Shown here one piece after another: positions 1 through 64,000 of a stretch of DNA of 64,000 nt (positions within the stretch are counted from its first letter, which is position 1; each line of letters opens with the position of its first letter). The stretch spans positions 1 through 64,000 of the forward strand of contig NZ_JAJVKW010000025.1 of assembly GCF_024198255.1 (NCBI RefSeq), given 5' to 3'. The notes under the pieces are model-generated. The model ran no database searches. It was not told the DNA's origin and worked only from the letters and a program-made list of their open reading frames with translations. The DNA is from Myxococcus guangdongensis. Lineage in GTDB: Bacteria; Myxococcota; Myxococcia; Myxococcales; Myxococcaceae. A program made the translations under genes and the position numbers.

Positions 1-274
1 CCTACGGCTTTTCATGGAGGAGGTTCTCTCGGAAGTGCGAACGCTCGACATCCACCGAGAGGACTCCTTCCGTAGATTGGTCCCGCTACTCCCATCGGGT
101 CCGTAAAGGGATCGCCGATGACGAACCCTGGTTCAGGTCGCCGGTAGTCATCCGCCGACGTTGTCGTCATGGCGACATGAAGCAAAGAGCGCCGCGCCGT
201 TGAATCGAAGGAGGGATTGAGCCATGACGAGTTGAATCCTGTCTCTTCTCCGACGTTCTTCGAGAACTCTCCGC

Positions 275-1825
275 ATGCCCCCCTCCACAAAACTCCTGCT
301 CCTGCCGCTCCTCTCGATGTTCGCCTGCGCTCCGACGGAGGGACCGCCGGACGGTGAAGCCCAGACGGGTGAGGCGGCCCAGGCGGCCGTGACGCCGCTG
401 CGCTCGAAGGCGCTCGGGCGCATGCGGAACGCGGCGAAGTACTTCCACGACAACGTCGCGCGGCGAGGCGGCTACGCGTGGCACCACAACGCCAGCAACC
501 TGAGCGAGCGCTGGGGGGACATCCAGCTCGACGAAGAGCAGATCATGATTCAGTCCCCGGGCACGTCGGACGTCGCCATCGCCTTCGTCGAGGCGGCGCT
601 CGCCGACCCCGCCACGCCCGCGCTCAAGACCTACGCCCTGGACACGGCGATGGCGCTGCGCCACGGACAGGTGAAGTCGGGAGGCTGGCGCCTCTATGCG
701 GACTTCAAGCCGACGCCGACGCTGCGGGCCTGTTACCTCAACACCACCGCCAGCTGTGGCTGCGGCGGCTGCACCACCACCGCCTACGATGACCAGGTCA
801 CCCAGAACGCGCTCATCGCGATGATGCGCGTGGACCAGCTCCTCGGGTTCGCGAACGCGGACATCTCCAGCGCCTCGGCGTACGCCCGCGCGCGGATGGA
901 GACCTCGCAGTACCCCACGCACGGCGGCTTCCCGCAGGGGTTCTCCGCCCCCGTCGCCGCCCGGCCCGCGCTGGTGGCCAGCTACCCTCCGTCCATCGGG
1001 ACCTCGTGCGGTCTGGCCCAGTGTCACGCGAACGCGTACACCACCGAGTACTGGGATGACCCGACGCTGAACGACAACCTGGCGACGGCCTTCGTCGAGA
1101 TGCTGTACTGGGCCCAGGAGCTCTACCCCGCTCGGGCCGCGACGTATCAATCCATGCGCGCCGCCTTCGGCGACTTCCTGCGCCGCGCGCAGATGCCCCA
1201 GCCCCAGCCCGCCTGGGCGCAGCAGTACGACGGCCAGATGCAGCCCCGCTGGGCGCGCAGCTGGGAGGCTCCCGCCATCGCCGGACAGGAGAGCCAGGAC
1301 GTCATGTGGGCCCTGCTCCGCCTCTACCAGTTGGACCCGAGCGTCTCCGCGAACCGCGACGCCGTCGCCACCGCCCTCGCCTATCTGGAGACAGTCGACT
1401 TCGCGAACGACACGCTCATCCACCGCTACATCGAGCTCGACGACACGGCCCCGTCGAACATCGGCTTCTACACGGTGAAGGCCGGCGGCTACCCGGTCCG
1501 CTTCTCCTCCGCGCCGCCCACCTACCAGAACTACGCCTGGGAGGTCCCCTCGCAGCTCGCCGCCCTCCGCGCCGAGTACGTCCGGCTGGCGAGTGACACC
1601 ACCGCGATGAAGCGCTCCTGCCAGCAGCTGCGTTACGACACGGCGCAGGCCGTCGACGCCGCGGTCAACAACGAGAAGTGGCTCACGACCTACAGCCCGG
1701 GCGGACCTCGCAGCGGCGCCACGCCCGGCGACTACCTCGACACGAGCACCTTCGTGCGGAACCTGCGCACCCTCGCGGAGTTCGTCACGCGCACCACCAC
1801 CGACTGCACCGCGTGGAATTACTGA
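275..1825 (+). CDS. Exported lipoprotein of unknown function, mostly helical
   Basis: The 516-residue product begins with a hydrophobic leader ending in Met-Phe-Ala-Cys at residue 18, so it is probably exported and lipidated. The mature part is rich in Trp, Tyr and Ala-Leu helical stretches, with GYAWHH near residue 65 and a Cys-rich patch (CGCGGC) near residue 161. This pattern recalls the all-helical toroid folds of polysaccharide lyases and glycosidases, but I see no family-defining catalytic motif, so the function is unknown. No strong ribosome binding site precedes the ATG; it was chosen because the signal peptide starts there. It is followed after 89 bases by another exported protein on the same strand. 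Bases 1-274 hold no gene I can support. Confidence 0.75.
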   Translation: MPPSTKLLLLPLLSMFACAPTEGPPDGEAQTGEAAQAAVTPLRSKALGRMRNAAKYFHDNVARRGGYAWHHNASNLSERWGDIQLDEEQIMIQSPGTSDVAIAFVEAALADPATPALKTYALDTAMALRHGQVKSGGWRLYADFKPTPTLRACYLNTTASCGCGGCTTTAYDDQVTQNALIAMMRVDQLLGFANADISSASAYARARMETSQYPTHGGFPQGFSAPVAARPALVASYPPSIGTSCGLAQCHANAYTTEYWDDPTLNDNLATAFVEMLYWAQELYPARAATYQSMRAAFGDFLRRAQMPQPQPAWAQQYDGQMQPRWARSWEAPAIAGQESQDVMWALLRLYQLDPSVSANRDAVATALAYLETVDFANDTLIHRYIELDDTAPSNIGFYTVKAGGYPVRFSSAPPTYQNYAWEVPSQLAALRAEYVRLASDTTAMKRSCQQLRYDTAQAVDAAVNNEKWLTTYSPGGPRSGATPGDYLDTSTFVRNLRTLAEFVTRTTTDCTAWNY

Positions 1826-1914
1826 TGCATCCCTGATACCACGCTGGGGCCTCGGATTCTGGGCCCTGCCGGAATATTTCCGGCCCCGGAAACTTCACTG
1901 GACGCCGTCCATCC

Positions 1915-3492
1915 ATGAGCACCCTCCAGGGCCGGTCCCCTCCAATGCGCGCTTTCTCATCGATGCCGTCGTGGCAAAGTGTCCTGCCGTGCCTGCTGTT
2001 CGTCCTGCCGACACCAGGAGCCTGGGCTGCACAGCGCAAACCGGGCGAAGTGGTCATCGAGCGCGGCAGCGTCGAACTCGAGCCGGGCAAGCGCATCGCG
2101 TACGAGATGGGCTCGCTCTACGTCCCGGAGAACCGAAAGAAGCCGGACAGCCGGCTCATCGAAGTGGGGTTCGCCCGCATCAAGGCGGCCAAACCCACGG
2201 GGGCTCCACCCGTGTTCTGGCTGCCGGGAGGACCGGGCCTGAGCGTGCTCGGCTCGCTCACCGACAACGACCCGGCCACCCGGGGGAAGGCACGCCTGTG
2301 GGCGAACTTCAGTGAGCGGAGCGCCGACGTGGTGGTCCTCGAACAGCGCGGCTACACCCGGCGTGGGGAGATGCTCGAGTCGACGAGCGACGCACTTCCC
2401 CTGGAGCAGCCAGGGTCCATCCACGCGGAGGCCCAGGCCATGCGCGCGTTGGCGAAGCGGGCCGTCGCCGAGCACTCCGGCAAGGACCTGTCTGGGTACA
2501 ACGTCGGTGAGCTCGCCGCGGACGTGGACGCCCTGCGGCGCGCGCTCGGCTACAAGAAGATCAGCCTGTTCGGCGGCAGCTTCGGCTCTCAGTGGAGTCT
2601 CGCGGTGATTCGGCTGCACCCGGACATCGTCGCGCGCGCCGTGTTGTCCGGCGTGGAGCCCTTGAACAACGCCTTCGACATGCCCTCGCACGCCTTCGCC
2701 GCGCTCCAGCGAATCGCCTACGACGCGGACCAGGATGCCGGGCTCGCGCCGTACCGCCCCGCGGGCGGGCTGATGGAGGCGGTGCGCACGCTGCGCAAAC
2801 GCTTCGCCCAGGAGCCGGTGCGCGTGGAGGTGCGCGACGCGGCGGGGAAGTCCCAGACGGTGGTGCTGGGACTCGAGGACCTGCAGCTCGCGCTGCTCTC
2901 CCATACGACGGAGGGCGAGCAATGGCCGGCCTTCATCCTCTCGCTGTACCACGGGCACTACGAGGCGTGGGCACGCGAGGTCATCGAGCAGCGCGCCGCG
3001 AGCAAGAACAAGCTCATCGGCCCGCTCATCGACAGCAGCCTGCGCACCACCGCCGAGCGTGAGCACCAGCTGCGCACCGACCCCGCCGTCGAGTTCCTGG
3101 GTGCGTGGAACTTCGAGGCGAACTTCGCCTCGGCGGACGACTGGCCCACCCAGGACATCGGCGACGAGGTGCGAAAGCCCATCGCGAGCCCCGTTCCCGT
3201 CCTGTTCGTGCACGGCGACTGGGACACCTCGACGCCCATCGAGAACACGCTGGGCCTCCTGCCGTACTTCCCCAACGGCCACGCCATCCTCACCCACCGA
3301 GGCGGCCACGACGGCGCCTTCTACCTCCTGCGGAGCGAGGAGGCCGCGAGCCAGGCCGTGTATGAGTTCCTCAAGACGGGGAAGATGACGGGCCTTCCGC
3401 ACCACGTGACGCTGCCGCTGCCCAAGTTCCCGCTGCCCGCGTTCCCGCCTCCCGCGGGCGCGAAAGCGGGCACGGCGACCCAACGCCCCTGA
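1915..3492 (+). CDS. Exported alpha/beta hydrolase, TAP/proline iminopeptidase-like
   Basis: The 525-residue protein has an N-terminal export signal ending near Ala-Trp-Ala-Ala, then an alpha/beta hydrolase fold. Visible motifs are the oxyanion region WLPGGPG (about residue 102), the nucleophile elbow GGSFGSQ (about residue 221), the acid in HGDWDTSTP (about residue 434) and the histidine in RGGHDG (about residue 464). GGPG plus a C-terminal TP motif is typical of tripeptidyl aminopeptidase-like and proline iminopeptidase-like hydrolases, which release N-terminal residues or short peptides. In-frame ATGs at 1945 and 1963 could also start it and leave a cleaner signal peptide; none has a strong Shine-Dalgarno. 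The Pro/Ala-rich tail after residue 490 looks like a disordered extension. Peptidase versus esterase activity cannot be told from sequence. Confidence 0.85.
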   Translation: MSTLQGRSPPMRAFSSMPSWQSVLPCLLFVLPTPGAWAAQRKPGEVVIERGSVELEPGKRIAYEMGSLYVPENRKKPDSRLIEVGFARIKAAKPTGAPPVFWLPGGPGLSVLGSLTDNDPATRGKARLWANFSERSADVVVLEQRGYTRRGEMLESTSDALPLEQPGSIHAEAQAMRALAKRAVAEHSGKDLSGYNVGELAADVDALRRALGYKKISLFGGSFGSQWSLAVIRLHPDIVARAVLSGVEPLNNAFDMPSHAFAALQRIAYDADQDAGLAPYRPAGGLMEAVRTLRKRFAQEPVRVEVRDAAGKSQTVVLGLEDLQLALLSHTTEGEQWPAFILSLYHGHYEAWAREVIEQRAASKNKLIGPLIDSSLRTTAEREHQLRTDPAVEFLGAWNFEANFASADDWPTQDIGDEVRKPIASPVPVLFVHGDWDTSTPIENTLGLLPYFPNGHAILTHRGGHDGAFYLLRSEEAASQAVYEFLKTGKMTGLPHHVTLPLPKFPLPAFPPPAGAKAGTATQRP

Positions 3493-3505
3493 GTAGAATG
3501 GGTTG

Positions 3506-4687
3506 ATGCCGTCCGCCCTCCCCCCGGCCCTCGCGTCGCGAGCCCGGCGCAACTCGCAGAACCCCCAGCTCACCCGCGAGCGGCTGGAGCGATTCGAAGC
3601 GGGGCTTCCCCAACCCCTGCCCTCGGACTTCCGTGACGTGCTGGTCGCGTACAACGGCCTCTTCCTGGACCCTTGCGCGACGGGGCTCCGGGACGCGCTC
3701 GGGGACGAGGTGCACATCGACGAGCTGCTCGGGCTGCATGACCACGACTGGACTCCGCTCCGGCTCGGGGGCACGGACATCCCCATGGACATCCTGGTCT
3801 TCACGCAGCAGCGCGGCAGCGTCAACCGCTTCGGCCTGCAGGTCGACGACCGGCCCGACTCACCTCGGGGAACCGTCTGGTTCTTCGACATCAACGCGGA
3901 GACCGAGACCTCGGACCTCTACGTGCCGAGCGTCTGCGCGGCGTCCTTCGGTGAGTTCCTCGCCCGGCTCGTGCCCCTGCCCGAGGAGCCGCGCTTCTTC
4001 ACCCCGCCCCTTAAGGAGTCGCTCCCTGCCGAATCGCTGGAGAAACTTCCAGCGGACGCCCCCACGCCACAAAGGCCCCTCGTGCTGGCCGGACATGGGC
4101 ACGCCGTGGAGGCCGCGCGGCTGGACATCCGCGTCACCACGCTGCTCCGCGACGAGGGCACTCCCAGCTACCGCTATCAGCCGGACCGGGCCACTGCGCG
4201 GTACGACCTGGAGCTTCGCGTCGACTCGACCTCCGACGAAGACGGACAGCCGGCGCCGTACGCCGCTGCGATGCCGGTCACCGAGGCGAACCAGGGGCGA
4301 CACCCGACGCTCGCGGAGTGGCCCGGGCTCGTCGTGGGACAGGAGGAGCCCTGGGATGCGTGGTTCGGCACGGACGCCCCCTCGCTGGGAGGCAACCGGC
4401 TGACGGTGCTGGAGCGCTCCGGCGCGGACCTGACGGTGCGCTGGGAGGCGCGCTATTCACAGGGGGGCCATGACCTCCCCTTCCTCTTCGAGGGACAGGT
4501 CCGCATCGAGGGAATCCGCTTCGACGTGGCGTCCCCCGAGGACATCGACCGCGTGCTGGCCTCCGCGTTCGGAGGCAGGCACCGGGCCGACGAATGGACC
4601 CGCATCGTCGGCGAACAGAGGGACCGGGGCCCACGCGCCCCCGAGGAAGGCCGCTACGTCTTCCCCGTCAGGCTCATCCCTCGCTGA
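3506..4687 (+). CDS. SUKH (SMI1/KNR4)-domain protein with extra C-terminal domain
   Basis: Residues about 20-150 match the SMI1/KNR4 (SUKH) pattern: an acidic start, PLPSDFRDVLVAYNG, then a central stretch ending in VWFFDIN and SFGEFLARLVP. SUKH proteins are cytosolic and often act as immunity proteins against secreted or contact-dependent toxins, or as general scaffolds. The remaining 200 residues form a second domain I do not recognise, with many beta-type segments. ATG at 3506 directly follows an in-frame TTG at 3503; the ATG is preferred. It starts 14 bases after the upstream hydrolase gene and its 3' end overlaps the convergent reductase gene by 14 bases. No toxin gene is visible nearby, so an immunity role is only a family-level possibility. 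Confidence 0.75.
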   Translation: MPSALPPALASRARRNSQNPQLTRERLERFEAGLPQPLPSDFRDVLVAYNGLFLDPCATGLRDALGDEVHIDELLGLHDHDWTPLRLGGTDIPMDILVFTQQRGSVNRFGLQVDDRPDSPRGTVWFFDINAETETSDLYVPSVCAASFGEFLARLVPLPEEPRFFTPPLKESLPAESLEKLPADAPTPQRPLVLAGHGHAVEAARLDIRVTTLLRDEGTPSYRYQPDRATARYDLELRVDSTSDEDGQPAPYAAAMPVTEANQGRHPTLAEWPGLVVGQEEPWDAWFGTDAPSLGGNRLTVLERSGADLTVRWEARYSQGGHDLPFLFEGQVRIEGIRFDVASPEDIDRVLASAFGGRHRADEWTRIVGEQRDRGPRAPEEGRYVFPVRLIPR

Positions 4688-5711
4688 CGCGCACCACGAG
4701 CTTGCCGACGTTCTTCCCCTGGAGCATCCCGATGAACGCCCCAGGTGCGTTCTCCAGTCCGTCGACCGTGTCCTCGAGCAGCTTCACGCGGCCCTCGGCC
4801 ACCCACGCCTCCATGTCCCGGCGGAAGGCGTCGTAACGCGGGCCGTAGTGGTCGAGGATGATGAGGCCCTGCGCGCGGATGCGCTTCGTCTGGAAGACGG
4901 ACATCACCATCGGCAACAGGTTCGGACCGGGCGGCGGCGCCTCCTCGTTGTAGCTCGCGATGGTCCCGCACAGCGGCACGCGCGCGTGGTGGTTGAGCAG
5001 CGGCACCACCGCCTCGAACACCGCACCGCCCACGTTCTCGAAGTAGACGTCGATGCCACGCGGGCAGGCGGCGGCCAGACGCTCGGCCAGCTTCGGCTCG
5101 CGCCGGTCCAGGCACACGTCGAACCCCAGCTGCTCCACGGCGTAGCGGCACTTGTCCGCGCCGCCCGCGATGCCCACCACCCGCGCGCCCTTCAACTTCG
5201 CGACCTGCCCCACCACCGCGCCCACCGCCCCCGTCGCCGCGGCCACCACCACCGTCTCCCCCGCCTTGGGCTCGCCGATGTCGAGCAGCCCCACGTGCGC
5301 GGTGAACCCGGGCATGCCGAGCACCCCGAGCGCCAGCGACGGCTGCTTCATCGCTCCCAGCGCCACCAGGTCCTGCCCATCCGACAGCGCATGGCCCTGC
5401 CAGCCCGCGTTGCCGAGCACCAGCTCGCCGACACGGAACCTGGGATTGCGCGAGGCGACGACGCGATTGACGGTGCCGCCCACCATCGGCGCGCCCACCG
5501 CGACCGAGGCATCGGCATACGCCGGAGGGATTTCATTCATCATCGGGCGCATGTACGGGTCGAGCGACAGGTACAGGGTGCGCAGCAACACCTGTCCTTC
5601 GCCCGGCGTGGGGACGGCCGTCTCCTCGATGCGGAAGTGGCTGGGCGTCGGAAGCCCACGCGGACGCGCGGCGAGGACGACTCGACGGTTGCGGACATCG
5701 CTCTGACTCAT
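4674..5711 (-). CDS. CurA-like NADP-dependent medium-chain reductase
   Basis: The 345-residue protein is a zinc-independent medium-chain reductase of the curcumin reductase/leukotriene B4 dehydrogenase group, which reduces C=C bonds of enones and other electrophiles with NADPH. It shows the family start (SHFRIEE, then LYLSLDPYMRPMMNE), a nucleotide-binding loop AATGAVGAVVGQVAKLKG near residue 160, and the VYFENVGG segment. Length is exactly that usual for the family. The ATG at 5711 was chosen because homology to the family begins just after it; a longer open frame upstream lacks family features. It lies downstream of a TetR gene on the same strand, 97 bases away, so the regulator probably controls it. 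Confidence 0.9.
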   Translation of the reverse strand: MSQSDVRNRRVVLAARPRGLPTPSHFRIEETAVPTPGEGQVLLRTLYLSLDPYMRPMMNEIPPAYADASVAVGAPMVGGTVNRVVASRNPRFRVGELVLGNAGWQGHALSDGQDLVALGAMKQPSLALGVLGMPGFTAHVGLLDIGEPKAGETVVVAAATGAVGAVVGQVAKLKGARVVGIAGGADKCRYAVEQLGFDVCLDRREPKLAERLAAACPRGIDVYFENVGGAVFEAVVPLLNHHARVPLCGTIASYNEEAPPPGPNLLPMVMSVFQTKRIRAQGLIILDHYGPRYDAFRRDMEAWVAEGRVKLLEDTVDGLENAPGAFIGMLQGKNVGKLVVRVSEG

Positions 5712-5808
5712 GGCTGCGGACTCCTGGGGTGTGGCGGGGAAGACTTCGACGCGCACGAGCCCACGCCGCGGCGAGCACCGCGCGGACCGGCCGACGAGGT
5801 GAAGAGAC

Positions 5809-6402
5809 CTAGGTGATGCCCAGCCGCCGCCGCGTGTCGGCCATCGCCGTGTCGAGCGGTGTCCGGTCGCGGGAGATCTTCGCGAGCAGCCCCGCGCCGA
5901 GCCACGTCTGGTACAGCGAGAGCGCCAGCGCCCGCGTGGGCTCCGGCGCCGACAGCGAGCCGTCCTCGCGCCCCGCGTCGAGACAGCGCTCCAGCCGGTC
6001 GATGACGCCCTTCGTGCCGCGCTCCAACGCCGCGCGCATGCTCTCGGACAAGTCACAGACCTCCGCGCCGAGCTTCACGACGAGGCAGCGGCTCGTGGCC
6101 GACGCGTCCGTCTGTGACACGAGCCAGTCCTGGAAGTACGCCATCAGCCGCTGCGCGGACGAACCCGGCGCCGCCAGCAGCGCCTCCATCCGCGACTGGT
6201 AGTCGGCGAAGTACGCGTCGAGCACCGCTTCGCCGAACGCCTCCTTGGAGCCGAAGTAGTAATAGAACGAACCCTTGGGCACCCTCGCCGCCGCCAGCAC
6301 CTCGGCCAACCCCACCGCGGTGAAGCCCTTGCTCACCAGCAACGGATGCGCCGCGTCCAGGATGTGCCGCCGGACGTCCTGTGAGGCCCCGCTCGCGCTC
6401 AT
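5809..6402 (-). CDS. TetR family regulator, AcuR/NemR-like
   Basis: The 197-residue product has a TetR helix-turn-helix at residues 8-55 (IL.AA..L...KGF, VGLAEVLAAARVPKGSFYYYFGSKEAF) followed by a variable ligand-binding domain. The GSFYYYF form and the overall length fit the AcuR/NemR/YxaF-type subgroup, whose members often control reductases that remove acrylate-like or quinone electrophiles. It precedes the CurA-like reductase on the same strand, and a 15-bp palindrome at 6424-6438 lies 22 bases upstream of its start codon. I infer autoregulation together with control of the reductase. No conserved sensor cysteine can be assigned with confidence, though Cys residues occur near residues 101 and 112. 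Confidence 0.9.
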   Translation of the reverse strand: MSASGASQDVRRHILDAAHPLLVSKGFTAVGLAEVLAAARVPKGSFYYYFGSKEAFGEAVLDAYFADYQSRMEALLAAPGSSAQRLMAYFQDWLVSQTDASATSRCLVVKLGAEVCDLSESMRAALERGTKGVIDRLERCLDAGREDGSLSAPEPTRALALSLYQTWLGAGLLAKISRDRTPLDTAMADTRRRLGIT

Positions 6403-6423
6403 GCGCCCATGGCTAACGGCCAG

Positions 6424-6438
6424 TAGACCGGTCGTCTA
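6424..6438. promoter_or_regulatory. NemR-like palindromic operator upstream of TetR/CurA genes
   Basis: TAGAC-N5-GTCTA (TAGACCGGTCGTCTA) is a perfect inverted repeat upstream of the TetR gene. The TAGAC...GTCTA arms resemble the box known for NemR-type regulators of enone and quinone reductases. The link to this TetR is inferred from position. Confidence 0.7.
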
Positions 6439-6499
6439 GTCGTTCTTTCGTAGGGCAGGCAGCCACGAGGAGAGGCGCCAAGGGCTTGCGCTGACCGGA

Positions 6500-6522
6500 T
6501 GACCGGATTACATATCCGGTCA
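6500..6522. promoter_or_regulatory. 23-bp TetR operator ending at the start codon of the next TetR gene
   Basis: Perfect inverted repeat TGACCGGAT-N5-ATCCGGTCA, directly abutting ATG 6523. A further half site (TGACCGGAT) lies at 6492-6500, overlapping the left arm by one base. The same 23-bp design recurs at 7172-7194 before the efflux operon. Confidence 0.75.
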
Positions 6523-7113
6523 ATGAGTTCTGACCCACGCACCGCCATCCTCAACGCCGCCGGAGAGGTCTTCGGCCGCTACGGCTTCAAGAAGGCCTCG
6601 GTGGAGGACATCGCCAAGCGCGCCGGGGTGGGCAAGGGCAGCATCTACCTGCACTTCGAGAACAAGGAGGCGCTCTTCGAGGCCTGCGCCCAGCAGGAGG
6701 TCGCCGCCAGCCTGTCCGAGCTCCGGGCGCGGCTGCGCGACGCGAAGACGCCCGTGGAGCAGCTGCGCGTCTACATCCGCTGCCGGATGGAGCAGAACAC
6801 CCGCTCCCCCACGGGCCAGCGCATCGAGATGGCCACCCTGCTCGAGCTCGGCGAGGCGGCCGCCCACATGATTCCCAAGATGATGGATGACGAGACCAGC
6901 GTCCTGGCGGCGCTCATCGAGAACGGTGTCATCCAGGGCGCGTTCCACTTGAACAACTCACGAGAGGTGGCCCGGGGCATGGTCGAGCTCATCACGTGCC
7001 TGGGCCCCTGGATGATGACCTCCGAGCCGGACGAGCAGTCCCAGAAGGCCCTCGACGCCTCCTTCGAGGTCTTCATCCGCGGCCTCACCGTCCCCCCGCT
7101 CCCCACCAGCTGA
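6523..7113 (+). CDS. TetR family regulator of RND efflux operon
   Basis: TetR family protein of 196 residues counted from ATG 6523, with the N-terminal DNA-binding helices clear (AILNAAGEVFGRYGFKKAS, then EDIAKRAGVGKGSIYLHFENKEALF). An upstream in-frame ATG at 6499 would add eight residues, but it lies inside a perfect palindrome, so 6523 is favoured; the operator then ends right at the start codon and the message may be nearly leaderless. The C-terminal domain has no match I recognise beyond the TetR type. It stands 132 bases ahead of a complete RND efflux operon on the same strand, and both are preceded by the same operator, so it very probably represses itself and the pump until a pump substrate binds. 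Confidence 0.9.
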   Translation: MSSDPRTAILNAAGEVFGRYGFKKASVEDIAKRAGVGKGSIYLHFENKEALFEACAQQEVAASLSELRARLRDAKTPVEQLRVYIRCRMEQNTRSPTGQRIEMATLLELGEAAAHMIPKMMDDETSVLAALIENGVIQGAFHLNNSREVARGMVELITCLGPWMMTSEPDEQSQKALDASFEVFIRGLTVPPLPTS

Positions 7114-7171
7114 AGCCCTCCCACAGCGCCCCCCTGCCCTCGGGCGGAGTGGGCTTTCGCACGTCCACGAC

Positions 7172-7194
7172 TGACCAGAAAACCAATCCAGTCA
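7172..7194. promoter_or_regulatory. Second copy of the TetR operator, before the efflux adaptor gene
   Basis: TGACCAGAA-N5-ATCCAGTCA has the same 23-bp length, spacing and arm pattern (TGACCRGA / TCCRGTCA) as the site at 6500-6522. It lies 51 bases upstream of the adaptor gene start. Direct sequence match; binding is inferred. Confidence 0.75.
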
Positions 7195-7245
7195 CTCAGT
7201 GCCGGATTCCAGGGCCTCCCAGGCCCCTCGACGAGGAAAGAAGCG

Positions 7246-8361
7246 ATGACGAAGACGACCTTGAAGGCAGCGGTGGTGGTGGCGGCGGTGGTGGCTGGAG
7301 CGGCGTGCGGTGGGGGCAAGGCCACGCCTCCGGCGGCCTCCGCGCAGGTGGTGCAGAAGCCCGTGGGCGTGCGCGCCGTGGCGCCCGCGCCGAAGCTGGA
7401 GGCGAGCGTCCTGCAGGCCACCGGCAACGTGCGCGCCCGACAGGAGGCGACGCTGAGCGCGGAGGGCACCGGCCCCCTGACCCGCATCGCGGTGGACGTG
7501 GGCGACCCGGTGAAGAAGGGCCAGGTGCTCGCGCAGCTCGACGCCACCAACGCGCGCCTCGCCGTCAATCAAGCGAAGGCCTCGCGGGCCGCGGCGGACG
7601 CGGCGATGGAGGGCGCGAAGACGGAGGTGGAGCGCGCGCGGACGCTGGCGCAGTCCGGCAGCCTGGCGAAGGCCTCGCTCGACAAGGCGGAGGTCGGCTA
7701 CCGACAGGCCCAGGCGCAGGCGGAGCAGACCGCCGCGGCGCTCGCCACCGCGCAGGAGGCGCTGCGCGACGCCACGCTCACCGCGCCGTTCGACGGCGTC
7801 ATCACCAGCCGCTCGCGCAACGAGGGCGACTACGTGACGCCGGGCACGGCCATCTTCGGGCTCGTCAACCCGCACGCGCTCGAGGTGCGCGCGCCGGTGC
7901 CCGAGGCCCTGGTGGACCGCGTGAAGGTGGGCACCCTGGTGAAGGGCGCGCTCAACCCGTCCGGCGCGCCGTTCGAGGCGAAGGTGCGCAGCCTGGGCGC
8001 CGTCATCGACCCGCAGACGCGCACCGTGGAGGTGCTCGCGGACGTGGTGCCCTCGAAGGGCGAGGGCCCCACGCTGCGCGCGGGCGCGCTGGTGGAGCTC
8101 GACTTCTCCGGCACGCTCGCCACCGACGAGGCGCCGGGACAGGCGGGGTTGTTCCTCCCCTCGCAGGCCGTCAACGCGCGCGGTCAGCAGGGCTTCGTCT
8201 GGGTGGTGCAGGACGGCAAGGCCCAGCGCCGCGACGTCAAGGTGGAGCGCGTGCTGCCCGGCTACGTGCGCGTGGTGCAGGGCCTGGGCATCCAGGAGCG
8301 CGTCGTCGCGGACGCGAGCCTGCCCCTGCAGAACGGCACCGCGCTCCAGGTCGTCCAGTAG
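7246..8361 (+). CDS. RND efflux periplasmic adaptor (membrane fusion protein)
   Basis: The 371-residue protein is the adaptor that bridges an inner-membrane RND pump and an outer-membrane channel. A lipoprotein-type leader ends at Cys 21. The barrel-sandwich halves are visible (VDVGDPVKKGQVLAQLDATN near residue 85 and LTAPFDGVITSRSRNEGDYV near residue 180), separated by a helical hairpin rich in Ala, Glu and Lys. Beta-barrel and membrane-proximal domains follow, with the typical VVPSKGEGPTLRAGALVEL segment. It heads an adaptor-pump-channel operon and lies 51 bases after a palindromic operator shared with the upstream TetR gene. Substrate cannot be predicted. Confidence 0.93.
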   Translation: MTKTTLKAAVVVAAVVAGAACGGGKATPPAASAQVVQKPVGVRAVAPAPKLEASVLQATGNVRARQEATLSAEGTGPLTRIAVDVGDPVKKGQVLAQLDATNARLAVNQAKASRAAADAAMEGAKTEVERARTLAQSGSLAKASLDKAEVGYRQAQAQAEQTAAALATAQEALRDATLTAPFDGVITSRSRNEGDYVTPGTAIFGLVNPHALEVRAPVPEALVDRVKVGTLVKGALNPSGAPFEAKVRSLGAVIDPQTRTVEVLADVVPSKGEGPTLRAGALVELDFSGTLATDEAPGQAGLFLPSQAVNARGQQGFVWVVQDGKAQRRDVKVERVLPGYVRVVQGLGIQERVVADASLPLQNGTALQVVQ

Positions 8362-8400
8362 CGCTCCTCTTCCCTCCCCTCTTCACCGCTCGCCACTGCC

Positions 8401-11514
<3,114 letters not shown>

Positions 11515-11540
11515 CCTGAGCCCCTCCGCGTCCGATTGAA

Positions 11541-11566
11541 GGCGGAGCCCCGCTCAGGGCTCCGCC
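11541..11566. terminator. Strong GC hairpin inside the RND operon
   Basis: A perfect 10-bp stem (GGCGGAGCCC / GGGCTCCGCC) with a 6-base loop lies 26 bases after the pump stop codon. There is no T-run, so it could be a Rho-independent-like pause, a partial terminator or an mRNA stabiliser rather than a full terminator. Confidence 0.5.
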
Positions 11567-11651
11567 CCTTGCACCTCTCACGTTCCATCCCTCGGCTTCC
11601 TTTCCGGCGCCGCGACGCCCGTCGTGCGCCCGCTTCACCCCAGGCTCCACC

Positions 11652-13040
11652 ATGTTCCTCCATGCTCTCGTCACCAGCGTCCTGCTGACCCAGGCCCCCG
11701 TACCGGCACCCCAGGCGGCGCCCGATGCGCCGGTGCGCTCCGCGCCCGCCCAGGAGCAGGCTCCCGCGGCCCAGAAGGCCACGCTCCCCCTGCTCTCCTT
11801 CACCGAGGCGCTCGAGCTCGCGGAGAAGCAGAGCCCCAGCCTCGACGCGGCCCGCGCGCGGCTCCAGCAGTCGCGGGAGCTGGGCAACAAGGCCTGGTCC
11901 GGATACCTGCCGAGCATCACCGCGAGCGGCTCGTACACCCGCTTCCCCATGGAGCTGACCTTCACGCTCCCGGGCGTCCCGGACCCCATCCCGCTCCAGA
12001 AGCAGAACCAGCTCGCCGGGCAGCTCAACGCGCAGCAGGCGCTGCTGGTGCCCAGGCTGTGGCCCGCCATCAAGAACGCCTACCTGGGTGAGCGCGCCGC
12101 GGAGCTGACGGCGGAGAACACCCGCCGCGAGACCCTCTTCGCCGTGGCCCAGGCCTACCTGGGCGCCGCCAGCCTGCGCGAGGCGATGGCCGTGCAGGAG
12201 CAGCTGCTCGAGGTCCGCCGGGGCTTCGAGCGCGACGCGCAGAACCGCTTCGAGGTGGGCGACGTGGAGCGGCTGGCCGTCCTGCGCGCGACGCTGGACC
12301 GCAAGGAGGCCGAGCAGGAGGTGGTGCGCAGCCGCAACGCCTACGCCACCGCGAAGAGCGCGCTGGCCGCGCTGCTCGGGCGCCCCGTGGACTTCGACGT
12401 CGCGCCGCCCCAGGAGACCGCCGTCGCGGTGCCCACCGAGGCGAAGGACGCGGCCTCCGCGGAGAAGACCGCGCTGGAGCGACGCCCGGATGTCGCCGCC
12501 GCGCGCATCAACGTGGACGTGGCGCGGGGCGGCCGCAAGCAGGTCCTGGCCGAGTACCTCCCCAGCCTGCACGCCACGGGCGCCTATTCGGCGACGAACA
12601 CCGCGGGCCTCACGGGGCAGACGACCACCTGGACCGCGGGGCTGGCCCTGTCCTGGAACCTGTTCGACGGCGGGCTGCGCGAGGCCAACCTGCGCGAGTC
12701 CTCCGGCAAGATCGCGGAAGCCAACGCCGACCTGCGGGGCGCGGAGGAGCAGATTCGCGACCAGGTGCGCAAGGCGCGCGGCGAGCTGGAGACGGCCGAG
12801 GTCAACCTGGCCACGGCCGAGGAGCGGGTGAAGCTGGCCGTGGAGAGCGCGCGGCTGGCGAAGGAGAGCTTCGATGCCGGCGCCTCGACGTACCTCCAGG
12901 TGACGGACGTCAACGCGACGCTCGCCGGCGCGCAGCTCTCCTCCGTGGCCGAGGCGCTCAACGTGCAGCTGTCACGCCTGGCCCTGGCGCGGGCGATGGG
13001 CCTGTTCGACCCCACCGGCCACTCGCTGGCGAAGCCGTAG
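11652..13040 (+). CDS. TolC-family outer-membrane efflux channel
   Basis: The 462-residue protein carries an N-terminal export signal and a Pro/Ala-rich linker, then two OEP repeats rich in heptad-like helices: LSFTEALELAEKQSPSLDAA near residue 54 and a second with GGRKQVLAEYLPSLHATGAY near residue 295. The family segment WNLFDGGLREANLRES is near residue 335. Such proteins form the trimeric outer-membrane duct of tripartite pumps. It is the third gene of the adaptor-pump-channel operon, separated from the pump by 137 bases that contain a strong hairpin, so its expression might differ from that of the first two genes. Confidence 0.93.
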   Translation: MFLHALVTSVLLTQAPVPAPQAAPDAPVRSAPAQEQAPAAQKATLPLLSFTEALELAEKQSPSLDAARARLQQSRELGNKAWSGYLPSITASGSYTRFPMELTFTLPGVPDPIPLQKQNQLAGQLNAQQALLVPRLWPAIKNAYLGERAAELTAENTRRETLFAVAQAYLGAASLREAMAVQEQLLEVRRGFERDAQNRFEVGDVERLAVLRATLDRKEAEQEVVRSRNAYATAKSALAALLGRPVDFDVAPPQETAVAVPTEAKDAASAEKTALERRPDVAAARINVDVARGGRKQVLAEYLPSLHATGAYSATNTAGLTGQTTTWTAGLALSWNLFDGGLREANLRESSGKIAEANADLRGAEEQIRDQVRKARGELETAEVNLATAEERVKLAVESARLAKESFDAGASTYLQVTDVNATLAGAQLSSVAEALNVQLSRLALARAMGLFDPTGHSLAKP

Positions 13041-13071
13041 TCCGAAGACTCCAGGAAGGAGGCAGCCCGCC

Positions 13072-13362
13072 ATGACATTCGACCCGGAGGTCGCCGCGCG
13101 CTTCAGGGCGCGCCGACGCGTCCTGAATGGCGCCATCGTCGTGACGACAGGCCTGCTGAGCCTGTCCTTCCTCCCCTGGCCAGAGGAGCACGCGTCACTG
13201 CTCGGCGCGTTGCTCATGGGCGCCATCGTGGCGACGGTGGTGCCCGTGCTCCTGGTCTGGCGCTGCCCCCGCTGCAACACATACCTGGGTGGAGCGGCGA
13301 GCGCCCGGACCTGCCCCGCGTGCGGCGTCCCGTTCGTCGCGCCCCGGGGAGACGACCTGTGA
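13072..13362 (+). CDS. Small membrane protein with zinc ribbon
   Basis: The 96-residue product has a basic N-terminus, two hydrophobic helices (residues about 22-35 and 42-62), then a cytosolic tail with two CxxC pairs (CPRC near residue 65 and CPAC near residue 82) that would make a zinc ribbon. An AAGGAGG ribosome binding site lies nine bases upstream of the ATG, supporting the start. It follows the efflux channel gene by 31 bases and could be transcribed with it. Function unknown; a role in membrane quality control or as an efflux accessory would be guesswork. Confidence 0.75.
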   Translation: MTFDPEVAARFRARRRVLNGAIVVTTGLLSLSFLPWPEEHASLLGALLMGAIVATVVPVLLVWRCPRCNTYLGGAASARTCPACGVPFVAPRGDDL

Positions 13363-13395
13363 GAGAATCAGCAGTCGCCCGTCCGCCGAGCAACC

Positions 13396-13964
13396 ATGTT
13401 CCTCACGCCCTTTCCCGACGCCCGCTTCGACCACCCCCGAGACCTCGAACACCCCCACGCATACTGGTGCGCATGGTGCTCCACCGAGGTCTCGGCAACG
13501 CGAGGCACCCTCTCCCAGGGCGTGCAGGACTCACGAGCGCTGGAGTCGCTGCTCGTCATCTGTCCCGCCTGCACGCGTCCCACGTACATCGAGAAGCCCC
13601 GCGAGCTCGCGGAGGAGGAGGTGCATCGGCTCTCCATGCAAACCCCCGCGCCCCCGCCCGGGCCGGCGCTCCCCTTCCTCCCGGCCGCCATCCAGTCTCT
13701 TTCGCCATCAAGGCCTACGCGGCCACCGAGCACTTGTGTCGCAAGCTGATGCTCCATGTCATCGACACCAGCAACACGCGCGAGGAGAGCAAGGAGCAAC
13801 CCCGGGACACCGTCGGATTCATGGAGGACGCCCGCGCCCGCCTCATCGAGGAGGCAACCTCGCCCGACCTCGTGCCCTCCACGGAGGCCAGCACGGCGGC
13901 GGCGCTCGTCCACACCGCGTCGATGCTGAGGATGCTCTACCTGCGGCCCGACGGAGCGCAGTAG
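13396..13964 (+). pseudogene. DUF4145-like protein gene broken by a one-base frameshift
   Basis: Coding signal runs in one frame from ATG 13396 to about 13700 (WCAWCSTEV with a CxxC, then VICPACTRPTYIEKP with a second CxxC). It then switches to the -1 frame and continues to the stop at 13964 (FAIKAYAATEHLCRKLMLHVID, ending LRPDGAQ). A zinc-ribbon-like N-terminus followed by a helical segment with an LCRKLM core resembles DUF4145 proteins. Adding one T to the T3 run at 13700-13702 would join the halves smoothly as AAIQSLFAIKAY, giving about 190 residues. It is either a real recent frameshift or a sequencing or assembly error. The intact family is found near restriction and defence genes in many genomes, but nothing similar is beside it here. 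Confidence 0.65.
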
Positions 13965-13966
13965 CC

Positions 13967-14371
13967 TCACGCGGAGCGGCGGCCCCAGAAGACGAAGAGC
14001 GAGAGCGCGACGAGCAGGACGTTGAAGGGCGTGCTCGCCGCCTCGCCGCGTGACACGTGGAAGACGATGGCGCTGACCTGGAGCGCCGCGCAGCCCAGCG
14101 CGGCCCAGGCCGTCAGCCTCGGGCGGATGCCGGTGAGCGAGGGCAGCAGGACGCCGAGCCCGCCCAACAGGTCCACCACCGCCGTCAGGTGGAACAACGC
14201 TCCCGGCACCTGTCCCGCCCAGGGAATCATCGCGGCCAGCTGGGAGACGGGCGTGAAGAGCTTCCAGAGCCCCGTGCCCACGAACAGCAGGGCCAGCAAC
14301 ACCTGGACGCTCCACAGCCCCACCGAGAGCGCCCTGGACGGCTTTCCGCCGCCGACAGCCCGAGTCGTCAT
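13967..14371 (-). CDS. DoxX-like membrane protein
   Basis: This 134-residue protein has four predicted membrane helices, with the DoxX-type pattern LLALLFVGTGLWKLFTP near residue 24, WAGQVPGALFHLTAVVDLLGGLGVLLP, and a last helix near residue 115. Family members are small membrane proteins linked to thiosulfate:quinone oxidoreductase or redox stress, mostly of unknown mechanism. The ATG at 14371 follows a good ribosome binding site (CAGGAGGAAGGCC on the minus strand). It is divergent from an HxlR regulator gene 86 bases away, which suggests that regulator controls it. Confidence 0.85.
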   Translation of the reverse strand: MTTRAVGGGKPSRALSVGLWSVQVLLALLFVGTGLWKLFTPVSQLAAMIPWAGQVPGALFHLTAVVDLLGGLGVLLPSLTGIRPRLTAWAALGCAALQVSAIVFHVSRGEAASTPFNVLLVALSLFVFWGRRSA

Positions 14372-14457
14372 GGCCTTCCTCCTGGCGCAGCGGATGACTT
14401 CCGCGCACCGGACCCAGGCTCTGTCGCATACCGTCTGGCGCCGGCCAAGGAGGCACC

Positions 14458-14838
14458 TTGAAGTCACCAGGTAACGGAAAGATGACCCTGAGCTACGAGG
14501 ACTGCGTCGCGATGCGCGAAATCCTCAGCCTCATCGGCGACAAGTGGAGCGTGATGGTCATCGTCAACCTCTCCGAGGGCGCCGTGCGCTTCAGCGACCT
14601 CAAGCGCGCCATCGAGGGCATCTCCCAGCGGGTGCTGACCCACACCCTGCGCGGGCTCGAGCGCGATGGCCTGGTCAAACGCACCGTCCATCCCACGAAG
14701 CCCCCCAGCGTGAACTACGTGCTGACGGCGCTGGGACGCACCCTCATCGACCCCGTCAGCGCCCTGGCCCGCTGGGCCCACCAGAACCGGCCGGAAATCG
14801 AGCGCGCCCGCGAGAGCTTCGAGCGCGCGACGCCCTGA
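14458..14838 (+). CDS. HxlR family regulator, divergent from DoxX gene
   Basis: A winged-helix HxlR protein of 126 residues from the TTG at 14458, or 118 from ATG 14482. The family core is clear: ILSLIGDKWSVMVIVNLSEG, then RFSDLKRAIEGISQRVLTHTLRGLERDGLVKRTVHP, and VNYVLTALGRTL. AAGGAGG lies just 5' of the TTG, which supports the longer form, although spacing is short. HxlR proteins are small dimeric sensors of quinones, aldehydes or oxidants. The divergent DoxX-like gene is the likely target; the shared 86-base region shows no obvious palindrome. The Cys in the N-terminal helix (YEDCVAM, residue 14) is where many HxlR sensors carry their redox cysteine. Confidence 0.9.
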   Translation: MKSPGNGKMTLSYEDCVAMREILSLIGDKWSVMVIVNLSEGAVRFSDLKRAIEGISQRVLTHTLRGLERDGLVKRTVHPTKPPSVNYVLTALGRTLIDPVSALARWAHQNRPEIERARESFERATP

Positions 14839-14840
14839 CC

Positions 14841-15185
14841 TCACGCCGCGCGCTGCAAGCGGCGCTTGTACCGGTCTCCCCAATCGCGCAGGCCCAGGAG
14901 CACCGGCTCCAGCGAGCGGCCGAACGGGGTGAGCTCGTACTCCACGCGGTGCGGCACCTCCGGGTAGACGGTGCGCTTGACGAGCCCGTCCTCCTCCAGC
15001 TCCCGAAGCTGGAGCGTGAGCATGCGCTGGCTGCAGTTCGGCAGCCGCTTGCGCAGCTCTCCGAAGCGATGCGTACCCTTCAACAACCAGTACAGCACCA
15101 CGCCCTTCCAGCGCCCACCGATGACGCCGAGGGCGGCCTCCACCGCGCAGTTCGTCTTCGAGTCATCGTCGCGCTTGCGAGCCAT
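14841..15185 (-). CDS. HxlR family regulator, divergent from dehydrogenase operon
   Basis: The 114-residue product shows the HxlR winged helix: a Cys in NCAVEAALGVIGGRWKGVVL (residue 12), then RFGELRKRLPNCSQRMLTLQLRELEEDGLVKRTVYPEVPHRVEYELTPFGRSL. The N-terminal cysteine matches the position used for redox or electrophile sensing in YodB/HypR-type members, an inference from the family. The ATG at 15185 was chosen over longer in-frame options because the protein then starts just before the conserved core. It is divergent from an alcohol dehydrogenase/quinone reductase operon. Two identical 11-bp repeats in the 74-base gap are its probable binding sites. Confidence 0.9.
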   Translation of the reverse strand: MARKRDDDSKTNCAVEAALGVIGGRWKGVVLYWLLKGTHRFGELRKRLPNCSQRMLTLQLRELEEDGLVKRTVYPEVPHRVEYELTPFGRSLEPVLLGLRDWGDRYKRRLQRAA

Positions 15186-15195
15186 GGTTCCCTTT

Positions 15196-15225
15196 TTGTG
15201 CGTACTGACCAAACTTGTGCGTACT
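15196..15225. promoter_or_regulatory. Direct-repeat operator in the HxlR/dehydrogenase divergent gap
   Basis: TTGTGCGTACT occurs at 15196-15206 and again at 15215-15225, 19 bases apart start to start (about two helix turns). Between two divergent starts this is a likely HxlR site covering both promoters. A GTACGT motif follows at 15246. Confidence 0.65.
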
Positions 15226-15259
15226 TGCGGAGAAATAACCCGAAACGTACGTCTGCACC

Positions 15260-16273
15260 ATGAAGACATGGGAACTGCAGCCGAGGCCGGGGTTCGATGC
15301 ACTCACGCGGGCCGAGCGCCCGTCTCAGAGCGTGGGCGCGCACGAGGTGAAGGTCCGCGTCAGGGCGGTGTCGCTCAACTACCGCGACCTGCTCATCACC
15401 CGGGGGGCCGAGAAGAACCTCACCTCCCCACGCGTGCCCGTCTCGGATGGCGCGGGCGAGGTGGTGGAGGTGGGCTCGGCCGTCACGCGCTGGAAGGTGG
15501 GCGACCGGGTGATGGCCAACTTCTTCCCCCACTGGGTCGACGGTGAGCTGAGCGACGCGCACCACGCCAGCGCGCTCGGCGGCTCGCTCGCCGACGGCAT
15601 GCTGCGCGAGGAGGTGGTGCTGCCCGAGCACGCTTGGGTGCGCATCCCGAAGGGGTACTCGTTCGAGGAGGCGGCCACCCTCCCCTGCGCCGGGCTCACC
15701 GCGTGGCAGGCGCTGTTCGAGGTCACCTCGCTCCGGCCGGGTGAGACGGTGCTGCTCCAGGGCTCGGGCGGCGTGTCCGTGTTCGCGCTCCAACTGGCGA
15801 AGGCCTCGGGCGCGCGGGTGCTGATGACGTCGAGCAGCGCGGACAAGGCGGTGCGGCTGCGCGAGCTGGGCGCGGAGGAGGTCATCGACTACCGCGCGGA
15901 CGCGAAGTGGGGCGAGCGGGCGAAGGCGCTCACCGGCGGCCGGGGCGTGGACCTGGTGGTCGACGTGGGCGGACAGGCCACCTTCGACCAGTCCTCCGCG
16001 GCGCTGCGCTACGGCGGCAGCATGAGCATGCTCGGCGTGCTCACCGGAGGCCGGGGTGAGGTCAACCTGGGCGCGGTGTTCCAACGGCGGCAGACGGTGC
16101 ACGGCGTCTACGTGGGCTCGGTCTCCATGTTCGAGCGCTTCGTCGCCGCCCTGGAGCACAACCGCATCAAGCCCATCATCGACCGCGTGTTCCCCTTCGA
16201 AGACGCCCGCGCCGCCTGGGAGTACCTGGCCAGCGCGCAGCACCTGGGCAAGGTCGTGGTGAGCCTCCCATGA
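15260..16273 (+). CDS. NAD(P)-dependent medium-chain alcohol dehydrogenase/quinone reductase
   Basis: The 337-residue protein is a medium-chain dehydrogenase: a GroES-like N-terminal domain (VSLNYRDLLITRG, VPVSDGAGEVVEVGSAVTRWKVGDRVM) followed by a Rossmann domain with LLQGSGGVSVFALQLAKASGARV near residue 165. The usual Cys and His zinc ligands are not obvious (the first position reads NYRDLL), which favours the zinc-free quinone-oxidoreductase-like branch. It overlaps the next gene by four bases (ATGA), so the two are co-translated. The divergent HxlR regulator is its probable controller. Expected role: NAD(P)H-dependent reduction of quinones or enones, or alcohol/aldehyde interconversion; the exact substrate is unknown. 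Confidence 0.9.
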   Translation: MKTWELQPRPGFDALTRAERPSQSVGAHEVKVRVRAVSLNYRDLLITRGAEKNLTSPRVPVSDGAGEVVEVGSAVTRWKVGDRVMANFFPHWVDGELSDAHHASALGGSLADGMLREEVVLPEHAWVRIPKGYSFEEAATLPCAGLTAWQALFEVTSLRPGETVLLQGSGGVSVFALQLAKASGARVLMTSSSADKAVRLRELGAEEVIDYRADAKWGERAKALTGGRGVDLVVDVGGQATFDQSSAALRYGGSMSMLGVLTGGRGEVNLGAVFQRRQTVHGVYVGSVSMFERFVAALEHNRIKPIIDRVFPFEDARAAWEYLASAQHLGKVVVSLP

Positions 16274-17091
16274 ACGTCCTCATCGTCTACGCCCACCCCG
16301 AGCCGCGTTCACTCAACGGCGCGCTGAAGGACCTGGCGGTGAGCCACCTCACACAGCTCGGGCACACGGTGCGGGTCTCGGACCTGTACGCGATGGGCTG
16401 GAAGGCCACCGCCGATGCGGGTGACTTCCTGGCGCATCCCGAGGGGGAGCGGCTGGCCTACGCCCGGGCCTCGAAGGTCGCGTTCGCGGGCGGCACCCAG
16501 CGCGCGGACGTCGTGGCCGAGCAGGAGAAGCTGCTCTGGGCCCAGGCCGTCATCTTCCAGTTCCCGCTGTGGTGGTTCTCGATGCCGGCCATCCTGAAGG
16601 GCTGGGTCGACCGGGTCTTCGCCTACGGGTTCGCGTATGGCGTGGGCGTCCACGGCGGTGAGCGCTGGGGAGACCGCTACGGCGAGGGCACCCTCACGGG
16701 CCGCCGCGCCATGCTCTCCGTCACCATCGGCGGGCGGGCGCCGCACTACACGGACCGCGGGGTGAACGGCGCGCTCGACGACCTGCTCTTCCCCATCCAG
16801 CACGGCGTCATCTACTACCCGGGGATGGAGGCGCTCCCACCGTTCAGCCTCTACATGTCGGACCGGCTCACGCCCGAGGAGTGGCCCTCCGTGGAGCAGG
16901 CCTACAAGGCACGGCTGGAGGGGTTGTTCACGGACGCGCCCATCCCGTTCCGCAGGCAGAACGGCGGGCACTACGACACCCAGCAGGTGTTGAAGCCCGG
17001 CCTCGGACTCGGCGCGGCGGGCACGCGCATCCACCTGCTCCAGCCGGGGGAGCCGGAGCAGACCCGCCTCACCTCGACGATGTCTGGCTGA
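16270..17091 (+). CDS. NAD(P)H:quinone reductase of the flavodoxin-like fold
   Basis: This 273-residue flavoprotein begins with the phosphate-binding stretch VLIVYAHPEPRSLNGALK and has FQFPLWWFSMPAILKGWVDRVF near residue 98, which is diagnostic of the NQO1/MdaB-type family. These enzymes use FAD or FMN and NAD(P)H for two-electron reduction of quinones, avoiding semiquinone radicals. It is translationally coupled to the upstream dehydrogenase gene by an ATGA overlap. Its last 23 bases overlap the convergent esterase gene. With the divergent HxlR regulator it forms a quinone/electrophile response unit. Confidence 0.92.
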   Translation: MNVLIVYAHPEPRSLNGALKDLAVSHLTQLGHTVRVSDLYAMGWKATADAGDFLAHPEGERLAYARASKVAFAGGTQRADVVAEQEKLLWAQAVIFQFPLWWFSMPAILKGWVDRVFAYGFAYGVGVHGGERWGDRYGEGTLTGRRAMLSVTIGGRAPHYTDRGVNGALDDLLFPIQHGVIYYPGMEALPPFSLYMSDRLTPEEWPSVEQAYKARLEGLFTDAPIPFRRQNGGHYDTQQVLKPGLGLGAAGTRIHLLQPGEPEQTRLTSTMSG

Positions 17092-17998
17092 GCTGCGCCG
17101 ACCCGTTCACGAGGAAGTCCGCGAGCGACGCCACGTCCGACGCACAGTGGCCGCCATAGAGGGGATGCCACTCGGTCTGGATTCCCCGCTCGCGGGCAAG
17201 TCGGGCCAGGCGCTCGGTGCCTTCGTAGTTGCCGTAGGCATCGTAGAGGCCGCAGGAGAGGTAGAGCTCCGGAGCGTCGGGCCCCAGTCGCGTGACCAGG
17301 TCCAGGGGCGCGACGCGGCGCCACTCGGCTTCGTCCGCCACGTACTTGCGCGCCAACAGCCAGACACCGAACACGATCTTCGGACTGGCCCCGGTGCGCG
17401 CCATCGTGGCCCGGATGGCGCCCAGCGAGGAGAACGGCGTGTCGGTGTAGACGCCCGGACACAGCGCCGCGACCTTCGCGAACCGCGTCGGATGGGTGAG
17501 GCCCGCGATGAGGACATTGAGCCCGCCCATCGACTCCCCCAGCAGGATTCGCCGCCGGGGGTGTCCCACCTGGTCCTCGAGCGCGGGCAGCCGTGACATG
17601 AAGTCCTCGAGCAGGCCGCTCTGCGCCTGCTTCCCCTTCGGCGTCAGGAGCCACGTCGGACCGTAGGACACGGTGATGACCGTGGGAGGCAAGACGCCCG
17701 CGGTCTGCCAGCGCGCCTGCAACATCCCGGTGAAGTAGGTGTCGTCGTTCCAGAGGGCCTCATCGAGGTTGCGCCCGTGGAGGTGATAGACGATGTCTCC
17801 GTTGGTCCCCCCGACGGCCGTGTTGACGCAGTAGCGCAGGGGCCCTTCCGAATCACATCGCTGACTCGCGGGCGTGAAGGAGGAGCGTTGGTCGCCACGG
17901 CTGCGCGTGAGCTCCGTCCAGGTGAACCCGAGCACGAGGGAAAGCAAGACGACGGGCAGCAGGTATCGAACCCGCCGCCCAAGGCGAGGCATGGTCAT
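17069..17998 (-). CDS. Secreted or membrane-anchored esterase-like alpha/beta hydrolase
   Basis: The 309-residue protein starts with a single hydrophobic segment (residues about 11-28) that is either a signal peptide or an anchor. The catalytic domain has the elbow GESMGG near residue 155 and a C-terminal GGHCAS histidine, with an acid in SCGLYDAYG as the likely third member, as in the esterase D/feruloyl esterase group. Cys residues at about 48 and 57 could form a disulfide. ATG at 17998 is used; ATG at 17992 is an equal alternative. It lies 62 bases downstream of a membrane protein gene on the same strand and converges on the quinone reductase gene. Substrate unknown. Confidence 0.85.
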   Translation of the reverse strand: MTMPRLGRRVRYLLPVVLLSLVLGFTWTELTRSRGDQRSSFTPASQRCDSEGPLRYCVNTAVGGTNGDIVYHLHGRNLDEALWNDDTYFTGMLQARWQTAGVLPPTVITVSYGPTWLLTPKGKQAQSGLLEDFMSRLPALEDQVGHPRRRILLGESMGGLNVLIAGLTHPTRFAKVAALCPGVYTDTPFSSLGAIRATMARTGASPKIVFGVWLLARKYVADEAEWRRVAPLDLVTRLGPDAPELYLSCGLYDAYGNYEGTERLARLARERGIQTEWHPLYGGHCASDVASLADFLVNGSAQLSQTSSR

Positions 17999-18060
17999 GG
18001 ATGGTCATCCGGTGGGAGGGGTGCTGCTACGACGGATGCGCGTGTCCCCGCCGGGGCCGG

Positions 18061-19215
18061 CTAGGCCAGCGTGAGCTTCGTCTGGAGGTCGCGCGACGGC
18101 AGCGGCTTGTCGGGCGCCGCGCTCGTCGAGCCAGCCCCCTGTCGTCGCACGGGCCTCGGCAGGAGCGCGAGGCTCAGGAGGTAGCCGAGGATCGCGCTGC
18201 CGCCGTAGCCCACGAGCGGGGTCGGATGATTTCCGAGCGCGGCGGCGAGGATCCCCGCGAGCCAGGTCGCCCCGAAGGTGAAGCAGGCCGTGCGGCCGTC
18301 CTCTCCACACACACGCCGCATCATCACCGGGACGAGCAGGAGGCCCAGGCCGGCCACGACGGCGAGGCCCGCGAGGGCGTGGACCGCGAAGGAGGAGAAG
18401 AGGATCTGGTCGACGAAGGGAGTGGCCGGGAGCGCGTCGGGGCGCAGCAGCGTCACCACGAACGCCAGGAGGCTGGCCGCGAAGGCGCTGAGCGTCGACC
18501 GGTCCACACGCGTCGCCGCGACGGTCGCCAGCGCCAGGGTCATCATGGCCGCCATCGCCCGGTCGGGCTGGAGCGCCATCGCCAGCGCGGCGACGACCAT
18601 TCCGAGGGTCGCGAGCGGCGTGCGCGTCCGGGAGTAGCCGACGAGCATGAGCGGCAGCAGGATGAGGCTCGGTTGCAGGAACACGCCACCGAACCCGACC
18701 CAGCGAGAGGCGCCCTCGACGCGGAAGCCGAGGAGCGAGGTCGCGAGCAGCAGGCCCGAGAGCCCGAGAATCAGCGCTCCGGCCCCGCGACCGACGGGCG
18801 CCGAGGCGCGACGGACGAGGGCCCACAGGACCAGTCCGATGACGAGCGCCCCCACGTTGCCGCCGAGGTAGCGGGCGGGCGCCCCCGCGAGCGTCATGTA
18901 GACGAGCCCCAGACAGACCGCGCCGACCGCGCAGAGCACACCGACGGCCTCCGGGCCGAGGCCACCCCGCGTGCGTGACACCCGGACGACGACGCCCAGC
19001 AGGGAGAGGAAGGGCTGAAGCAGGAGCAGGCCGATGGCACGCGGCGCCAACCCACGGAAGCTCTCCAGCGCGAACCACAGCGCCTGGGAGTCCTCGGCAA
19101 TCTCCGCGAGCTCCGCGCGGATGGCCAGGCCCCAGTCGCGCTGCTTCGGTGGCAGGAGGAACTGCAAGGCGGCGCACAACAGCTCCGCCACGCGACGCTG
19201 GAAGCGGACGCTCAT
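18061..19215 (-). CDS. Multi-pass membrane protein coupled to PadR regulator
   Basis: The 384-residue product has about ten hydrophobic helices after a cytosolic start (RRVAELLCAALQFLLPPKQRDWGLAIRAEL). The start pattern, with an acidic AIRAELAEI helix and a following ALWFALESF segment, occurs before the membrane part of several uncharacterised permease-like proteins often paired with PadR regulators. I see no transport-family signature. Its ATG overlaps the PadR stop codon by four bases, so PadR is translated first and the pair is one unit. Repression by PadR through the palindrome at 19529-19552 is inferred. Confidence 0.8.
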   Translation of the reverse strand: MSVRFQRRVAELLCAALQFLLPPKQRDWGLAIRAELAEIAEDSQALWFALESFRGLAPRAIGLLLLQPFLSLLGVVVRVSRTRGGLGPEAVGVLCAVGAVCLGLVYMTLAGAPARYLGGNVGALVIGLVLWALVRRASAPVGRGAGALILGLSGLLLATSLLGFRVEGASRWVGFGGVFLQPSLILLPLMLVGYSRTRTPLATLGMVVAALAMALQPDRAMAAMMTLALATVAATRVDRSTLSAFAASLLAFVVTLLRPDALPATPFVDQILFSSFAVHALAGLAVVAGLGLLLVPVMMRRVCGEDGRTACFTFGATWLAGILAAALGNHPTPLVGYGGSAILGYLLSLALLPRPVRRQGAGSTSAAPDKPLPSRDLQTKLTLA

Positions 19216-19523
19216 GTCGGCACCTCGCGAAGACCGCGGCGGGTCGCCACCTTGCCGTCCGGCGGATTGTCCCGCGCGAGCTGGACCCCTGTCTGGGTCA
19301 GGCGATAGGCGTGCCTCGGCGGCCGCCCACCCTCCTCCGGCTGCTGCCACTCGGCCTCGAGGTAGCCCTGCGCCTCGAGGCGAATCAGCAGCGGATAGAG
19401 CGTGCCCGACTTCACCTCCGCGAGCCGACACAGCTCATACCCGTGCGACCAGCCCTCCCCTGCGTCCAGCAAGGCGGCGAGCACGGCGCGGGCGTGGTTC
19501 GACAAGGCGCGGGTTCGTGGCAT
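19212..19523 (-). CDS. PadR family regulator
   Basis: A short (103-residue) PadR winged-helix protein: RAVLAALLDAGEGWSHGYELCRLAEVKSGTLYPLLIRLEAQGYLEAEW is the typical core, followed by RHAYRLTQTGVQLA. Only the N-terminal DNA-binding domain and a brief tail are present, as in the PadR-s2 subgroup. It is translationally coupled to a multi-pass membrane protein gene, and a perfect palindrome lies six bases upstream of its start codon, indicating autoregulation. PadR proteins normally respond to phenolic compounds or hydrophobic drugs; the ligand here is unknown. Confidence 0.92.
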   Translation of the reverse strand: MPRTRALSNHARAVLAALLDAGEGWSHGYELCRLAEVKSGTLYPLLIRLEAQGYLEAEWQQPEEGGRPPRHAYRLTQTGVQLARDNPPDGKVATRRGLREVPT

Positions 19524-19528
19524 GCCCC

Positions 19529-19552
19529 TTAAATCTACCTATGTAGATTTAA
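19529..19552. promoter_or_regulatory. Perfect 24-bp palindrome, PadR operator
   Basis: TTAAATCTAC-N4-GTAGATTTAA is a perfect inverted repeat and an AT-rich island immediately upstream of the PadR start codon. Its position right at the expected promoter supports autorepression of the PadR-membrane protein operon. Confidence 0.8.
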
Positions 19553-19578
19553 AGTCAAGGCCCCCTCCCCGCCCTGGC

Positions 19579-20892
19579 TCATCGACCCGCGATGAAGGCC
19601 GAGACCTGGTCGACCACCCGCGCGTCCACGTGCCCTGGCCGCTGGTACTCGGCGGGGTTTGGCTTGCCGGTGCCCTGGATGAACAGGTGGTTGCTGCCTG
19701 GAATCGTCACCACCCCGGCCGAGGGCAGCCCCTTGCGCCACACCGCCAGGTCCTCCTCGACGACCTGGTAGTCGCGCTCACCGCGCAGGATGAGCGGAGG
19801 CCGCGCGAGCTTCTTCGCCATCGCGACGCCATCTCGCGATGCCCAGTCCCGCCAGTACGCGGCGGGAGCGCCCAGGAGCTTCTTGTCGCCGAGCTTCCCC
19901 GCCTTCAGCAGCGCCACGTCCTTCTCGACGCCCGCGATGAGCTCCGGAGGCTGCTCGAGGTAGCGCAGCTGCGCGAGGACCAGGTCCCAGGGCGTGCGCC
20001 CTGGAGGTGCCAGCAGGACGGCTCCAGCGACGGGGGCGGCGCGGACGGCGATCTCCGGTGCCAGCAAGGCCCCCAGGCTGTGCCCCACCACGAAGATTCG
20101 CTTCAGGTCGATGTCCGCGCGGGCCTTGAGGACCTCCACGGCGGCGACGGCATCGACGACGACCTCGTCATCCATCGAGATGCCGTTGGCGAACTGACTG
20201 GCGTACCGCAGCGTCCGCTTGTCGTAGCGCAGCACCGCGATGCCTCGCGAGGAGAGCCCCTCGGCCAGGTCCTTGAACGGCTTGTTGGGCCCCAGCGTCT
20301 CGTCCCTGTCATGGGGCCCGGAGCCATGGACCAGGATGATGCCCGGGAAGGGCCCCGCGCCCGCGGGCACCGTCAGCGTCCCCTGCAGCTCCCACGGCGC
20401 CTTCCCCACCGAGACCTCCTCGCTCCGGAAGGCCGAGGCATCGACGTACGGCGCGACGGACACGGTGGCCGGTGGCGCGGCCTGCGCGGGGACGAGGTGG
20501 ATGGCGGCGACCTCCTGCGTCTCGGGGACGATGGCGAAGACGGCGTTGAGCTCGCCCCGCTCGAACTTCAGCAGCGCCACCCGGACGTCGTGCTCCCCCT
20601 TCTTCGCGCGCTGGACGATGGACCACGAAGACAATGGGCCCAGCGCCGTGAGCTGCGTGTCCCAGGCCAGCGCGAGGTTCTCCGGCGACAGCGCGGCCTT
20701 CGCCCTCGCATCCAACCTGGAGGTCGCGGCCACGAAGTCTCGACTCCCCATCGCGGTCAGGAAATCGCCCGCCGTCGTATCGGCGTCACGCATGACAGGG
20801 GCCACCACCTCGGGAGCATGTGACGACGACGAGCTCGCGCAGCCACCGAGCAGCACGCAAGCCGTGAGCATCGACCCTCGAACGCGACGCAT
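19579..20892 (-). CDS. Lipoprotein with DUF3887-like domain and alpha/beta hydrolase domain
   Basis: This 437-residue protein has a lipobox (LGGC, Cys 18), then a DUF3887-like segment (residues about 45-130: AGDFLTAMGSRDFVAATSRLD, then FAIVPETQEVAAIHLVPA), followed by an alpha/beta hydrolase. Catalytic features are ILVHGSGPHDRDE near residue 195, the elbow VVGHSLGALLAPEIA near residue 270 and a C-terminal SNHLF histidine near residue 400. The start at ATG 20892 follows GAGGGGAGG, so the upstream GTG is not used. Similar fusions are secreted esterases or dipeptidases of unknown substrate. It is the third gene of the ArsR-SdpI-like operon. Confidence 0.88.
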   Translation of the reverse strand: MRRVRGSMLTACVLLGGCASSSSSHAPEVVAPVMRDADTTAGDFLTAMGSRDFVAATSRLDARAKAALSPENLALAWDTQLTALGPLSSWSIVQRAKKGEHDVRVALLKFERGELNAVFAIVPETQEVAAIHLVPAQAAPPATVSVAPYVDASAFRSEEVSVGKAPWELQGTLTVPAGAGPFPGIILVHGSGPHDRDETLGPNKPFKDLAEGLSSRGIAVLRYDKRTLRYASQFANGISMDDEVVVDAVAAVEVLKARADIDLKRIFVVGHSLGALLAPEIAVRAAPVAGAVLLAPPGRTPWDLVLAQLRYLEQPPELIAGVEKDVALLKAGKLGDKKLLGAPAAYWRDWASRDGVAMAKKLARPPLILRGERDYQVVEEDLAVWRKGLPSAGVVTIPGSNHLFIQGTGKPNPAEYQRPGHVDARVVDQVSAFIAGR

Positions 20893-20903
20893 GTTTCCTC
20901 CCC

Positions 20904-21578
20904 TCACAGAGACCGCGGGGTGCCTTCGTCATTCGTCGAACCGCCCTCGAGGCGACGCGAGATGACATACGAGTAGACGACCGGAATCACGACCACCACG
21001 CCCACGAGCACGAGCACCCATTCCGGCCCGGCCCCCATCAACCCCGTGACGACGAGCGCGAGGCCCGCGAGCACGAAGAGCTTCCCGCCCAACCGATGCG
21101 TCCGCAGCCAGACCTCGTCGTTCGCCAGCGTCCAGGGCGTGCGGATGCCGAAGAAGAAGTTCTTGGTGACCTTCCCCATGAAGTTGCCCAGCGTCATGAA
21201 GAGCAAGCCCGTCCCCGCGTGGAGCGCACGCGCCATGGGCACCTCCACGCCCAGCCCCGCGAGCAGCACCAGCCCGTTCACCAGGAACAGGAACGCGAGC
21301 AGCATCGCCACGACGAACTCGTAGACGGACTGGAACCGCTCCATCCGATAGCCCCGGGGTGAGATGCGGGGAAGCACGCGCATCAACAGGTACACGCCCG
21401 CCATCACCAGCGGCTGCATGAAGGGCCCCCAGGGCTTCGCCGTGTAGCCATCCGCCACGCCCTTCGCGTTCCAGTGCGTGGGGATGGAGTCTGGCAGCCG
21501 CTCGTAGAACACCGCCGCCATCGCGAACGACACGATGACGAACCCCAGACCCACTGCGTTCGCGCGGCTGATTCGCAT
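20904..21578 (-). CDS. SdpI-like immunity/membrane protein with DUF1648 start
   Basis: The 224-residue protein has six hydrophobic helices. The N-terminal part matches DUF1648 (LPDSIPTHWNAKGVADGYTAKPWG) and the C-terminal part matches SdpI (NFFFGIRTPWTLANDEVWLRTHRLGGKLFV). In Bacillus, SdpI gives immunity to the SdpC toxin and acts as a signal receptor that sequesters SdpR. Its ATG at 21578 overlaps the stop of the ArsR/SdpR-like gene by four bases. No SdpC-like toxin gene is visible here. The pair may therefore be a sensing or protection module for foreign or self-made peptides; that part is inference. Confidence 0.88.
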   Translation of the reverse strand: MRISRANAVGLGFVIVSFAMAAVFYERLPDSIPTHWNAKGVADGYTAKPWGPFMQPLVMAGVYLLMRVLPRISPRGYRMERFQSVYEFVVAMLLAFLFLVNGLVLLAGLGVEVPMARALHAGTGLLFMTLGNFMGKVTKNFFFGIRTPWTLANDEVWLRTHRLGGKLFVLAGLALVVTGLMGAGPEWVLVLVGVVVVIPVVYSYVISRRLEGGSTNDEGTPRSL

Positions 21579-21862
21579 CACGGCTCTCCGTTCTTCTTCT
21601 CGACCTTGAAGAGGTCCATCAACAGCGCCGCCACGTCCTCGAACACCGTGGTGTTGAGGGAGTAGACGATCTGCTGTCCCCGTCGCTCGCTGCGCACCAG
21701 GTCCGCCGCCTTCAAGACGTTGAAGTGATGCGACAGCGAGCCCTTCGTGATGTCGAACGCCTCCGCGAGCTCACCGGCGCTCTTCGAGCCCCCCTGCAAG
21801 AGCTTGAGCACCTTGCGCCGCGTTGGATCCGAGATCGCCTTGAAGACCTCCTGCGTCCGCAT
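21578..21862 (-). CDS. ArsR family regulator, SdpR-like
   Basis: The 94-residue winged-helix protein (FKAISDPTRRKVLKLLQGGSKSAGELAEAFDITKGSLSHHFNVLKAADLVRSERRGQQIVYSLNTTVFEDV) is close to autorepressor SdpR. It lacks the metal-binding Cys pair of true ArsR. It is followed without gap by an SdpI-like gene, reproducing the sdpRI arrangement in which SdpI captures SdpR when the toxin is sensed. A TTTGA-N6-TCAAA inverted repeat about 17 bases upstream of the start is a possible operator. This is the first gene of a three-gene operon that also encodes a lipoprotein hydrolase. Confidence 0.9.
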   Translation of the reverse strand: MRTQEVFKAISDPTRRKVLKLLQGGSKSAGELAEAFDITKGSLSHHFNVLKAADLVRSERRGQQIVYSLNTTVFEDVAALLMDLFKVEKKNGEP

Positions 21863-21878
21863 CAGGACCTTTCGATTG

Positions 21879-21894
21879 TTTGACGACTTTCAAA
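21879..21894. promoter_or_regulatory. Possible SdpR/ArsR-type operator
   Basis: TTTGA-N6-TCAAA inverted repeat in an AT-rich pocket 17 bases upstream of the ArsR-like start. The arms are short, so confidence is limited. Confidence 0.4.
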
Positions 21895-21936
21895 ATAATG
21901 ATTTCCGAACCCCTGTCAAGCCACGGAGGCACGGGC

Positions 21937-22827
21937 TCAGCCGGCCGATTCGGCGGAGACGACGGCGACGAGCAGCTCGGACACCTCGCGCATGAACGAA
22001 GGGTCCAGCGTGTCGGGGGTGTCCGTGGCGCGGTGGTAGTGGGGGTTGCGGAAGTTCGCGGTGTCGGTCCAGAGCACCGCCGGGCGGTCGGCCAGCCAGA
22101 ACGGGACGTGGTCGCTGCGGGCCAGGTCGGGCAGCAAGCGGTAGAGCGGTCCCCACGTCTTCGCGCCCATCAACCGCAGCCCCGCCGCCGCGTCCGAGCC
22201 CAGGGCCCGGTCCACCGCGACATTGGAGCGCCCCTTCGCGAGCAGCCCGAGGAAGTCCGGCGAGCGCAGGCCCTTGGGCACCCACGGCAACGGCAGCGCC
22301 TGCGCCACGCCCGAGCGCTCGCGAAAGCCGACCATCTCCAGCACGTGCGTCGTGCCGAGCCCGCACGGCAGCGCCGGCACGCCATGGGTGACGAAGTCGT
22401 AGCTGCCCAGGAACCCGTCCTCCTCCGCGTTGAACGCGAGGAAGCCGACGCCCTCCCCCGCACCGCTGAGCGCCAGTGCGCGGGCACACTCGAGCATCAC
22501 CGCCAGCCCGCTCGCGTTGTCGTCCGCGCCGGGGCAGTTCGGCACGCTGTCGTAGTGGGCGGCCACGAACGTCACCGTGCGCCCCTTCGCGCCCCGGGGC
22601 AGCGCCACCACGTTCCCGTAGCGCCCCTGGAGCTGGACCTCGAGCCCCATCCGCTCGAACGCCTTCGCCAGCGCGTCTCGAACCCAGGCGTTGTTGCGCG
22701 CGTTCACGACGAAGTGACGGGGGATGGCCAGGTGCTCCACCCACCGGAGCAACCGCGTCTCGGCCTCCACGGCCGCCCTGTCGGGAGATGGCACCACCGC
22801 TTCCGCTGCTCGCTCTCGAATGACCAT
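21937..22827 (-). CDS. M28-family zinc metallopeptidase
   Basis: The 296-residue protein carries the M28 aminopeptidase pattern: a first metal site in AAHYDSVPNCPGADDNASG near residue 90, the catalytic/metal Glu pair in FNAEEDGFLG near residue 130, a later Asp in SDHVPF near residue 235 and a His in HYHRATDTPDTLD near residue 266. No signal peptide is evident, so it may be cytosolic, or exported by another route. It removes N-terminal amino acids from peptides if typical of the family. It is divergent from a TetR gene; a tandem palindrome sits seven bases upstream of its start, which makes regulation by that TetR likely and leaves almost no 5' leader. Confidence 0.88.
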   Translation of the reverse strand: MVIRERAAEAVVPSPDRAAVEAETRLLRWVEHLAIPRHFVVNARNNAWVRDALAKAFERMGLEVQLQGRYGNVVALPRGAKGRTVTFVAAHYDSVPNCPGADDNASGLAVMLECARALALSGAGEGVGFLAFNAEEDGFLGSYDFVTHGVPALPCGLGTTHVLEMVGFRERSGVAQALPLPWVPKGLRSPDFLGLLAKGRSNVAVDRALGSDAAAGLRLMGAKTWGPLYRLLPDLARSDHVPFWLADRPAVLWTDTANFRNPHYHRATDTPDTLDPSFMREVSELLVAVVSAESAG

Positions 22828-22833
22828 GATTGA

Positions 22834-22859
22834 CTTACAACGTAAGCTTATGGCGTAAG
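22834..22859. promoter_or_regulatory. Tandem palindromes between M28 peptidase and TetR genes
   Basis: Two adjacent 13-bp dyads, CTTACAACGTAAG (perfect) and CTTATGGCGTAAG (one mismatch), abut each other in the 46-base divergent gap. They are the likely operator for the TetR protein encoded at 22874. Confidence 0.75.
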
Positions 22860-22873
22860 TCCGTCAAGCCGAC

Positions 22874-23524
22874 ATGAAGCAGACGAACAAACGAGAACCC
22901 CTTTCGAGGGAGCGAATCCTGGGCGCGGCGCTCGACATCGTCGACCGCGAGGGGCTGGAGGCCATCTCCATGCGTCGGTTGGGTCAGGCGCTGGGCGTGG
23001 AGGCGATGTCGCTCTACAACCACGTGCCCAACAAGGCGGCCATCCTCGACGGGCTCTTCGAGACGGTGCTCGCCGAGGTGCACTCCGCGAAGCGCGCGGG
23101 GACCTGGCAGGTGGCGTTGAGGGAGCGGGCCCAGGCGCTGCGCAAGGCCCTGCGCACGCACCCCAACACGCTGCCGCTGTTCGCGACACGCGCCGCCGTC
23201 ACGCCCGGGGCCATCGCCCACGTGGAGGCGGTGCTCGACACGCTCCGCACCGCGGGCTTCAGTCCGGACGAGGCGCTCAGCGCGCTACAGGTGTTGATGG
23301 CCTTCGTCGTGGGCCACTCGCTCTCCAGCTACGCGCCCCAGCCCGAGGACGCGCAGTCACACCCCGCCTATCAACAGCTCAGCGAGAAGGACTTCCCACG
23401 CGTCCACGAAATCGCGCGCGTGCTGGACAGTCACGACGTGGAGAAGGAGTTCGAGCTGGGCCTGGAGGCGATGATGACCGGGCTCGAGGCAACCCAGGCG
23501 CGCCGCAAGCCCGCCCGGAGATAG
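22874..23524 (+). CDS. TetR regulator with tetracycline-repressor-type C-terminal domain
   Basis: The 216-residue protein has the TetR helix-turn-helix at residues 10-60 (ILGAALDIVDREGLEAISMRRL, LGVEAMSLYNHVPNKAAILDGL). The MSLYNHV form and the C-terminal region are those of the class with the true TetR_C ligand domain, usually linked to drugs or hydrophobic ligands. It is divergent from an M28 peptidase gene, with tandem 13-bp palindromes in the 46-base gap. Controlling a peptidase is unusual for this class; the ligand is unknown. Confidence 0.9.
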   Translation: MKQTNKREPLSRERILGAALDIVDREGLEAISMRRLGQALGVEAMSLYNHVPNKAAILDGLFETVLAEVHSAKRAGTWQVALRERAQALRKALRTHPNTLPLFATRAAVTPGAIAHVEAVLDTLRTAGFSPDEALSALQVLMAFVVGHSLSSYAPQPEDAQSHPAYQQLSEKDFPRVHEIARVLDSHDVEKEFELGLEAMMTGLEATQARRKPARR

Positions 23525-23533
23525 CCCGCGGCC

Positions 23534-24892
23534 TCAGGCGCCGATGAGCCCCTGGCCGCAGACGCGCACGGTGTTGCCCGTCACGCCGTGGGCGCCGGGG
23601 CTCGACAGGAAGGTGACGAGCTCCGCGACGTCGCGCGGCTGTCCACCCTGGGACAGGGAGTTGAGCCGCCGCCCCACCTCGCGCGTCATCAGCGGCATCT
23701 TCTCCACCATGGCGGTCTCGATGAAGCCCGGGGCCACGGCGTTGGCGCAGATGCCCCGCGAGGCGAGCCCTGGCGCGAGCGCCGCCACGTAGCCGATGAG
23801 CGCGGCCTTGCTCGTCGCGTAGTTCGTCTGGCCGAAGTTGCCCGACACCCCGCTGATGGAGGACAGGTACACCAGCCGCCCCTCGTCGCGCAGCGTGCCG
23901 GTGCCCAGCAGCGCCTCGTCCATCGCGACGATGGCCGCGAGGTTGACGGTGAGCACCTGCTGCCACTGCTCGGGCGTCATCTTCGCGAGCGTGCGGTCGC
24001 GGGTGATGCCCGCGTTGTGCACGACGATGTCCACCCCACCCGAGCCTTCCCGCAGCGCGGCCACCAGCTTCACGGGCGCATCCGGCGAGGTGACATCCAA
24101 CGCGAGCGCCTCCCCGCCCACGCGCGCGGCGGTCTGATTCAGCGCGTCCCCGAGCGCGGGCACATCCAGGCACACCACGCGCGCGCCCTCCTGGGCCAGC
24201 CGCTCCGCCGTCGCCGCGCCGATGCCGCGCGCCGCGCCCGTCACCAGGGCCACCTTGCCGCTCAACGCCGCGTGCAGCGGCACGGCCGAGGGCGCGCGCA
24301 CGCCGCTGGAGAGGTGGAGCGCCTGGCCCGACACATAGGTGCTCCCCACGCCGCAGAAGAAGCGCACCGGGCCGGCCAGCCGCTCCTCCGCGCCGCGCGC
24401 CACGTAGGCGACGTTCGCGGTGACACCGCGGCGGCCGACCTCCTTGCCCAGGCTGCGCACGAAGCCCTCCACGCCGCGCGCCGCCGCGGAGGCCGCGGGG
24501 CTCGGGGCCGCGTCCGGCACCGCCGCCAGCACCAGCACCCGCGCGTTGCGCGCGAGCCGGGGGAGCAGCGGGTGGAAGAAGTCATAGAGGGCGCGCATGT
24601 CCTCGGGCCCGCCCAGGCCCGTGGCGTCGAAGAGGACCGCGTCCACGCGCTGGGAGGCGTCCGAGGGGGGACCATCCAGCACCCTGGCGCCACCGTCCGT
24701 GAACGCGGCCTGGGCGCTCCGCGCGGCGAAGCCACCCGGGGCCGCGCCCACCACCACCACGCGGTTCGCGAAGGGCTGCGCCGCCCAGCCCCCTTCGGCC
24801 CGCGCGAGCTGCGTGGGCTGGGGCAGGCCGAGGGCCTTCACGAGCCCACGGGTGAACGGGTTGTGGGCCAGGGACATGAGCCGGTCGGTCAT
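23534..24892 (-). CDS. FabG4-like high-molecular-weight 3-oxoacyl reductase
   Basis: The 452-residue protein is twice the length of ordinary FabG. Residues about 1-205 are a degenerate Rossmann-like domain; residues about 210-450 are a full short-chain reductase with ALVTGAARGIGAAT, NAGITRD, SSISG and YATSK (Ser-Tyr-Lys catalytic set). This matches the FabG4 type described in mycobacteria, which uses NADH to reduce long 3-oxoacyl-CoA substrates. It stands alone, with a possible partner in fatty-acid beta-oxidation or synthesis elsewhere; the acyl-CoA ligase and dehydrogenase genes lie about 7 kb away. It converges on the TetR gene, ten bases between stops. Confidence 0.9.
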   Translation of the reverse strand: MTDRLMSLAHNPFTRGLVKALGLPQPTQLARAEGGWAAQPFANRVVVVGAAPGGFAARSAQAAFTDGGARVLDGPPSDASQRVDAVLFDATGLGGPEDMRALYDFFHPLLPRLARNARVLVLAAVPDAAPSPAASAAARGVEGFVRSLGKEVGRRGVTANVAYVARGAEERLAGPVRFFCGVGSTYVSGQALHLSSGVRAPSAVPLHAALSGKVALVTGAARGIGAATAERLAQEGARVVCLDVPALGDALNQTAARVGGEALALDVTSPDAPVKLVAALREGSGGVDIVVHNAGITRDRTLAKMTPEQWQQVLTVNLAAIVAMDEALLGTGTLRDEGRLVYLSSISGVSGNFGQTNYATSKAALIGYVAALAPGLASRGICANAVAPGFIETAMVEKMPLMTREVGRRLNSLSQGGQPRDVAELVTFLSSPGAHGVTGNTVRVCGQGLIGA

Positions 24893-24973
24893 GGTGAGGG
24901 GGACTCCGGAGACGAAAGAAGAAGAAGCGCCGGGGACCGTAGCAGGAGTCCCCGGGCCGAGCGGACCTCGCGC

Positions 24974-25666
24974 TCAGCGCTTCGGCTTGTAGCGCAGCCA
25001 GAGCAGATCGCCCGAGCGCTTCTCCACGGAGACCAGCTTCAGGTGACGCGCGCGGCCCCGCTTCCCCTCCACGTCGAACAGCGCGGGTGTGCCCACGCCG
25101 CCGTCCGCGATGGGCGCCACCAGGATGCTCAGCTCGTCGATGAGGTCCGCGGCCAGGAAGGAGCCGTTGATCTTCCCTCCCCCCTCCAGCAGGAGCTTGC
25201 GGATGCCGAACACCTTCCGGAGCTTCTTGAGCACCTTCTTCAGGTCCAGCGAGTCCTTGCCTCCGAACAGGTACGAGACGCCCTTGCCCTGGAGGAACGC
25301 CAGGTAGTCGTCGGAGACCTGCTCGGTGAGGATGGCGATGACGTGCTCGTCGTCGATGGAGCCCGACTTCCAGGTGAGCTTCCCCGACGGGTCCAGCGCG
25401 ATGGCGTAGGACTCCGCGTCGCGCCGCGCGATGAAGTCCTCGCGGGGAATCGGCGCGCCCGCCTTGCGCGCGGGCACCTTCGCCTTGCCGGCGTAGGGCT
25501 CCATGGAGATGCGGCCAATCATCCACGCATCCGCGTCGTAGGTCTCCGCCGTGCGCTCGTACTCGGACATCGCCCGGGGTGGCAGCTTCCACCCCTTGGT
25601 GACGATGCGTCCGTCGAGCGACGGGACCATGTGGCAGATGACATACGGCCGCTTCGTGTCCTTCAT
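24974..25666 (-). CDS. RibD C-terminal/dihydrofolate reductase-like reductase
   Basis: The 230-residue protein matches the RibD C-terminal (DHFR-like) family: VICHMVPSLDGRIV at the start, DADAWMIGRISMEPY near residue 45, LLLEGGGKINGSFLAADLIDELSILVAP near residue 155. Family members reduce pteridine- or pyrimidine-like substrates with NADPH and have varied biological roles. It is the last gene of a MarR-GAPDH-RibD-like operon (13 bases after the GAPDH stop). It is not next to riboflavin genes, so a riboflavin role is doubtful. Confidence 0.85.
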   Translation of the reverse strand: MKDTKRPYVICHMVPSLDGRIVTKGWKLPPRAMSEYERTAETYDADAWMIGRISMEPYAGKAKVPARKAGAPIPREDFIARRDAESYAIALDPSGKLTWKSGSIDDEHVIAILTEQVSDDYLAFLQGKGVSYLFGGKDSLDLKKVLKKLRKVFGIRKLLLEGGGKINGSFLAADLIDELSILVAPIADGGVGTPALFDVEGKRGRARHLKLVSVEKRSGDLLWLRYKPKR

Positions 25667-25679
25667 GGTCCGTCTCCTC

Positions 25680-26696
25680 TCAGAGCTTGGAGGCCACGAG
25701 CTGGGAGAGCTCGATCATCCGGTTCGAGAAGCCCCACTCGTTGTCGTACCAGGCGAAGACCTTGGCGAAGCGCTCGCCGAGCACCTGGGTGAGCGTGGCG
25801 TCGAAGATGGAGGAGCGCGCGTCCCCCAGGTAGTCGCTGGAGACCAGCTGCTCCTCCGTGTAGCCGAGGATGTTCGCCATCGCCCCCTCGCTCGCGGCCT
25901 TCATCGCGGCGTGAATCGCGTCCTTCGTGAGCGGCCGGGTGCTCTCGAAGGTGAGGTCGACGAGCGAGACGTCCATCGTCGGCACGCGCATCGCCTGACC
26001 GTCGAACTTGCCCTTGAGCGACGGGATGACCTCGCTCAGCGCCTTGGCGGCCCCGGAGGACGCGGGGATGATGTTCTGCGCGGCGGCGCGCGCCCGGCGC
26101 AAATCCCCCTTGCGGTGCGGCACGTCGAGCAGCGCCTGGTCGTTGGTGTACGAGTGCGTCGTCGTCATCAGGCCGCGCTCGAGCCCGAAGCCGTCCAGCA
26201 GCACCTTCGCCACCGGCGCCAGGCAGTTCGTCGTGCACGAGCCACACGAGATGACGTGGTGCTTCGCCGCGTCGTAGTCCTGCGTGTTCACGCCCAGGAC
26301 GATGGTCGCGTCGTGGCCCTTGGCCGGCGCGCCGATGATGACCTTGCGCGCCCCGGCGGCCAGGTGCGCGACGGCCTTCTCCTTGTCCGTGAACAGCCCC
26401 GTGCACTCGAGCACGATGTCCACGCCCAGCTCCTTCCAGGGGAGCTTGCCCGGGTCCTTCTCCGCGACGACGCGAATCTCGCGGCCCTGGATGACCAGCT
26501 TCCCGTCCCGCGCCTCGGCCCGGTGCGTGGCCCGGCCATGGACGGTGTCGTAGTTGTACAGGTGCGCGAGCGTCGCGGCGTCCGTCAAATCATTGAGCGC
26601 GACGAGCTCCAGGTCCTTGATGCCGCGCTCGAACATCGCGCGGACGATGCAGCGGCCGATGCGGCCGAAGCCGTTGATGGCGAGTTTCCGGGTCAT
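25680..26696 (-). CDS. gap: Glyceraldehyde-3-phosphate dehydrogenase, type I
   Basis: This 338-residue enzyme converts glyceraldehyde-3-phosphate to 1,3-bisphosphoglycerate with NAD(P). NAD-binding NGFGRIGRC is at residues 7-15, the catalytic Cys is in SCGSCTTNCLAP near residue 155, and the C-terminal WYDNEWGFSNRM is present. An upstream in-frame extension to 26738 is ignored because family homology begins at ATG 26696. Unusually, it sits directly behind a MarR regulator (five bases between genes) rather than in a pgk/tpi glycolytic operon, so it is probably a conditional copy. A cofactor-determining Asp after the first fold (usual LNDL) reads ALNDLTD, consistent with NAD use. Confidence 0.95.
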   Translation of the reverse strand: MTRKLAINGFGRIGRCIVRAMFERGIKDLELVALNDLTDAATLAHLYNYDTVHGRATHRAEARDGKLVIQGREIRVVAEKDPGKLPWKELGVDIVLECTGLFTDKEKAVAHLAAGARKVIIGAPAKGHDATIVLGVNTQDYDAAKHHVISCGSCTTNCLAPVAKVLLDGFGLERGLMTTTHSYTNDQALLDVPHRKGDLRRARAAAQNIIPASSGAAKALSEVIPSLKGKFDGQAMRVPTMDVSLVDLTFESTRPLTKDAIHAAMKAASEGAMANILGYTEEQLVSSDYLGDARSSIFDATLTQVLGERFAKVFAWYDNEWGFSNRMIELSQLVASKL

Positions 26697-26700
26697 TGCG

Positions 26701-27174
26701 TCAGGTCTCCTTGCAGGATGGGGGAAGAGGGCGTTCACCGAACGCGGCGAAGAGCTTCCGGGCGATGCGGTCGAAGTCCTGGAGGTCGCGCGCGTCGAGC
26801 ACCCCGACGACGCGCGCCGCGAAGCGCCCGCGCGCCTGTTCGACCTTCCGGCGCATGCGCTGGCCGCTCGCGCCCAGCCCGAGCAGGTACTCGCGGCGGT
26901 CCTCGTCGCTGCGCGCCCGCTTCACCAGCCCCCGCTGGATGAGCGTGCGCAGCAGGCGTCCCGTCAAGGTCGGGGCCATGTCCATGGCCCGCGCGAGCTC
27001 CACCTGCGAAATCCCCCGGTGCTGACCGATGTACCGGAGGAACCGCGCCTGGGCGCTGAAGAGCTTCTCGTCCGCGTAGGCCTCGTCCGACAGCGCCATC
27101 AGGCAGCGCCACAGGCCGGCGAAGGTCTCGATGAACTCGATGGGGTCACGGCCAGGGCCGGGAGCAGCCGACAT
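26701..27174 (-). CDS. MarR family regulator heading GAPDH operon
   Basis: The 157-residue protein has a MarR winged helix: RFLRYIGQHRGISQVELARAMDMAPTLTGRLLRTLIQRGLVKRARSDEDRREYLLGL, with the DRR wing tip that contacts DNA. ATG 27174 was chosen because it precedes the conserved part and follows the operator region. It is the first gene of a MarR-GAPDH-reductase operon. Two copies of a 13-bp repeat lie upstream at 27177-27212, the first almost touching the start codon, indicating autorepression. Its ligand may be an oxidant or aromatic acid, as is common in MarR, but no sensing cysteine is evident in the core. Confidence 0.9.
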   Translation of the reverse strand: MSAAPGPGRDPIEFIETFAGLWRCLMALSDEAYADEKLFSAQARFLRYIGQHRGISQVELARAMDMAPTLTGRLLRTLIQRGLVKRARSDEDRREYLLGLGASGQRMRRKVEQARGRFAARVVGVLDARDLQDFDRIARKLFAAFGERPLPPSCKET

Positions 27175-27176
27175 GA

Positions 27177-27212
27177 TGCACCCGGTATAACAACGATGCT
27201 GCACCCGGTATA
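27177..27212. promoter_or_regulatory. Direct-repeat MarR operator
   Basis: TGCACCCGGTATA occurs at 27177-27189 and 27200-27212, 23 bases apart, each with an ACC-N-GGT dyad core. Location at the MarR start suggests autoregulation of the MarR-GAPDH operon. Confidence 0.65.
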
Positions 27213-27286
27213 TCAATCGGGCGGACGTGGGCCGGGGACGTGCCCGGAATCGGACGGAGACCACCCGCCCCGGGGCCACACGGCAG

Positions 27287-27310
27287 GGGCTCCCCCAGGA
27301 GGGGGAGCCC
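27287..27310 (-). terminator. GC-rich hairpin after the DUF2147 gene
   Basis: A perfect 10-bp stem GGGCTCCCCC / GGGGGAGCCC with an AGGA loop lies 27 bases beyond the DUF2147 stop codon on its strand. No T-run follows, as is frequent in high-GC genomes. Confidence 0.55.
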
Positions 27311-27337
27311 ACCGCCGGGCTCACGAGGCGACCTTCG

Positions 27338-27862
27338 CTACTCCGTGGCGCGGACCCAGTGCTGGGTGCGGCCCAGGAGGGACATGCCGATGTAGCCGCG
27401 CACCTTCAGCTTCTTGCCACCGTCCTCGACGGCGACCTTGCACTTGTAGGTCTTGCCGTTGGCCGGGTCGAGGATGGTGCCGCCCGTCCACTCGTCGTCG
27501 TCCTTCTTCAGGTTCTGGAGGATGGTCATCCCGATGATGGGCTGGTCCTTGAGCGAACCCTGGCACTTGTCACAGAGGGGGTTCTGGTCCTCGGTCGGCT
27601 CGCGGAAGACCTTCTCGATCTTGCCGAACAGCTTGCCGTCCTGCTCGGTGATGACGATGACGGACTTGGGCTTCTTCGTCTCGTCATCGATGGTCGTCCA
27701 CCGGCCCGTGGGACCGGTCGCCGGGGCGGCGGCGGGGGCCTTCGCGGCGGGCGCGGGAGCCTCGGCGGCGGGGGCCGCGGCGGGAGCCGCGTCCTGGGCC
27801 AGGGCGTTCGAGGCCATCATCAGACACAGGGAAGTGAGTCCGAACCACCGGGTTGCTTTCAT
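27338..27862 (-). CDS. Secreted DUF2147-family protein
   Basis: The 174-residue protein has a signal peptide ending at Ala-Leu-Ala-Gln (residue about 23) and an Ala/Pro linker, then the DUF2147 beta-barrel-like domain: GRWTTIDDETKKPKSVIVI, CDKCQGSLKDQPIIGM and WTGGTILDPANGKTYKC. The domain occurs as a small periplasmic protein of unknown biochemical role, often in strains able to use aromatic or lipid compounds. A GC hairpin lies just after the gene. It is divergent from a LuxR gene 259 bases away; nothing else is visible in that gap. Confidence 0.9.
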   Translation of the reverse strand: MKATRWFGLTSLCLMMASNALAQDAAPAAAPAAEAPAPAAKAPAAAPATGPTGRWTTIDDETKKPKSVIVITEQDGKLFGKIEKVFREPTEDQNPLCDKCQGSLKDQPIIGMTILQNLKKDDDEWTGGTILDPANGKTYKCKVAVEDGGKKLKVRGYIGMSLLGRTQHWVRATE

Positions 27863-28121
27863 GTCTTGAGGTCCTTGCGCGCGGGGCTCACGTCAGCGGG
27901 GGCTTGCGCTCGAGCGTCCCACCAGCCCGGTTGTACTCCAACGTCACACCAGGAGGCAGCCCCACGTGACGCGCGCGGATGCCGCTGTGCGGCATCGACA
28001 CCTGGCATGAGGTGCCACCCGTCAAGCCCAGGGCCTACCCCCCAGGGGTGAGCGACAGTCTCCAGGCGCGCGCCTATTCAAGAACCCAGGCGCAGCACGA
28101 ACCTGGAGGACGTTCACGGCG

Positions 28122-29204
28122 ATGCACTTCACGTCGAAGGAACTCGAACTGAGGGAGAGAATCATCACCGCGCTCCACAGCTCCCTGTCGCTCCCGCTGG
28201 TCCTGGAGGCGACGCGGGCCCCGCTGCTCGAGCTCACCCCCGCGGACCACATGGGCCTGTGTGTGATGACGCCGGGGCCGCCCCTCGACTACCAGTGGCT
28301 GGTCCCCGGCCACCGGCTGACGCTGCTGGACGAGTACCCCAAGTGGGCCGACTCGGACTTCGTGCGCGCGCCCATCTTCGCGCGGCCCAACGTGGTGCTC
28401 CGGGACACGCAGATGCTGGCGCGCAGGGAGCTGGAGGAGAGCGCGCTGTACCGGCGCAGCCAGGAGCTGGACCTGCGGCTGGAGCACGTCATGGCCGTGC
28501 TGCTGCCCGCCCGGGAGGACTTCCTGGGCGCCTTCACCCTGTACCGGGACCGCCGGATGGAGTTCTCCGAGCACGACGCCGCGCTCCTGACCAGCCTCAC
28601 GCCCCACCTGGCCAACGCGATTCGCAACTGCCGCGACATGCAGACGGCCAGGAGCGGCGCGAGGCTCCTGGAGGAGCTCTACAACCGGCCGGACGCGGGC
28701 TTCCTGGTGGTGCTCCCGCCGAGCCGCGAGCTGCTGCGCTCGGAGCGCGCCAGGGTGCTGCTGGACAAGTGGTTCACCCCGTCCGACCTCCACGCGTCAG
28801 GCATCCCGGGCGTGCTGCTCGAGCGTCTGCACGCCCTGACGCGCATGCACCCGGATGAGCGGCTCAAGCACAACCCGCTCGTGTCGCTGCGCGGCGAGAC
28901 GTACTTCGTCGTCCGCTTCATCGAACTCCCCCAGGCCGAAGGCCCCGCCCAGTGGGCCCTGTCCATGAACGAGGTCCCCATGTCGATTCCCCTCCCGCAG
29001 AACATGCGCCAGCAGCTCACGACCCGGCAGGTCGACATCGCCCAGGGCATCCTGCGCAACTGGTCCAACGAGCAGATCGCCGAGCACCTCGGGCTGTCCG
29101 AGGACACGGTGAAGACGCACGTGCGCGACATCTTCGGCCGGCTGAAGGTCGACAACCGCGCGGACTTCATCTACCAGGCCTCGCACCTCAACCGGCCCAT
29201 CTGA
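28122..29204 (+). CDS. LuxR-type transcriptional regulator
   Basis: The 360-residue protein ends with a LuxR helix-turn-helix (residues about 300-355: LTTRQVDIAQGILRNWSNEQIAEHLGLSEDTVKTHVRDIFGRLKV). The first 250 residues resemble a GAF-like sensor domain with the pattern DHMGLCVM and FLGAFTLYRDRRM; no known ligand-binding signature is obvious. No phospho-acceptor receiver domain is present, so it is a one-component regulator. It is transcribed alone on the plus strand and converges on the DUF3892 gene (ten bases between stops). Its target is unknown. Confidence 0.85.
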   Translation: MHFTSKELELRERIITALHSSLSLPLVLEATRAPLLELTPADHMGLCVMTPGPPLDYQWLVPGHRLTLLDEYPKWADSDFVRAPIFARPNVVLRDTQMLARRELEESALYRRSQELDLRLEHVMAVLLPAREDFLGAFTLYRDRRMEFSEHDAALLTSLTPHLANAIRNCRDMQTARSGARLLEELYNRPDAGFLVVLPPSRELLRSERARVLLDKWFTPSDLHASGIPGVLLERLHALTRMHPDERLKHNPLVSLRGETYFVVRFIELPQAEGPAQWALSMNEVPMSIPLPQNMRQQLTTRQVDIAQGILRNWSNEQIAEHLGLSEDTVKTHVRDIFGRLKVDNRADFIYQASHLNRPI

Positions 29205-29214
29205 GCCGTCGCCC

Positions 29215-29475
29215 CTAGAAGCGCGGGAGCGTGAGCAGGTTGTCGGTGGAGATGCCGTTCGCCTTCGTGCGCAGGTACGGAGGCGTCGCGTCGACGACCT
29301 CCACCTTCACGTCCATGGGCCTGTTGCGCACGCGCGCGTCCCCGCCCTTCTGGACCCACAGCACCAGGTCCGCGCGGCTGCACTCTCCCGCCTGGGTCGC
29401 CTCGACCCAGCGCAGCCGGGTGATGTGCTCGTGGAGCGTGCCTCCCTCGAGTCGTATCTGGGTGATGTAGCGCAT
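29215..29475 (-). CDS. DUF3892-family small protein
   Basis: The 86-residue protein matches DUF3892: MRYITQIRLEGGTLHEHITRL, a LVLWVQKGGDARV core, and the ending PPYLRTKANGISTDNLLTLP. Family members are small cytosolic proteins with no known biochemical role. A 22-bp perfect palindrome at 29541-29562 lies 65 bases upstream and may act on it, or may end the next gene upstream. It converges with the LuxR-type gene. Confidence 0.85.
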   Translation of the reverse strand: MRYITQIRLEGGTLHEHITRLRWVEATQAGECSRADLVLWVQKGGDARVRNRPMDVKVEVVDATPPYLRTKANGISTDNLLTLPRF

Positions 29476-29540
29476 GAGGTCACCTCCGGTTCGAATGCCA
29501 CGGTTGAGTGGCGGAGGATCGCCGTCCAGGCGGTAGGTGT

Positions 29541-29562
29541 CTCTACCTCCGCGGAGGTAGAG
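29541..29562. promoter_or_regulatory. Perfect 22-bp palindrome
   Basis: CTCTACCTCC followed by GCGGAGGTAGAG is fully self-complementary; a third GGTAG half site lies just 5' at 29532-29536. It sits between the HDO-like gene stop (29570) and the DUF3892 start (29475), so it could be an operator or a hairpin terminator. Confidence 0.5.
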
Positions 29563-29569
29563 GGCCGCA

Positions 29570-30247
29570 TCAGCCCTCGCGGAAGATGCCCGGGTAGAGG
29601 GTGCGCGTGGTGCGCGCGGAGAGGACCACCGCGGCCTGCTCCTCGGGGTCCGTCAGTTCGCGCAGCACCGTGTTCATCTCCGCCACGTGGCCCTCATCCA
29701 GCGCGCCGTGGCTGCGCAGGAACGTCACCGACTCACGGATGCGGGGGATGGCGTCCACCGCGAGGAGGCGCTCCACCGCGCCGCTCGCGCGCGTCTGGGA
29801 GAGGTACTCCAGCACGTACGCCGTGCCCAGCACCGCCGTCGGCACGCCTGAGCGGGACGTGAAGAAGTTCCAGCCGTTGTACGCCTCCACGGCGGGCGTC
29901 TTCACCGCGCGCTCGACGCGCTCCGCCCCGACGCCCAGGTTGCGCAGGTCCGACAGGAGCCACTTCTCGTGCCCGCGCTCCTCGTCCGCCTTCTGCAACA
30001 GCAGCTCCGCCAGCCACGGGTGCGTGCCCAGCCGCCGCAGCCGGCGCCCGGCGTCGCCCAGCATGGGCGTGCTCCAGCGCGCGTAGTGGTACGTCTGGAC
30101 GAGGTAGTGGATGTAGCCCGCCTCGTCCAGGGTGCCGTCGAAGAGCCGACGCGCGTCCGGGTGCGCGTCCAACACCGCCACCAGCGCCCTCGCCTCCTGG
30201 TCCAAGAGCTCCACCCACCCCATCGGGACCTGCGTCTGCGTCTGCAC
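29570..30247 (-). CDS. Heme-oxygenase-like diiron protein (iron-containing redox enzyme family)
   Basis: The 225-residue all-helical protein shows a heme-oxygenase-like diiron pattern: an early Asp-Glu/His pair in LDEAGYIHYLVQTYHYARW, then KADEERGHEKWLLSDL near residue 90, and a late DEGHVAEMNTVL near residue 185. Such HDO-fold enzymes use iron to cleave or oxidise substrates, often in natural product pathways. The start is uncertain: GTG at 30247 has a well-placed GGAGAGGAG site, while ATG at 30283 would add twelve residues and has AAAGGAG rather close. The substrate is unknown and no biosynthetic genes lie next to it. Confidence 0.8.
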   Translation of the reverse strand: MQTQTQVPMGWVELLDQEARALVAVLDAHPDARRLFDGTLDEAGYIHYLVQTYHYARWSTPMLGDAGRRLRRLGTHPWLAELLLQKADEERGHEKWLLSDLRNLGVGAERVERAVKTPAVEAYNGWNFFTSRSGVPTAVLGTAYVLEYLSQTRASGAVERLLAVDAIPRIRESVTFLRSHGALDEGHVAEMNTVLRELTDPEEQAAVVLSARTTRTLYPGIFREG

Positions 30248-30401
30248 GTGCGTCTCCTCTCCGAGCCACATCCGGCCGTCCATGCACTCCTTTCGTGGCC
30301 AGGGCCCGGAGTGCGCCGGCCGCCCTTCCACTTTCAGTACGAGACACACTGAGGGTGCGTGCGCTATGGGGGGGCCGCGAGAAAGAAGGTGGAGCCCAAC
30401 C

Positions 30402-31832
30402 GTGCGCCGAACGTCCAACATCCTCCGAGTCCTGCTGGGAATCAGTCTCTGTCTGTCCATCGCCTGTGGCGAACCGAAGTCCACGGAGGTCCTGCGCCCT
30501 CCCCCGCCCCCTCCGGGTGAGGACATCGGCACCGACCTGGTGATCCTCGTCGAGCGCCAGGTGGAGAGGGACGGTCCCTACGTCGCGGGCGCGACGGAGC
30601 ACTTCAAGGTCGTCGCCTCGAACGAGACGCTGAAGTCCGTCCAATGGAGCACGAGCGCCGGGAGCATCGCCCCGAGCTTCGAGCGCGTCGCGTGGACCCT
30701 GCCGACGACGGCGGGCAGCGCCTCGCTGTCCGTGTCGGTGGAGACGGAGTCGGGGAGGAAGACCCAGGGCTCCTTCACCTTCAACGTCGTGGCGGCCCCC
30801 GTGGCCGCGGAGACGGACATCGACCCCACCCCGGACGAGACGGGCCGCTTCTGTGAGCTCGCGTTCGACAACTCCGGCAAGGCGCACCTGCTCTACTCCA
30901 ACGACACGCACCGCACCCTCTGGTACGCCACGTTGGACGGCACCACGTGGACGCGGGAGCAGGTCGACGGCCCCGGGCCCGGCGCCGAGACGAACTTCAC
31001 CTGGAACGCCGCGATGGCCCTCAACCCCGTCACCGGCGTGCCCCACATCGCCTATTTCAAGGGGCTGGGAAGCGCGGATGGGGCGGCGAGCGTGCGCCCC
31101 TGGTACGCCACCCGCGTCAATGGCGCGTGGACCACCGAGAACGTCGAGACCCTCGCCCGCACCGTGTCGAGCACGGTGAGCATCGCCCTGAACCCGGCCA
31201 AGGACCAGCAGCCCACCCTCGTCATCGGAGACAACCAGACGACGACGCTCCCCGTGTCGGTCCGCACGGGCCCCAACGCCTGGAACAACACGAAGCTGTC
31301 ATTCGCGTCGGGCGCCAAGACGCTCAAGGGCGACATCCGGTTCGACGCGGCGGGGACGCTGTACATCCCCTTCGTCTTCTCCCTGGGCACCGCGCTCCAG
31401 TTGGGGGCGTTGAGGGAGGGTCAGCCCTTCGAGTACCTGCAGATCGAAACCTTCACCTCCGCCACCACCTGGTTCCCCACGGCCATGGGGCCCGGCAACC
31501 ACCTGCTCCTCATCAAGAGCGGCAGCGCGGACGCGTCGCCCGGTGGCTACACGGACGTCACGCTGGGCACGCCCCTGTCCACCAGCGCCTCCGCCCGCTC
31601 GCAGCTCGTCTACGAAAACGACGCCACGGACATCGCGTACGCGAATGGAATCTTCATCGCCAACCGCCACGAGACGAGGCTCGAGCTCATCACGAGCAAC
31701 GCACGCAACCTGTGGGACTACACCCAGTGGGGCTCGGTGCAGGCCGGGCCTCGCCCCAGCATCGCGGTGCGCCCCACGGACGGGACGCCCCACGTCTGCT
31801 ACCAGCGCGGCGGCAAGGTGAGCTTCCAGTAG
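30402..31832 (+). CDS. Lipoprotein with repeated beta-type segments
   Basis: The 476-residue protein starts at GTG 30402 (with a GGTGGAG site) giving a lipoprotein signal with LSIAC, Cys 22; ATG 30366 would add twelve residues before it. A Pro-rich linker is followed by an Ig-like segment and then repeated segments such as CELAFDNSGKAHLLYSNDTH and AMALNPVTGVPHIAYFKG that look like blades of a beta-propeller. Propeller-type exported proteins of this sort are common in myxobacteria. No catalytic motif seen, so function unknown. Its stop lies 23 bases from the stop of the converging ligase gene, with a hairpin between. Confidence 0.75.
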   Translation: MRRTSNILRVLLGISLCLSIACGEPKSTEVLRPPPPPPGEDIGTDLVILVERQVERDGPYVAGATEHFKVVASNETLKSVQWSTSAGSIAPSFERVAWTLPTTAGSASLSVSVETESGRKTQGSFTFNVVAAPVAAETDIDPTPDETGRFCELAFDNSGKAHLLYSNDTHRTLWYATLDGTTWTREQVDGPGPGAETNFTWNAAMALNPVTGVPHIAYFKGLGSADGAASVRPWYATRVNGAWTTENVETLARTVSSTVSIALNPAKDQQPTLVIGDNQTTTLPVSVRTGPNAWNNTKLSFASGAKTLKGDIRFDAAGTLYIPFVFSLGTALQLGALREGQPFEYLQIETFTSATTWFPTAMGPGNHLLLIKSGSADASPGGYTDVTLGTPLSTSASARSQLVYENDATDIAYANGIFIANRHETRLELITSNARNLWDYTQWGSVQAGPRPSIAVRPTDGTPHVCYQRGGKVSFQ

Positions 31833-31846
31833 GAGCCCGCCCCACC

Positions 31847-31867
31847 CGGCGCGGCTACACCGCGCCG
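31847..31867. terminator. Bidirectional hairpin between convergent genes
   Basis: A perfect 8-bp stem CGGCGCGG-CTACA-CCGCGCCG lies between the lipoprotein stop and the acyl-CoA ligase; the ligase stop codon is in the loop. A hairpin ending both genes is the simplest reading. Confidence 0.6.
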
Positions 31868-33450
31868 TCCTGGTAGTGCTGTTCGTACTGCTGACGGAGC
31901 ACGAACTTCTGGGCCTTGCCGGTGGACGTCTGCGGCATGGCCTCCAGCAGGACGACGGACTTGGGCACCTCGAAGCCTCCGAGGTGCTGACGGCAGTGGG
32001 TGATGATGTCCGGCGCCGTGGCGGAGGCGCCGGGCTTGAGCACGACGAAGCCGGTGACGGCCTCCGCCCAGCGCGCGTGCGGCAGGCCCACCACGGCCAC
32101 CTGAAGGACGGCGGGGTGGCGCAGGAGCACCTCCTCCACCTTGATGGACGGGACGTTCTCCCCACCCGTCTTGATCATGTCCTTCTTGCGGTCCACGAAG
32201 AGCAGCTGGCCGTCGGCGTCGAACATGCCGAGGTCCCCGGTGTGGTGCCAGCCGAACGCCCGCGCGCGCTCGGTGGCCTCCGGGTCCTTGTAGTAGCCGA
32301 GCATCACGTTCGGCCCGCGGTGGACGATTTCGCCCACCTCGCCGCGGCCCAGCAGCCGGCCCTCGTCATCCATGATGGCCGTCTCGTTCGTCACCACCGA
32401 GTCGCCCCAGTACGAGCCGAACCGCTTGAGCTGCTGCTCGGCCTTGAACATGGTGGTGGCCGGGTACATCTCCGTCTGCCCCGACGCGAGCGCGAACCCG
32501 CCCGGACAGAACTTCTCCAGCAGCTCCACGAGCATCGTGCGCGCCATGGGCGCCATGACGTACAGACACATGCGCAGGCTGGACAGCTTCGTCGTGGGAC
32601 GCGCCGGGTGCGCCAGCATGGCGCCGTACATGATGGGCAGGCCCAACAGGAAGGTGACGCCGCGCCGCTCGATGGTGGCGAGCATCGCGCCGGGCTCGAA
32701 CACGCGCCGCACGATGACGGTGGCGCCCGCCATGAGGAACGACACGGAGACGGCGTGCTGCGCGCAGTGGAACATCGGCAGCACGCACAACGTCACGTCG
32801 CTGGGACGCAGCTCCAGCTCGAACAGGTTTCCGCTGAGCGCCGAGTGGATGGACGCGTGCGAGTGCATCACGCCCTTCTGCTGGCCGGTGGTGCCGCTGG
32901 TGTACATGATCTGCGCCAGCTGCGTGCTCTCGATGTCCACCGCTGGCGGCGTGCCGTGCTGGCCCTTCAGCGTGTCCAGGAAGGTGACGGTGTTGCCTCC
33001 GGGCGAGGCCTGTCCCTCGGGGACACAGACGATGAGGCCCAGGCCCCGCGCCTCCAGCATCGCGCGCAGGTCCGGCTTCGCGAGCAGCTCCAGGTCGATG
33101 ACCACCCGCGACACCTCGGCGTGCTCGAGGATGTAGCCGATGGCCTCCACCGAGAGGCCCGTGTTGATGGGCACCCAGACCAGGCCCGCCTTGTAGATGC
33201 CGAAGAAGGCGGTGACCATCTGCGCGGAGTTGCCGCAGAGCATGGCCACGCGCGCGCCCGGCGCGAGCCCCTGTCCGAGCAGGTGGTGGGCGAACGCGTT
33301 GGCCCGCCGGTCCAGCTCCGCGTAGGAGAGCTCCAGCTCACCGTCGATGAGCGCCGTGCGCTCCGGCCAACGCAGCGCCGAGCGGCGGATGACGTCTCCC
33401 AGCGAGACGCGGCTGATGTGCTTGTAGACGGCTTCCGGGGTCTGTCCCAT
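31855..33450 (-). CDS. Acyl-CoA synthetase (AMP-binding ligase)
   Basis: The 531-residue enzyme activates a carboxylic acid as the acyl-CoA via an acyl-AMP. Motifs are the P-loop MYTSGTTGQQKG near residue 185, SGQTEMYP near residue 325, HTGDLGMFDADGQLLFVDRKKDMIKTGGEN near residue 405 and the C-terminal catalytic lysine in STGKAQKF near residue 514. It belongs to the fatty-acyl/aryl-CoA ligase class; chain length cannot be read from sequence. The ATG at 33450 starts the family domain. It lies 56 bases downstream of the acyl-CoA dehydrogenase on the same strand; together they suggest acid activation and beta-oxidation. Confidence 0.93.
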   Translation of the reverse strand: MGQTPEAVYKHISRVSLGDVIRRSALRWPERTALIDGELELSYAELDRRANAFAHHLLGQGLAPGARVAMLCGNSAQMVTAFFGIYKAGLVWVPINTGLSVEAIGYILEHAEVSRVVIDLELLAKPDLRAMLEARGLGLIVCVPEGQASPGGNTVTFLDTLKGQHGTPPAVDIESTQLAQIMYTSGTTGQQKGVMHSHASIHSALSGNLFELELRPSDVTLCVLPMFHCAQHAVSVSFLMAGATVIVRRVFEPGAMLATIERRGVTFLLGLPIMYGAMLAHPARPTTKLSSLRMCLYVMAPMARTMLVELLEKFCPGGFALASGQTEMYPATTMFKAEQQLKRFGSYWGDSVVTNETAIMDDEGRLLGRGEVGEIVHRGPNVMLGYYKDPEATERARAFGWHHTGDLGMFDADGQLLFVDRKKDMIKTGGENVPSIKVEEVLLRHPAVLQVAVVGLPHARWAEAVTGFVVLKPGASATAPDIITHCRQHLGGFEVPKSVVLLEAMPQTSTGKAQKFVLRQQYEQHYQDGAV

Positions 33451-33506
33451 CGTGTGCTCCTTCCCGCCCGACTCGGGCGCGCGAGTGGTCCCCCCCGTCG
33501 AACACC

Positions 33507-34673
33507 TCAGCCCCGCGACTTGCGAGGCAGGGTGCCCATGGCCTTGCTGATGATGCCGAGCATCACCTCGTCGGCGCCGCCGCCGATGGACCCCAGGCGC
33601 AAGTCGCGGTGCGCGCGCGCCAGCGGGTTGTCCCAGGTGAAGCCCATGCCGCCCCAGTACTGCAGACAGCCGTCGACCAGCTCCCGGGCGAGCCGCCCCG
33701 ACTTGAGCTTGCACATGGAGGCGAGCTTCACCACCTGCGGGTCGTCCTTGTTCTCGATGTACAGGGCGACGGTGCGGTAGATGAGCGCGCGCAGCGCCTC
33801 CACCTCCGTCTGCAGCTCCGCGAGCCGGAAGTGCACGGACTGGTTGTCGAGGATGGACTGGCCGAAGGCCTTGCGCTCCCGCGCGTACTCGGCCGTCTGG
33901 GCGATGAGCCGGTCGAACGTCACCAGGGTGCTCGCCGACACGAAGAGGCGCTCCTCCTGGAACTGCTGCATCTGCATCGCGAAGCCGCGGCCCTCGTCGC
34001 CGATGCGGTTTCTCACCGGCACGCGCACGCCGTCGAAGAAGAGCTGCGCGGTGTCGGACGCCCACATGCCCAGCTTGCGAATCTTCGCGCGGGTGATGCC
34101 GGGCCGGTCCATGGGGACGATGATGAGCGACTTGTTCGCGTGCGCCGGGCCGTCCCCCGTGTTGGCGAGCAGGCAGACCCAGTCCGCCTGCATGCCGTTG
34201 GTAATCCACATCTTGCCGCCGTCGATGACGTAGTCGTCGCCGTCGCGGCGCGCGGTGGTCGTCACGCTCGCCACGTCGGAGCCGGCGCCGGCCTCGCTCA
34301 CCGCGATGGAGCACACGCGCTCCCCGGCGAGCGTGGGCGCGAGGAACTCCCGCCGCAGCTCGTCACTGCCGAAGCGGGCGAGCGCGGGCGTGGCCATGTC
34401 GGTGACGACGCCGATGGCCATGGGCAGCGCGCCGCAGGTGCAGTGGCCCAGCTCCTCCGCGAAGGCGACCGAGAACGAGGCGTCCAGCCCCAGCCCGCCG
34501 AACTCCGTGGGCTTGGTGATGCCGAGCAGCCCCAGCTCCCCGAGCTTCTTGAACACCTCCCGCGCCGGGAAGAGCTCCGCGTCCTCCCACGCGTCCACGT
34601 GCGGGTTGAGCTCCTGCTCGACGAACTTGCGGACCGTCTGACGGATGGCGCGGTGTTCCTGGGTCTCGTGCAT
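33507..34673 (-). CDS. Acyl-CoA dehydrogenase
   Basis: The 388-residue flavoprotein oxidises acyl-CoA to the 2-enoyl-CoA. It shows the FAD-binding pattern SIAVSEAGAGSDVASVTTTA near residue 135, KMWITNG, the YARERKAFGQ segment near residue 245 and WGGMGFTWDNPLARAHRDLRL followed by GGADEVML near residue 370, where a Glu acts as base in many relatives. It forms an operon with the AMP-binding ligase. The start at ATG 34673 is strongly supported by the family N-terminus (HRAIRQTVRKFVEQELNP). A 26-bp palindrome lies 138 bases upstream. Confidence 0.93.
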   Translation of the reverse strand: MHETQEHRAIRQTVRKFVEQELNPHVDAWEDAELFPAREVFKKLGELGLLGITKPTEFGGLGLDASFSVAFAEELGHCTCGALPMAIGVVTDMATPALARFGSDELRREFLAPTLAGERVCSIAVSEAGAGSDVASVTTTARRDGDDYVIDGGKMWITNGMQADWVCLLANTGDGPAHANKSLIIVPMDRPGITRAKIRKLGMWASDTAQLFFDGVRVPVRNRIGDEGRGFAMQMQQFQEERLFVSASTLVTFDRLIAQTAEYARERKAFGQSILDNQSVHFRLAELQTEVEALRALIYRTVALYIENKDDPQVVKLASMCKLKSGRLARELVDGCLQYWGGMGFTWDNPLARAHRDLRLGSIGGGADEVMLGIISKAMGTLPRKSRG

Positions 34674-35012
34674 GCGCTGCCTCGGTGGCTCGGAGCCGGA
34701 GAAGGGTCAACGAAGAGAGGGCGCCACCCTGGCGCGGCGCGATGCGCGCATCCAACGAGCGTCCAACACCCTCCCTACCGATGAGACCCGAGTCTGCATC
34801 CCGCCCTCCTAAAAAAGCAAGCGTGCTTGCTTTTTTCGAGAACCAGACGAGCGGACATCCCAACAACCCTCCAAGAACTCCTCCCTCGCGCCTCTTCGGC
34901 TCACCGCGTCATCCATCGAGGCTCGTGGCTCGCGCGTGCACGGTGGCCCACGTCGCAGGCCCACGACGGGTGCGAACCCTGCGGGACGAGGAACATTCCG
35001 AGGCGCCGGGAC
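34674..35012. other. Upstream region of the acyl-CoA genes, no supported gene
   Basis: This stretch holds the 26-bp palindrome at 34811-34836 and otherwise only weak open frames without coding character. The part from about 34840 to 35520 looks decayed and includes the two fragments listed next. Confidence 0.6.
34811..34836. promoter_or_regulatory. 26-bp palindrome upstream of acyl-CoA dehydrogenase operon
   Basis: AAAAAAGCAAGC-GT-GCTTGCTTTTTT is perfect over 12+12 bases. The GCAAGC...GCTTGC core resembles operators of TetR regulators of fatty-acid degradation. With T-runs on both sides it could equally be a bidirectional terminator. The choice is not settled by sequence. Confidence 0.55.
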
Positions 35013-35115
35013 TCAGCGCCCCGGAGGCCCTGCCTTCGCCAGCAGCTCCACGAACGAGGTGACGTGGGGCGCGGACTGCCCCACGCGCGGCCACACCGCG
35101 TGCCAGTGCCGGAGC
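35013..35115 (-). pseudogene. Remnant resembling the 3' end of a LysR-type regulator gene
   Basis: Reading the minus strand, 33 codons before a TGA give WHAVWPRVGQSAPHVTSFVELL, which resembles the usual end of a LysR regulator, where a Trp-Pro is followed by an Ala/Phe-Val-x-x-Leu helix. Upstream in that frame the sequence is only the antisense of the next fragment. This suggests the rest of the gene was lost. The call rests on a short stretch. Confidence 0.4.
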
Positions 35116-35408
35116 CGGCGGACCTCGACGCGGCCCTGGCGCGGGCCGAAGCCCGGGGACGCCCCCGCATCATCCAGGGACATGGCGGCGTGTCCCCCGC
35201 GAGCACCCTGCGCGCCGCCCGACACTCCCTGCGCGCGCTGGAGCACGCGGTGCGCGAGGCCCGGGAAAACCCGGAGCGGATTCTCGCCATCGAGTTGCAG
35301 GAATGTCTTCCCACGGGTGCGCCGGGGGCCAACACCGAGGCATTCTTCCACCGGCGGAATCTGGACGTGGTCCTCGCGCGACATCCGTGGAGTGGACGGT
35401 CACCGTGA
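35100..35408 (+). pseudogene. Gene fragment of unknown origin
   Basis: From GTG 35100 the plus strand reads about 102 codons with good coding character (DAALARAEARGRPRIIQGHG, then LRALEHAVREARENPERILAIELQECLP and EAFFHRRNLDVVLARH). I do not recognise the family. The lack of a proper start region and the overlap of its 5' end with the LysR-like remnant suggest a truncated gene, though a short real gene is possible. Confidence 0.35.
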
Positions 35409-35523
35409 TGTGACTTCGGACGGGCCTCTCCGTCGCCGCGCTCGATTCGTCGCGACATTCTCCCGGACGGGACGTTGACGAGGACAACGCCCTTGGGCGC
35501 CCCGCCCCGGAGAGCCAGGCATC

Positions 35524-38500
35524 ATGCGAGCATTCATCATCCTGCTGACAGCGACGACCCTCGTCGGCTTCTCGGCCGTGGGCTGCGGTGGAAAGTCCTC
35601 CGAGGACACCCCGGGCCCCGGCGATTTCGTCCCCTCCGACGCGGGCTCCCGCGATGCGGGCAAGCCCGAAGAGCCCGACGCGGGTGAGACGGACGCGGGC
35701 ACCACCCCGGATGCCGGAGCCCCCGACGCGGGCGCACCGGACGCGGGCCGCGCCGATGCCGGAACACCTGACGCGGGCCGGAGTGACGCGGGCACCGCGA
35801 CGCTGACCGCGCCCACCGACGTGACGGCCACGGCCGGCATCCGCGAGATGACCGTCGCGTGGGGCTACACGCCGTCCACCACGGGCAGCGCGCTGGCCTC
35901 CTTCGAGGTCGCCACGTCGCCCACGAACCTCAAGCTCACCGTGGGCGCCGCCGCCAGGACGGCCGTCGTCACGGGCCTGGCCAACGGCACCTTCTACCGG
36001 TTCACCGTCACGGCCATCTACGCCGACGGCACCCGGCAGATCTCCAACCAGTCCGCCTCGGTGCGCACGCCCGACGTCCCGGCCACGCCGTCCTGGACCC
36101 GTCAGAAGGGCGGTCCCCAGCAGGTGGAGCTGGAGTGGAGCCTGCCGGCGGACGGGGGACGTCCCATCCAGGGCTACAGCCTCACCGTCGCCCCGGGTGG
36201 CCAGGTCATCAACATGACCGAACGCTCCGCGCTCGTCACCGGGCTCACCAACGGCACCAGCTACGTCTTCACGTTGGTGGCCACCAACGCGGTGGGCAAC
36301 TCCCCCGCCACCACCAGCTCCGCCATCCGCGCCGCCGCCCTGCCGAACGCACCCCAGAACGTCACGGTGACGCCGTACATCCGCGCGGCGGAGGTGCGGT
36401 GGACCGCGCCCGTGAACAACACCGGCGCCCTCATCACCGGCTACGTCGTCACCACGAATCCGACGGGCGCGACCCAGACGGCGTCCTCGACGGCGACGAG
36501 CCTCTACGTGACGGGCCTCGCCGATGGCGCCACCTACAGCTTCAGCGTGGCCGCGCAGAACTCGTCGGGCGTAGGCACTCCCGCCACCACCGCCTCCGTG
36601 ACGCTCGCCGCCCCTCCTTCGGCCCCCGTCAACCTCACCGGCGTCTACCACGCGGGTCAGCTCGAGCTGGACTGGCAGCCGCCCGCCAATGACGGCGGCA
36701 GGCCCGTCACGGGCTACCGGCTCATCTCCACCCCCGCGGGCGTGGACCAGAGCCTCCCAGCCTCTCCCACAGTGGCCCGTCTCTCGACGCTCACGCCCGG
36801 CGCCACCTACACCTTCACGTTGACCGCACGGAACGACGCCGGCTCGGGCCCGGCCACCACCTCCGCGCCCCTCCTGCTGCGCGCACAGCCGCGCGCGCCC
36901 ACCGACGTGCGCGTGCACTCCTCCACCGCGGGCGCCGTCGTGCGCTGGAACCAGGCCTCCGCGCCCGCCACGGACCCCGTCACCGAGTACGTCGTCACCG
37001 CCACGCCCGGCGGCGGCTCCGTCACCGTCCCCGCCAGCGCCCGCGTGGCGACGGTTCCCGGGCTGACCACCGGCACCCGGTACCTGTTCCAGGTGAAGGC
37101 CCGCAACAGCGCGGGCGACGGACGTCCCTCCGCGCCGGCGTACCACCGCCACGTCGTGCCCCTGGCCTGCACGACGCCGTCCTTCGCGCCCGTGTCCCAG
37201 TTCCCCTACTCCCCCAGTGCCCAGTTCCTGGGAGCCGGTGACTTCAACGGCGACTCGCGCCAGGACGTCCTGGTGGGCAACCTCTTCGACCTCACCGTGC
37301 TCACCAGCGGCCCCGGACGCAGCTTCACGCGGCTGGCCAACTCCACCAGCGCCGGCAACATCCTCAGCACGGAGCCGCCCGTCGTGGCGGACTTCAACAA
37401 CGACGGGAAGCTGGACGTCGCCGCCATCCTGGGAACCGACAGCACCAACAAGACGGGCGGCTTCACCGTCTACCTCGGCCGGGGCACCGGCACGTTCCAG
37501 GCCCCCCAGTCGACGCCCCTGGGCACCAACGTCACCACCAGCTTCAACTGCCTCACCGCCCGCGACTTCAACGCCGACGGCATCCTCGACCTGTTCGCCC
37601 ACGTCCACATCGGGCGCACGCTGCTCTACCGCGGCAAGGGCGACGGCACCTTCCAGGCCCCCACCACCATCGTCTCCGCCGACACCCATGACTGCCCCGT
37701 CGTGGCCGACTTCAACGGGGACGGGTACATGGACTACGCCCGGCTCGACACGGCCAACAACCGCATCATCCAGGCCAACGGCACCGGCACCGGCTCGTTC
37801 CGGGTCCCCGTGTATGCCCCGTGCACCAGTTGCTACGGTACCTTGGTGGCGGGTGACTTCGACCACGATGGCGCGGTGGACGACCTGGCCCTGCTGCACC
37901 CGGAGAAGGTCCGCGTCTTCAGCCCCTCGGGTGGAACGCTGGCGCAGGTGTCGGAGACGGTGTTCACCCGCCCCTTCGGCGAAACCATCCGGCGACCCAT
38001 CCTGACGGACGTGAATGGCGACGGGCTCCAGGACCTGTTCTGGACGAGCAGCCCGGGAGGACAGCTCAACATCCTGCCGGGCAGCACGGGGCCCACGCCG
38101 TTCTCCAAGCCTCGCAGCCTGGGCTACAACGGCGACCACTACGCGCCCGCCGCGGGTGACTTCGACGGCGACGGACGCACGGACGTGGCGTTCACCGGAT
38201 ACATGGCCATCCAGATGTTCTGGGGCTCGGACTCGCTGACGGAGAGCCTCCAGCTCGATGGCGCCCCGGGTGGGCTCGCCAGCGGCGACTTCAACGCGGA
38301 CGGCTTCGTCGACCTGGCGGCCGGCAGCAACGAGAAGAACGCCATCCTGCTGTCGCTGTCGGGCAGTCCGGAGCGGAGCACCTCCGTGCTCTCCCCCGTG
38401 TTCGTGCCCCCCGCTGGGAAGAACGTCACCGGGGGCGTGCAGGACCTGGTCTCCGTGGACCTGGATGGCGATGGTCGGGAGGACCTGGCCGCCCTCACCA

Positions 38501-39324
38501 CGTCCCTGACGCCGTCCACGGGCGTGCTGCCCCAGTTGGTCATCTTCAAGCGCCTGCCGGGCGGAGGCTTCGCGCCCGCCGAGCGCTATGACGAGGACTG
38601 GTCCCAGACCGAGCTCATCGCGGTGGACCTCAACGAGGATGGCCGCTTCGACCTGGTGACGACCGAGCGCTTCACGTCCTCGAAAATCCAGCTCGGCGTG
38701 TGGCTCAACCTGGGCAGCGGGAAGTTCGCGCCCGCCACCACCGTGGAGGTGAGCGCCAACTACGAGGTGCACACCCTGGTCTCCGCGGACCTGGACCGGG
38801 ATGGCCACATGGACCTGGCCCTGCTGCGTCCCGGCAACCCCAATCTCGACAAGGGCGAGGTGTACGTCATCTGGGGCAACGGCGACGGTACCTTCACCGG
38901 ACAGACGAACTTCACCGGCGAGTACACGCACCGCGCCATGGGCCGCGCGGACCTGGATGGCCAGGGCAACGTCGGCCTGCTCATCGACCGGGGCGAGGTG
39001 GGGCTGCTCACCTACGACTCGGCCCGTCAGCCCACGCTGACGCCCAAGCACAGCCTGGGCATCCGCGCCGGCAACGGCATCCTCACCGCGGACTTCAACG
39101 CCGATGGCCTCACCGACACGTTCTCGTTCGAGCCGTTCGGGGCCAAGGTGGTGATGCAGACCGCGCCCAACACCTTCGCCCTGGGCCCCGTGCCCGGCTG
39201 GGGGCTCACCGCCCGGGACGGGCTCGTCGCCGACTGGAACGGGGATGGCCTGCCCGACCTCGCCTTCAGCAGCGTGAACGCCAAGGCGGCGACGATGGTG
39301 CACAACGTCTGCCTGCCTCCCTGA
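35524..39324 (+). CDS. Large lipoprotein with FN3 domains and FG-GAP repeats
   Basis: The 1266-residue protein has a lipoprotein signal with Cys 21 and a linker (residues about 40-92) built of Asp-Ala-Gly triplets. About five fibronectin type III domains follow (residues about 95-545, with repeats such as VTATAGIREMTVAW and YRFTVTAIYADG), then a C-terminal part with about 14 FG-GAP/VCBS-type calcium-binding loops (GDFNGDSRQDV, ADFNNDGKLDV, RDFNADGILDL, GDFDGDGRTDV and so on). The second part likely folds as one or two beta-propellers. Such proteins are surface-exposed in myxobacteria and may bind sugars, proteins or other cells; no catalytic site is visible. It stands alone, with a GGAGAG site before the ATG. 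Confidence 0.9.
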   Translation: MRAFIILLTATTLVGFSAVGCGGKSSEDTPGPGDFVPSDAGSRDAGKPEEPDAGETDAGTTPDAGAPDAGAPDAGRADAGTPDAGRSDAGTATLTAPTDVTATAGIREMTVAWGYTPSTTGSALASFEVATSPTNLKLTVGAAARTAVVTGLANGTFYRFTVTAIYADGTRQISNQSASVRTPDVPATPSWTRQKGGPQQVELEWSLPADGGRPIQGYSLTVAPGGQVINMTERSALVTGLTNGTSYVFTLVATNAVGNSPATTSSAIRAAALPNAPQNVTVTPYIRAAEVRWTAPVNNTGALITGYVVTTNPTGATQTASSTATSLYVTGLADGATYSFSVAAQNSSGVGTPATTASVTLAAPPSAPVNLTGVYHAGQLELDWQPPANDGGRPVTGYRLISTPAGVDQSLPASPTVARLSTLTPGATYTFTLTARNDAGSGPATTSAPLLLRAQPRAPTDVRVHSSTAGAVVRWNQASAPATDPVTEYVVTATPGGGSVTVPASARVATVPGLTTGTRYLFQVKARNSAGDGRPSAPAYHRHVVPLACTTPSFAPVSQFPYSPSAQFLGAGDFNGDSRQDVLVGNLFDLTVLTSGPGRSFTRLANSTSAGNILSTEPPVVADFNNDGKLDVAAILGTDSTNKTGGFTVYLGRGTGTFQAPQSTPLGTNVTTSFNCLTARDFNADGILDLFAHVHIGRTLLYRGKGDGTFQAPTTIVSADTHDCPVVADFNGDGYMDYARLDTANNRIIQANGTGTGSFRVPVYAPCTSCYGTLVAGDFDHDGAVDDLALLHPEKVRVFSPSGGTLAQVSETVFTRPFGETIRRPILTDVNGDGLQDLFWTSSPGGQLNILPGSTGPTPFSKPRSLGYNGDHYAPAAGDFDGDGRTDVAFTGYMAIQMFWGSDSLTESLQLDGAPGGLASGDFNADGFVDLAAGSNEKNAILLSLSGSPERSTSVLSPVFVPPAGKNVTGGVQDLVSVDLDGDGREDLAALTTSLTPSTGVLPQLVIFKRLPGGGFAPAERYDEDWSQTELIAVDLNEDGRFDLVTTERFTSSKIQLGVWLNLGSGKFAPATTVEVSANYEVHTLVSADLDRDGHMDLALLRPGNPNLDKGEVYVIWGNGDGTFTGQTNFTGEYTHRAMGRADLDGQGNVGLLIDRGEVGLLTYDSARQPTLTPKHSLGIRAGNGILTADFNADGLTDTFSFEPFGAKVVMQTAPNTFALGPVPGWGLTARDGLVADWNGDGLPDLAFSSVNAKAATMVHNVCLPP
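35630..35800 (+). repeat. Asp-Ala-Gly codon repeat in lipoprotein linker
   Basis: GACGCGGGC-like triplets recur about a dozen times and encode the DAG linker that follows the lipidated Cys. It is an in-frame protein linker, not a CRISPR or mobile repeat. Confidence 0.8.
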
Positions 39325-39365
39325 GCGGACCCGCCTTGACACCGGGGCGGGCCACGAACTACGGG

Positions 39366-39389
39366 TTGGTTGAGCCTCCGCTCGATAAC
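39366..39389. promoter_or_regulatory. Operator-like dyad just before TetR gene
   Basis: TTGGTTGAG-N6-CTCGATAAC has the spacing and right arm (CTCRATAAY) of the two sites at 40048-40071 and 40382-40405. It ends three bases before the ATG of the TetR gene. Confidence 0.5.
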
Positions 39390-39392
39390 CCC

Positions 39393-40010
39393 ATGGCCCG
39401 CCCCGTCTCCATCCGCGACGAAGACATCCTGGACGCCGCGCGAGAGGTGTTCCTGGCGCACGGCATCCGAGCAACCTCGGCGATGGTGGCCGAGCGGGCG
39501 CGTGTGTCGGAAGGCATCATCTTCCGGCGCTTCAAGACCAAGGAGGGGCTGTTCCGGGCCGCGCTCGACGTGGACCTCAAGACCCCTCCGGAGGTCGCCG
39601 AGCTGGTGGAGCGCGCCGGCACGGGCTCCGTCGTGGAGAACCTCCATGACACGGGCGTGGCGCTCGCCAGCCTGCTCCGGGTGAACATCCCCCTGTCGAT
39701 GCTCGCGCTGACCAATCCGGACACCCAGGACAGCCAGCAGGGCCACACACGGAACCGGCAGACACGGGAGAGCTACTTCAAGCTCATCGAGGACTATGTG
39801 CGCGAAGAGGTCGCCCTGGGCCGCCTGCGCGCCGTGGCCCCGGACGTGTTCGCCTTCGCCTACGTGGGTGGCATCAAGGACTACGTCGTGGGGAAGATCT
39901 TCCGCGCCCCCGCCCCCCAACAGCCGTCGACGCCCGCCTTCGTCCGCGCCCTCCTGGACCTGCTGCTGCACGGCGCCCATCCCCAGGCCACCACGCCCCC
40001 TCGCCGCTGA
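39393..40010 (+). CDS. TetR family regulator of the second RND operon
   Basis: The 205-residue protein has a TetR DNA-binding domain at residues 6-55 (ILDAAREVFLAHGIRATSAMVAERARVSEGIIFRRFKTKEGLFRAAL). The ligand domain shows no further recognisable signature. The start at ATG 39393 fits the conserved start, and a dyad ends three bases before it, as expected of an autoregulated gene with little or no leader. A channel-adaptor-pump operon follows on the same strand; two related dyads lie at the starts of the next two reading frames. It probably represses this operon until a pump substrate is bound. Confidence 0.88.
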   Translation: MARPVSIRDEDILDAAREVFLAHGIRATSAMVAERARVSEGIIFRRFKTKEGLFRAALDVDLKTPPEVAELVERAGTGSVVENLHDTGVALASLLRVNIPLSMLALTNPDTQDSQQGHTRNRQTRESYFKLIEDYVREEVALGRLRAVAPDVFAFAYVGGIKDYVVGKIFRAPAPQQPSTPAFVRALLDLLLHGAHPQATTPPRR

Positions 40011-40047
40011 CCCTGGCGCCCACACCCTTCCCCACTTCGCGCGCGGA

Positions 40048-40071
40048 ATTAGTGAGTATGAAATCAATAAC
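40048..40071. promoter_or_regulatory. Operator-like dyad at the start of the small ORF
   Basis: ATTAGTGAG-N6-ATCAATAAC has the same 24-bp layout as the site at 40382-40405 and the sequence AATTAGTGAGTA is identical in both. The possible GTG start at 40052 lies inside the dyad. Confidence 0.55.
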
Positions 40072-40294
40072 CGTGGGCGCCAGGTTATCTCATTGGATTC
40101 TTCCGCTGACTCCGGCCACCCTGCTGCTCGGGTTGCTGTCGCTGTCACCCCCTCTTCAGGAGGACTCACCCCCTCCACCCCAGGTCCGGCCGGAGACCGA
40201 CATCGCGGAGCGCGCCGTGGCCCGGGAGCGCACCGCCCCTCCAGGATTCCCGCTCACGTGTGGCCCGGGCGTCGTCGACGCGCCGCTGAAGTGA
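40052..40294 (+). CDS. Small membrane-anchored or secreted protein, uncertain
   Basis: From GTG 40052 an 80-residue frame reads a hydrophobic segment (residues about 13-32: LSHWILPLTPATLLLGLLSL), then a Pro-rich and charged tail. It is between TetR and the second RND operon. The first codons (GTG AGT A...) are almost the same as those at 40386, where the channel gene may begin, so this may be a leader duplication rather than a gene. No Shine-Dalgarno is visible. Coding is uncertain, and no family is recognised. Confidence 0.4.
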   Translation: MSMKSITVGARLSHWILPLTPATLLLGLLSLSPPLQEDSPPPPQVRPETDIAERAVARERTAPPGFPLTCGPGVVDAPLK

Positions 40295-40361
40295 GCCCGC
40301 CGCGGCACCTGCCCGGCCCTTCTCGCTGAACCCTCACACCACCGGCACCCGACCTCTCCGC

Positions 40362-41720
40362 ATGTCCATCTCGCGCGAGCAATTAGTGAGTAGAATCTCA
40401 ATAATCTGGTTCATCACCTGCGCCTCGGCGTTGACGCCCCGGGGCGCCCAGGCGCTCCAGCCCCTGGCCGCCTTCGTGGAGTCCTCGCGCGGGGGGAGCC
40501 CGGACAACCAGGAGGCGCGGGCGCAGGCCGAGCAGCAGCGGGCCCAGGCCCAGGTGGCGCTGGGGGGCGCGCTGCCAGGCCTCACTGCGCGCGGGACCTA
40601 CACCCGCAACCAGGCCACCGCGGAGATCAACCTGCCGTTGGACCCCAACGGTCCGCCCATCCGCGCGGTGCTCACGCCCGCCAACCAGCTCGAGGCGCTC
40701 GTCACCTTGAACGTGCCGTTGGTCGATCTGGCGCGCTTCCAGCGAATCGCCGCGGCGCGCACCAGCGCTCGCGCGGCCGAGCACCAGGCCCGGGCCACCG
40801 CGCTCCAGGTGGAGGCCGACGTGGTGCAGGGCTACTACCAGCTCGTCGCCAACGCGGCGCTGGTGCGCGCCTCACACCAGGCGCTCGACGTGGCCCGCGC
40901 CAGCCTGACGCTCACCCAGGACCGCCAGGAGGCGGGCACCGTGTCCGCGCTGGATGTGGACCGGGCCCGGGCGGAGGTCGAGCGACAGGTGCAACAGCTG
41001 GCTTCGTCGGAGCTGGCCCTGGCGCTCTCCGTCCGCGCGCTCGAGTCCCTGTCGGGCCTGGCGCCGGAGCTGGACGGGTCCACCGGGGCGACGGTGGCCA
41101 CGACGCTCCAGGACGACGACCTGCAGCCCGAACCCGGGCTGGAGACCTACCTGCCCCAGGAGCCGCGCCTGCCCTCGCTGGCGGCGGCCCACGAGAGCAC
41201 CCGCGCCGCCGAGCAGCAGGCCCGCGCCCAGCGCCTCACGCTGCTTCCCTCGCTGGCCGGCAGCATCACCGAGCGCATCAGCAACGCCGCGGGCTTCGCC
41301 GGCAACAACGCCGCCTACACCGCCAGCCTCTCGCTGAGCTGGGCGCTGGACTACACCTCGTTCGCGAACCTCCGGAGCCAGGACGCTGCGCTGGCGGTGG
41401 CCCGGGCCCGGGAGGAGCGCGCCCGGCGTGGCGTGCTCGACACCGTCCACCGCGCCTGGAGCCAGGTGGCCGCGAACATCGCGAAGAGCCGCTCCGCGCG
41501 GGCCCAGGTCCAGGCGAGCCACCGCGCCGCGGAGCTGGCGTTGGACCGCTACCAGGTGGGCGCCACCACGCAGCTCGACCTGCTCCAGGCCCAGCGGGAC
41601 GCCTTCACATCCGAGGTCTCCCGCATCCAGGCCGACGCCGAGCTGGCCAACGCGCGCGCGCAGCTGCGCATCGCGGCGGGCCAGTCCCCGTTCGCCTCCC
41701 CCAACGATTCCGACTCCTGA
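40362..41720 (+). CDS. TolC-family outer-membrane efflux channel (second system)
   Basis: The 452-residue protein is a TolC-type channel: an export signal ending near residue 30, then OEP repeats with LPGLTARGTYTRNQATAEIN near residue 72, LVTLNVPLVDLARFQRI, a long heptad-rich helix, and SLSLSWALDYTSFANLRSQDAALAVARA near residue 324. It is the first gene of a channel-adaptor-pump operon. Start choice is open: ATG 40362 or GTG 40386; the latter lies within a 24-bp dyad (40382-40405). Neither has a clear Shine-Dalgarno, so a leaderless message is possible. Confidence 0.9.
   Translation: MSISREQLVSRISIIWFITCASALTPRGAQALQPLAAFVESSRGGSPDNQEARAQAEQQRAQAQVALGGALPGLTARGTYTRNQATAEINLPLDPNGPPIRAVLTPANQLEALVTLNVPLVDLARFQRIAAARTSARAAEHQARATALQVEADVVQGYYQLVANAALVRASHQALDVARASLTLTQDRQEAGTVSALDVDRARAEVERQVQQLASSELALALSVRALESLSGLAPELDGSTGATVATTLQDDDLQPEPGLETYLPQEPRLPSLAAAHESTRAAEQQARAQRLTLLPSLAGSITERISNAAGFAGNNAAYTASLSLSWALDYTSFANLRSQDAALAVARAREERARRGVLDTVHRAWSQVAANIAKSRSARAQVQASHRAAELALDRYQVGATTQLDLLQAQRDAFTSEVSRIQADAELANARAQLRIAAGQSPFASPNDSDS
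40382..40405. promoter_or_regulatory. Operator-like dyad at the start of the channel gene
   Basis: ATTAGTGAG-N6-CTCAATAAT, an inverted repeat with one mismatch in nine, inside or at the start of the channel reading frame. It shares the arms of the dyads before the TetR gene and the small ORF. Confidence 0.6.
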
Positions 41721-41734
41721 ACCCGAGCCTCGTC

Positions 41735-42799
41735 ATGAAGATTGCCTTCTCCACCGGCAGCGCGCTCGTCCTGCTGTCGCTGTCCGCCTGCTCCCGCAAG
41801 GAGGCCGAGCCGCCCGCCGCGCCGCCTCCCGCCGCCATCCACGTCGACACCGTCACCGTGCAGGCGCACCCCATGCCCCGCACACTGCCGCTGACGGGCT
41901 CGCTCGTGTCCCACCAGAAGTCGGATGTGGCCGCGAACGCGTCCGGCGTCGTCATCAAGACCTTCGTGGAGCGCGGCGCCCTCGTGAAGGAGGGCCAGCC
42001 GCTGGTGCAGCTCGACACGCGCGGGGCGGAGCTGTCCCAGGCCGAGGCCCGGGCCAACCTGGGCAACCTCCAGGCCCAGCAGGAGCTGGCCCAGTCCCAG
42101 TGCGAGCGCTACGAGAAGCTGCTCGACAAGGGCGCCATCAGCCGAGACGAGTGGGACAAGATCGCCAGCCAATGCAAGGCGGCCGCTGGCAGCACCGAGG
42201 CCGCGCGGGCGCGGATGGAGCTGGCGAGGAAGACGCTCAGCGACGCCATCGTCCGGGCGCCTTTCGCGGGCCGGGTGGACGAGCGCCACGTCAGCGTGGG
42301 CGAGTACGTGCAGCCCAACTCCAAGGTGGCCTTCATCGTGGAACTGGACCCGCTGCGCATCCAGCTCTCCGTGGGCGAGTCGGACATCCAGCGCATCCAG
42401 GAGGGGCAGCAGGTGGCCTTCGACGTGTCGGCCTTCCCGAAGGAGCGCTTCCGGGGCACCGTGAAGTACATCGGCCCCACGGTGCGCGCCGACAGCCGCG
42501 ACCTGGTGGTGGAAGCGGTGGTGGACAACCCGGACCGCAAGCTGCGCCCCGGCATGTTCGCCACCGCGCACCTGCAGCTCCCCGAGCAGTTGCTGCCCTC
42601 CGTACCCAGGACCACGCTCGTCACCCAGGGCCAGGTCACCCGCCTCTTCGCGGTGGTGGACGGCCACATCGAGGAGCGCGTGGTGCGCACGGGCCCCGAG
42701 TGCGACGGGCTGGTGGCGGTGCTGGACGGGCTCCAGCCCGGCGAGCGCGTCGTCAATCAGCCTGGCCCCCAGGTGAAGGACGGCACGCCCGTCGACTGA
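41735..42799 (+). CDS. RND efflux adaptor (second system)
   Basis: The 354-residue adaptor has a lipobox LSAC (Cys 19) and a Pro/Ala linker, then the membrane-fusion fold: VVIKTFVERGALVKEGQPLVQLDTRGAELSQAEA near residue 72 and IVRAPFAGRVDERHVSVGEYVQPNSKVA near residue 172, followed by the beta-barrel domain. The alpha-hairpin between the lipoyl halves is short and carries two Cys residues (near residues 124 and 148), which is uncommon and might be redox-active or disulfide-bonded. It sits 14 bases after the channel gene and 42 before the pump gene. Confidence 0.92.
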   Translation: MKIAFSTGSALVLLSLSACSRKEAEPPAAPPPAAIHVDTVTVQAHPMPRTLPLTGSLVSHQKSDVAANASGVVIKTFVERGALVKEGQPLVQLDTRGAELSQAEARANLGNLQAQQELAQSQCERYEKLLDKGAISRDEWDKIASQCKAAAGSTEAARARMELARKTLSDAIVRAPFAGRVDERHVSVGEYVQPNSKVAFIVELDPLRIQLSVGESDIQRIQEGQQVAFDVSAFPKERFRGTVKYIGPTVRADSRDLVVEAVVDNPDRKLRPGMFATAHLQLPEQLLPSVPRTTLVTQGQVTRLFAVVDGHIEERVVRTGPECDGLVAVLDGLQPGERVVNQPGPQVKDGTPVD

Positions 42800-42841
42800 C
42801 GGAGCCCCCGCCTCGCCCCACTCCCTCAAGGACCTCCCGTC

Positions 42842-45800
42842 ATGCAATGGCTCGCCAATCTCGCCGTGCGCCGCGCCGTCTTCGCGTCGGTGCTGATGAT
42901 CGCCATCCTCGTCGTCGGCGTCGCCGGCTACCTCAACCTGGGCGTCGACGCCTTCCCCAAGGTCGACGTCCCCGTCATCACCATCACCACCCGCCTGGAC
43001 GGCGCCTCGCCCGAGGTCGTCGAGTCGGAGCTCACCGAGAAGATAGAGCAGTCGGTCAACACCATCTCCGGCATCGACGAGCTGCGCTCGGTCTCCAGTG
43101 ACGGCGTCAGCCAGGTCACCCTCGGCTTCACGCTGGAGAAGGACATCGACGTGGCGGCGCAGGACGTGCGCGACCACGTGGCGGTGGTGCTCAACGAGTT
43201 GCCGAGCGGCGTGGACCCGCCCGTCATCACCAAGATGGACCCGGATGCCTCCCCCATCCTCTACATCGCGCTGAAGGGCCCCCCGGGCGCCACGCCGCGG
43301 GAGGTCACGGAGCTGGCCGACAAGCGCCTCCAGCGCGAAATCGAGAACGTCTCCGGCGTGGGGGAGGTGAACATCGTCGGTGGGCGGGAGCGCCAGGTGA
43401 GCGTGTGGCTGGAGAGCGAGGCCCTGCGCGCGCACGGCATCACCGCGGCGGACGTGCAGCGGGCGCTGGCGAGCCAGAACCTGGAGGCCCCTGGAGGCAC
43501 GCTCCAGACGGGCCCTCGGGACTTGAGCCTGCGCGTGCAGGGCCGGGTGGAGTCCATCGAGGCGCTCGGCCGCATCGTCATCCGCAACGTGGAGGGGCGC
43601 CCCCTGCGCATCCAGGACGTGGCGCGCGTGGAGGACGGCGAGGTGGAGGAGCAGACGGCGGCGCGGTTGGATGGCGCGCCCACCGTGGTGCTGACGGTGC
43701 GCAAGCAGAGCGGCGAGAACACGGTGGCGGTGGTGAAGTCCGTGCGCGAGCGGCTGGGGCGGGCACAGGCGCTGTTGCCCCAGGGCTACACGATGGAGGT
43801 GGTGCGCGACACGTCTGGCACCATCCAGACGCAGGTCCACTCGGTCATCGAGCACCTGATTCTCGGCGCGCTGTTCTCCGCGCTCGTCGTGCTGTTGTTC
43901 CTGGGCAACGTGCGCTCCACCCTCATCGCCGCGCTGGCCATCCCCATCTCCATCATCGGCACCTTCGCGCTGATGTGGCTGCAGGGCTTCACGCTCAACA
44001 TCATCACCCTGCTGGCCCTGGCGCTGGCGGTGGGAATCGTCATCGACGACGCCATCGTCGTGCTGGAGAACATCGTCCGCTTCATCGAGGAGAAGAAACT
44101 CAAGCCCTTCCCGGCCGCCATCCTCGCCACGCGGGACATCGGCCTCGCGGTGCTCGCCACCACGCTCAGCCTGATGGCGGTGTTCGTGCCCGTGGCGTTC
44201 ATGACGGGCATCGTCGGGCGGTTCCTCAAGGGCTTCGGCCTCACCATGGCGTATGCCATCGGGGTGTCGCTCATCGTGTCCTTCACCCTGACGCCCATGC
44301 TGGCGGCCCGGTGGCTGGACCCTGCCCCCGAGAGCGGGCACTCGAAGAAGACGGTGCTCCAGAAGCTGGTGGACCGCTTCTACCTGCCCATCGAGAACGC
44401 CTACATGGCCATGCTGCGCTACGTGATGCGCCACCGCTGGCTCGTCGTCGTCGTGTGCGTGGCGACGCTCGGCTCCTGCGTGCCGCTCTTCAAGGCCGTG
44501 CCCGTCAGCTTCCAGCCGCCCAACGACGAGGCGAACTTCGCCATCAACCTGCGCACGCCCGAGGGCACGAGCCTCCAGGCCACGCTCATCGCCGCCGAGC
44601 GCATCGCCCGCGAGACGCGCCGCATCCCCGGCGTGGCCCACACCCTGACCACCATCGGCAACAACGCCCAGCGCACGCCCAACGTGGCCAACATCTACGT
44701 GCGACTGGTGGACCCCGTCGAGCGAGCGCAGAGCCAGCAGGAGCTGGCCGCGCGGGTGCGGCGGGACATCGTCTCCAAGCAGCCCCCGGGGCTGCGCATC
44801 GACATCTCCGACGTGAGCGCCTTCTCGGGGGGCTCGAACAAGTCGGTGCAGTACATCCTCAACGGGCCGGACCTGGAGAAGCTGGGCGAGTACAGCCAGC
44901 GCATCGTGGAGCAGCTGCGCGAGTTCCCCAGCGCCGCGGACGTGGACTCCAGCATGGTGCTGGGCAAGCCCGAGGTCCGGGTGCACGTGCTGCGCGACAA
45001 GGCGGCGGACCTGGGCGTCCAGGTGTCGGACATCTCCAACACCCTGCGGCTCCTGGTGGGAGGCATGGACGCGTCCACCTTCCAGGACGGCGGCGAGGAC
45101 TACGAGGTGCGGCTGCGCGCCCAGGCCTCGGACCGCGACGACGTGGAGCGGCTGCTGCTGATGACGGTGCCGTCCAGTCGGCTGGGCGCGGTGCCGCTGC
45201 GTGACGTGGTGGAGCTGACACAGCAGACGGGCCCGTCCGAAATCGCCCGGCTCAACCGCCGTCGGCAGGTGACGGTGTCCGCCAACGTGCAGCCCGGCGT
45301 GGGACAGAGCGTGGTGACCCGGCGCCTGGAGGAGATCGTCCAGACGCTGGAGCTGCCGGCGGGCTACTCGGCGGCGGCCACGGGCCAGTCGCGCGAGATG
45401 GGGCGCACGATGACGTCGTTCCTCACCGCCTTCGCCCTGTCGTTCATCTTCATGTACCTCATCCTGGCGGCGCAGTTCGAGAGCTGGCTGCACCCGTTCA
45501 CCATCCTCTTCTGCCTGCCGCTCACCATGCCGTTCGCCCTGCTGTCGCTGCTCATCTTCGGGCAGACCTTCAACCTGCAGTCCGCGCTGGGCCTGCTGGT
45601 GCTCTTCGGCGTGGTGAAGAAGAACTCCATCCTCCAGGTGGACCACACCAACAACCTGCGCGCCCAGGGGATGCCCCGGGCCGAGGCCATCCTCGAGGCC
45701 AACCGGGACAGATTGCGGCCCATCCTGATGACGACCATCGCCTTCGTCGCGGGCATGGTGCCGCTCGTCACCTCCCAGGGCATCGGCGCGGGCATCAACC

Positions 45801-46027
45801 GCGCCACCGCGGGCATCGTGGTGGGAGGCCAGACCCTCTCGCTGCTGCTCACCCTGCTGGCCACGCCGGTCCTCTACTCGCTGCTCGACGACGCGGTGGA
45901 GTGGTGGCGCGCGCGGCGGTCCGGGCGCGGCGCCGTGGACCGGGGGGAGCAGGAGCTGGCCCATCTGGAGCGGCGGGAGCACGCGGCCCCAGCACATCCC
46001 GTGGCCTCGGCCTCCCGTGGCACCTGA
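42842..46027 (+). CDS. RND efflux pump (second system)
   Basis: The 1061-residue inner-membrane pump matches the RND family: the start [39 protein letters not shown], the proton-relay [22 protein letters not shown] near residue 402, the conserved [23 protein letters not shown] and TM10-12 near residues 870-1030 ([19 protein letters not shown]). Two large periplasmic loops lie between TM1-2 and TM7-8. Length and spacing are normal. It completes a channel-adaptor-pump operon following a TetR gene. It is a different RND lineage from the pump at 8401-11514 (for example the TM4 loop sequence differs), so it is probably not a recent duplicate. Confidence 0.95.
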
Positions 46028-46119
46028 GACGCGGAGCGGGATTGAACCTCGCGGGCCCTGGCTCGCGCTCGAGCACACCTTGGATGTCGGAAAGCACCTG
46101 AGCCCGGAGACCCTCCACC

Positions 46120-46314
46120 ATGTTCGTATTCTCGCTGCTCATGCTGTTGCCGCAGGGGACACCTCAGGACAAGAAGCCTCGCCGGGGCGCCGGGCCTTCG
46201 CCCCGCGGCACCTCGACGCGAGGCGCGACCTCGAAGAGGCGGGGCGCGGCGACGACGAGGGCGCCCCACCCGCCGACCCGACCCAAGGCGCATGGGGGGC
46301 GCGTCGGCCGATGA
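46120..46314 (+). CDS. Small basic protein coupled to the beta-barrel gene, uncertain
   Basis: A 64-residue frame starts at ATG 46120 with a hydrophobic start (FVFSLLMLLPQG) followed by a very basic Arg/Gly/Pro tail. Its TGA overlaps the ATG of the next gene (ATGA at 46311), so translational coupling is possible. Composition is low-complexity and no family is recognised. It may be a real leader peptide gene or a chance frame. Confidence 0.4.
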   Translation: MFVFSLLMLLPQGTPQDKKPRRGAGPSPRGTSTRGATSKRRGAATTRAPHPPTRPKAHGGRVGR

Positions 46315-47303
46315 GCTTCGACGCCTCCCGAGCCCTCCCCGCCAGGGGCCTGCTCCTCTTCGCCCTGCTGGTGACGAGCACCGCGAGCGCGCAGACCTCC
46401 GACGACCGTGCCTATGTGGGCTTCACCACCAAGCGGGGCACGTCCATCGGCTCACATGGCGTGAAGCTGGAAGAGCAGCTCCAACTGGAGCTGCGTCCGA
46501 TGCTGCCGTCCTTTTCGCTGGGACACGCGCGGCTCGTCCCCATCCTGGGCTTCGAGACCCGCTGGATGGGGATGCAGCCACGGACACCGCCCCTCATGGC
46601 GCAGGAGGACCAGATGCATGGGGCGCTCCATCGCTTCCAGCTCGGGCTCACCCTGGTGCAACCGCTCGCGCCGCGCTGGCTGCTGATGGTGGGTGCGACC
46701 GGGAGCGCGCGCACGGACTTCTCGATGGACTTCGACTTCGAGAAGGACACGTCCTGGGCGGCCTTCGTCATGGCGAACTATTTCCTCGGCGGGGACCCGA
46801 GGATGACGCTCACGCTGGGGGCCGTCGCCCAGTATCCGTTCGAACAGGTTCCAATCTTCCCGCTGGTGGGCTTCGCCTACCGCAAGGACCCGTTCATCCT
46901 GGAGCTGGGCGTGCCGCGCGCCACCCTGCTCATGAAGTGGGGGAGCCGGCTGGAGCTGGGGTTCACCGGCGCCTTCGAGCGGCAGATCTTCCGCATCGAC
47001 CTCCCGGGCGACCTCGAGCAGCTGGGCGCCCACTATGCCCAGGAGACCAGCCTGCGCTTCGGCCCGACGATGAACGTGCGGCTGGGCTCCGGACCGCTCT
47101 GGCTCAGCTCCTCCGTCGGCCTCGACTTCATGAATGACTACGCGCTGCTCGACCGGGACCGAGAGCGCATCGCGCCCGACATCGCCGCGCCGACGAAGCC
47201 CGCGCCCTACCTGCGCTTCCAGGTGAGCTGGCGGCCTCCCCACCGCCCCGCGGCGGATGCGCGCCCGGCCGGGGTGCCCGCTCCCGGGGTCGAGAAGCGT
47301 TGA
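46311..47303 (+). CDS. Outer-membrane beta-barrel protein, DUF6268-like
   Basis: The 330-residue protein has a signal peptide ending SASAQ or TASAQ near residue 24, then alternating hydrophobic beta-strand segments (RAYVGFTTKRGTSIGSHGVKL, MMVGATGSARTDF, YFLGGDPRMTLTLGAVAQYP, ELGFTGAFERQIFRIDLPG). It ends with the strand-like PAPYLRFQVSW and a Pro-rich tail. Features fit outer-membrane barrel families such as DUF6268; the function is unknown. It follows the second RND operon by 283 bases and converges on the next gene with 19 bases between stops. Confidence 0.75.
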   Translation: MSFDASRALPARGLLLFALLVTSTASAQTSDDRAYVGFTTKRGTSIGSHGVKLEEQLQLELRPMLPSFSLGHARLVPILGFETRWMGMQPRTPPLMAQEDQMHGALHRFQLGLTLVQPLAPRWLLMVGATGSARTDFSMDFDFEKDTSWAAFVMANYFLGGDPRMTLTLGAVAQYPFEQVPIFPLVGFAYRKDPFILELGVPRATLLMKWGSRLELGFTGAFERQIFRIDLPGDLEQLGAHYAQETSLRFGPTMNVRLGSGPLWLSSSVGLDFMNDYALLDRDRERIAPDIAAPTKPAPYLRFQVSWRPPHRPAADARPAGVPAPGVEKR

Positions 47304-47322
47304 GCGAGCACCCGGAGGCGCG

Positions 47323-47901
47323 TCAGTGCGACTCGGACAAATGGCTGGTGGCGGTCCAGCGCTTGCCATCGAAGCGATAGAACCAGGTGGCGTTGCCCTC
47401 GCCCCAGTCCACGAGCGCATCCCGGCTCGTCGCGGGCACGCCATGCAGGCCGGGCTTCTTGTTCGGGAGATAGAGCTGCAAGCAGCTCACCTCGCGAGGC
47501 AGCGACTGGACCTCACGCACCAGGCCCTTGCGCGTGAAGAGGATGCGCACGGGCACCGAGCCGTTGCACGAGAAGCCCTTGCCCGGGAACGCGTAGTCCG
47601 GCGCCCCGTCCTTGTCGAAGTCACCCCGGATGCAGGGCACGCCACTCGTGCGGAGCACCTGCGCATCCAACCCGAGCTCGCGCAAGGTGGACTCCGCCGA
47701 GCCCACGCTGCCCACGCAGAGACACTGCCGCGCCTCCACCGGATTGCAGCTCGGGTCCTGATAGGACAGCTCCACGCGCCGCGAAGCCTCCGGCGCGGGG
47801 GCCCCCTGGGTGCTCGGGGTCACCACGGCTTGGGACGACGCCTCGGCATAGCCGAGGGCAACCAGCGGAAGAGTCCAGCCCAGCATCCAGCGCACACCCA
47901 T
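47323..47901 (-). CDS. Secreted protein of unknown function
   Basis: The 192-residue protein has a signal peptide (WMLGWTLPLVALGYAEA) and about six cysteines (CNPVEARQCLCVG near residue 56; GVPCIRGDFDKDGAPDYAFPG near residue 88; FSCNGSVPV; and CLQLYLP), which suggests a disulfide-rich exported domain. The DKDGAPDYAF stretch is an FG-GAP-like loop. It ends with DWGEGNATWFYRFDGKRWTATSHL. I do not recognise the family. It converges on the beta-barrel gene. Confidence 0.7.
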   Translation of the reverse strand: MGVRWMLGWTLPLVALGYAEASSQAVVTPSTQGAPAPEASRRVELSYQDPSCNPVEARQCLCVGSVGSAESTLRELGLDAQVLRTSGVPCIRGDFDKDGAPDYAFPGKGFSCNGSVPVRILFTRKGLVREVQSLPREVSCLQLYLPNKKPGLHGVPATSRDALVDWGEGNATWFYRFDGKRWTATSHLSESH

Positions 47902-47984
47902 GATGTATCGGTTCCTTCCAGGCCCAGGGATGAAGCGGGCACCCGCCTATACGGCGGGCAGCGCGCGCTATTCAATGCGCCCGC

Positions 47985-48425
47985 TCACGAAGCGCGTTTC
48001 CCGCCGGCGCGAGGCGTCTGACGGGCCCGGGCGGCGAGGATGCGCGACAGGTTGTCCTCGATCCAGAGCGTCAGCCCCTCCACCTGCTGGGCCACCTCCT
48101 CGCCCAGCGGCGTGAGGCTGTACTCCACGCGCGGCGGCACCTCCGGGAACACCTCGCGCGTCACGAAGCCGTCGGCCTCCAGGGCCTGGAGGGTCTGCGA
48201 GAGCATCTTCTCGCTCACGCCGGCCACCTTGCGCCGCAGCTCGCTGAAGCGGTGCGTGCCTTCCTCCAACAGGGCCACGAGCGCCAGCACGCCCCAGCGG
48301 CTCGTCACGTGCTCGAGCACGCCTCGCGAGGGACACATCGGGGCGTACACATCACCTCGCGACGGGCCCTGGGCCTGCCCGCTCAACCGCTTCAACACTT
48401 CCGTGTTCCGCTTCCGCGTCGCCAT
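47985..48425 (-). CDS. HxlR family regulator, divergent from QorB-like gene
   Basis: The 146-residue protein has an HxlR core with the Cys of MCPSRGVLEHVTSRWGVLAL near residue 32, then RFSELRRKVAGVSEKMLSQTLQALEADGFVTREVFPEVPPRVEYSLTPLGEEV. The Cys position is that used by QorR/YodB-type sensors of diamide and quinones, so oxidation sensing is a reasonable inference. ATG 48425 is favoured over the upstream in-frame ATG at 48464, which lies past the operator. The pair HxlR plus divergent QorB-like enzyme repeats the known qorR/qorB (ytfH/ytfG) arrangement. A 10+10-bp dyad fills the space between them. Confidence 0.9.
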   Translation of the reverse strand: MATRKRNTEVLKRLSGQAQGPSRGDVYAPMCPSRGVLEHVTSRWGVLALVALLEEGTHRFSELRRKVAGVSEKMLSQTLQALEADGFVTREVFPEVPPRVEYSLTPLGEEVAQQVEGLTLWIEDNLSRILAARARQTPRAGGKRAS

Positions 48426-48429
48426 GATG

Positions 48430-48462
48430 GGTAAGTACCTTACTTCAAGGTGGGTACTTACC
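48430..48462. promoter_or_regulatory. HxlR/QorR-type operator between the divergent genes
   Basis: GGTAAGTACC at 48430-48439 and its exact complement GGTACTTACC at 48453-48462 flank a 13-bp spacer; a nested AAGTA-N3-TACTT dyad lies at 48434-48446. It starts five bases from the HxlR start codon. Confidence 0.7.
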
Positions 48463-48524
48463 AACAGAAAGCAAGGTCGTTAGGGTGACTCGCGTCATCT
48501 CACCCCCATTCGGGAGGACCCCTC

Positions 48525-49382
48525 ATGATTGCTGTCACCGGAGCCACCGGCCACCTGGGCCGCCACGTCATCGACCAGTTGCTGCGCAAGGTCCCCGCCA
48601 CCCAGGTGGTCGCGGTCGTCCGCTCGCCCGACAAGGCCAAGGACCTGGCCGAGCGGGGCGTACAGGTGCGCCAGGGCGACTACGAGAAGCCCGCGACGCT
48701 CGACGCCGCGTTCCAGGGCATCGACTCGCTGCTGCTCATCTCCTCGAACGAGGTGGGCAAGCGGCTGTCCCAGCACGAGGCGGCCATCGCGGCGGCGAAG
48801 AAGGCGGGCGTCAAGCACGTCGTCTACACCAGCCTCCTGCACGCCGACACGTCCGGCCTCTCGCTCGCGCCAGAGCACCTGGGGACGGAGAAGGCCCTCC
48901 GCGCCTCGGGGCTCGGCTTCACGCTGCTGCGCAATGGCTGGTACCTGGAGAACTACACCGAGAACCTGGGCTCCGCGCTCCAGCACGGCGTGCTGCTGGG
49001 CGCCGCGAAGGAGGGCCGCATCGCGGCCGCCGCCCGCGCGGACTTCGCCGCCGCCGCGGTGGCGGTGCTGACCACGCCGGGGCACGAGGGCAAGGTGTAC
49101 GAGCTCGCGGGGGACGCGCCCTTCACCATGGCCGAGCTCGCCGCGGAGGTGGCGCGCCAGTCCGGCAAGCCCGTGGCCTACAACGACCTGCCCCAGGACA
49201 AGTACGAGGAGACCCTGCGGGGCTTCGGACTGCCGGGGCCGGTGGCGCAGATGCTCGCGAGCGCCGACGCGGGAATCGCGCGCGGTGAGCTGGATGACCG
49301 AAGCGGGGAGCTGCATCGACTCATCGGCCGGGACACCACGCCCCTGGCCCAGGCCGTGAGCGTGGGCCTGAAGGGCGCCTGA
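48525..49382 (+). CDS. QorB-like NAD(P)H quinone reductase (NmrA/SDR-type)
   Basis: The 285-residue protein has an N-terminal Rossmann motif VTGATGHLGRHVIDQLL and the pattern VVRSPDKAKDLAERGVQVRQGDYEKPATL, followed by VGKRLSQHEAAIAAAKKAGVKHVVYTSLLHAD and LRNGWYLENYTENL, which is close to QorB (YtfG), a zinc-free NADPH quinone reductase. GGAGG lies seven bases before the ATG. It is divergent from the HxlR gene with a strong dyad between; it is therefore likely induced by quinones or diamide-like stress. Confidence 0.92.
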   Translation: MIAVTGATGHLGRHVIDQLLRKVPATQVVAVVRSPDKAKDLAERGVQVRQGDYEKPATLDAAFQGIDSLLLISSNEVGKRLSQHEAAIAAAKKAGVKHVVYTSLLHADTSGLSLAPEHLGTEKALRASGLGFTLLRNGWYLENYTENLGSALQHGVLLGAAKEGRIAAAARADFAAAAVAVLTTPGHEGKVYELAGDAPFTMAELAAEVARQSGKPVAYNDLPQDKYEETLRGFGLPGPVAQMLASADAGIARGELDDRSGELHRLIGRDTTPLAQAVSVGLKGA

Positions 49383-49395
49383 GCGCCCTCGGGAC

Positions 49396-49768
49396 TCAAG
49401 ACCACACGAGCGTCTGCGTCGCGGAGAGGCTCGACAGGCCCTCCTCCGTGTCGCAGGCGCCGTGCTGGAGGCTGGCGTAGACGAACGTCCGGACGGCGGT
49501 GGCGCCCTGGAACCTCCCGGACATCACCGTGCCCGTCTGGACCACGGTGATGAGGGTCGGCTCGGGGGCCACCGTGACGTCGGTGAGCACGAAGGGGGGA
49601 CGTCTCCCCCGTGTTCCACGTCAGCGTCGCGGTGACAGGCAGGGATTTGAACCGCGTGGCGCACGAGTCGTCCGGGACGACGATGGTCGACGCGTTGCTC
49701 GCGGACGTCACCGGGTCTCCCATCACGGTGACGCAATTGCTCGAGCGACCCTGCGGGGCGGCTCCACC
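49396..49768 (-). pseudogene. 3' fragment of a secreted protein gene with frameshift in a G6/C6 run
   Basis: On the minus strand a coding stretch begins near 49768 without a proper start (NCVTVMGDPVTSASNAST, then DDSCATRFKSLPVTATLTWNTGE). It shifts frame at the six-base G run at 49594-49599 and continues as VLTDVTVAPEPTLITVVQTG through to SLSATQTLVWS. Removing one base from the run joins the two halves as ETSPFVLTDVTV. The upstream part is cut off where an opposite-strand fragment starts. It looks like the C-terminal part of a Cys-containing exported protein. Confidence 0.6.
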
Positions 49769-50160
49769 TCACCCTCGTCTACATCACCGGCCACCGGGGC
49801 ACGCTCTGGGTCGGCCAGGGGAAGACGTGGAAGCGACTCCAGGACGGAGGGCTCCTCGTGTCGGAGCTCCATGACAGCGCGCGATTCGCGGGTGCGCGCT
49901 ACCGTGGAACCCATCAGGGCCTGTGGGTGAAGGCCCAGCAAGGACGGCTGCGACCCGTGCGCGAGGTGGACTCGAGGATGAAGGCGAACGTGGCGACGTG
50001 CTCCGGCCGCATCGGAATCCGCCCGGATGGCACGCGGATGCGGAGCGCGAGCCTCCGAGGCGCCGCCCTCTTCGATGGCGGGCGCTGGACATTCTCGTTC
50101 CAGACTTCCCGCACCTCCAGGGTCCCACGGCGCAAGATGGCCCCTCGGAGGAAGCCATGA
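49741..50160 (+). pseudogene. 5'-truncated gene fragment, propeller-like
   Basis: From about 49741 the plus strand reads RLHLTLVYITGHRGTLWVGQGKTWKRL, then LWVKAQQGRLRPVREV and RIGIRPDGTRM, which looks like sensor-type or other beta-propeller blades (GTLWVGQ...W). No signal peptide or start is present; the first ATG (49858) is inside the coherent region. The reading frame ends at 50160, overlapping the next gene's ATG, so that gene may once have been coupled to it. Truncation at the same point as the minus-strand fragment suggests a rearrangement junction. Confidence 0.5.
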
Positions 50161-51431
50161 AGCACCCCACCCGTCCCCATACACGCCACCCGAAGCCTCG
50201 GGGCCACTCGCGCGGCCTGCCGAGCCTCGGGCTTGGACTCGCGATGTCGATGACCGCGTGCCGGTCCTCCTCACAGACGATGGACGACAGCGCCGCGCAG
50301 CTCGTCTCGTCGGAGTCCGCGCCCTTCGTGGCGGCCCCGGCCCAGACGCCCTCGTGGCTCGGTGTCCCCGCGGCCGACTCGCGGGTGCAGGTCATCGGGC
50401 GTGCGTACCGCTCCGGGACTCGCGTCGTCTTCTCCCACCCCGGCGTGACGATTCGCGTGCGGTTCTGGGGAGATGCCCTGCGGATGCGCCTCGACGACGC
50501 GGGGCTGGGTGGCGACACGAAGACCAACTACTTCGACGTCATCGTCGACGGGGGCGCGCCCCAGAAGCTGGAGGTGAAGGGCGGCCCGGCCACCTACCCG
50601 CTCGCCACCGGACTCCCGCTGGGGCTCCACACGGTGGAGGTCCTCAAGCGCACCGAGACCTCGGTGGGCGTCACCACGCTCGAGGCCCTCGAGGTCCACG
50701 GAGAGCTCCGGGAGCCGCCGCCTCGCGCGCCGCTGCGGATGGAGTTCGTCGGAGACTCCATCACCTGCGGCTACGGCACCGACGTCTCCATCATCCCGCC
50801 CTCCCCCTCGTGGCGCGCGCCCACCTTCACCTCCAAGAACGAGAACCCCACGCGGACCTACGCGTGGCTCACGGCCCGACAGCTGGGCGCGGAGGCCTCG
50901 CTCATCTGCCACTCGGGTCACGGCGTGTACCGCAACCTGGACCTGTCGACGTCGGGGCTCCTGCCCGCCCTCTATGAGCTCGCGGTCCCCGGCCACAGTG
51001 CACCTTGGGACTCCTCCGGTGAGTCACCCCACGTGATTGTCATCAACGCGGGGAGCAACGACACCCTCGCCGGTTACGGCACGGAGGTCTTCCTCCCGGA
51101 TGAAACGGCCTTCAAGTCTGCCTATCGGACGTTCCTCACCCGCTTGCGTGCGCTGCATCCGCAAGCACACCTCGTGTGCACGCTGGGCAGCATGACGGAT
51201 GGCTACAAGCAGCAGGAACAAGGCGGCCCTTCCGTCCACGTGGGCGACTGGCTCACCGAGCTGGTCGCCGAGCGGAATCAACAGGGCGACGCGCGCGTCC
51301 ACCGCCATGTCATGGCCGTGCAGAACCCGTCCGTGGACGGAGTCGCCGAGGACTGGCATCCGTCCGCCGGCACCCACGCGAAGATGGCCGAAGCATTGAG
51401 CCGCTTCATCCAGGACGTCATCCGCCAATAA
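50157..51431 (+). CDS. SGNH/GDSL lipoprotein esterase, CE2-like
   Basis: The 424-residue protein has a long basic leader ending in a lipobox (SMTAC, Cys about 35), then a jelly-roll N-terminal domain (VQVIGRAYRSGTRVVFSHPGVTIRVRFWGDALRMR) and an SGNH hydrolase domain. The catalytic blocks are EFVGDSITCGYG near residue 199, VINAGSND near residue 300, and the Asp-His pair in DWHPSAGTHAKM near residue 402. This two-domain design matches carbohydrate esterase family 2 (deacetylation of xylan or glucomannan). A role in polysaccharide breakdown is likely. The ATG overlaps the stop of the fragment before it. Confidence 0.88.
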   Translation: MKHPTRPHTRHPKPRGHSRGLPSLGLGLAMSMTACRSSSQTMDDSAAQLVSSESAPFVAAPAQTPSWLGVPAADSRVQVIGRAYRSGTRVVFSHPGVTIRVRFWGDALRMRLDDAGLGGDTKTNYFDVIVDGGAPQKLEVKGGPATYPLATGLPLGLHTVEVLKRTETSVGVTTLEALEVHGELREPPPRAPLRMEFVGDSITCGYGTDVSIIPPSPSWRAPTFTSKNENPTRTYAWLTARQLGAEASLICHSGHGVYRNLDLSTSGLLPALYELAVPGHSAPWDSSGESPHVIVINAGSNDTLAGYGTEVFLPDETAFKSAYRTFLTRLRALHPQAHLVCTLGSMTDGYKQQEQGGPSVHVGDWLTELVAERNQQGDARVHRHVMAVQNPSVDGVAEDWHPSAGTHAKMAEALSRFIQDVIRQ

Positions 51432-51563
51432 GACATTTGCCAATAAGCAAAGCCGTGGACAGGAGAATGCTCTGTCCTCACTGAACGACACACGTGTCCA
51501 ACGGCAGATGGAGCAACCTGACAGGCCATTGGGCACACTCCCTCGGTGTGCCATGCTTTGGTC

Positions 51564-53714
51564 ATGGCGGACATGCTCGAGTCAGAAGCCCCCGTTTCCG
51601 AGGGATTGGACCGGCGTCGCTTCCTGACGTGGGTCGTCGCCTCGCCCACGTTGATGATTGCGGCCCGACTGGGGCTCGACGTGCCCGAGGCCGAGGCCGC
51701 GCAGCCCGAGGCAGCGACGGCGATGAGCCTCTACCTGACGCTCCAGGAGGACGGACGCGTCAGCACCACCCTCCCACGCACGGAGATGGGCCAGGGCATC
51801 ACCACCGCCGTGGCGATGCTCGTCGCGGAGGAGCTCGACGTCGCGCTCGACGCGGTCGACATCCACAGCGCGGACGTGGACGCGCGCTGGTTCACCCAGC
51901 TCACCGGCATGTCCTCCACGATGCGCCTCGTGTCCGGGCCGCTTCGCGCCGCGGCGGCGGACGCGCGGGCCCGGCTCGTCACGGCGGCGGCGCTGCGCTG
52001 GCGGGTCCTCGCGCCCACGCTCACCACCGCGCGGGGCGTGGTGAGCGCGCCCGATGGTCGCCGCGCCGGCTATGGCGAGCTGGCGCAGGACGCCGCCCGG
52101 GTGGTGCTGCCCCTGGTCTCCACGCAGCCCAAGCCGGTGAGCCAGTACACGGTGGTGGGCAAGCCCACCGGGCGCATCGACGCGCGGGACATCGTCACGG
52201 GGGCGACGCGGCACTCCATGGACGTCGACCTCCCCGAGGCGCTCCCCACGGTGGTCGCGAGGCCTCCCACGCTGCGCGGCACCGTCCGCACCGTCGACGC
52301 CACGGCGGCGCGAGCCATGGGCGGCGTGGTGGACGTGGTCTCGCTGGGCACCGGCGTGGCGGTGGTGGCCCGGACCTTCGGACAGGCGCTCGCGGCCCGC
52401 GCGGCGCTGCGCATCACCTGGGCGCCCGGCCCCGCCAGCGCGCTGTCCGACGCGGACATCCGCACGCGCCTGCGCGACGGCATCGGCGCGCGGCCCCTGC
52501 CGCCGCTGTTCACGACGCGCACGCTGGAGGGGAGATTCGACTTCCCCTACCTGGCGCACGCCCCCATGGAGACGCAGGGCTGCGTGGCGCGCGTGCAGGG
52601 TGGGCAGGCGGAGGTCTGGGTGGGGACGCAGGACCCGAAGCATGCCCAGCGCGAGGTGGCTCGGGCGCTCGGCTGGGACCTGACGCCGTGGAAGGTGACG
52701 GTGCACACCACGCGCGCGGGCGGTGGCTTCGGTCGCAGGTTCTTCAACGAGGCGGCGGTGGAGGCCGCGCTCGTGTCGAGGGCCCTCGGCAAGCCGGTGA
52801 AGCTGATGTGGAGCCGGGACGACGACATGCGCCACGGGCGCTTCCGTCCCGCGAGCCACCACCGCATCCTCGCCCACCTGGGTCTGGGCGGGCGCATCCT
52901 GGGCTGGCACCACCGCGCCGCCATCCCCACCCTGGAGGTGCCGCACGGCTTCGGCGACGTCATCACCGCGCTCGTCGGAGAGGCCCTCCCGGAGGTCACC
53001 GGCGCGGTGTTCTTCGCGCTGTCGCAGAAGCTCCCCTATTCGTTCGGACAGGTGAGCCACGAGCTGCGCGACATCTCCCTCCCGATTCCCACCGCGTCCT
53101 TCCGCTCGGTGTTCACCAGCCAGGTCGGGGTGTCGAACGAAGTCTTCGTCGACCAGCTGGCGCGCGAGCTCCAGGTGGACCCGGTGACGCTGCGTCGCGA
53201 GCGGCTCGATTCGAGCCGGCTCAAGGCGGTGCTGAACAAGGTGGTGACGGAAGGACAGTGGGGGCGCGCGCTGCCGCCCGGGGTGGCACAGGGGGTGGCC
53301 GTGCTCGAGGAGTGGGGCAGCGCCATCGCGCACCTCATCGAGGTGGACGTCACGGGAGAGACGCCGCGGGTGCTGCGCATCGTCATCGCCGCGGACGTGG
53401 GCCTGCCCATCAACCCCAAGGGCATCGAGGCCCAGCTCCAGGGCGCCGCGGTGGACGCGATGTCCACCACGCTGAGCGCGGGCATCCACATCGACGCGGG
53501 CGCGGTGCGTGAGAGCAGCTACGCGAACTATCGCTGGATGCGGATGAAGCACGTCCCGGCCGACATCCAGGTGCACCTGGTGCGCTCGGATGACCGCGTG
53601 GGCGGCGTGGGAGAGCTGGGCTACCCCAGCGCCGCGGCCGCGCTGACGAACGCGATTGCACGAGCCCAGGGCACGATGCCCACCCGCTTCCCCATCCTCG
53701 ACGAGGGAGTCTGA
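51564..53714 (+). CDS. Molybdenum hydroxylase large subunit, IorB/aldehyde oxidase-like
   Basis: The 716-residue protein (from ATG 51564) begins with a Tat-type signal ([16 protein letters not shown]), implying export folded with its cofactor. It has the molybdopterin-binding features of isoquinoline 1-oxidoreductase beta and aldehyde-oxidase-type subunits: [10 protein letters not shown] near residue 70, [17 protein letters not shown] near residue 330, [10 protein letters not shown] near residue 390, and the catalytic Glu in [18 protein letters not shown] near residue 680. It oxidises N-heterocycles or aldehydes by hydroxylation. It forms an operon with the 2Fe-2S subunit gene, two bases apart. 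No cytochrome c partner or cofactor-maturation gene lies adjacent. Confidence 0.92.
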
Positions 53715-53716
53715 GC

Positions 53717-54196
53717 ATGCCGGCCCATCAGTTCATCCTCAATGGCCAGACGGTGTCGGTGGAGGCGCCCGAGGACCTGTCGCTCCTGTGGGTGCTGCGC
53801 GACGTGCTGGGCGTGACGGGGCCCAAGTATGGCTGTGGCGTGGGCGTGTGCGGCGCGTGCACCAGCCACCTGGACGGGGAGGCCTTCCGGCCCTGCATCC
53901 ATCCGGTGGGCACGCTGTCAGGCCGCGAGGTGATAACCATCGAGGGCCTGGGCGCGCAGGGGCTGCACCCGGTGCAGCAGGCGTGGATGACGGAGGACGT
54001 GGCCCAGTGTGGCTTCTGTCAGCCGGGGCAGATCATGGCCGCCGTCGCGCTGCTGAAGAAGAACGCCCACCCGTCCGACGCGGACATCGACGCGGCGATG
54101 AGCGACAACGTCTGCCGGTGCGGCACCTACGTCCGCATCCGGGCCGCCATCAAGCGCGCCGCCCTGCTCCTGCGCAGCGGCGCGGTGGGTGGGTGA
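53717..54196 (+). CDS. 2Fe-2S subunit of molybdenum hydroxylase, IorA-like
   Basis: The 159-residue protein carries two [2Fe-2S] sites: the plant-ferredoxin type site in [18 protein letters not shown] with Cys near residue 62, and the second, helical site in [16 protein letters not shown] plus [13 protein letters not shown] near residues 105 and 140. It passes electrons from the molybdenum site of its partner. It has no signal of its own, as expected for a subunit exported with a Tat-signal partner. It is directly downstream of the large-subunit gene, and a strong hairpin follows its stop. Confidence 0.93.
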
Positions 54197-54225
54197 AGGC
54201 TCGTGGGTGGACGCCCACGAGCCTT
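54196..54225. terminator. Perfect 12-bp hairpin between convergent genes
   Basis: AAGGCTCGTGGG and CCCACGAGCCTT form a perfect 12-bp stem with a 6-base loop, starting at the last base of the 2Fe-2S subunit gene and nine bases from the DoxX stop codon. It can end transcripts from both sides. Confidence 0.75.
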
Positions 54226-54233
54226 GCGAGCGC

Positions 54234-54659
54234 TCAGCCGAGCTTCTTGCGCAGCCAGGTGTCCAGGGCGAAGCGGCCGGGCCCCACGGTCATCAGCAGC
54301 ACCGCGATGACCAGGTAGAGCAGGGGCAGCTCATAGCTGCCGGCGTGGCCGACGAACGGGTCGCCCTTCACCACGGCGTGGACGTGCGTCGCGACGGCCA
54401 TCGTGAAGAAGAGGCCCAGCGACGCCAGGGGCACGAGCAGGCCCAGCACCCAGGCGAGCCCGCCGCCGAACTCGGAGAGCGCGGCGAGCGCCTGGAGGAT
54501 TCCCGGCACGGGAGCCTCGGCGCCCATCCAGGCGAACGGGTTTTGAATCTTCGACCAGCCGTGGAACATGAACGCGATGCCGGCGACGAGGCGCAGCAGC
54601 AACAGGCCGACGCTGGGCGCCGTCGGCAGGGGCGCGGGGAACAGGGAGGCGAGCTTCAT
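54234..54659 (-). CDS. DoxX-like membrane protein
   Basis: This 141-residue protein has four membrane helices, with LLLLRLVAGIAFMFHGWSKIQNPF near residue 20 and AALSEFGGGLAWVLGLLVPLASLGLFFTMAVATHVHAV near residue 62, ending with ELPLLYLVIAVLLMTVGPGRFALD. These are DoxX hallmarks; the protein is distinct from the DoxX-like one at 13967. Function is unknown, usually redox-associated. It converges on the molybdenum hydroxylase operon. Confidence 0.9.
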   Translation of the reverse strand: MKLASLFPAPLPTAPSVGLLLLRLVAGIAFMFHGWSKIQNPFAWMGAEAPVPGILQALAALSEFGGGLAWVLGLLVPLASLGLFFTMAVATHVHAVVKGDPFVGHAGSYELPLLYLVIAVLLMTVGPGRFALDTWLRKKLG

Positions 54660-54737
54660 GGTGATTCCTTCGAGGAGTCCGGGTTTGACCTGGCGCGAGA
54701 CATAATCCAGGACGTCCCCCGTTGGGAGCCCTCGCCA

Positions 54738-55235
54738 ATGGATTGGCCCATGACCCCTGAACAAGAAATGCAGGCACGGGAAGAGGCGTGGACGTATCAA
54801 GAGTGGGACCTGTCCGCCGATTCGCAGCATCCCGGCTGGAGCGCCGTCGGGCGGTTCTTGAAGACCACCCTGTCCTCCACGAGGCCCGCGGCGCTCGCCC
54901 GCTTCGAGTTCGACCGGCGCACGGGCACCTATCAGCAGCCCCAGCCCCCCGTCGTCGCGGCGAGCGAGGACTTCCAGCCCTCCGACATCCTGGACGGCCT
55001 CCGTGGCGACACGTTCATGGTGCTCATCCTCCACACCCCGCTGGAGATGAAGGACGTGTTCCCCGAATACGTCCTGTGCACCGAAGGCAGCCTCGTGCCC
55101 AGCAAGAGCGAGCGCGTCTTCCACGCCCCGCTCATCGGGCTCGAGGAAACGCTGAAGCTGGGACGACATGCCCTGGTGGTTTCACACGATGGTGACCCGC
55201 TGTACTGGATTTCCTCGCCGTCCACCGCTCGGTGA
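54738..55235 (+). CDS. Hypothetical cytosolic protein
   Basis: The 165-residue product (ATG 54738; ATG 54750 is an alternative) is soluble with no signal peptide. Coherent segments are WTYQEWDLSADSQHPGWSAVGRFLKTTLSSTRPAALARFEFDRRTG and FMVLILHTPLEMKDVFPEYVLCTEG, and the end DGDPLYWISSP. I do not recognise a family. It is 78 bases from the divergent DoxX gene and 82 bases ahead of the next plus-strand gene. Confidence 0.6.
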   Translation: MDWPMTPEQEMQAREEAWTYQEWDLSADSQHPGWSAVGRFLKTTLSSTRPAALARFEFDRRTGTYQQPQPPVVAASEDFQPSDILDGLRGDTFMVLILHTPLEMKDVFPEYVLCTEGSLVPSKSERVFHAPLIGLEETLKLGRHALVVSHDGDPLYWISSPSTAR

Positions 55236-55317
55236 AGTGCGCTCCGGCTCCGTCCGTGGCGCGACACCCGGGGCGGACGTCGTTGGTTTCGCGAGGGGCG
55301 CGGGCTAGGGTCCGCGC

Positions 55318-55932
55318 ATGAAACAAGTCTCCCAGTGTATCGAGGCGTTGAAGCAGAAGTCGGACCTGCTGGACCTGACCATCGCCGAGCCCATCTCAGC
55401 CGATGACCTGGTGAAGATCGTGAAGCCGCACTTCGGCACCCTGCGATGGACGCCGCCCCCCAGCTATCGCGAGGCGCTCGCGCTGGGACTGTGCATCGCG
55501 GAGCGAAGCCTCAAGGAAGACGGCATGGACGTGGGCTTCTGGCTCTACGACGCGGAGGACATCGGCAGCGCGAACGAGGACCTGGTCCACCTGCCCGAGG
55601 GCGTCTCCGTCGAGGAGGGCGTGGACCTCTCCACCAACCACCTGGTCGGCTTCGCGGAGGCCGGCGGCGAGGCCGTGTGGTGCTTCGACGTGAGCAAGCC
55701 GGGTCCCACCGGCGAGTACCCCATCTACTACCACCACCAGGACCAGCCGCGCGCCCGCGTGCTGGCGACCGGTGAGTGGCACAACCCCGACGATGCCACG
55801 CCGGACTTCGAGTCCTTCCCTCAGTGGCTCGAGACGATGACCGCGGCCCTCACCGCCCCCAAGCTGCCCAGCTGGTTCAAGGACCTGGGCTCTCCCGGGA
55901 TGACCTTCGACAAGAAGCGCCTGTCGCTGTAG
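55318..55932 (+). CDS. SUKH/SMI1-like cytosolic protein
   Basis: The 204-residue protein shows SUKH-like features: LRWTPPPSYREALALG near residue 42, FWLYDAEDI near residue 77, an acidic middle, NHLVGFAEAGGEAVWCFDVSKPGPTGEYPIYYHHQDQP near residue 105, and the FPQWLETM ending. Such proteins are often immunity proteins or regulators; no toxin gene is adjacent. It is the second SUKH-type gene in this window (the first at 3506), but the two are not close relatives by eye. Assignment is from pattern only. Confidence 0.65.
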   Translation: MKQVSQCIEALKQKSDLLDLTIAEPISADDLVKIVKPHFGTLRWTPPPSYREALALGLCIAERSLKEDGMDVGFWLYDAEDIGSANEDLVHLPEGVSVEEGVDLSTNHLVGFAEAGGEAVWCFDVSKPGPTGEYPIYYHHQDQPRARVLATGEWHNPDDATPDFESFPQWLETMTAALTAPKLPSWFKDLGSPGMTFDKKRLSL

Positions 55933-55947
55933 TCCCCCGCCCCGGCT

Positions 55948-55978
55948 CCCGCGTCCGACTCGCGGGGGCCTTCGGGCC
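55948..55978. terminator. Possible terminator hairpins between convergent genes
   Basis: CCCGCG / CGCGGG (55948-55966) and GGCC-TTCG-GGCC with a stable TTCG loop (55967-55978) lie next to each other between the SUKH-like gene and the M28 peptidase stop. They are short, so the call is tentative. Confidence 0.45.
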
Positions 55979-58114
55979 TCAGCGCGTGCTCGTCATGATG
56001 CCGCCCTGCTGGAGCAGCGCGAAGAGCTCCACCAGCGCCTCCACCGGGATGACGTACCCGTACTCCGCATAGGCCGCGTCACGGATGTCCGCCACGGAGC
56101 GACGGCCATCCGCGTAGCTCGCGATGGCATCAGGCAGTTGGTAGAAGCGCAGCTCGCTCTCCCCCTGCCCCCGCAGCGCCGACGCCGCGTCACGGAACGC
56201 GGCCTGCACCGCGTCCACCCGGGGCTTCTCCGCCGGGGCCACCTTGCCCGCAATCTCATCGAAGGAGGCCAGCTCCTTGCCCTTCACCCGACGCGGGACG
56301 AAGGCGCGGGCGCGGCGCTCCCCCTCCGTCACGGCGGGCTCCTTGAGCGAGACACCCCGCGCCTTGCCATCCACCTCCACGCGCTCCAGCGCCTGCTCCT
56401 CGGCCCGGTCCAACAGCTTCGTCAGCGTCTTCACCGACGCGGCCGGCGCACCCAACGGCTGACACGAGCGCAGCGCCTCACGCTCCCGCTGATAGGCGGC
56501 GCGCACCACCGCGCGCGCGAGCCGGTAGGTGCCCGCCACATGCCCCGCGGGCACCGCGGCCAGGTCCCTGCGCGCCCGGAACTCGTCCTCCGCCACGCGA
56601 CGCGCGCCGTGCACCGACACCAGCCGCGCCAGCTCCAGCGCACCCGGGCCCTCCGCCCAGGCGGCCACGGTGATGGAGGCCAGCCCCGCGAACGCCGCGC
56701 GGTGCAGCTGCGTGGGGTCCACGTTCTCCGGGCGATCTCCGCTCGTGTGGTACGCGTCATCCGGCCAGGTGGAGAAGGCCACGCCGGGGATGCCGTGGTC
56801 ATTGAAGAGCTGGTGGTCCGAGCCCCGACCATAGCGCTCCACGTGCATGTCCATCGGCTCGCGCGAGCCGGTGACGGAGCCGATGCGGAAGTCCTTGCGC
56901 GACGGATAGGTCACCGCGTTGAAGCGGTTCATGAAGGCCACCGTGGACTCCGTCACGGCGTTCACGAAGCTGCCCAGCCAATCCGGCGTGTACGACGCGG
57001 AGAAGCGCGAGTGCACCTTCGTCAGGCTCGCGCCGAGCATGTCGAAGTTGTAGTGCGCCACGCGCCGCACCGGCTCGGCGCCGTGGTGCTCGAACCACTC
57101 GCGCGTCCCCTCGAACTCCGGCAGCCACAGCACGCGCACGGTGCGCACCGGAGGCGGCAGCACCCCGTCCCGGATGAGCGTGGTGTACGTGCGCACCATC
57201 TCCAGCAACGTGGCCGAGCCCGAGGCGTTGTCATTCGCCCCCGGCTTGTAGTGGTCCAGGTGCGCGGTGAGGACGACCTCCTCGTCCGGGCGCTGGCCAG
57301 GGATGACGCCGCTGACGATGGAGTAGTGCCCCGGCTTCGTCTCGGCGGAGATGTTCACGTCCACCTGCATCGGGCCCATCTGGAGCTGCGCTCGCAGCTC
57401 GCGCGCCTGGCGGTCGGTGAGCATGAACAGGAAGGGCGCCTCCTGGCCCTCGGGGCGGATGCCCGGCGGCACGACGGCCCAGCCAATCTGGTCGGGGAAG
57501 TCCCCGTCCATGCGGTGCGGCTGGTTCCAGGGAGGCGTCGAGTACGAGGAGACCACGCCCACCGCGCCGAGCTTCCCCACCGCCCGGCGCAGGACCCCCA
57601 CGGGGTGCCCTCGCGTGAACACCACCTTGCCCTTCAAGTCCTTGCCCGCGTAGTCCGAGTCCTGGTTGCCCAGCCCCACGTCGACCAGCTCCAGCGCCTT
57701 GCCCTCGAAGCTGCCGCTGCGAAGCGCCAGCGCCATGGGCTGGTCGGCATGCGACGTCACCTTGTAACGAAGCGGCCCGGACACCCACAGCTCGCCCCGC
57801 GAGGCACGCCACTGAGGCTCCTCCTTCATCGGCTCCACGCGCACGTCCTGGAGCCCCACGGCCTTCGCGCTCGAGGCAATCCACTCCGCCGCCTGCCCGT
57901 AGCCCTCCGCGTTGTCCCGGCCGAGCAGCGACAGTCGCTGCACACCGTCATGGATGCGGTCCCCGGAGCTCTCCGAGATGAGCGCGCGCACCACGTCGTC
58001 CCTCAGCACCAGTCCGGTGGTGGGCGACACCGGCCCCACGGGTGACACCGGAGGCTGGGCGAAGGCGGGGAGCGACACGAGCACGGCGAGGAACGGGAGC
58101 AGGCGAAGGCGCAT
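55979..58114 (-). CDS. Large exported M28 metallopeptidase
   Basis: The 711-residue protein has a signal peptide ending at Phe-Ala-Gln (residue about 20). A PA-like inserted domain is suggested by KDLKGKVVFTRG and VGVVSSYSTPP near residue 170. The M28 catalytic part has LTAHLDHYKPGANDNASGSATLLEM near residue 282, WLPEFEGTREWFEHHG near residue 338 and GRGSDHQLFNDHGIPGVAF near residue 425, which supply the metal ligands. The C-terminal 200 residues are rich in Arg, Ala and Glu and form a separate helical domain. It is probably a periplasmic or secreted aminopeptidase, fitting a predatory or proteolytic lifestyle. It is divergent from the di-heme lipoprotein gene. Confidence 0.88.
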   Translation of the reverse strand: MRLRLLPFLAVLVSLPAFAQPPVSPVGPVSPTTGLVLRDDVVRALISESSGDRIHDGVQRLSLLGRDNAEGYGQAAEWIASSAKAVGLQDVRVEPMKEEPQWRASRGELWVSGPLRYKVTSHADQPMALALRSGSFEGKALELVDVGLGNQDSDYAGKDLKGKVVFTRGHPVGVLRRAVGKLGAVGVVSSYSTPPWNQPHRMDGDFPDQIGWAVVPPGIRPEGQEAPFLFMLTDRQARELRAQLQMGPMQVDVNISAETKPGHYSIVSGVIPGQRPDEEVVLTAHLDHYKPGANDNASGSATLLEMVRTYTTLIRDGVLPPPVRTVRVLWLPEFEGTREWFEHHGAEPVRRVAHYNFDMLGASLTKVHSRFSASYTPDWLGSFVNAVTESTVAFMNRFNAVTYPSRKDFRIGSVTGSREPMDMHVERYGRGSDHQLFNDHGIPGVAFSTWPDDAYHTSGDRPENVDPTQLHRAAFAGLASITVAAWAEGPGALELARLVSVHGARRVAEDEFRARRDLAAVPAGHVAGTYRLARAVVRAAYQREREALRSCQPLGAPAASVKTLTKLLDRAEEQALERVEVDGKARGVSLKEPAVTEGERRARAFVPRRVKGKELASFDEIAGKVAPAEKPRVDAVQAAFRDAASALRGQGESELRFYQLPDAIASYADGRRSVADIRDAAYAEYGYVIPVEALVELFALLQQGGIMTSTR

Positions 58115-58241
58115 GGAGGTCTCGGTGCTGGCAACTCAGCACCCCGCTACGCGCGAGTCCAACATCCATTGCATGCCGACCGGCGGGTGACAGTTCGGGA
58201 TGAACCCGGTGTTCCAGAGAGTCCACACCCCTGGAGACCTC

Positions 58242-59705
58242 ATGATTCCCACGCGCATCTTCCTGCGCATCGCCGGCGTGCTCACGCTGGGCGGACTGAC
58301 GCATTGCACCCCCGCCGAGCCGGAGCGCGATGTCCCCGAGGCCGCCGTGACGGAGCCCACCGCGACGGCCGAGTCCCAGGCTGCGCTGAGCACCACCGCC
58401 CCCGGCAAGCGACTCTTCACTCACGCCTTCCCGGACACGAACGGCCGCTCGTGCGCCACCTGCCACGTGCTCGACGACAGCACCGCGCTCAAGCCCGCGC
58501 ACGTCCAGGCGCTGCATGCCTCGAACCCGAAGGACGTGCTCTTCCATCGCATCGACTCGGATGACCCGAGCGCGGCGATTCCCACGTACGAACACCTGAA
58601 GAAGGGCCTGGTCCGCGTCGTCCTGGCCCTGCCCGACAACATGGATGTCATCGACGCCCAGGGGCAGGTCGTCACCCCCGCGGACCGGAAGGTCTCCGTC
58701 TGGCGCGGCGTGCCGAGCATCCAGGACGTGGCCCTCACCGGTCCCTTCTTCCAGCTCGACGGCCGTGAATCCAACCTGGAGGACCAGGCCCAGGGCGCCA
58801 TCACCAGCCACAGCCAGGGAGGCGCCGTCCCCCGCTCGCAGCTGCGCCAGCTCGCGAGCTTCCAGCGCGACGCGTTCACCTCGCCTCGCCCGCGCTTCGT
58901 CGCGAGCCTGCTGGACGCGGGCGTCCCGCTCTCGCGCATCCCGTCACCCGAGGACTTCCTGTGGCTCACACCCGCCGAGGCGCGCGGACGCGAGGTCTTC
59001 AAGGTCGGCTGCGAGCCGTGCCACGGCAGCCCCACCCTGAGCCACATCTCCCAGCCGGCGATGCGGGAGCTCGCCTCCAGCTTCCCGGTGACGAAGCCCG
59101 ACGGCAACGTCGTCTTCACGAACGTCCCGGGCACGGGCCCCGTCCCCGTGCAGGGCCAACGCCAGACACCCGACATCCTGAACATCGCCGTGGGAGGCTT
59201 CACGTACCTGGGACAGATTGGCCAGTTCCCCACGCTGTACAACGCCTCGCTGGAGCTGCCGCGCTACCGGTTCCGCTTCTACACGGACGGCACCCGCAAG
59301 CAGCAGGTGACGGACCTGCCGCCCATCCCCGTCACCGCGAGCGGAGACCCGTACGACCCGAACCCCGCCGTGGACGAGAACGGCGCGCCCATCGTCGGCC
59401 CCAACCTCTTCCCACAAGCCTTCACCACGGACCCCGGCCGCGCGCTCGTCACCGGCAACCCGCTGGACTTCGAGGCCTTCGACATCCCCACGCTCCGAGG
59501 CGCCGCGCGGACCGCGCCGTACTTCCACGACAACAGCATCGAGACGCTGAAGGGCGTGGTCGACCTCTACAGCCAGTTCATCATCCCCTTCACGTCCGCG
59601 CTCCAGCTGCCGCCCGTCCATCCCCCGGAGTTCCCCGGCGCGCCGCCCGAGTCGCTCAGCCCTGCCCAGAAGCAGGACTTGATGCGCTTCCTCGAGCGGC
59701 TCTGA
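58242..59705 (+). CDS. Di-heme cytochrome c peroxidase-like lipoprotein
   Basis: The 487-residue protein starts at ATG 58242 after a GGAGA site (the longer frame from 58200 lacks a signal) and ends its signal with LTHC, Cys 22. Two heme c motifs are present: CATCH near residue 68 and CEPCH near residue 260. It resembles the bacterial di-heme cytochrome c peroxidase/MauG family, which reduces peroxides or oxidises protein residues. The usual spacing between the hemes is roughly kept. It may protect the envelope from peroxide. It stands 87 bases after a divergent M28 gene and upstream of an LVIVD lipoprotein gene. Confidence 0.85.
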   Translation: MIPTRIFLRIAGVLTLGGLTHCTPAEPERDVPEAAVTEPTATAESQAALSTTAPGKRLFTHAFPDTNGRSCATCHVLDDSTALKPAHVQALHASNPKDVLFHRIDSDDPSAAIPTYEHLKKGLVRVVLALPDNMDVIDAQGQVVTPADRKVSVWRGVPSIQDVALTGPFFQLDGRESNLEDQAQGAITSHSQGGAVPRSQLRQLASFQRDAFTSPRPRFVASLLDAGVPLSRIPSPEDFLWLTPAEARGREVFKVGCEPCHGSPTLSHISQPAMRELASSFPVTKPDGNVVFTNVPGTGPVPVQGQRQTPDILNIAVGGFTYLGQIGQFPTLYNASLELPRYRFRFYTDGTRKQQVTDLPPIPVTASGDPYDPNPAVDENGAPIVGPNLFPQAFTTDPGRALVTGNPLDFEAFDIPTLRGAARTAPYFHDNSIETLKGVVDLYSQFIIPFTSALQLPPVHPPEFPGAPPESLSPAQKQDLMRFLERL

Positions 59706-59903
59706 AGACAAACGTGAACGAGGCCAACCCGCCAGCGTAGTCCGGCGGGCCGGGTCCACCAACCGGTCCTTGCTCCGTGGAGATGGCGCCTCGGAGTGAG
59801 GACCCTCTTGCTCCTGGCGTGGCTTGTAATCCCGCGGCGCTCGATTCCCCACGGGCGCGGGCGTCCACCCCGGACGTCGCCTCTCGATAGGAGCCTCACC
59901 CTC

Positions 59904-61532
59904 ATGGCCCTCGAGTCACCCGTCGTCCGCACGCTCGCCGTCGGACTCACGTTGCTGTGCTTCGCCTGTTCGGAGGACAAACCCAGACAGCCCGAGCCGC
60001 CTCCGCCGCCGCCACCGGTGGACCCGTGGGATGGCACCTACACGCCGCTCGTGGACCCCACGGACTGGGAGGACCCGGGCGAGTACGCGCCCTGCACCGC
60101 CACCGTCGCCCGCGGCACGACTTTCGATTGTGATTCGCCCGCGCTGTTCGACGTGTCGAAGTGCGACACGGCCTCGCTCTCCACCGTGGACCCGCAGGGC
60201 ATCTACATGGTGGACCTGCGCAACATGGACGCCTACCCGGGCTTCGTCAGCCTGAGGGTTCCTCGCGGTGGTGGGCCCGGGACGATGGACGACCGGCCCC
60301 TCGTCCGACAGGAGTTGACGGGCCGCTTCCACTTCACCAGTCGCTTCGAGCTCGCGAACGCCCAACGGCAGGTGGCGCTCCTGGGCTGCCAGGTCTCCCG
60401 CCCCGGGTATGTGACGGGCTGCTATGCGCGCTGTACGAACGGCAAGGTGGGCGGCACCGGGACCTTCGAGGCCGCGCGGATGACCTGGGGACGGGGCGAG
60501 GCCGAGTCCTCGGGCGGCTTGCGGCTGCTGTCCGAGACGGCCGTCGCGCCCGGTCAGCCGGTGGATGTCTACGTCGACGGGCACCACGCCTATGTCGTGT
60601 CCACGCCCTGGGGCGCCCGGACGCCGGGAGGGCTCACCGTCTTCGACATCAGCGACCGCGCCCGCCCCGTGATGACGAAGAAGATATCCCTCCCCGGAGA
60701 CTCCACCTGGAACGCGGCCTGGACGCGAGGAAACGCGCTCTACATCGCGAGCAGGGACACGGGCGTGCTCGTCTTCGACATCACCGAGCGCGCCAACCCC
60801 ACCTTCGTGCGCAACGTGCCCGGCGGCCCGCCCCTCAACGTCCACACGCTCTTCGTGGACAAAGACCGCCTGTACGCGGTGTCACCCGGCCCCTCGGCCC
60901 ATGGGGAGACGCTGCTGTTCGACATCTCGAAGCCGCTCGAGCCGACCCTGCTCAACCGCATCGTCGTGTCCGACACGACGTCCTACCTGCCCTCGGCGCA
61001 CGACAGCTTCGCCTATCAGGACCGGCTCTACATCAACCACTTCAGCTCGGGCTACGTCGTCTTCGACGTGAAGGACGCGATGAACCCGAAGGAGCTGGGC
61101 ACGTACACCTTCGCGACGGACAACAGCACGTCGATGAGCCACGCGGGCGCGGTGGGCACGTTCGGCGGGAGGACCATCGCGTTCGAGGGCGGCGAGTACC
61201 AGGGCGCCCACCTGCGCGTGCTCGACGTGACCGACCCCACCCACATCCCGCTCATCGGCCGGTACAAGCTGCGCAACCAGACGTCCATCCACAACATGAT
61301 CCTCAAGGACCAGCGTCTGTACATCGCCTACTACCACGAGGGGTTGCGCGTGCTGGACGTCTCCATTCCGCCCCAGCCGAAGGAGATTGCCCACTTCAAC
61401 ACCTTCAGAGAAGACGACCCGGAGCGCTCCGACGGCCTGCTCGATGGCGCCATCGGCATCCGGGTGCCGGGCGACGGCCACGTGTACGTGGTGGACACCG
61501 CGCGCGGGCTGCTCATCTTCAACGAGCCCTGA
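59904..61532 (+). CDS. LVIVD-repeat lipoprotein
   Basis: The 542-residue protein begins with a lipobox (LCFAC, Cys 22; ATG 59904 follows AGGAG) and a Pro-rich stretch. A Cys-bearing first part (residues about 60-190) is followed by at least six LVIVD-type repeats: VFDISDRARPVMTKK, VFDITERANPTFVRN, LFDISKPLEPTLLN, VFDVKDAMNPKELG, VLDVTDPTHIPLIGR and VLDVSIPPQPKEIAHF. These form beta-propeller-like surface domains in myxobacteria. No enzymatic motif. It lies 198 bases after the di-heme protein gene and converges on a toxin gene one base away. Confidence 0.88.
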   Translation: MALESPVVRTLAVGLTLLCFACSEDKPRQPEPPPPPPPVDPWDGTYTPLVDPTDWEDPGEYAPCTATVARGTTFDCDSPALFDVSKCDTASLSTVDPQGIYMVDLRNMDAYPGFVSLRVPRGGGPGTMDDRPLVRQELTGRFHFTSRFELANAQRQVALLGCQVSRPGYVTGCYARCTNGKVGGTGTFEAARMTWGRGEAESSGGLRLLSETAVAPGQPVDVYVDGHHAYVVSTPWGARTPGGLTVFDISDRARPVMTKKISLPGDSTWNAAWTRGNALYIASRDTGVLVFDITERANPTFVRNVPGGPPLNVHTLFVDKDRLYAVSPGPSAHGETLLFDISKPLEPTLLNRIVVSDTTSYLPSAHDSFAYQDRLYINHFSSGYVVFDVKDAMNPKELGTYTFATDNSTSMSHAGAVGTFGGRTIAFEGGEYQGAHLRVLDVTDPTHIPLIGRYKLRNQTSIHNMILKDQRLYIAYYHEGLRVLDVSIPPQPKEIAHFNTFREDDPERSDGLLDGAIGIRVPGDGHVYVVDTARGLLIFNEP

Positions 61533-61533
61533 G

Positions 61534-61911
61534 CTACCGCCGGAAGTACGACGCCTGTTGGAAGCGCAGGCCGGCGAGGACCTGCTCCACCCTCGCCTCG
61601 GACAACGAGCCGATGCGCGCTCCGAGGCGGGACTTCTCCACCGACTCGATTTGCGACACCACGACGACGCTCTGGCGGGGCAGGTCGCCCTCCCCGGGCT
61701 CGAGCAGGACGTTGCCGGGCTCGGTGGCGCGGTGCAGGTTCGACGTGAGCGCGCAGACCACCACCGTGGTGATTCGCGAGTGGTTGAAGACATCCTCCTG
61801 CACCACCACGTACGGATGCGAGTAGGCCGGCGCGGGGCCCCGCGCGTCATCGGGCGCGAGCCAGTACAGGTCGCCCCGGTCGATTCGCGGCGTGTCCGGG
61901 CTGGTCGTCAT
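61534..61911 (-). CDS. MazF/PemK-type toxin, no visible antitoxin
   Basis: The 125-residue protein has the MazF/PemK fold signature: RIDRGDLYWLAPDDARGPAPAYSHPYVVVQEDVFNHSRITTVVVCALTSNLHRATEPGNVLLE, then SVVVVSQIESVEKSRLG. MazF members are sequence-specific RNases that block translation. ATG 61911 is preceded by AAGGAG ten bases upstream; a longer frame to 61938 contains that site and is rejected. The 113-base gap upstream is followed by a plus-strand gene, so no antitoxin gene fits beside it. It overlaps nothing and converges on the LVIVD gene. Confidence 0.88.
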   Translation of the reverse strand: MTTSPDTPRIDRGDLYWLAPDDARGPAPAYSHPYVVVQEDVFNHSRITTVVVCALTSNLHRATEPGNVLLEPGEGDLPRQSVVVVSQIESVEKSRLGARIGSLSEARVEQVLAGLRFQQASYFRR

Positions 61912-62042
61912 GGCGCAAGTATCTCCTTCGAAAACCACGGTGCATGACCAGACCCGGGGACTGCCTTCGTAGAGCCTCTGCCGACCCGAGTGGGTGCGGC
62001 GGAAGCAATCAGAAGGTCCCCCCCATGTCAGGAGAAAAATCC

Positions 62043-62813
62043 GTGCGTGTCACATCCTCCCTCGCATGCATCACCCGCTGGCTCCTGTTGAGCCTGAGCC
62101 TCTTCGGAGTGAAGGCTTTCGCTGGCTACGTGTCCGCTCCAGATGGCACCGTCCTGCTCGGAATCGGGACCTCGAACCGCTACTACGTGGCGGGCGGGGC
62201 GCGCTTCTTCATCCCTCCCGCGCAGCACAGCCTCTACTCGGGCCTCACGACGGTGGCCCTGCCCCAGGCCACCATCGACTCGTACACCCAGGTGCCCATG
62301 GACGGCACCCTCTTCCGTCAGATTGGGACTTCCCCCATCTACGTCGTCGTGGGTCAGCGGCCCTGGTGGATTCCCAACCCCACGGAGCTGGATGCCTGGG
62401 ATGACTGGAGGGTCGTCCACGACATCCCGAACAGCAATTGGTCCGACCCCTTCATCGACTACACCTACGCCATGAGTCTGCTGGTGCAGGAGCGCACCAC
62501 GAGCCCCATCTACCTGTGGGTCGCCGGCGCCAAGTACCTGCTCACCGACCCCGCGGACATCGCGTACTTCGGTGGCTACGGCAGCGTGAAGACGGTCCCC
62601 CTGGGCACGCTGGCGAGCGTCCCGAACGAGCCGTGGTGCGGCGCCGTGGTGCGCGAGCGCTCCAGCAGCACCGTGTACGAGGTGGGCTACGTCAACAGCA
62701 GCACCCCCGGCCTGCGCAAGCACGCCACCACCCATCCCACGCACGGCGTGGTCCCGGATGGGGCGCTCTCCGCGCTCCCCACCATGTCCTTCGGGCTCTC
62801 CTGCATCTGGTAG
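62043..62813 (+). CDS. Small secreted protein of unknown function
   Basis: The 256-residue product has a signal peptide (WLLLSLSLFGVKAFA) and a mature part with repeated segments: GTSNRYYVAGGARFFIPP, GTSPIYVVVGQRPWWIPNP, TSPIYLWVAGAKYLLTD and SSTVYEVGY. These look like four copies of a repeat that combines a Tyr/Val strand with an Ile/Phe-Pro loop. I do not recognise the family. GTG 62043 has AGGAG eight bases upstream; ATG 62025 with a weaker AAGG site would add six residues. A hairpin follows the stop. Confidence 0.7.
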   Translation: MRVTSSLACITRWLLLSLSLFGVKAFAGYVSAPDGTVLLGIGTSNRYYVAGGARFFIPPAQHSLYSGLTTVALPQATIDSYTQVPMDGTLFRQIGTSPIYVVVGQRPWWIPNPTELDAWDDWRVVHDIPNSNWSDPFIDYTYAMSLLVQERTTSPIYLWVAGAKYLLTDPADIAYFGGYGSVKTVPLGTLASVPNEPWCGAVVRERSSSTVYEVGYVNSSTPGLRKHATTHPTHGVVPDGALSALPTMSFGLSCIW

Positions 62814-62824
62814 GTGAGCACTCT

Positions 62825-62857
62825 CGCGGGAGGGCCTGTCACACGGGCCCTCTCGCG
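62825..62857. terminator. Hairpin between convergent genes
   Basis: CGCGGGAGGGCC and GGCCCTCTCGCG form a 12-bp stem with one mismatch and an 8-9 base loop, 11 bases after the secreted protein stop and 11 bases before the minus-strand gene stop. A bidirectional terminator is likely. Confidence 0.6.
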
Positions 62858-62868
62858 GTCCGACGTGC

Positions 62869-63318
62869 TCACCCCGGGCCCGATGCGGCGGGCCCGACGA
62901 GCGTGTACGGGTCCGGGAAGGCGGCGCGGATCGCCGCGACGAGCTTGGGCTCGAGGTCTGAGCGCGTCGTGTCCTCCATCCACCGGAAGGCGTTGTTCAG
63001 CCGCTGGAAGGACCGCATGAAGTAGAACGGGGACTGACCATTCGTCGGGATGCCGCTGCTCCAGCGACGAATCGTATGGGCCAGGTCCCGCATCGGTTCG
63101 AAGAACGACAGCGCGGTCGCCAGTTCGAGGCACTTCTCCTTCTCGCGTTTGGGATACAGCGCGACGAGCAGGTGCAGCATCGCCACCGGGTCGTCGCTCT
63201 CCAGCCAGGCGGCCACGACCGCCCCACGCTCGACGCCCAGCTCCTGCGCCTCTCCCCAATCCCGGGCGCGGCTGGACACCTCGGCCATCAGGTCAGTGAG
63301 GGTTCGCGGCGTGGTCAT
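62869..63318 (-). CDS. Hypothetical helical protein
   Basis: The 149-residue protein (ATG 63318) has no signal or membrane helix. It reads as mostly alpha-helical: LTDLMAEVSSRARDWGEAQELG, AVVAAWLESDDPVAMLHLLVALYPKREKEKCLELATALSFFEP, and DLAHTIRRWS with NGQSPFYFMRSFQRLNNAFRWMED. I do not recognise the family. Further in-frame ATGs at 63336 and beyond would lengthen it, but the core begins at MTTPRT. It is divergent from hrpA, 141 bases away. Confidence 0.65.
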   Translation of the reverse strand: MTTPRTLTDLMAEVSSRARDWGEAQELGVERGAVVAAWLESDDPVAMLHLLVALYPKREKEKCLELATALSFFEPMRDLAHTIRRWSSGIPTNGQSPFYFMRSFQRLNNAFRWMEDTTRSDLEPKLVAAIRAAFPDPYTLVGPAASGPG

Positions 63319-63459
63319 CCAACGACGATATGGCATGGCACGGGTCGGCTGCATCCGCCGCGAATGCGGGTGGAGGGCGGCTCGGGAATGCCGGCCGAGC
63401 AGGCTCCCACACGATTCGTCAGGGGCACCGCGGGCGCTTCAGTGCTAGTCCATGGGGCC

Positions 63460-64000
63460 ATGTCCGGCGACTCACCCGTTCCGCCCCCTGGCGGCCAGCC
63501 CACCCTGCGCTTTCCCCCCGAGCTCCCCATCTCGAGCCGGGTGGAGGACATCACCCAGGCCATCTCCGCCCATCAGGTGGTCATCGTCGCGGGAGCCACC
63601 GGCTCGGGGAAGACGACGCAGCTGCCGAAAATCCTGCTCGCCATGGGGCGCGGCCGCCCGCGACAGATTGCCGTCACCCAGCCCCGGCGCATCGCCGCGA
63701 CCAGCGTGGCGGCGCGCGTGGCGCGCGAGGTGGGCACGGAGCTGGGCACGGACATCGGCTACCAGATTCGCTTCGAGGACCGCTCGTCCCGGAGCACGGC
63801 CGTGAAGTTCATGACCGACGGTGTCCTGCTCGCGCAGATCCACAGCGACCCGCTCCTGCGCCGCTACGACACCATCGTGCTCGACGAGGCCCACGAGCGC
63901 AGCCTCACCATCGACTTCCTGCTCGGGTGGCTCAAGCGCCTGCTGCCCCGACGCCCCGACCTCAAGGTGGTGGTGAGCTCGGCCACCATCGAGACCGAGC
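63460..64000 (+). CDS. hrpA: ATP-dependent RNA helicase HrpA, 5' part (runs off the window)
   Basis: From ATG 63460 the open frame reads to the window end without a stop. It has the DEAH helicase motifs: GATGSGKTTQLPK (motif I, about residue 46), TQPRRIAATSVA (Ia, about residue 72), DEAHERS (II, about residue 142) and VSSATIE (III, about residue 174). Such helicases unwind RNA or RNP and are about 1300 residues long in this family, so about 180 residues are visible. ATG 63452 is out of frame. Divergent from the hypothetical gene. Confidence 0.93.
   Translation, partial: MSGDSPVPPPGGQPTLRFPPELPISSRVEDITQAISAHQVVIVAGATGSGKTTQLPKILLAMGRGRPRQIAVTQPRRIAATSVAARVAREVGTELGTDIGYQIRFEDRSSRSTAVKFMTDGVLLAQIHSDPLLRRYDTIVLDEAHERSLTIDFLLGWLKRLLPRRPDLKVVVSSATIETE

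Follow-up and report, generated by a model that had tools for sequence, protein, structure and literature searches.

Three related dyads at a tetR–efflux pump locus (S1, S2 and S3; Table 1) are very probably operators of the adjacent TetR-family repressor, as judged from their sequence and conservation. It is likely that this repressor controls its own gene at S1 and blocks transcription of the channel, adaptor and permease genes at S2 and S3. The window, by which we mean the whole 64,000-nucleotide stretch of DNA that was analysed, contains a TetR_N regulator, a palindrome at the regulator's own promoter and linked efflux genes carrying the same dyad, which are three hallmarks of a TetR-autoregulated efflux operon. 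The system as a whole is best seen as a local TetR circuit of the ordinary, autoregulatory type, whose downstream operators are unusually placed.

Table 1. Features of the tetR–efflux pump locus, in window coordinates.
Feature	Position	Strand	Basis or remark
-35 element TTGACA, tetR promoter	39336-39341	+	31 nt before S1 dyad
-10-like element TACGGG, tetR promoter	39360-39365	+	Weak; 18 nt from the -35 element and one base before S1
Predicted operator S1, TGGTTGAGCCTCCGCTCGATAA	39367-39388	.	PWM 17.5 bits; counterpart equally far before tetR in orthologues
TetR-family repressor gene (tetR), 205 aa	39393-40010	+	Pfam TetR_N (PF00440), E 2.6e-13
Predicted operator S2, TTAGTGAGTATGAAATCAATAA, includes GTG 40052	40049-40070	.	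PWM 34.7 bits; match in M. eversor (L035)
Small ORF starting within S2	40052-40294	+	No convincing homologue; weak GC3
TolC-like outer-membrane channel gene (OEP)	40362-41720	+	Pfam OEP, E 6.4e-44; ATG 40362 preferred to GTG 40386
Predicted operator S3, TTAGTGAGTAGAATCTCAATAA, includes GTG 40386	40383-40404	.	PWM 32.4 bits; counterparts at channel starts
Periplasmic adaptor of efflux pump	41735-42799	+	NCBIfam RND_mfp, above cut-off
RND efflux permease	42842-46027	+	Pfam ACR_tran, E 6e-283
Exported protein gene, last of presumed operon	46311-47303	+	Weak DUF6268 match; homologue after RND gene in M. dinghuensis

Sequence and specificity of the dyads

S1 has the structure TGGTTGAG-CCTCCG-CTCGATAA and ends 4 nt upstream of the tetR ATG, while S2 reads TTAGTGAG-TATGAA-ATCAATAA and S3 reads TTAGTGAG-TAGAAT-CTCAATAA. 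The general form of the arms was TTAnTGAG-N6-CTCAATAA, and the GAG/CTC core given in a preliminary description of this DNA is the inner part of this longer palindrome. The arm pattern CTCRATAAY, also given there, holds for S1 and S3 but not for S2, whose right arm is ATCAATAAC, with ATC in place of CTC. Two further claims, that S2 and S3 share an exact sequence and that a possible start codon is placed alike in each, were both confirmed. The shared sequence AATTAGTGAGTA occurs at 40047 and 40381, and no other exact 12-mer direct repeat in the window has copies at most 400 bp apart and at least 8 of 12 positions A/T. GTG 40052 and GTG 40386 occupy dyad positions 4-6 of S2 and S3, respectively.

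Specificity was assessed with a palindrome position weight matrix (PWM) trained on orthologous loci alone, with the window held out. S2, S3 and S1 took ranks 1–3 over the 64 kb window, the fourth site scored 11.6 bits, and the top score among 20 simulated 64 kb windows was 12.5. The three related dyads that had been described therefore exist, and stand far above chance by both PWM score and simulation. On leave-one-out analysis, the equivalent sites ranked first in all 6 of 6 test loci (12 kb each). Across the 11.2 Mb genome, the arm pattern as literally given in the preliminary description was found at S1, at S3 and at one further place. When up to 2 mismatches were allowed, TTARTGAG-N7-TCAATAA matched only S2, S3 and one site before another TetR-family gene in the same 11.2 Mb, where a reversed-pattern control gave 0 matches. 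A near-perfect palindrome with the same half-site, TTAGTGAGTGACCAGTCACTAA, lies at C3:161616-161637 of the window's own genome (L033), 10-25 nt before a second TetR-family gene. Among the 2072 codons of the tetR, channel, adaptor and permease genes, the sole TTA is channel codon 8, inside S3.

Conservation of the dyads with the regulator gene

The search for TetR homologues took in a genome collection as well as the family, class and phylum to which the window belongs; orthologues in other myxobacteria were 33-70% identical. Matches of the window's TetR to the MtrR, AcrR and BetI equivalogs all fell far under the cut-off. Of the loci examined that have a close TetR homologue, nearly all carry a dyad just upstream of the tetR ATG, and most myxobacterial loci of the pump and NmrA clades carry a second one 40-65 bp past the tetR stop, also where a different gene comes next. 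In Corallococcus (L034, L036), M. eversor (L035), M. dinghuensis (L037), Hyalangium (L038), Citreicoccus (L039, L097, L099) and the more distant L004, the dyads lie 26-28 nt before the tetR ATG and 40-65 nt past its stop. M. eversor has a 22-mer identical to S2 at the equivalent place, and M. dinghuensis, like the window, has two dyads past the tetR stop, 121 bp apart. Counterparts of S3 were found at the channel start in L037, L038, L039, L097, L099 and L004. Among more distant homologues, L048, L104, L107, L109 and L110 have a similar dyad directly upstream of tetR alone, and no clear dyad was found at the expected places in L008/L105 and L106. Since the sites travel with the regulator gene, conserved in both position and sequence, they are read as operators of the neighbouring TetR, as the preliminary description had supposed.

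A paralogous TetR clade precedes an NmrA-like gene (L041-L043, L005-L007, L100, L101), and its dyads have 4, not 8, bases between TGA and TCA. In the five members that were aligned or translated, the recognition-helix region reads SPGILFKRF, not SEGIIFRRF. The S2 equivalent in this clade is non-coding and lies ahead of a well-formed ribosome site.

L034-L036 lack the channel, adaptor and permease genes at this locus, and no channel homologue was found in these three genomes at 1e-40; S2 is nevertheless retained. It lies there upstream of the homologue of the exported protein gene or of the small ORF preceding that gene, the homologue following directly in L034 and L035. Retention of S2 without the channel indicates selection on the DNA, not on the channel N-terminus. 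Relative to window positions 40011-46310, these loci, from three species, have no pump between S2 and the operon's last gene, which suggests either loss or insertion of the pump as one block. A small ORF (46120-46314) together with the exported protein gene follows the pump here and in M. dinghuensis, but neither Hyalangium nor Citreicoccus has them in that place. Elsewhere in the order, the channel paralogues of other families (L127-L141) belong to other pumps without this TetR, the sole exception being a weak reverse-strand TetR match at L133, and were uninformative on the operator.

The small ORF that starts within S2 is unlikely to be a gene. A search of 60 relatives gave no convincing homologue (best E 0.005, in other species), its third-position GC is 0.75 against 0.92-0.97 in its neighbours, and in M. 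dinghuensis both post-tetR sites are present while the ORF is absent. Comparison with relatives thus bore out conservation of the dyads but not of this ORF, and its reading as a real gene is not supported. S2 and S3 themselves look duplicated, in a manner that would suit a copied channel start. Beyond the operator, both regions have TCGCGCG-nnn-AATTA in common, and the frame of the following ORF encodes V-S-x-x-S-I (MSxxSI) in both. The common upstream stretch and reading frame fit the proposed origin by copying, although the two operators may have converged instead. The same features might be taken to mean that what is conserved in S2 and S3 is coding sequence, or a duplicated gene start, and not an operator at all. 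This is very improbable, given that S2 is kept before unrelated genes, is non-coding in the NmrA clade and, like S3, is palindromic with the arms of S1.

Promoters, the channel start and mode of action

S1 adjoins a sigma-70-like tetR promoter. The distance from TTGACA to the S1 dyad is the same in L034, L036 and L037 as in the window, and is 24 nt in L035, where the -10 falls inside the S1-like dyad. At the -10 place the best hexamers were TATTGA in L034, TAACAA in L036 and TAAGGA in L037; the window's own -10 is poor, and S1 is the weakest of the three dyads. Two scans recognised no sigma-70 promoter at S2 or S3 within 39200-40500, and none consistent across orthologues. Nor was any -10-like element present 7-12 nt before GTG 40052 or GTG 40386.

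For the channel gene, the preliminary description had offered ATG 40362 as the alternative start, and it is this alternative that the comparison favours. Six loci (the window, L037, L038, L004, L044 and L046) have an ATG in frame with the start-like dyad codon and 21-27 nt upstream of it. Shine-Dalgarno duplex energies for ATG 40362 and GTG 40386 were mostly no better than at random positions in this GC-rich DNA, so ribosome-site strength was not decisive. On sequence grounds we lean towards ATG 40362 as the start in the window, and the upstream ATG is likely to be ancestral for the channel gene. With that start S3 would fall within the channel ORF, at codons 8-15, and the recurrence of the ATG in six channel loci makes this the most likely arrangement.

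Citreicoccus differs. Two species have ACG at exactly -24 from the dyad codon. In L099 the interval from the tetR stop to the dyad holds no in-frame start codon, and in L097 it holds only a GTG right after the stop. Identity between the pair is 100% over the dyad and the next 60 nt, compared with 79% over the 24 nt before the ATG. The channel start has probably moved into the dyad in these species, where a start codon supplied by the half-site appears to be forced. As a general account, in which the left half-site of the TetR operator is the channel start codon and a single 22-bp sequence, duplicated in the Myxococcus lineage, would be both repressor site and translation initiation region, this is unlikely.

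The observations on Citreicoccus (ACG at -24, the lack of an in-frame start upstream in L099, and full identity over the dyad and the next 60 nt) could also be read in favour of leaderless messages. Transcription would then begin at GTG 40052 and GTG 40386, or at an equivalent ATG or TTG, with the operator covering both +1 and the start codon. The start-like codon does hold the same dyad position in S2 and S3 of the window and in L037, L039 and L004; however, this is expected from the operator alone, since NTG belongs to the half-site TTAnTGAG. The upstream in-frame ATG of the six channel loci also argues against it. Because S2 and S3 have neither a recognisable promoter nor a -10-like element at the distance needed, leaderless transcription, as put forward in the preliminary description, is unsupported and we consider it distinctly improbable.

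We infer instead that a TetR dimer binds S1, overlapping the start region of the tetR promoter (TTGACA-N18-TACGGG followed by the dyad), and would thereby repress tetR by occlusion. Downstream of tetR, S2 and S3 lie at the 5' end of the first transcribed pump gene or genes, where binding of the same TetR may block transcription into the channel, adaptor and permease genes. The block could be occlusion of a promoter unrecognisable by sequence, or an elongation roadblock met by polymerase that reads through from the tetR promoter. TetR would presumably be released by a ligand of the pump.

The roadblock is a sub-case of this explanation and is considered apart for its mode. The tetR and pump genes would be read as one operon from the promoter at S1, with TetR at S2 and S3 halting RNA polymerase at the first codons of the pump. 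The gap between tetR and the channel gene is only about 40-65 nt in L004, L038, L039 and L097; the two genes seem contiguous in L104, which has the upstream dyad only; and the sole recognisable promoter is that at S1. A documented precedent is the Kpn2I controller protein, which acts as a roadblock by binding within a coding region (PMC6237814). The present arrangement would resemble that system in having a binding site within coding sequence and a possible block to elongation, but the Kpn2I controller is not a TetR protein. Against the roadblock, the promoter scans at S2 and S3 covered sigma-70-like promoters alone, and in the NmrA-linked clade, where S2 precedes a well-formed ribosome site, ordinary promoter occlusion is equally plausible. 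Elongation roadblock is put forward tentatively as the way in which S2 and S3 would act.

Relation to known systems

The locus resembles those of RND-pump repressors of the MtrR, AcrR, SmeT and MexZ type in having a TetR_N helix-turn-helix regulator, a palindrome at the regulator promoter and neighbouring channel, adaptor and permease genes. Those systems have one operator in a divergent intergenic region, whereas here the regulator and pump are co-directional and one or two extra operators lie at the first codons of the pump. The lac O2 and gal OI sites are auxiliary operators that lie within the first gene, and S2 and S3 would be similar in that a second operator occurs in the early coding region of a repressed operon. 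Unlike in those systems, there is no evidence for looping here, and tetramerisation like that of LacI is not known for TetR dimers.

Literature searches returned nothing relevant for the half-site TTAGTGAGT with TetR or for leaderless messages in Myxococcus xanthus. The operator is clear and absent from the literature searched, and this TetR–pump pair has apparently not been described in myxobacteria. The analysis provides a specific, conserved predicted operator for such a pair, and a case, open to experiment, in which a repressor site would lie within the first codons of the gene that it controls. It also advises caution in annotation, as the GTG starts at this locus arise in part from the operator half-site itself.
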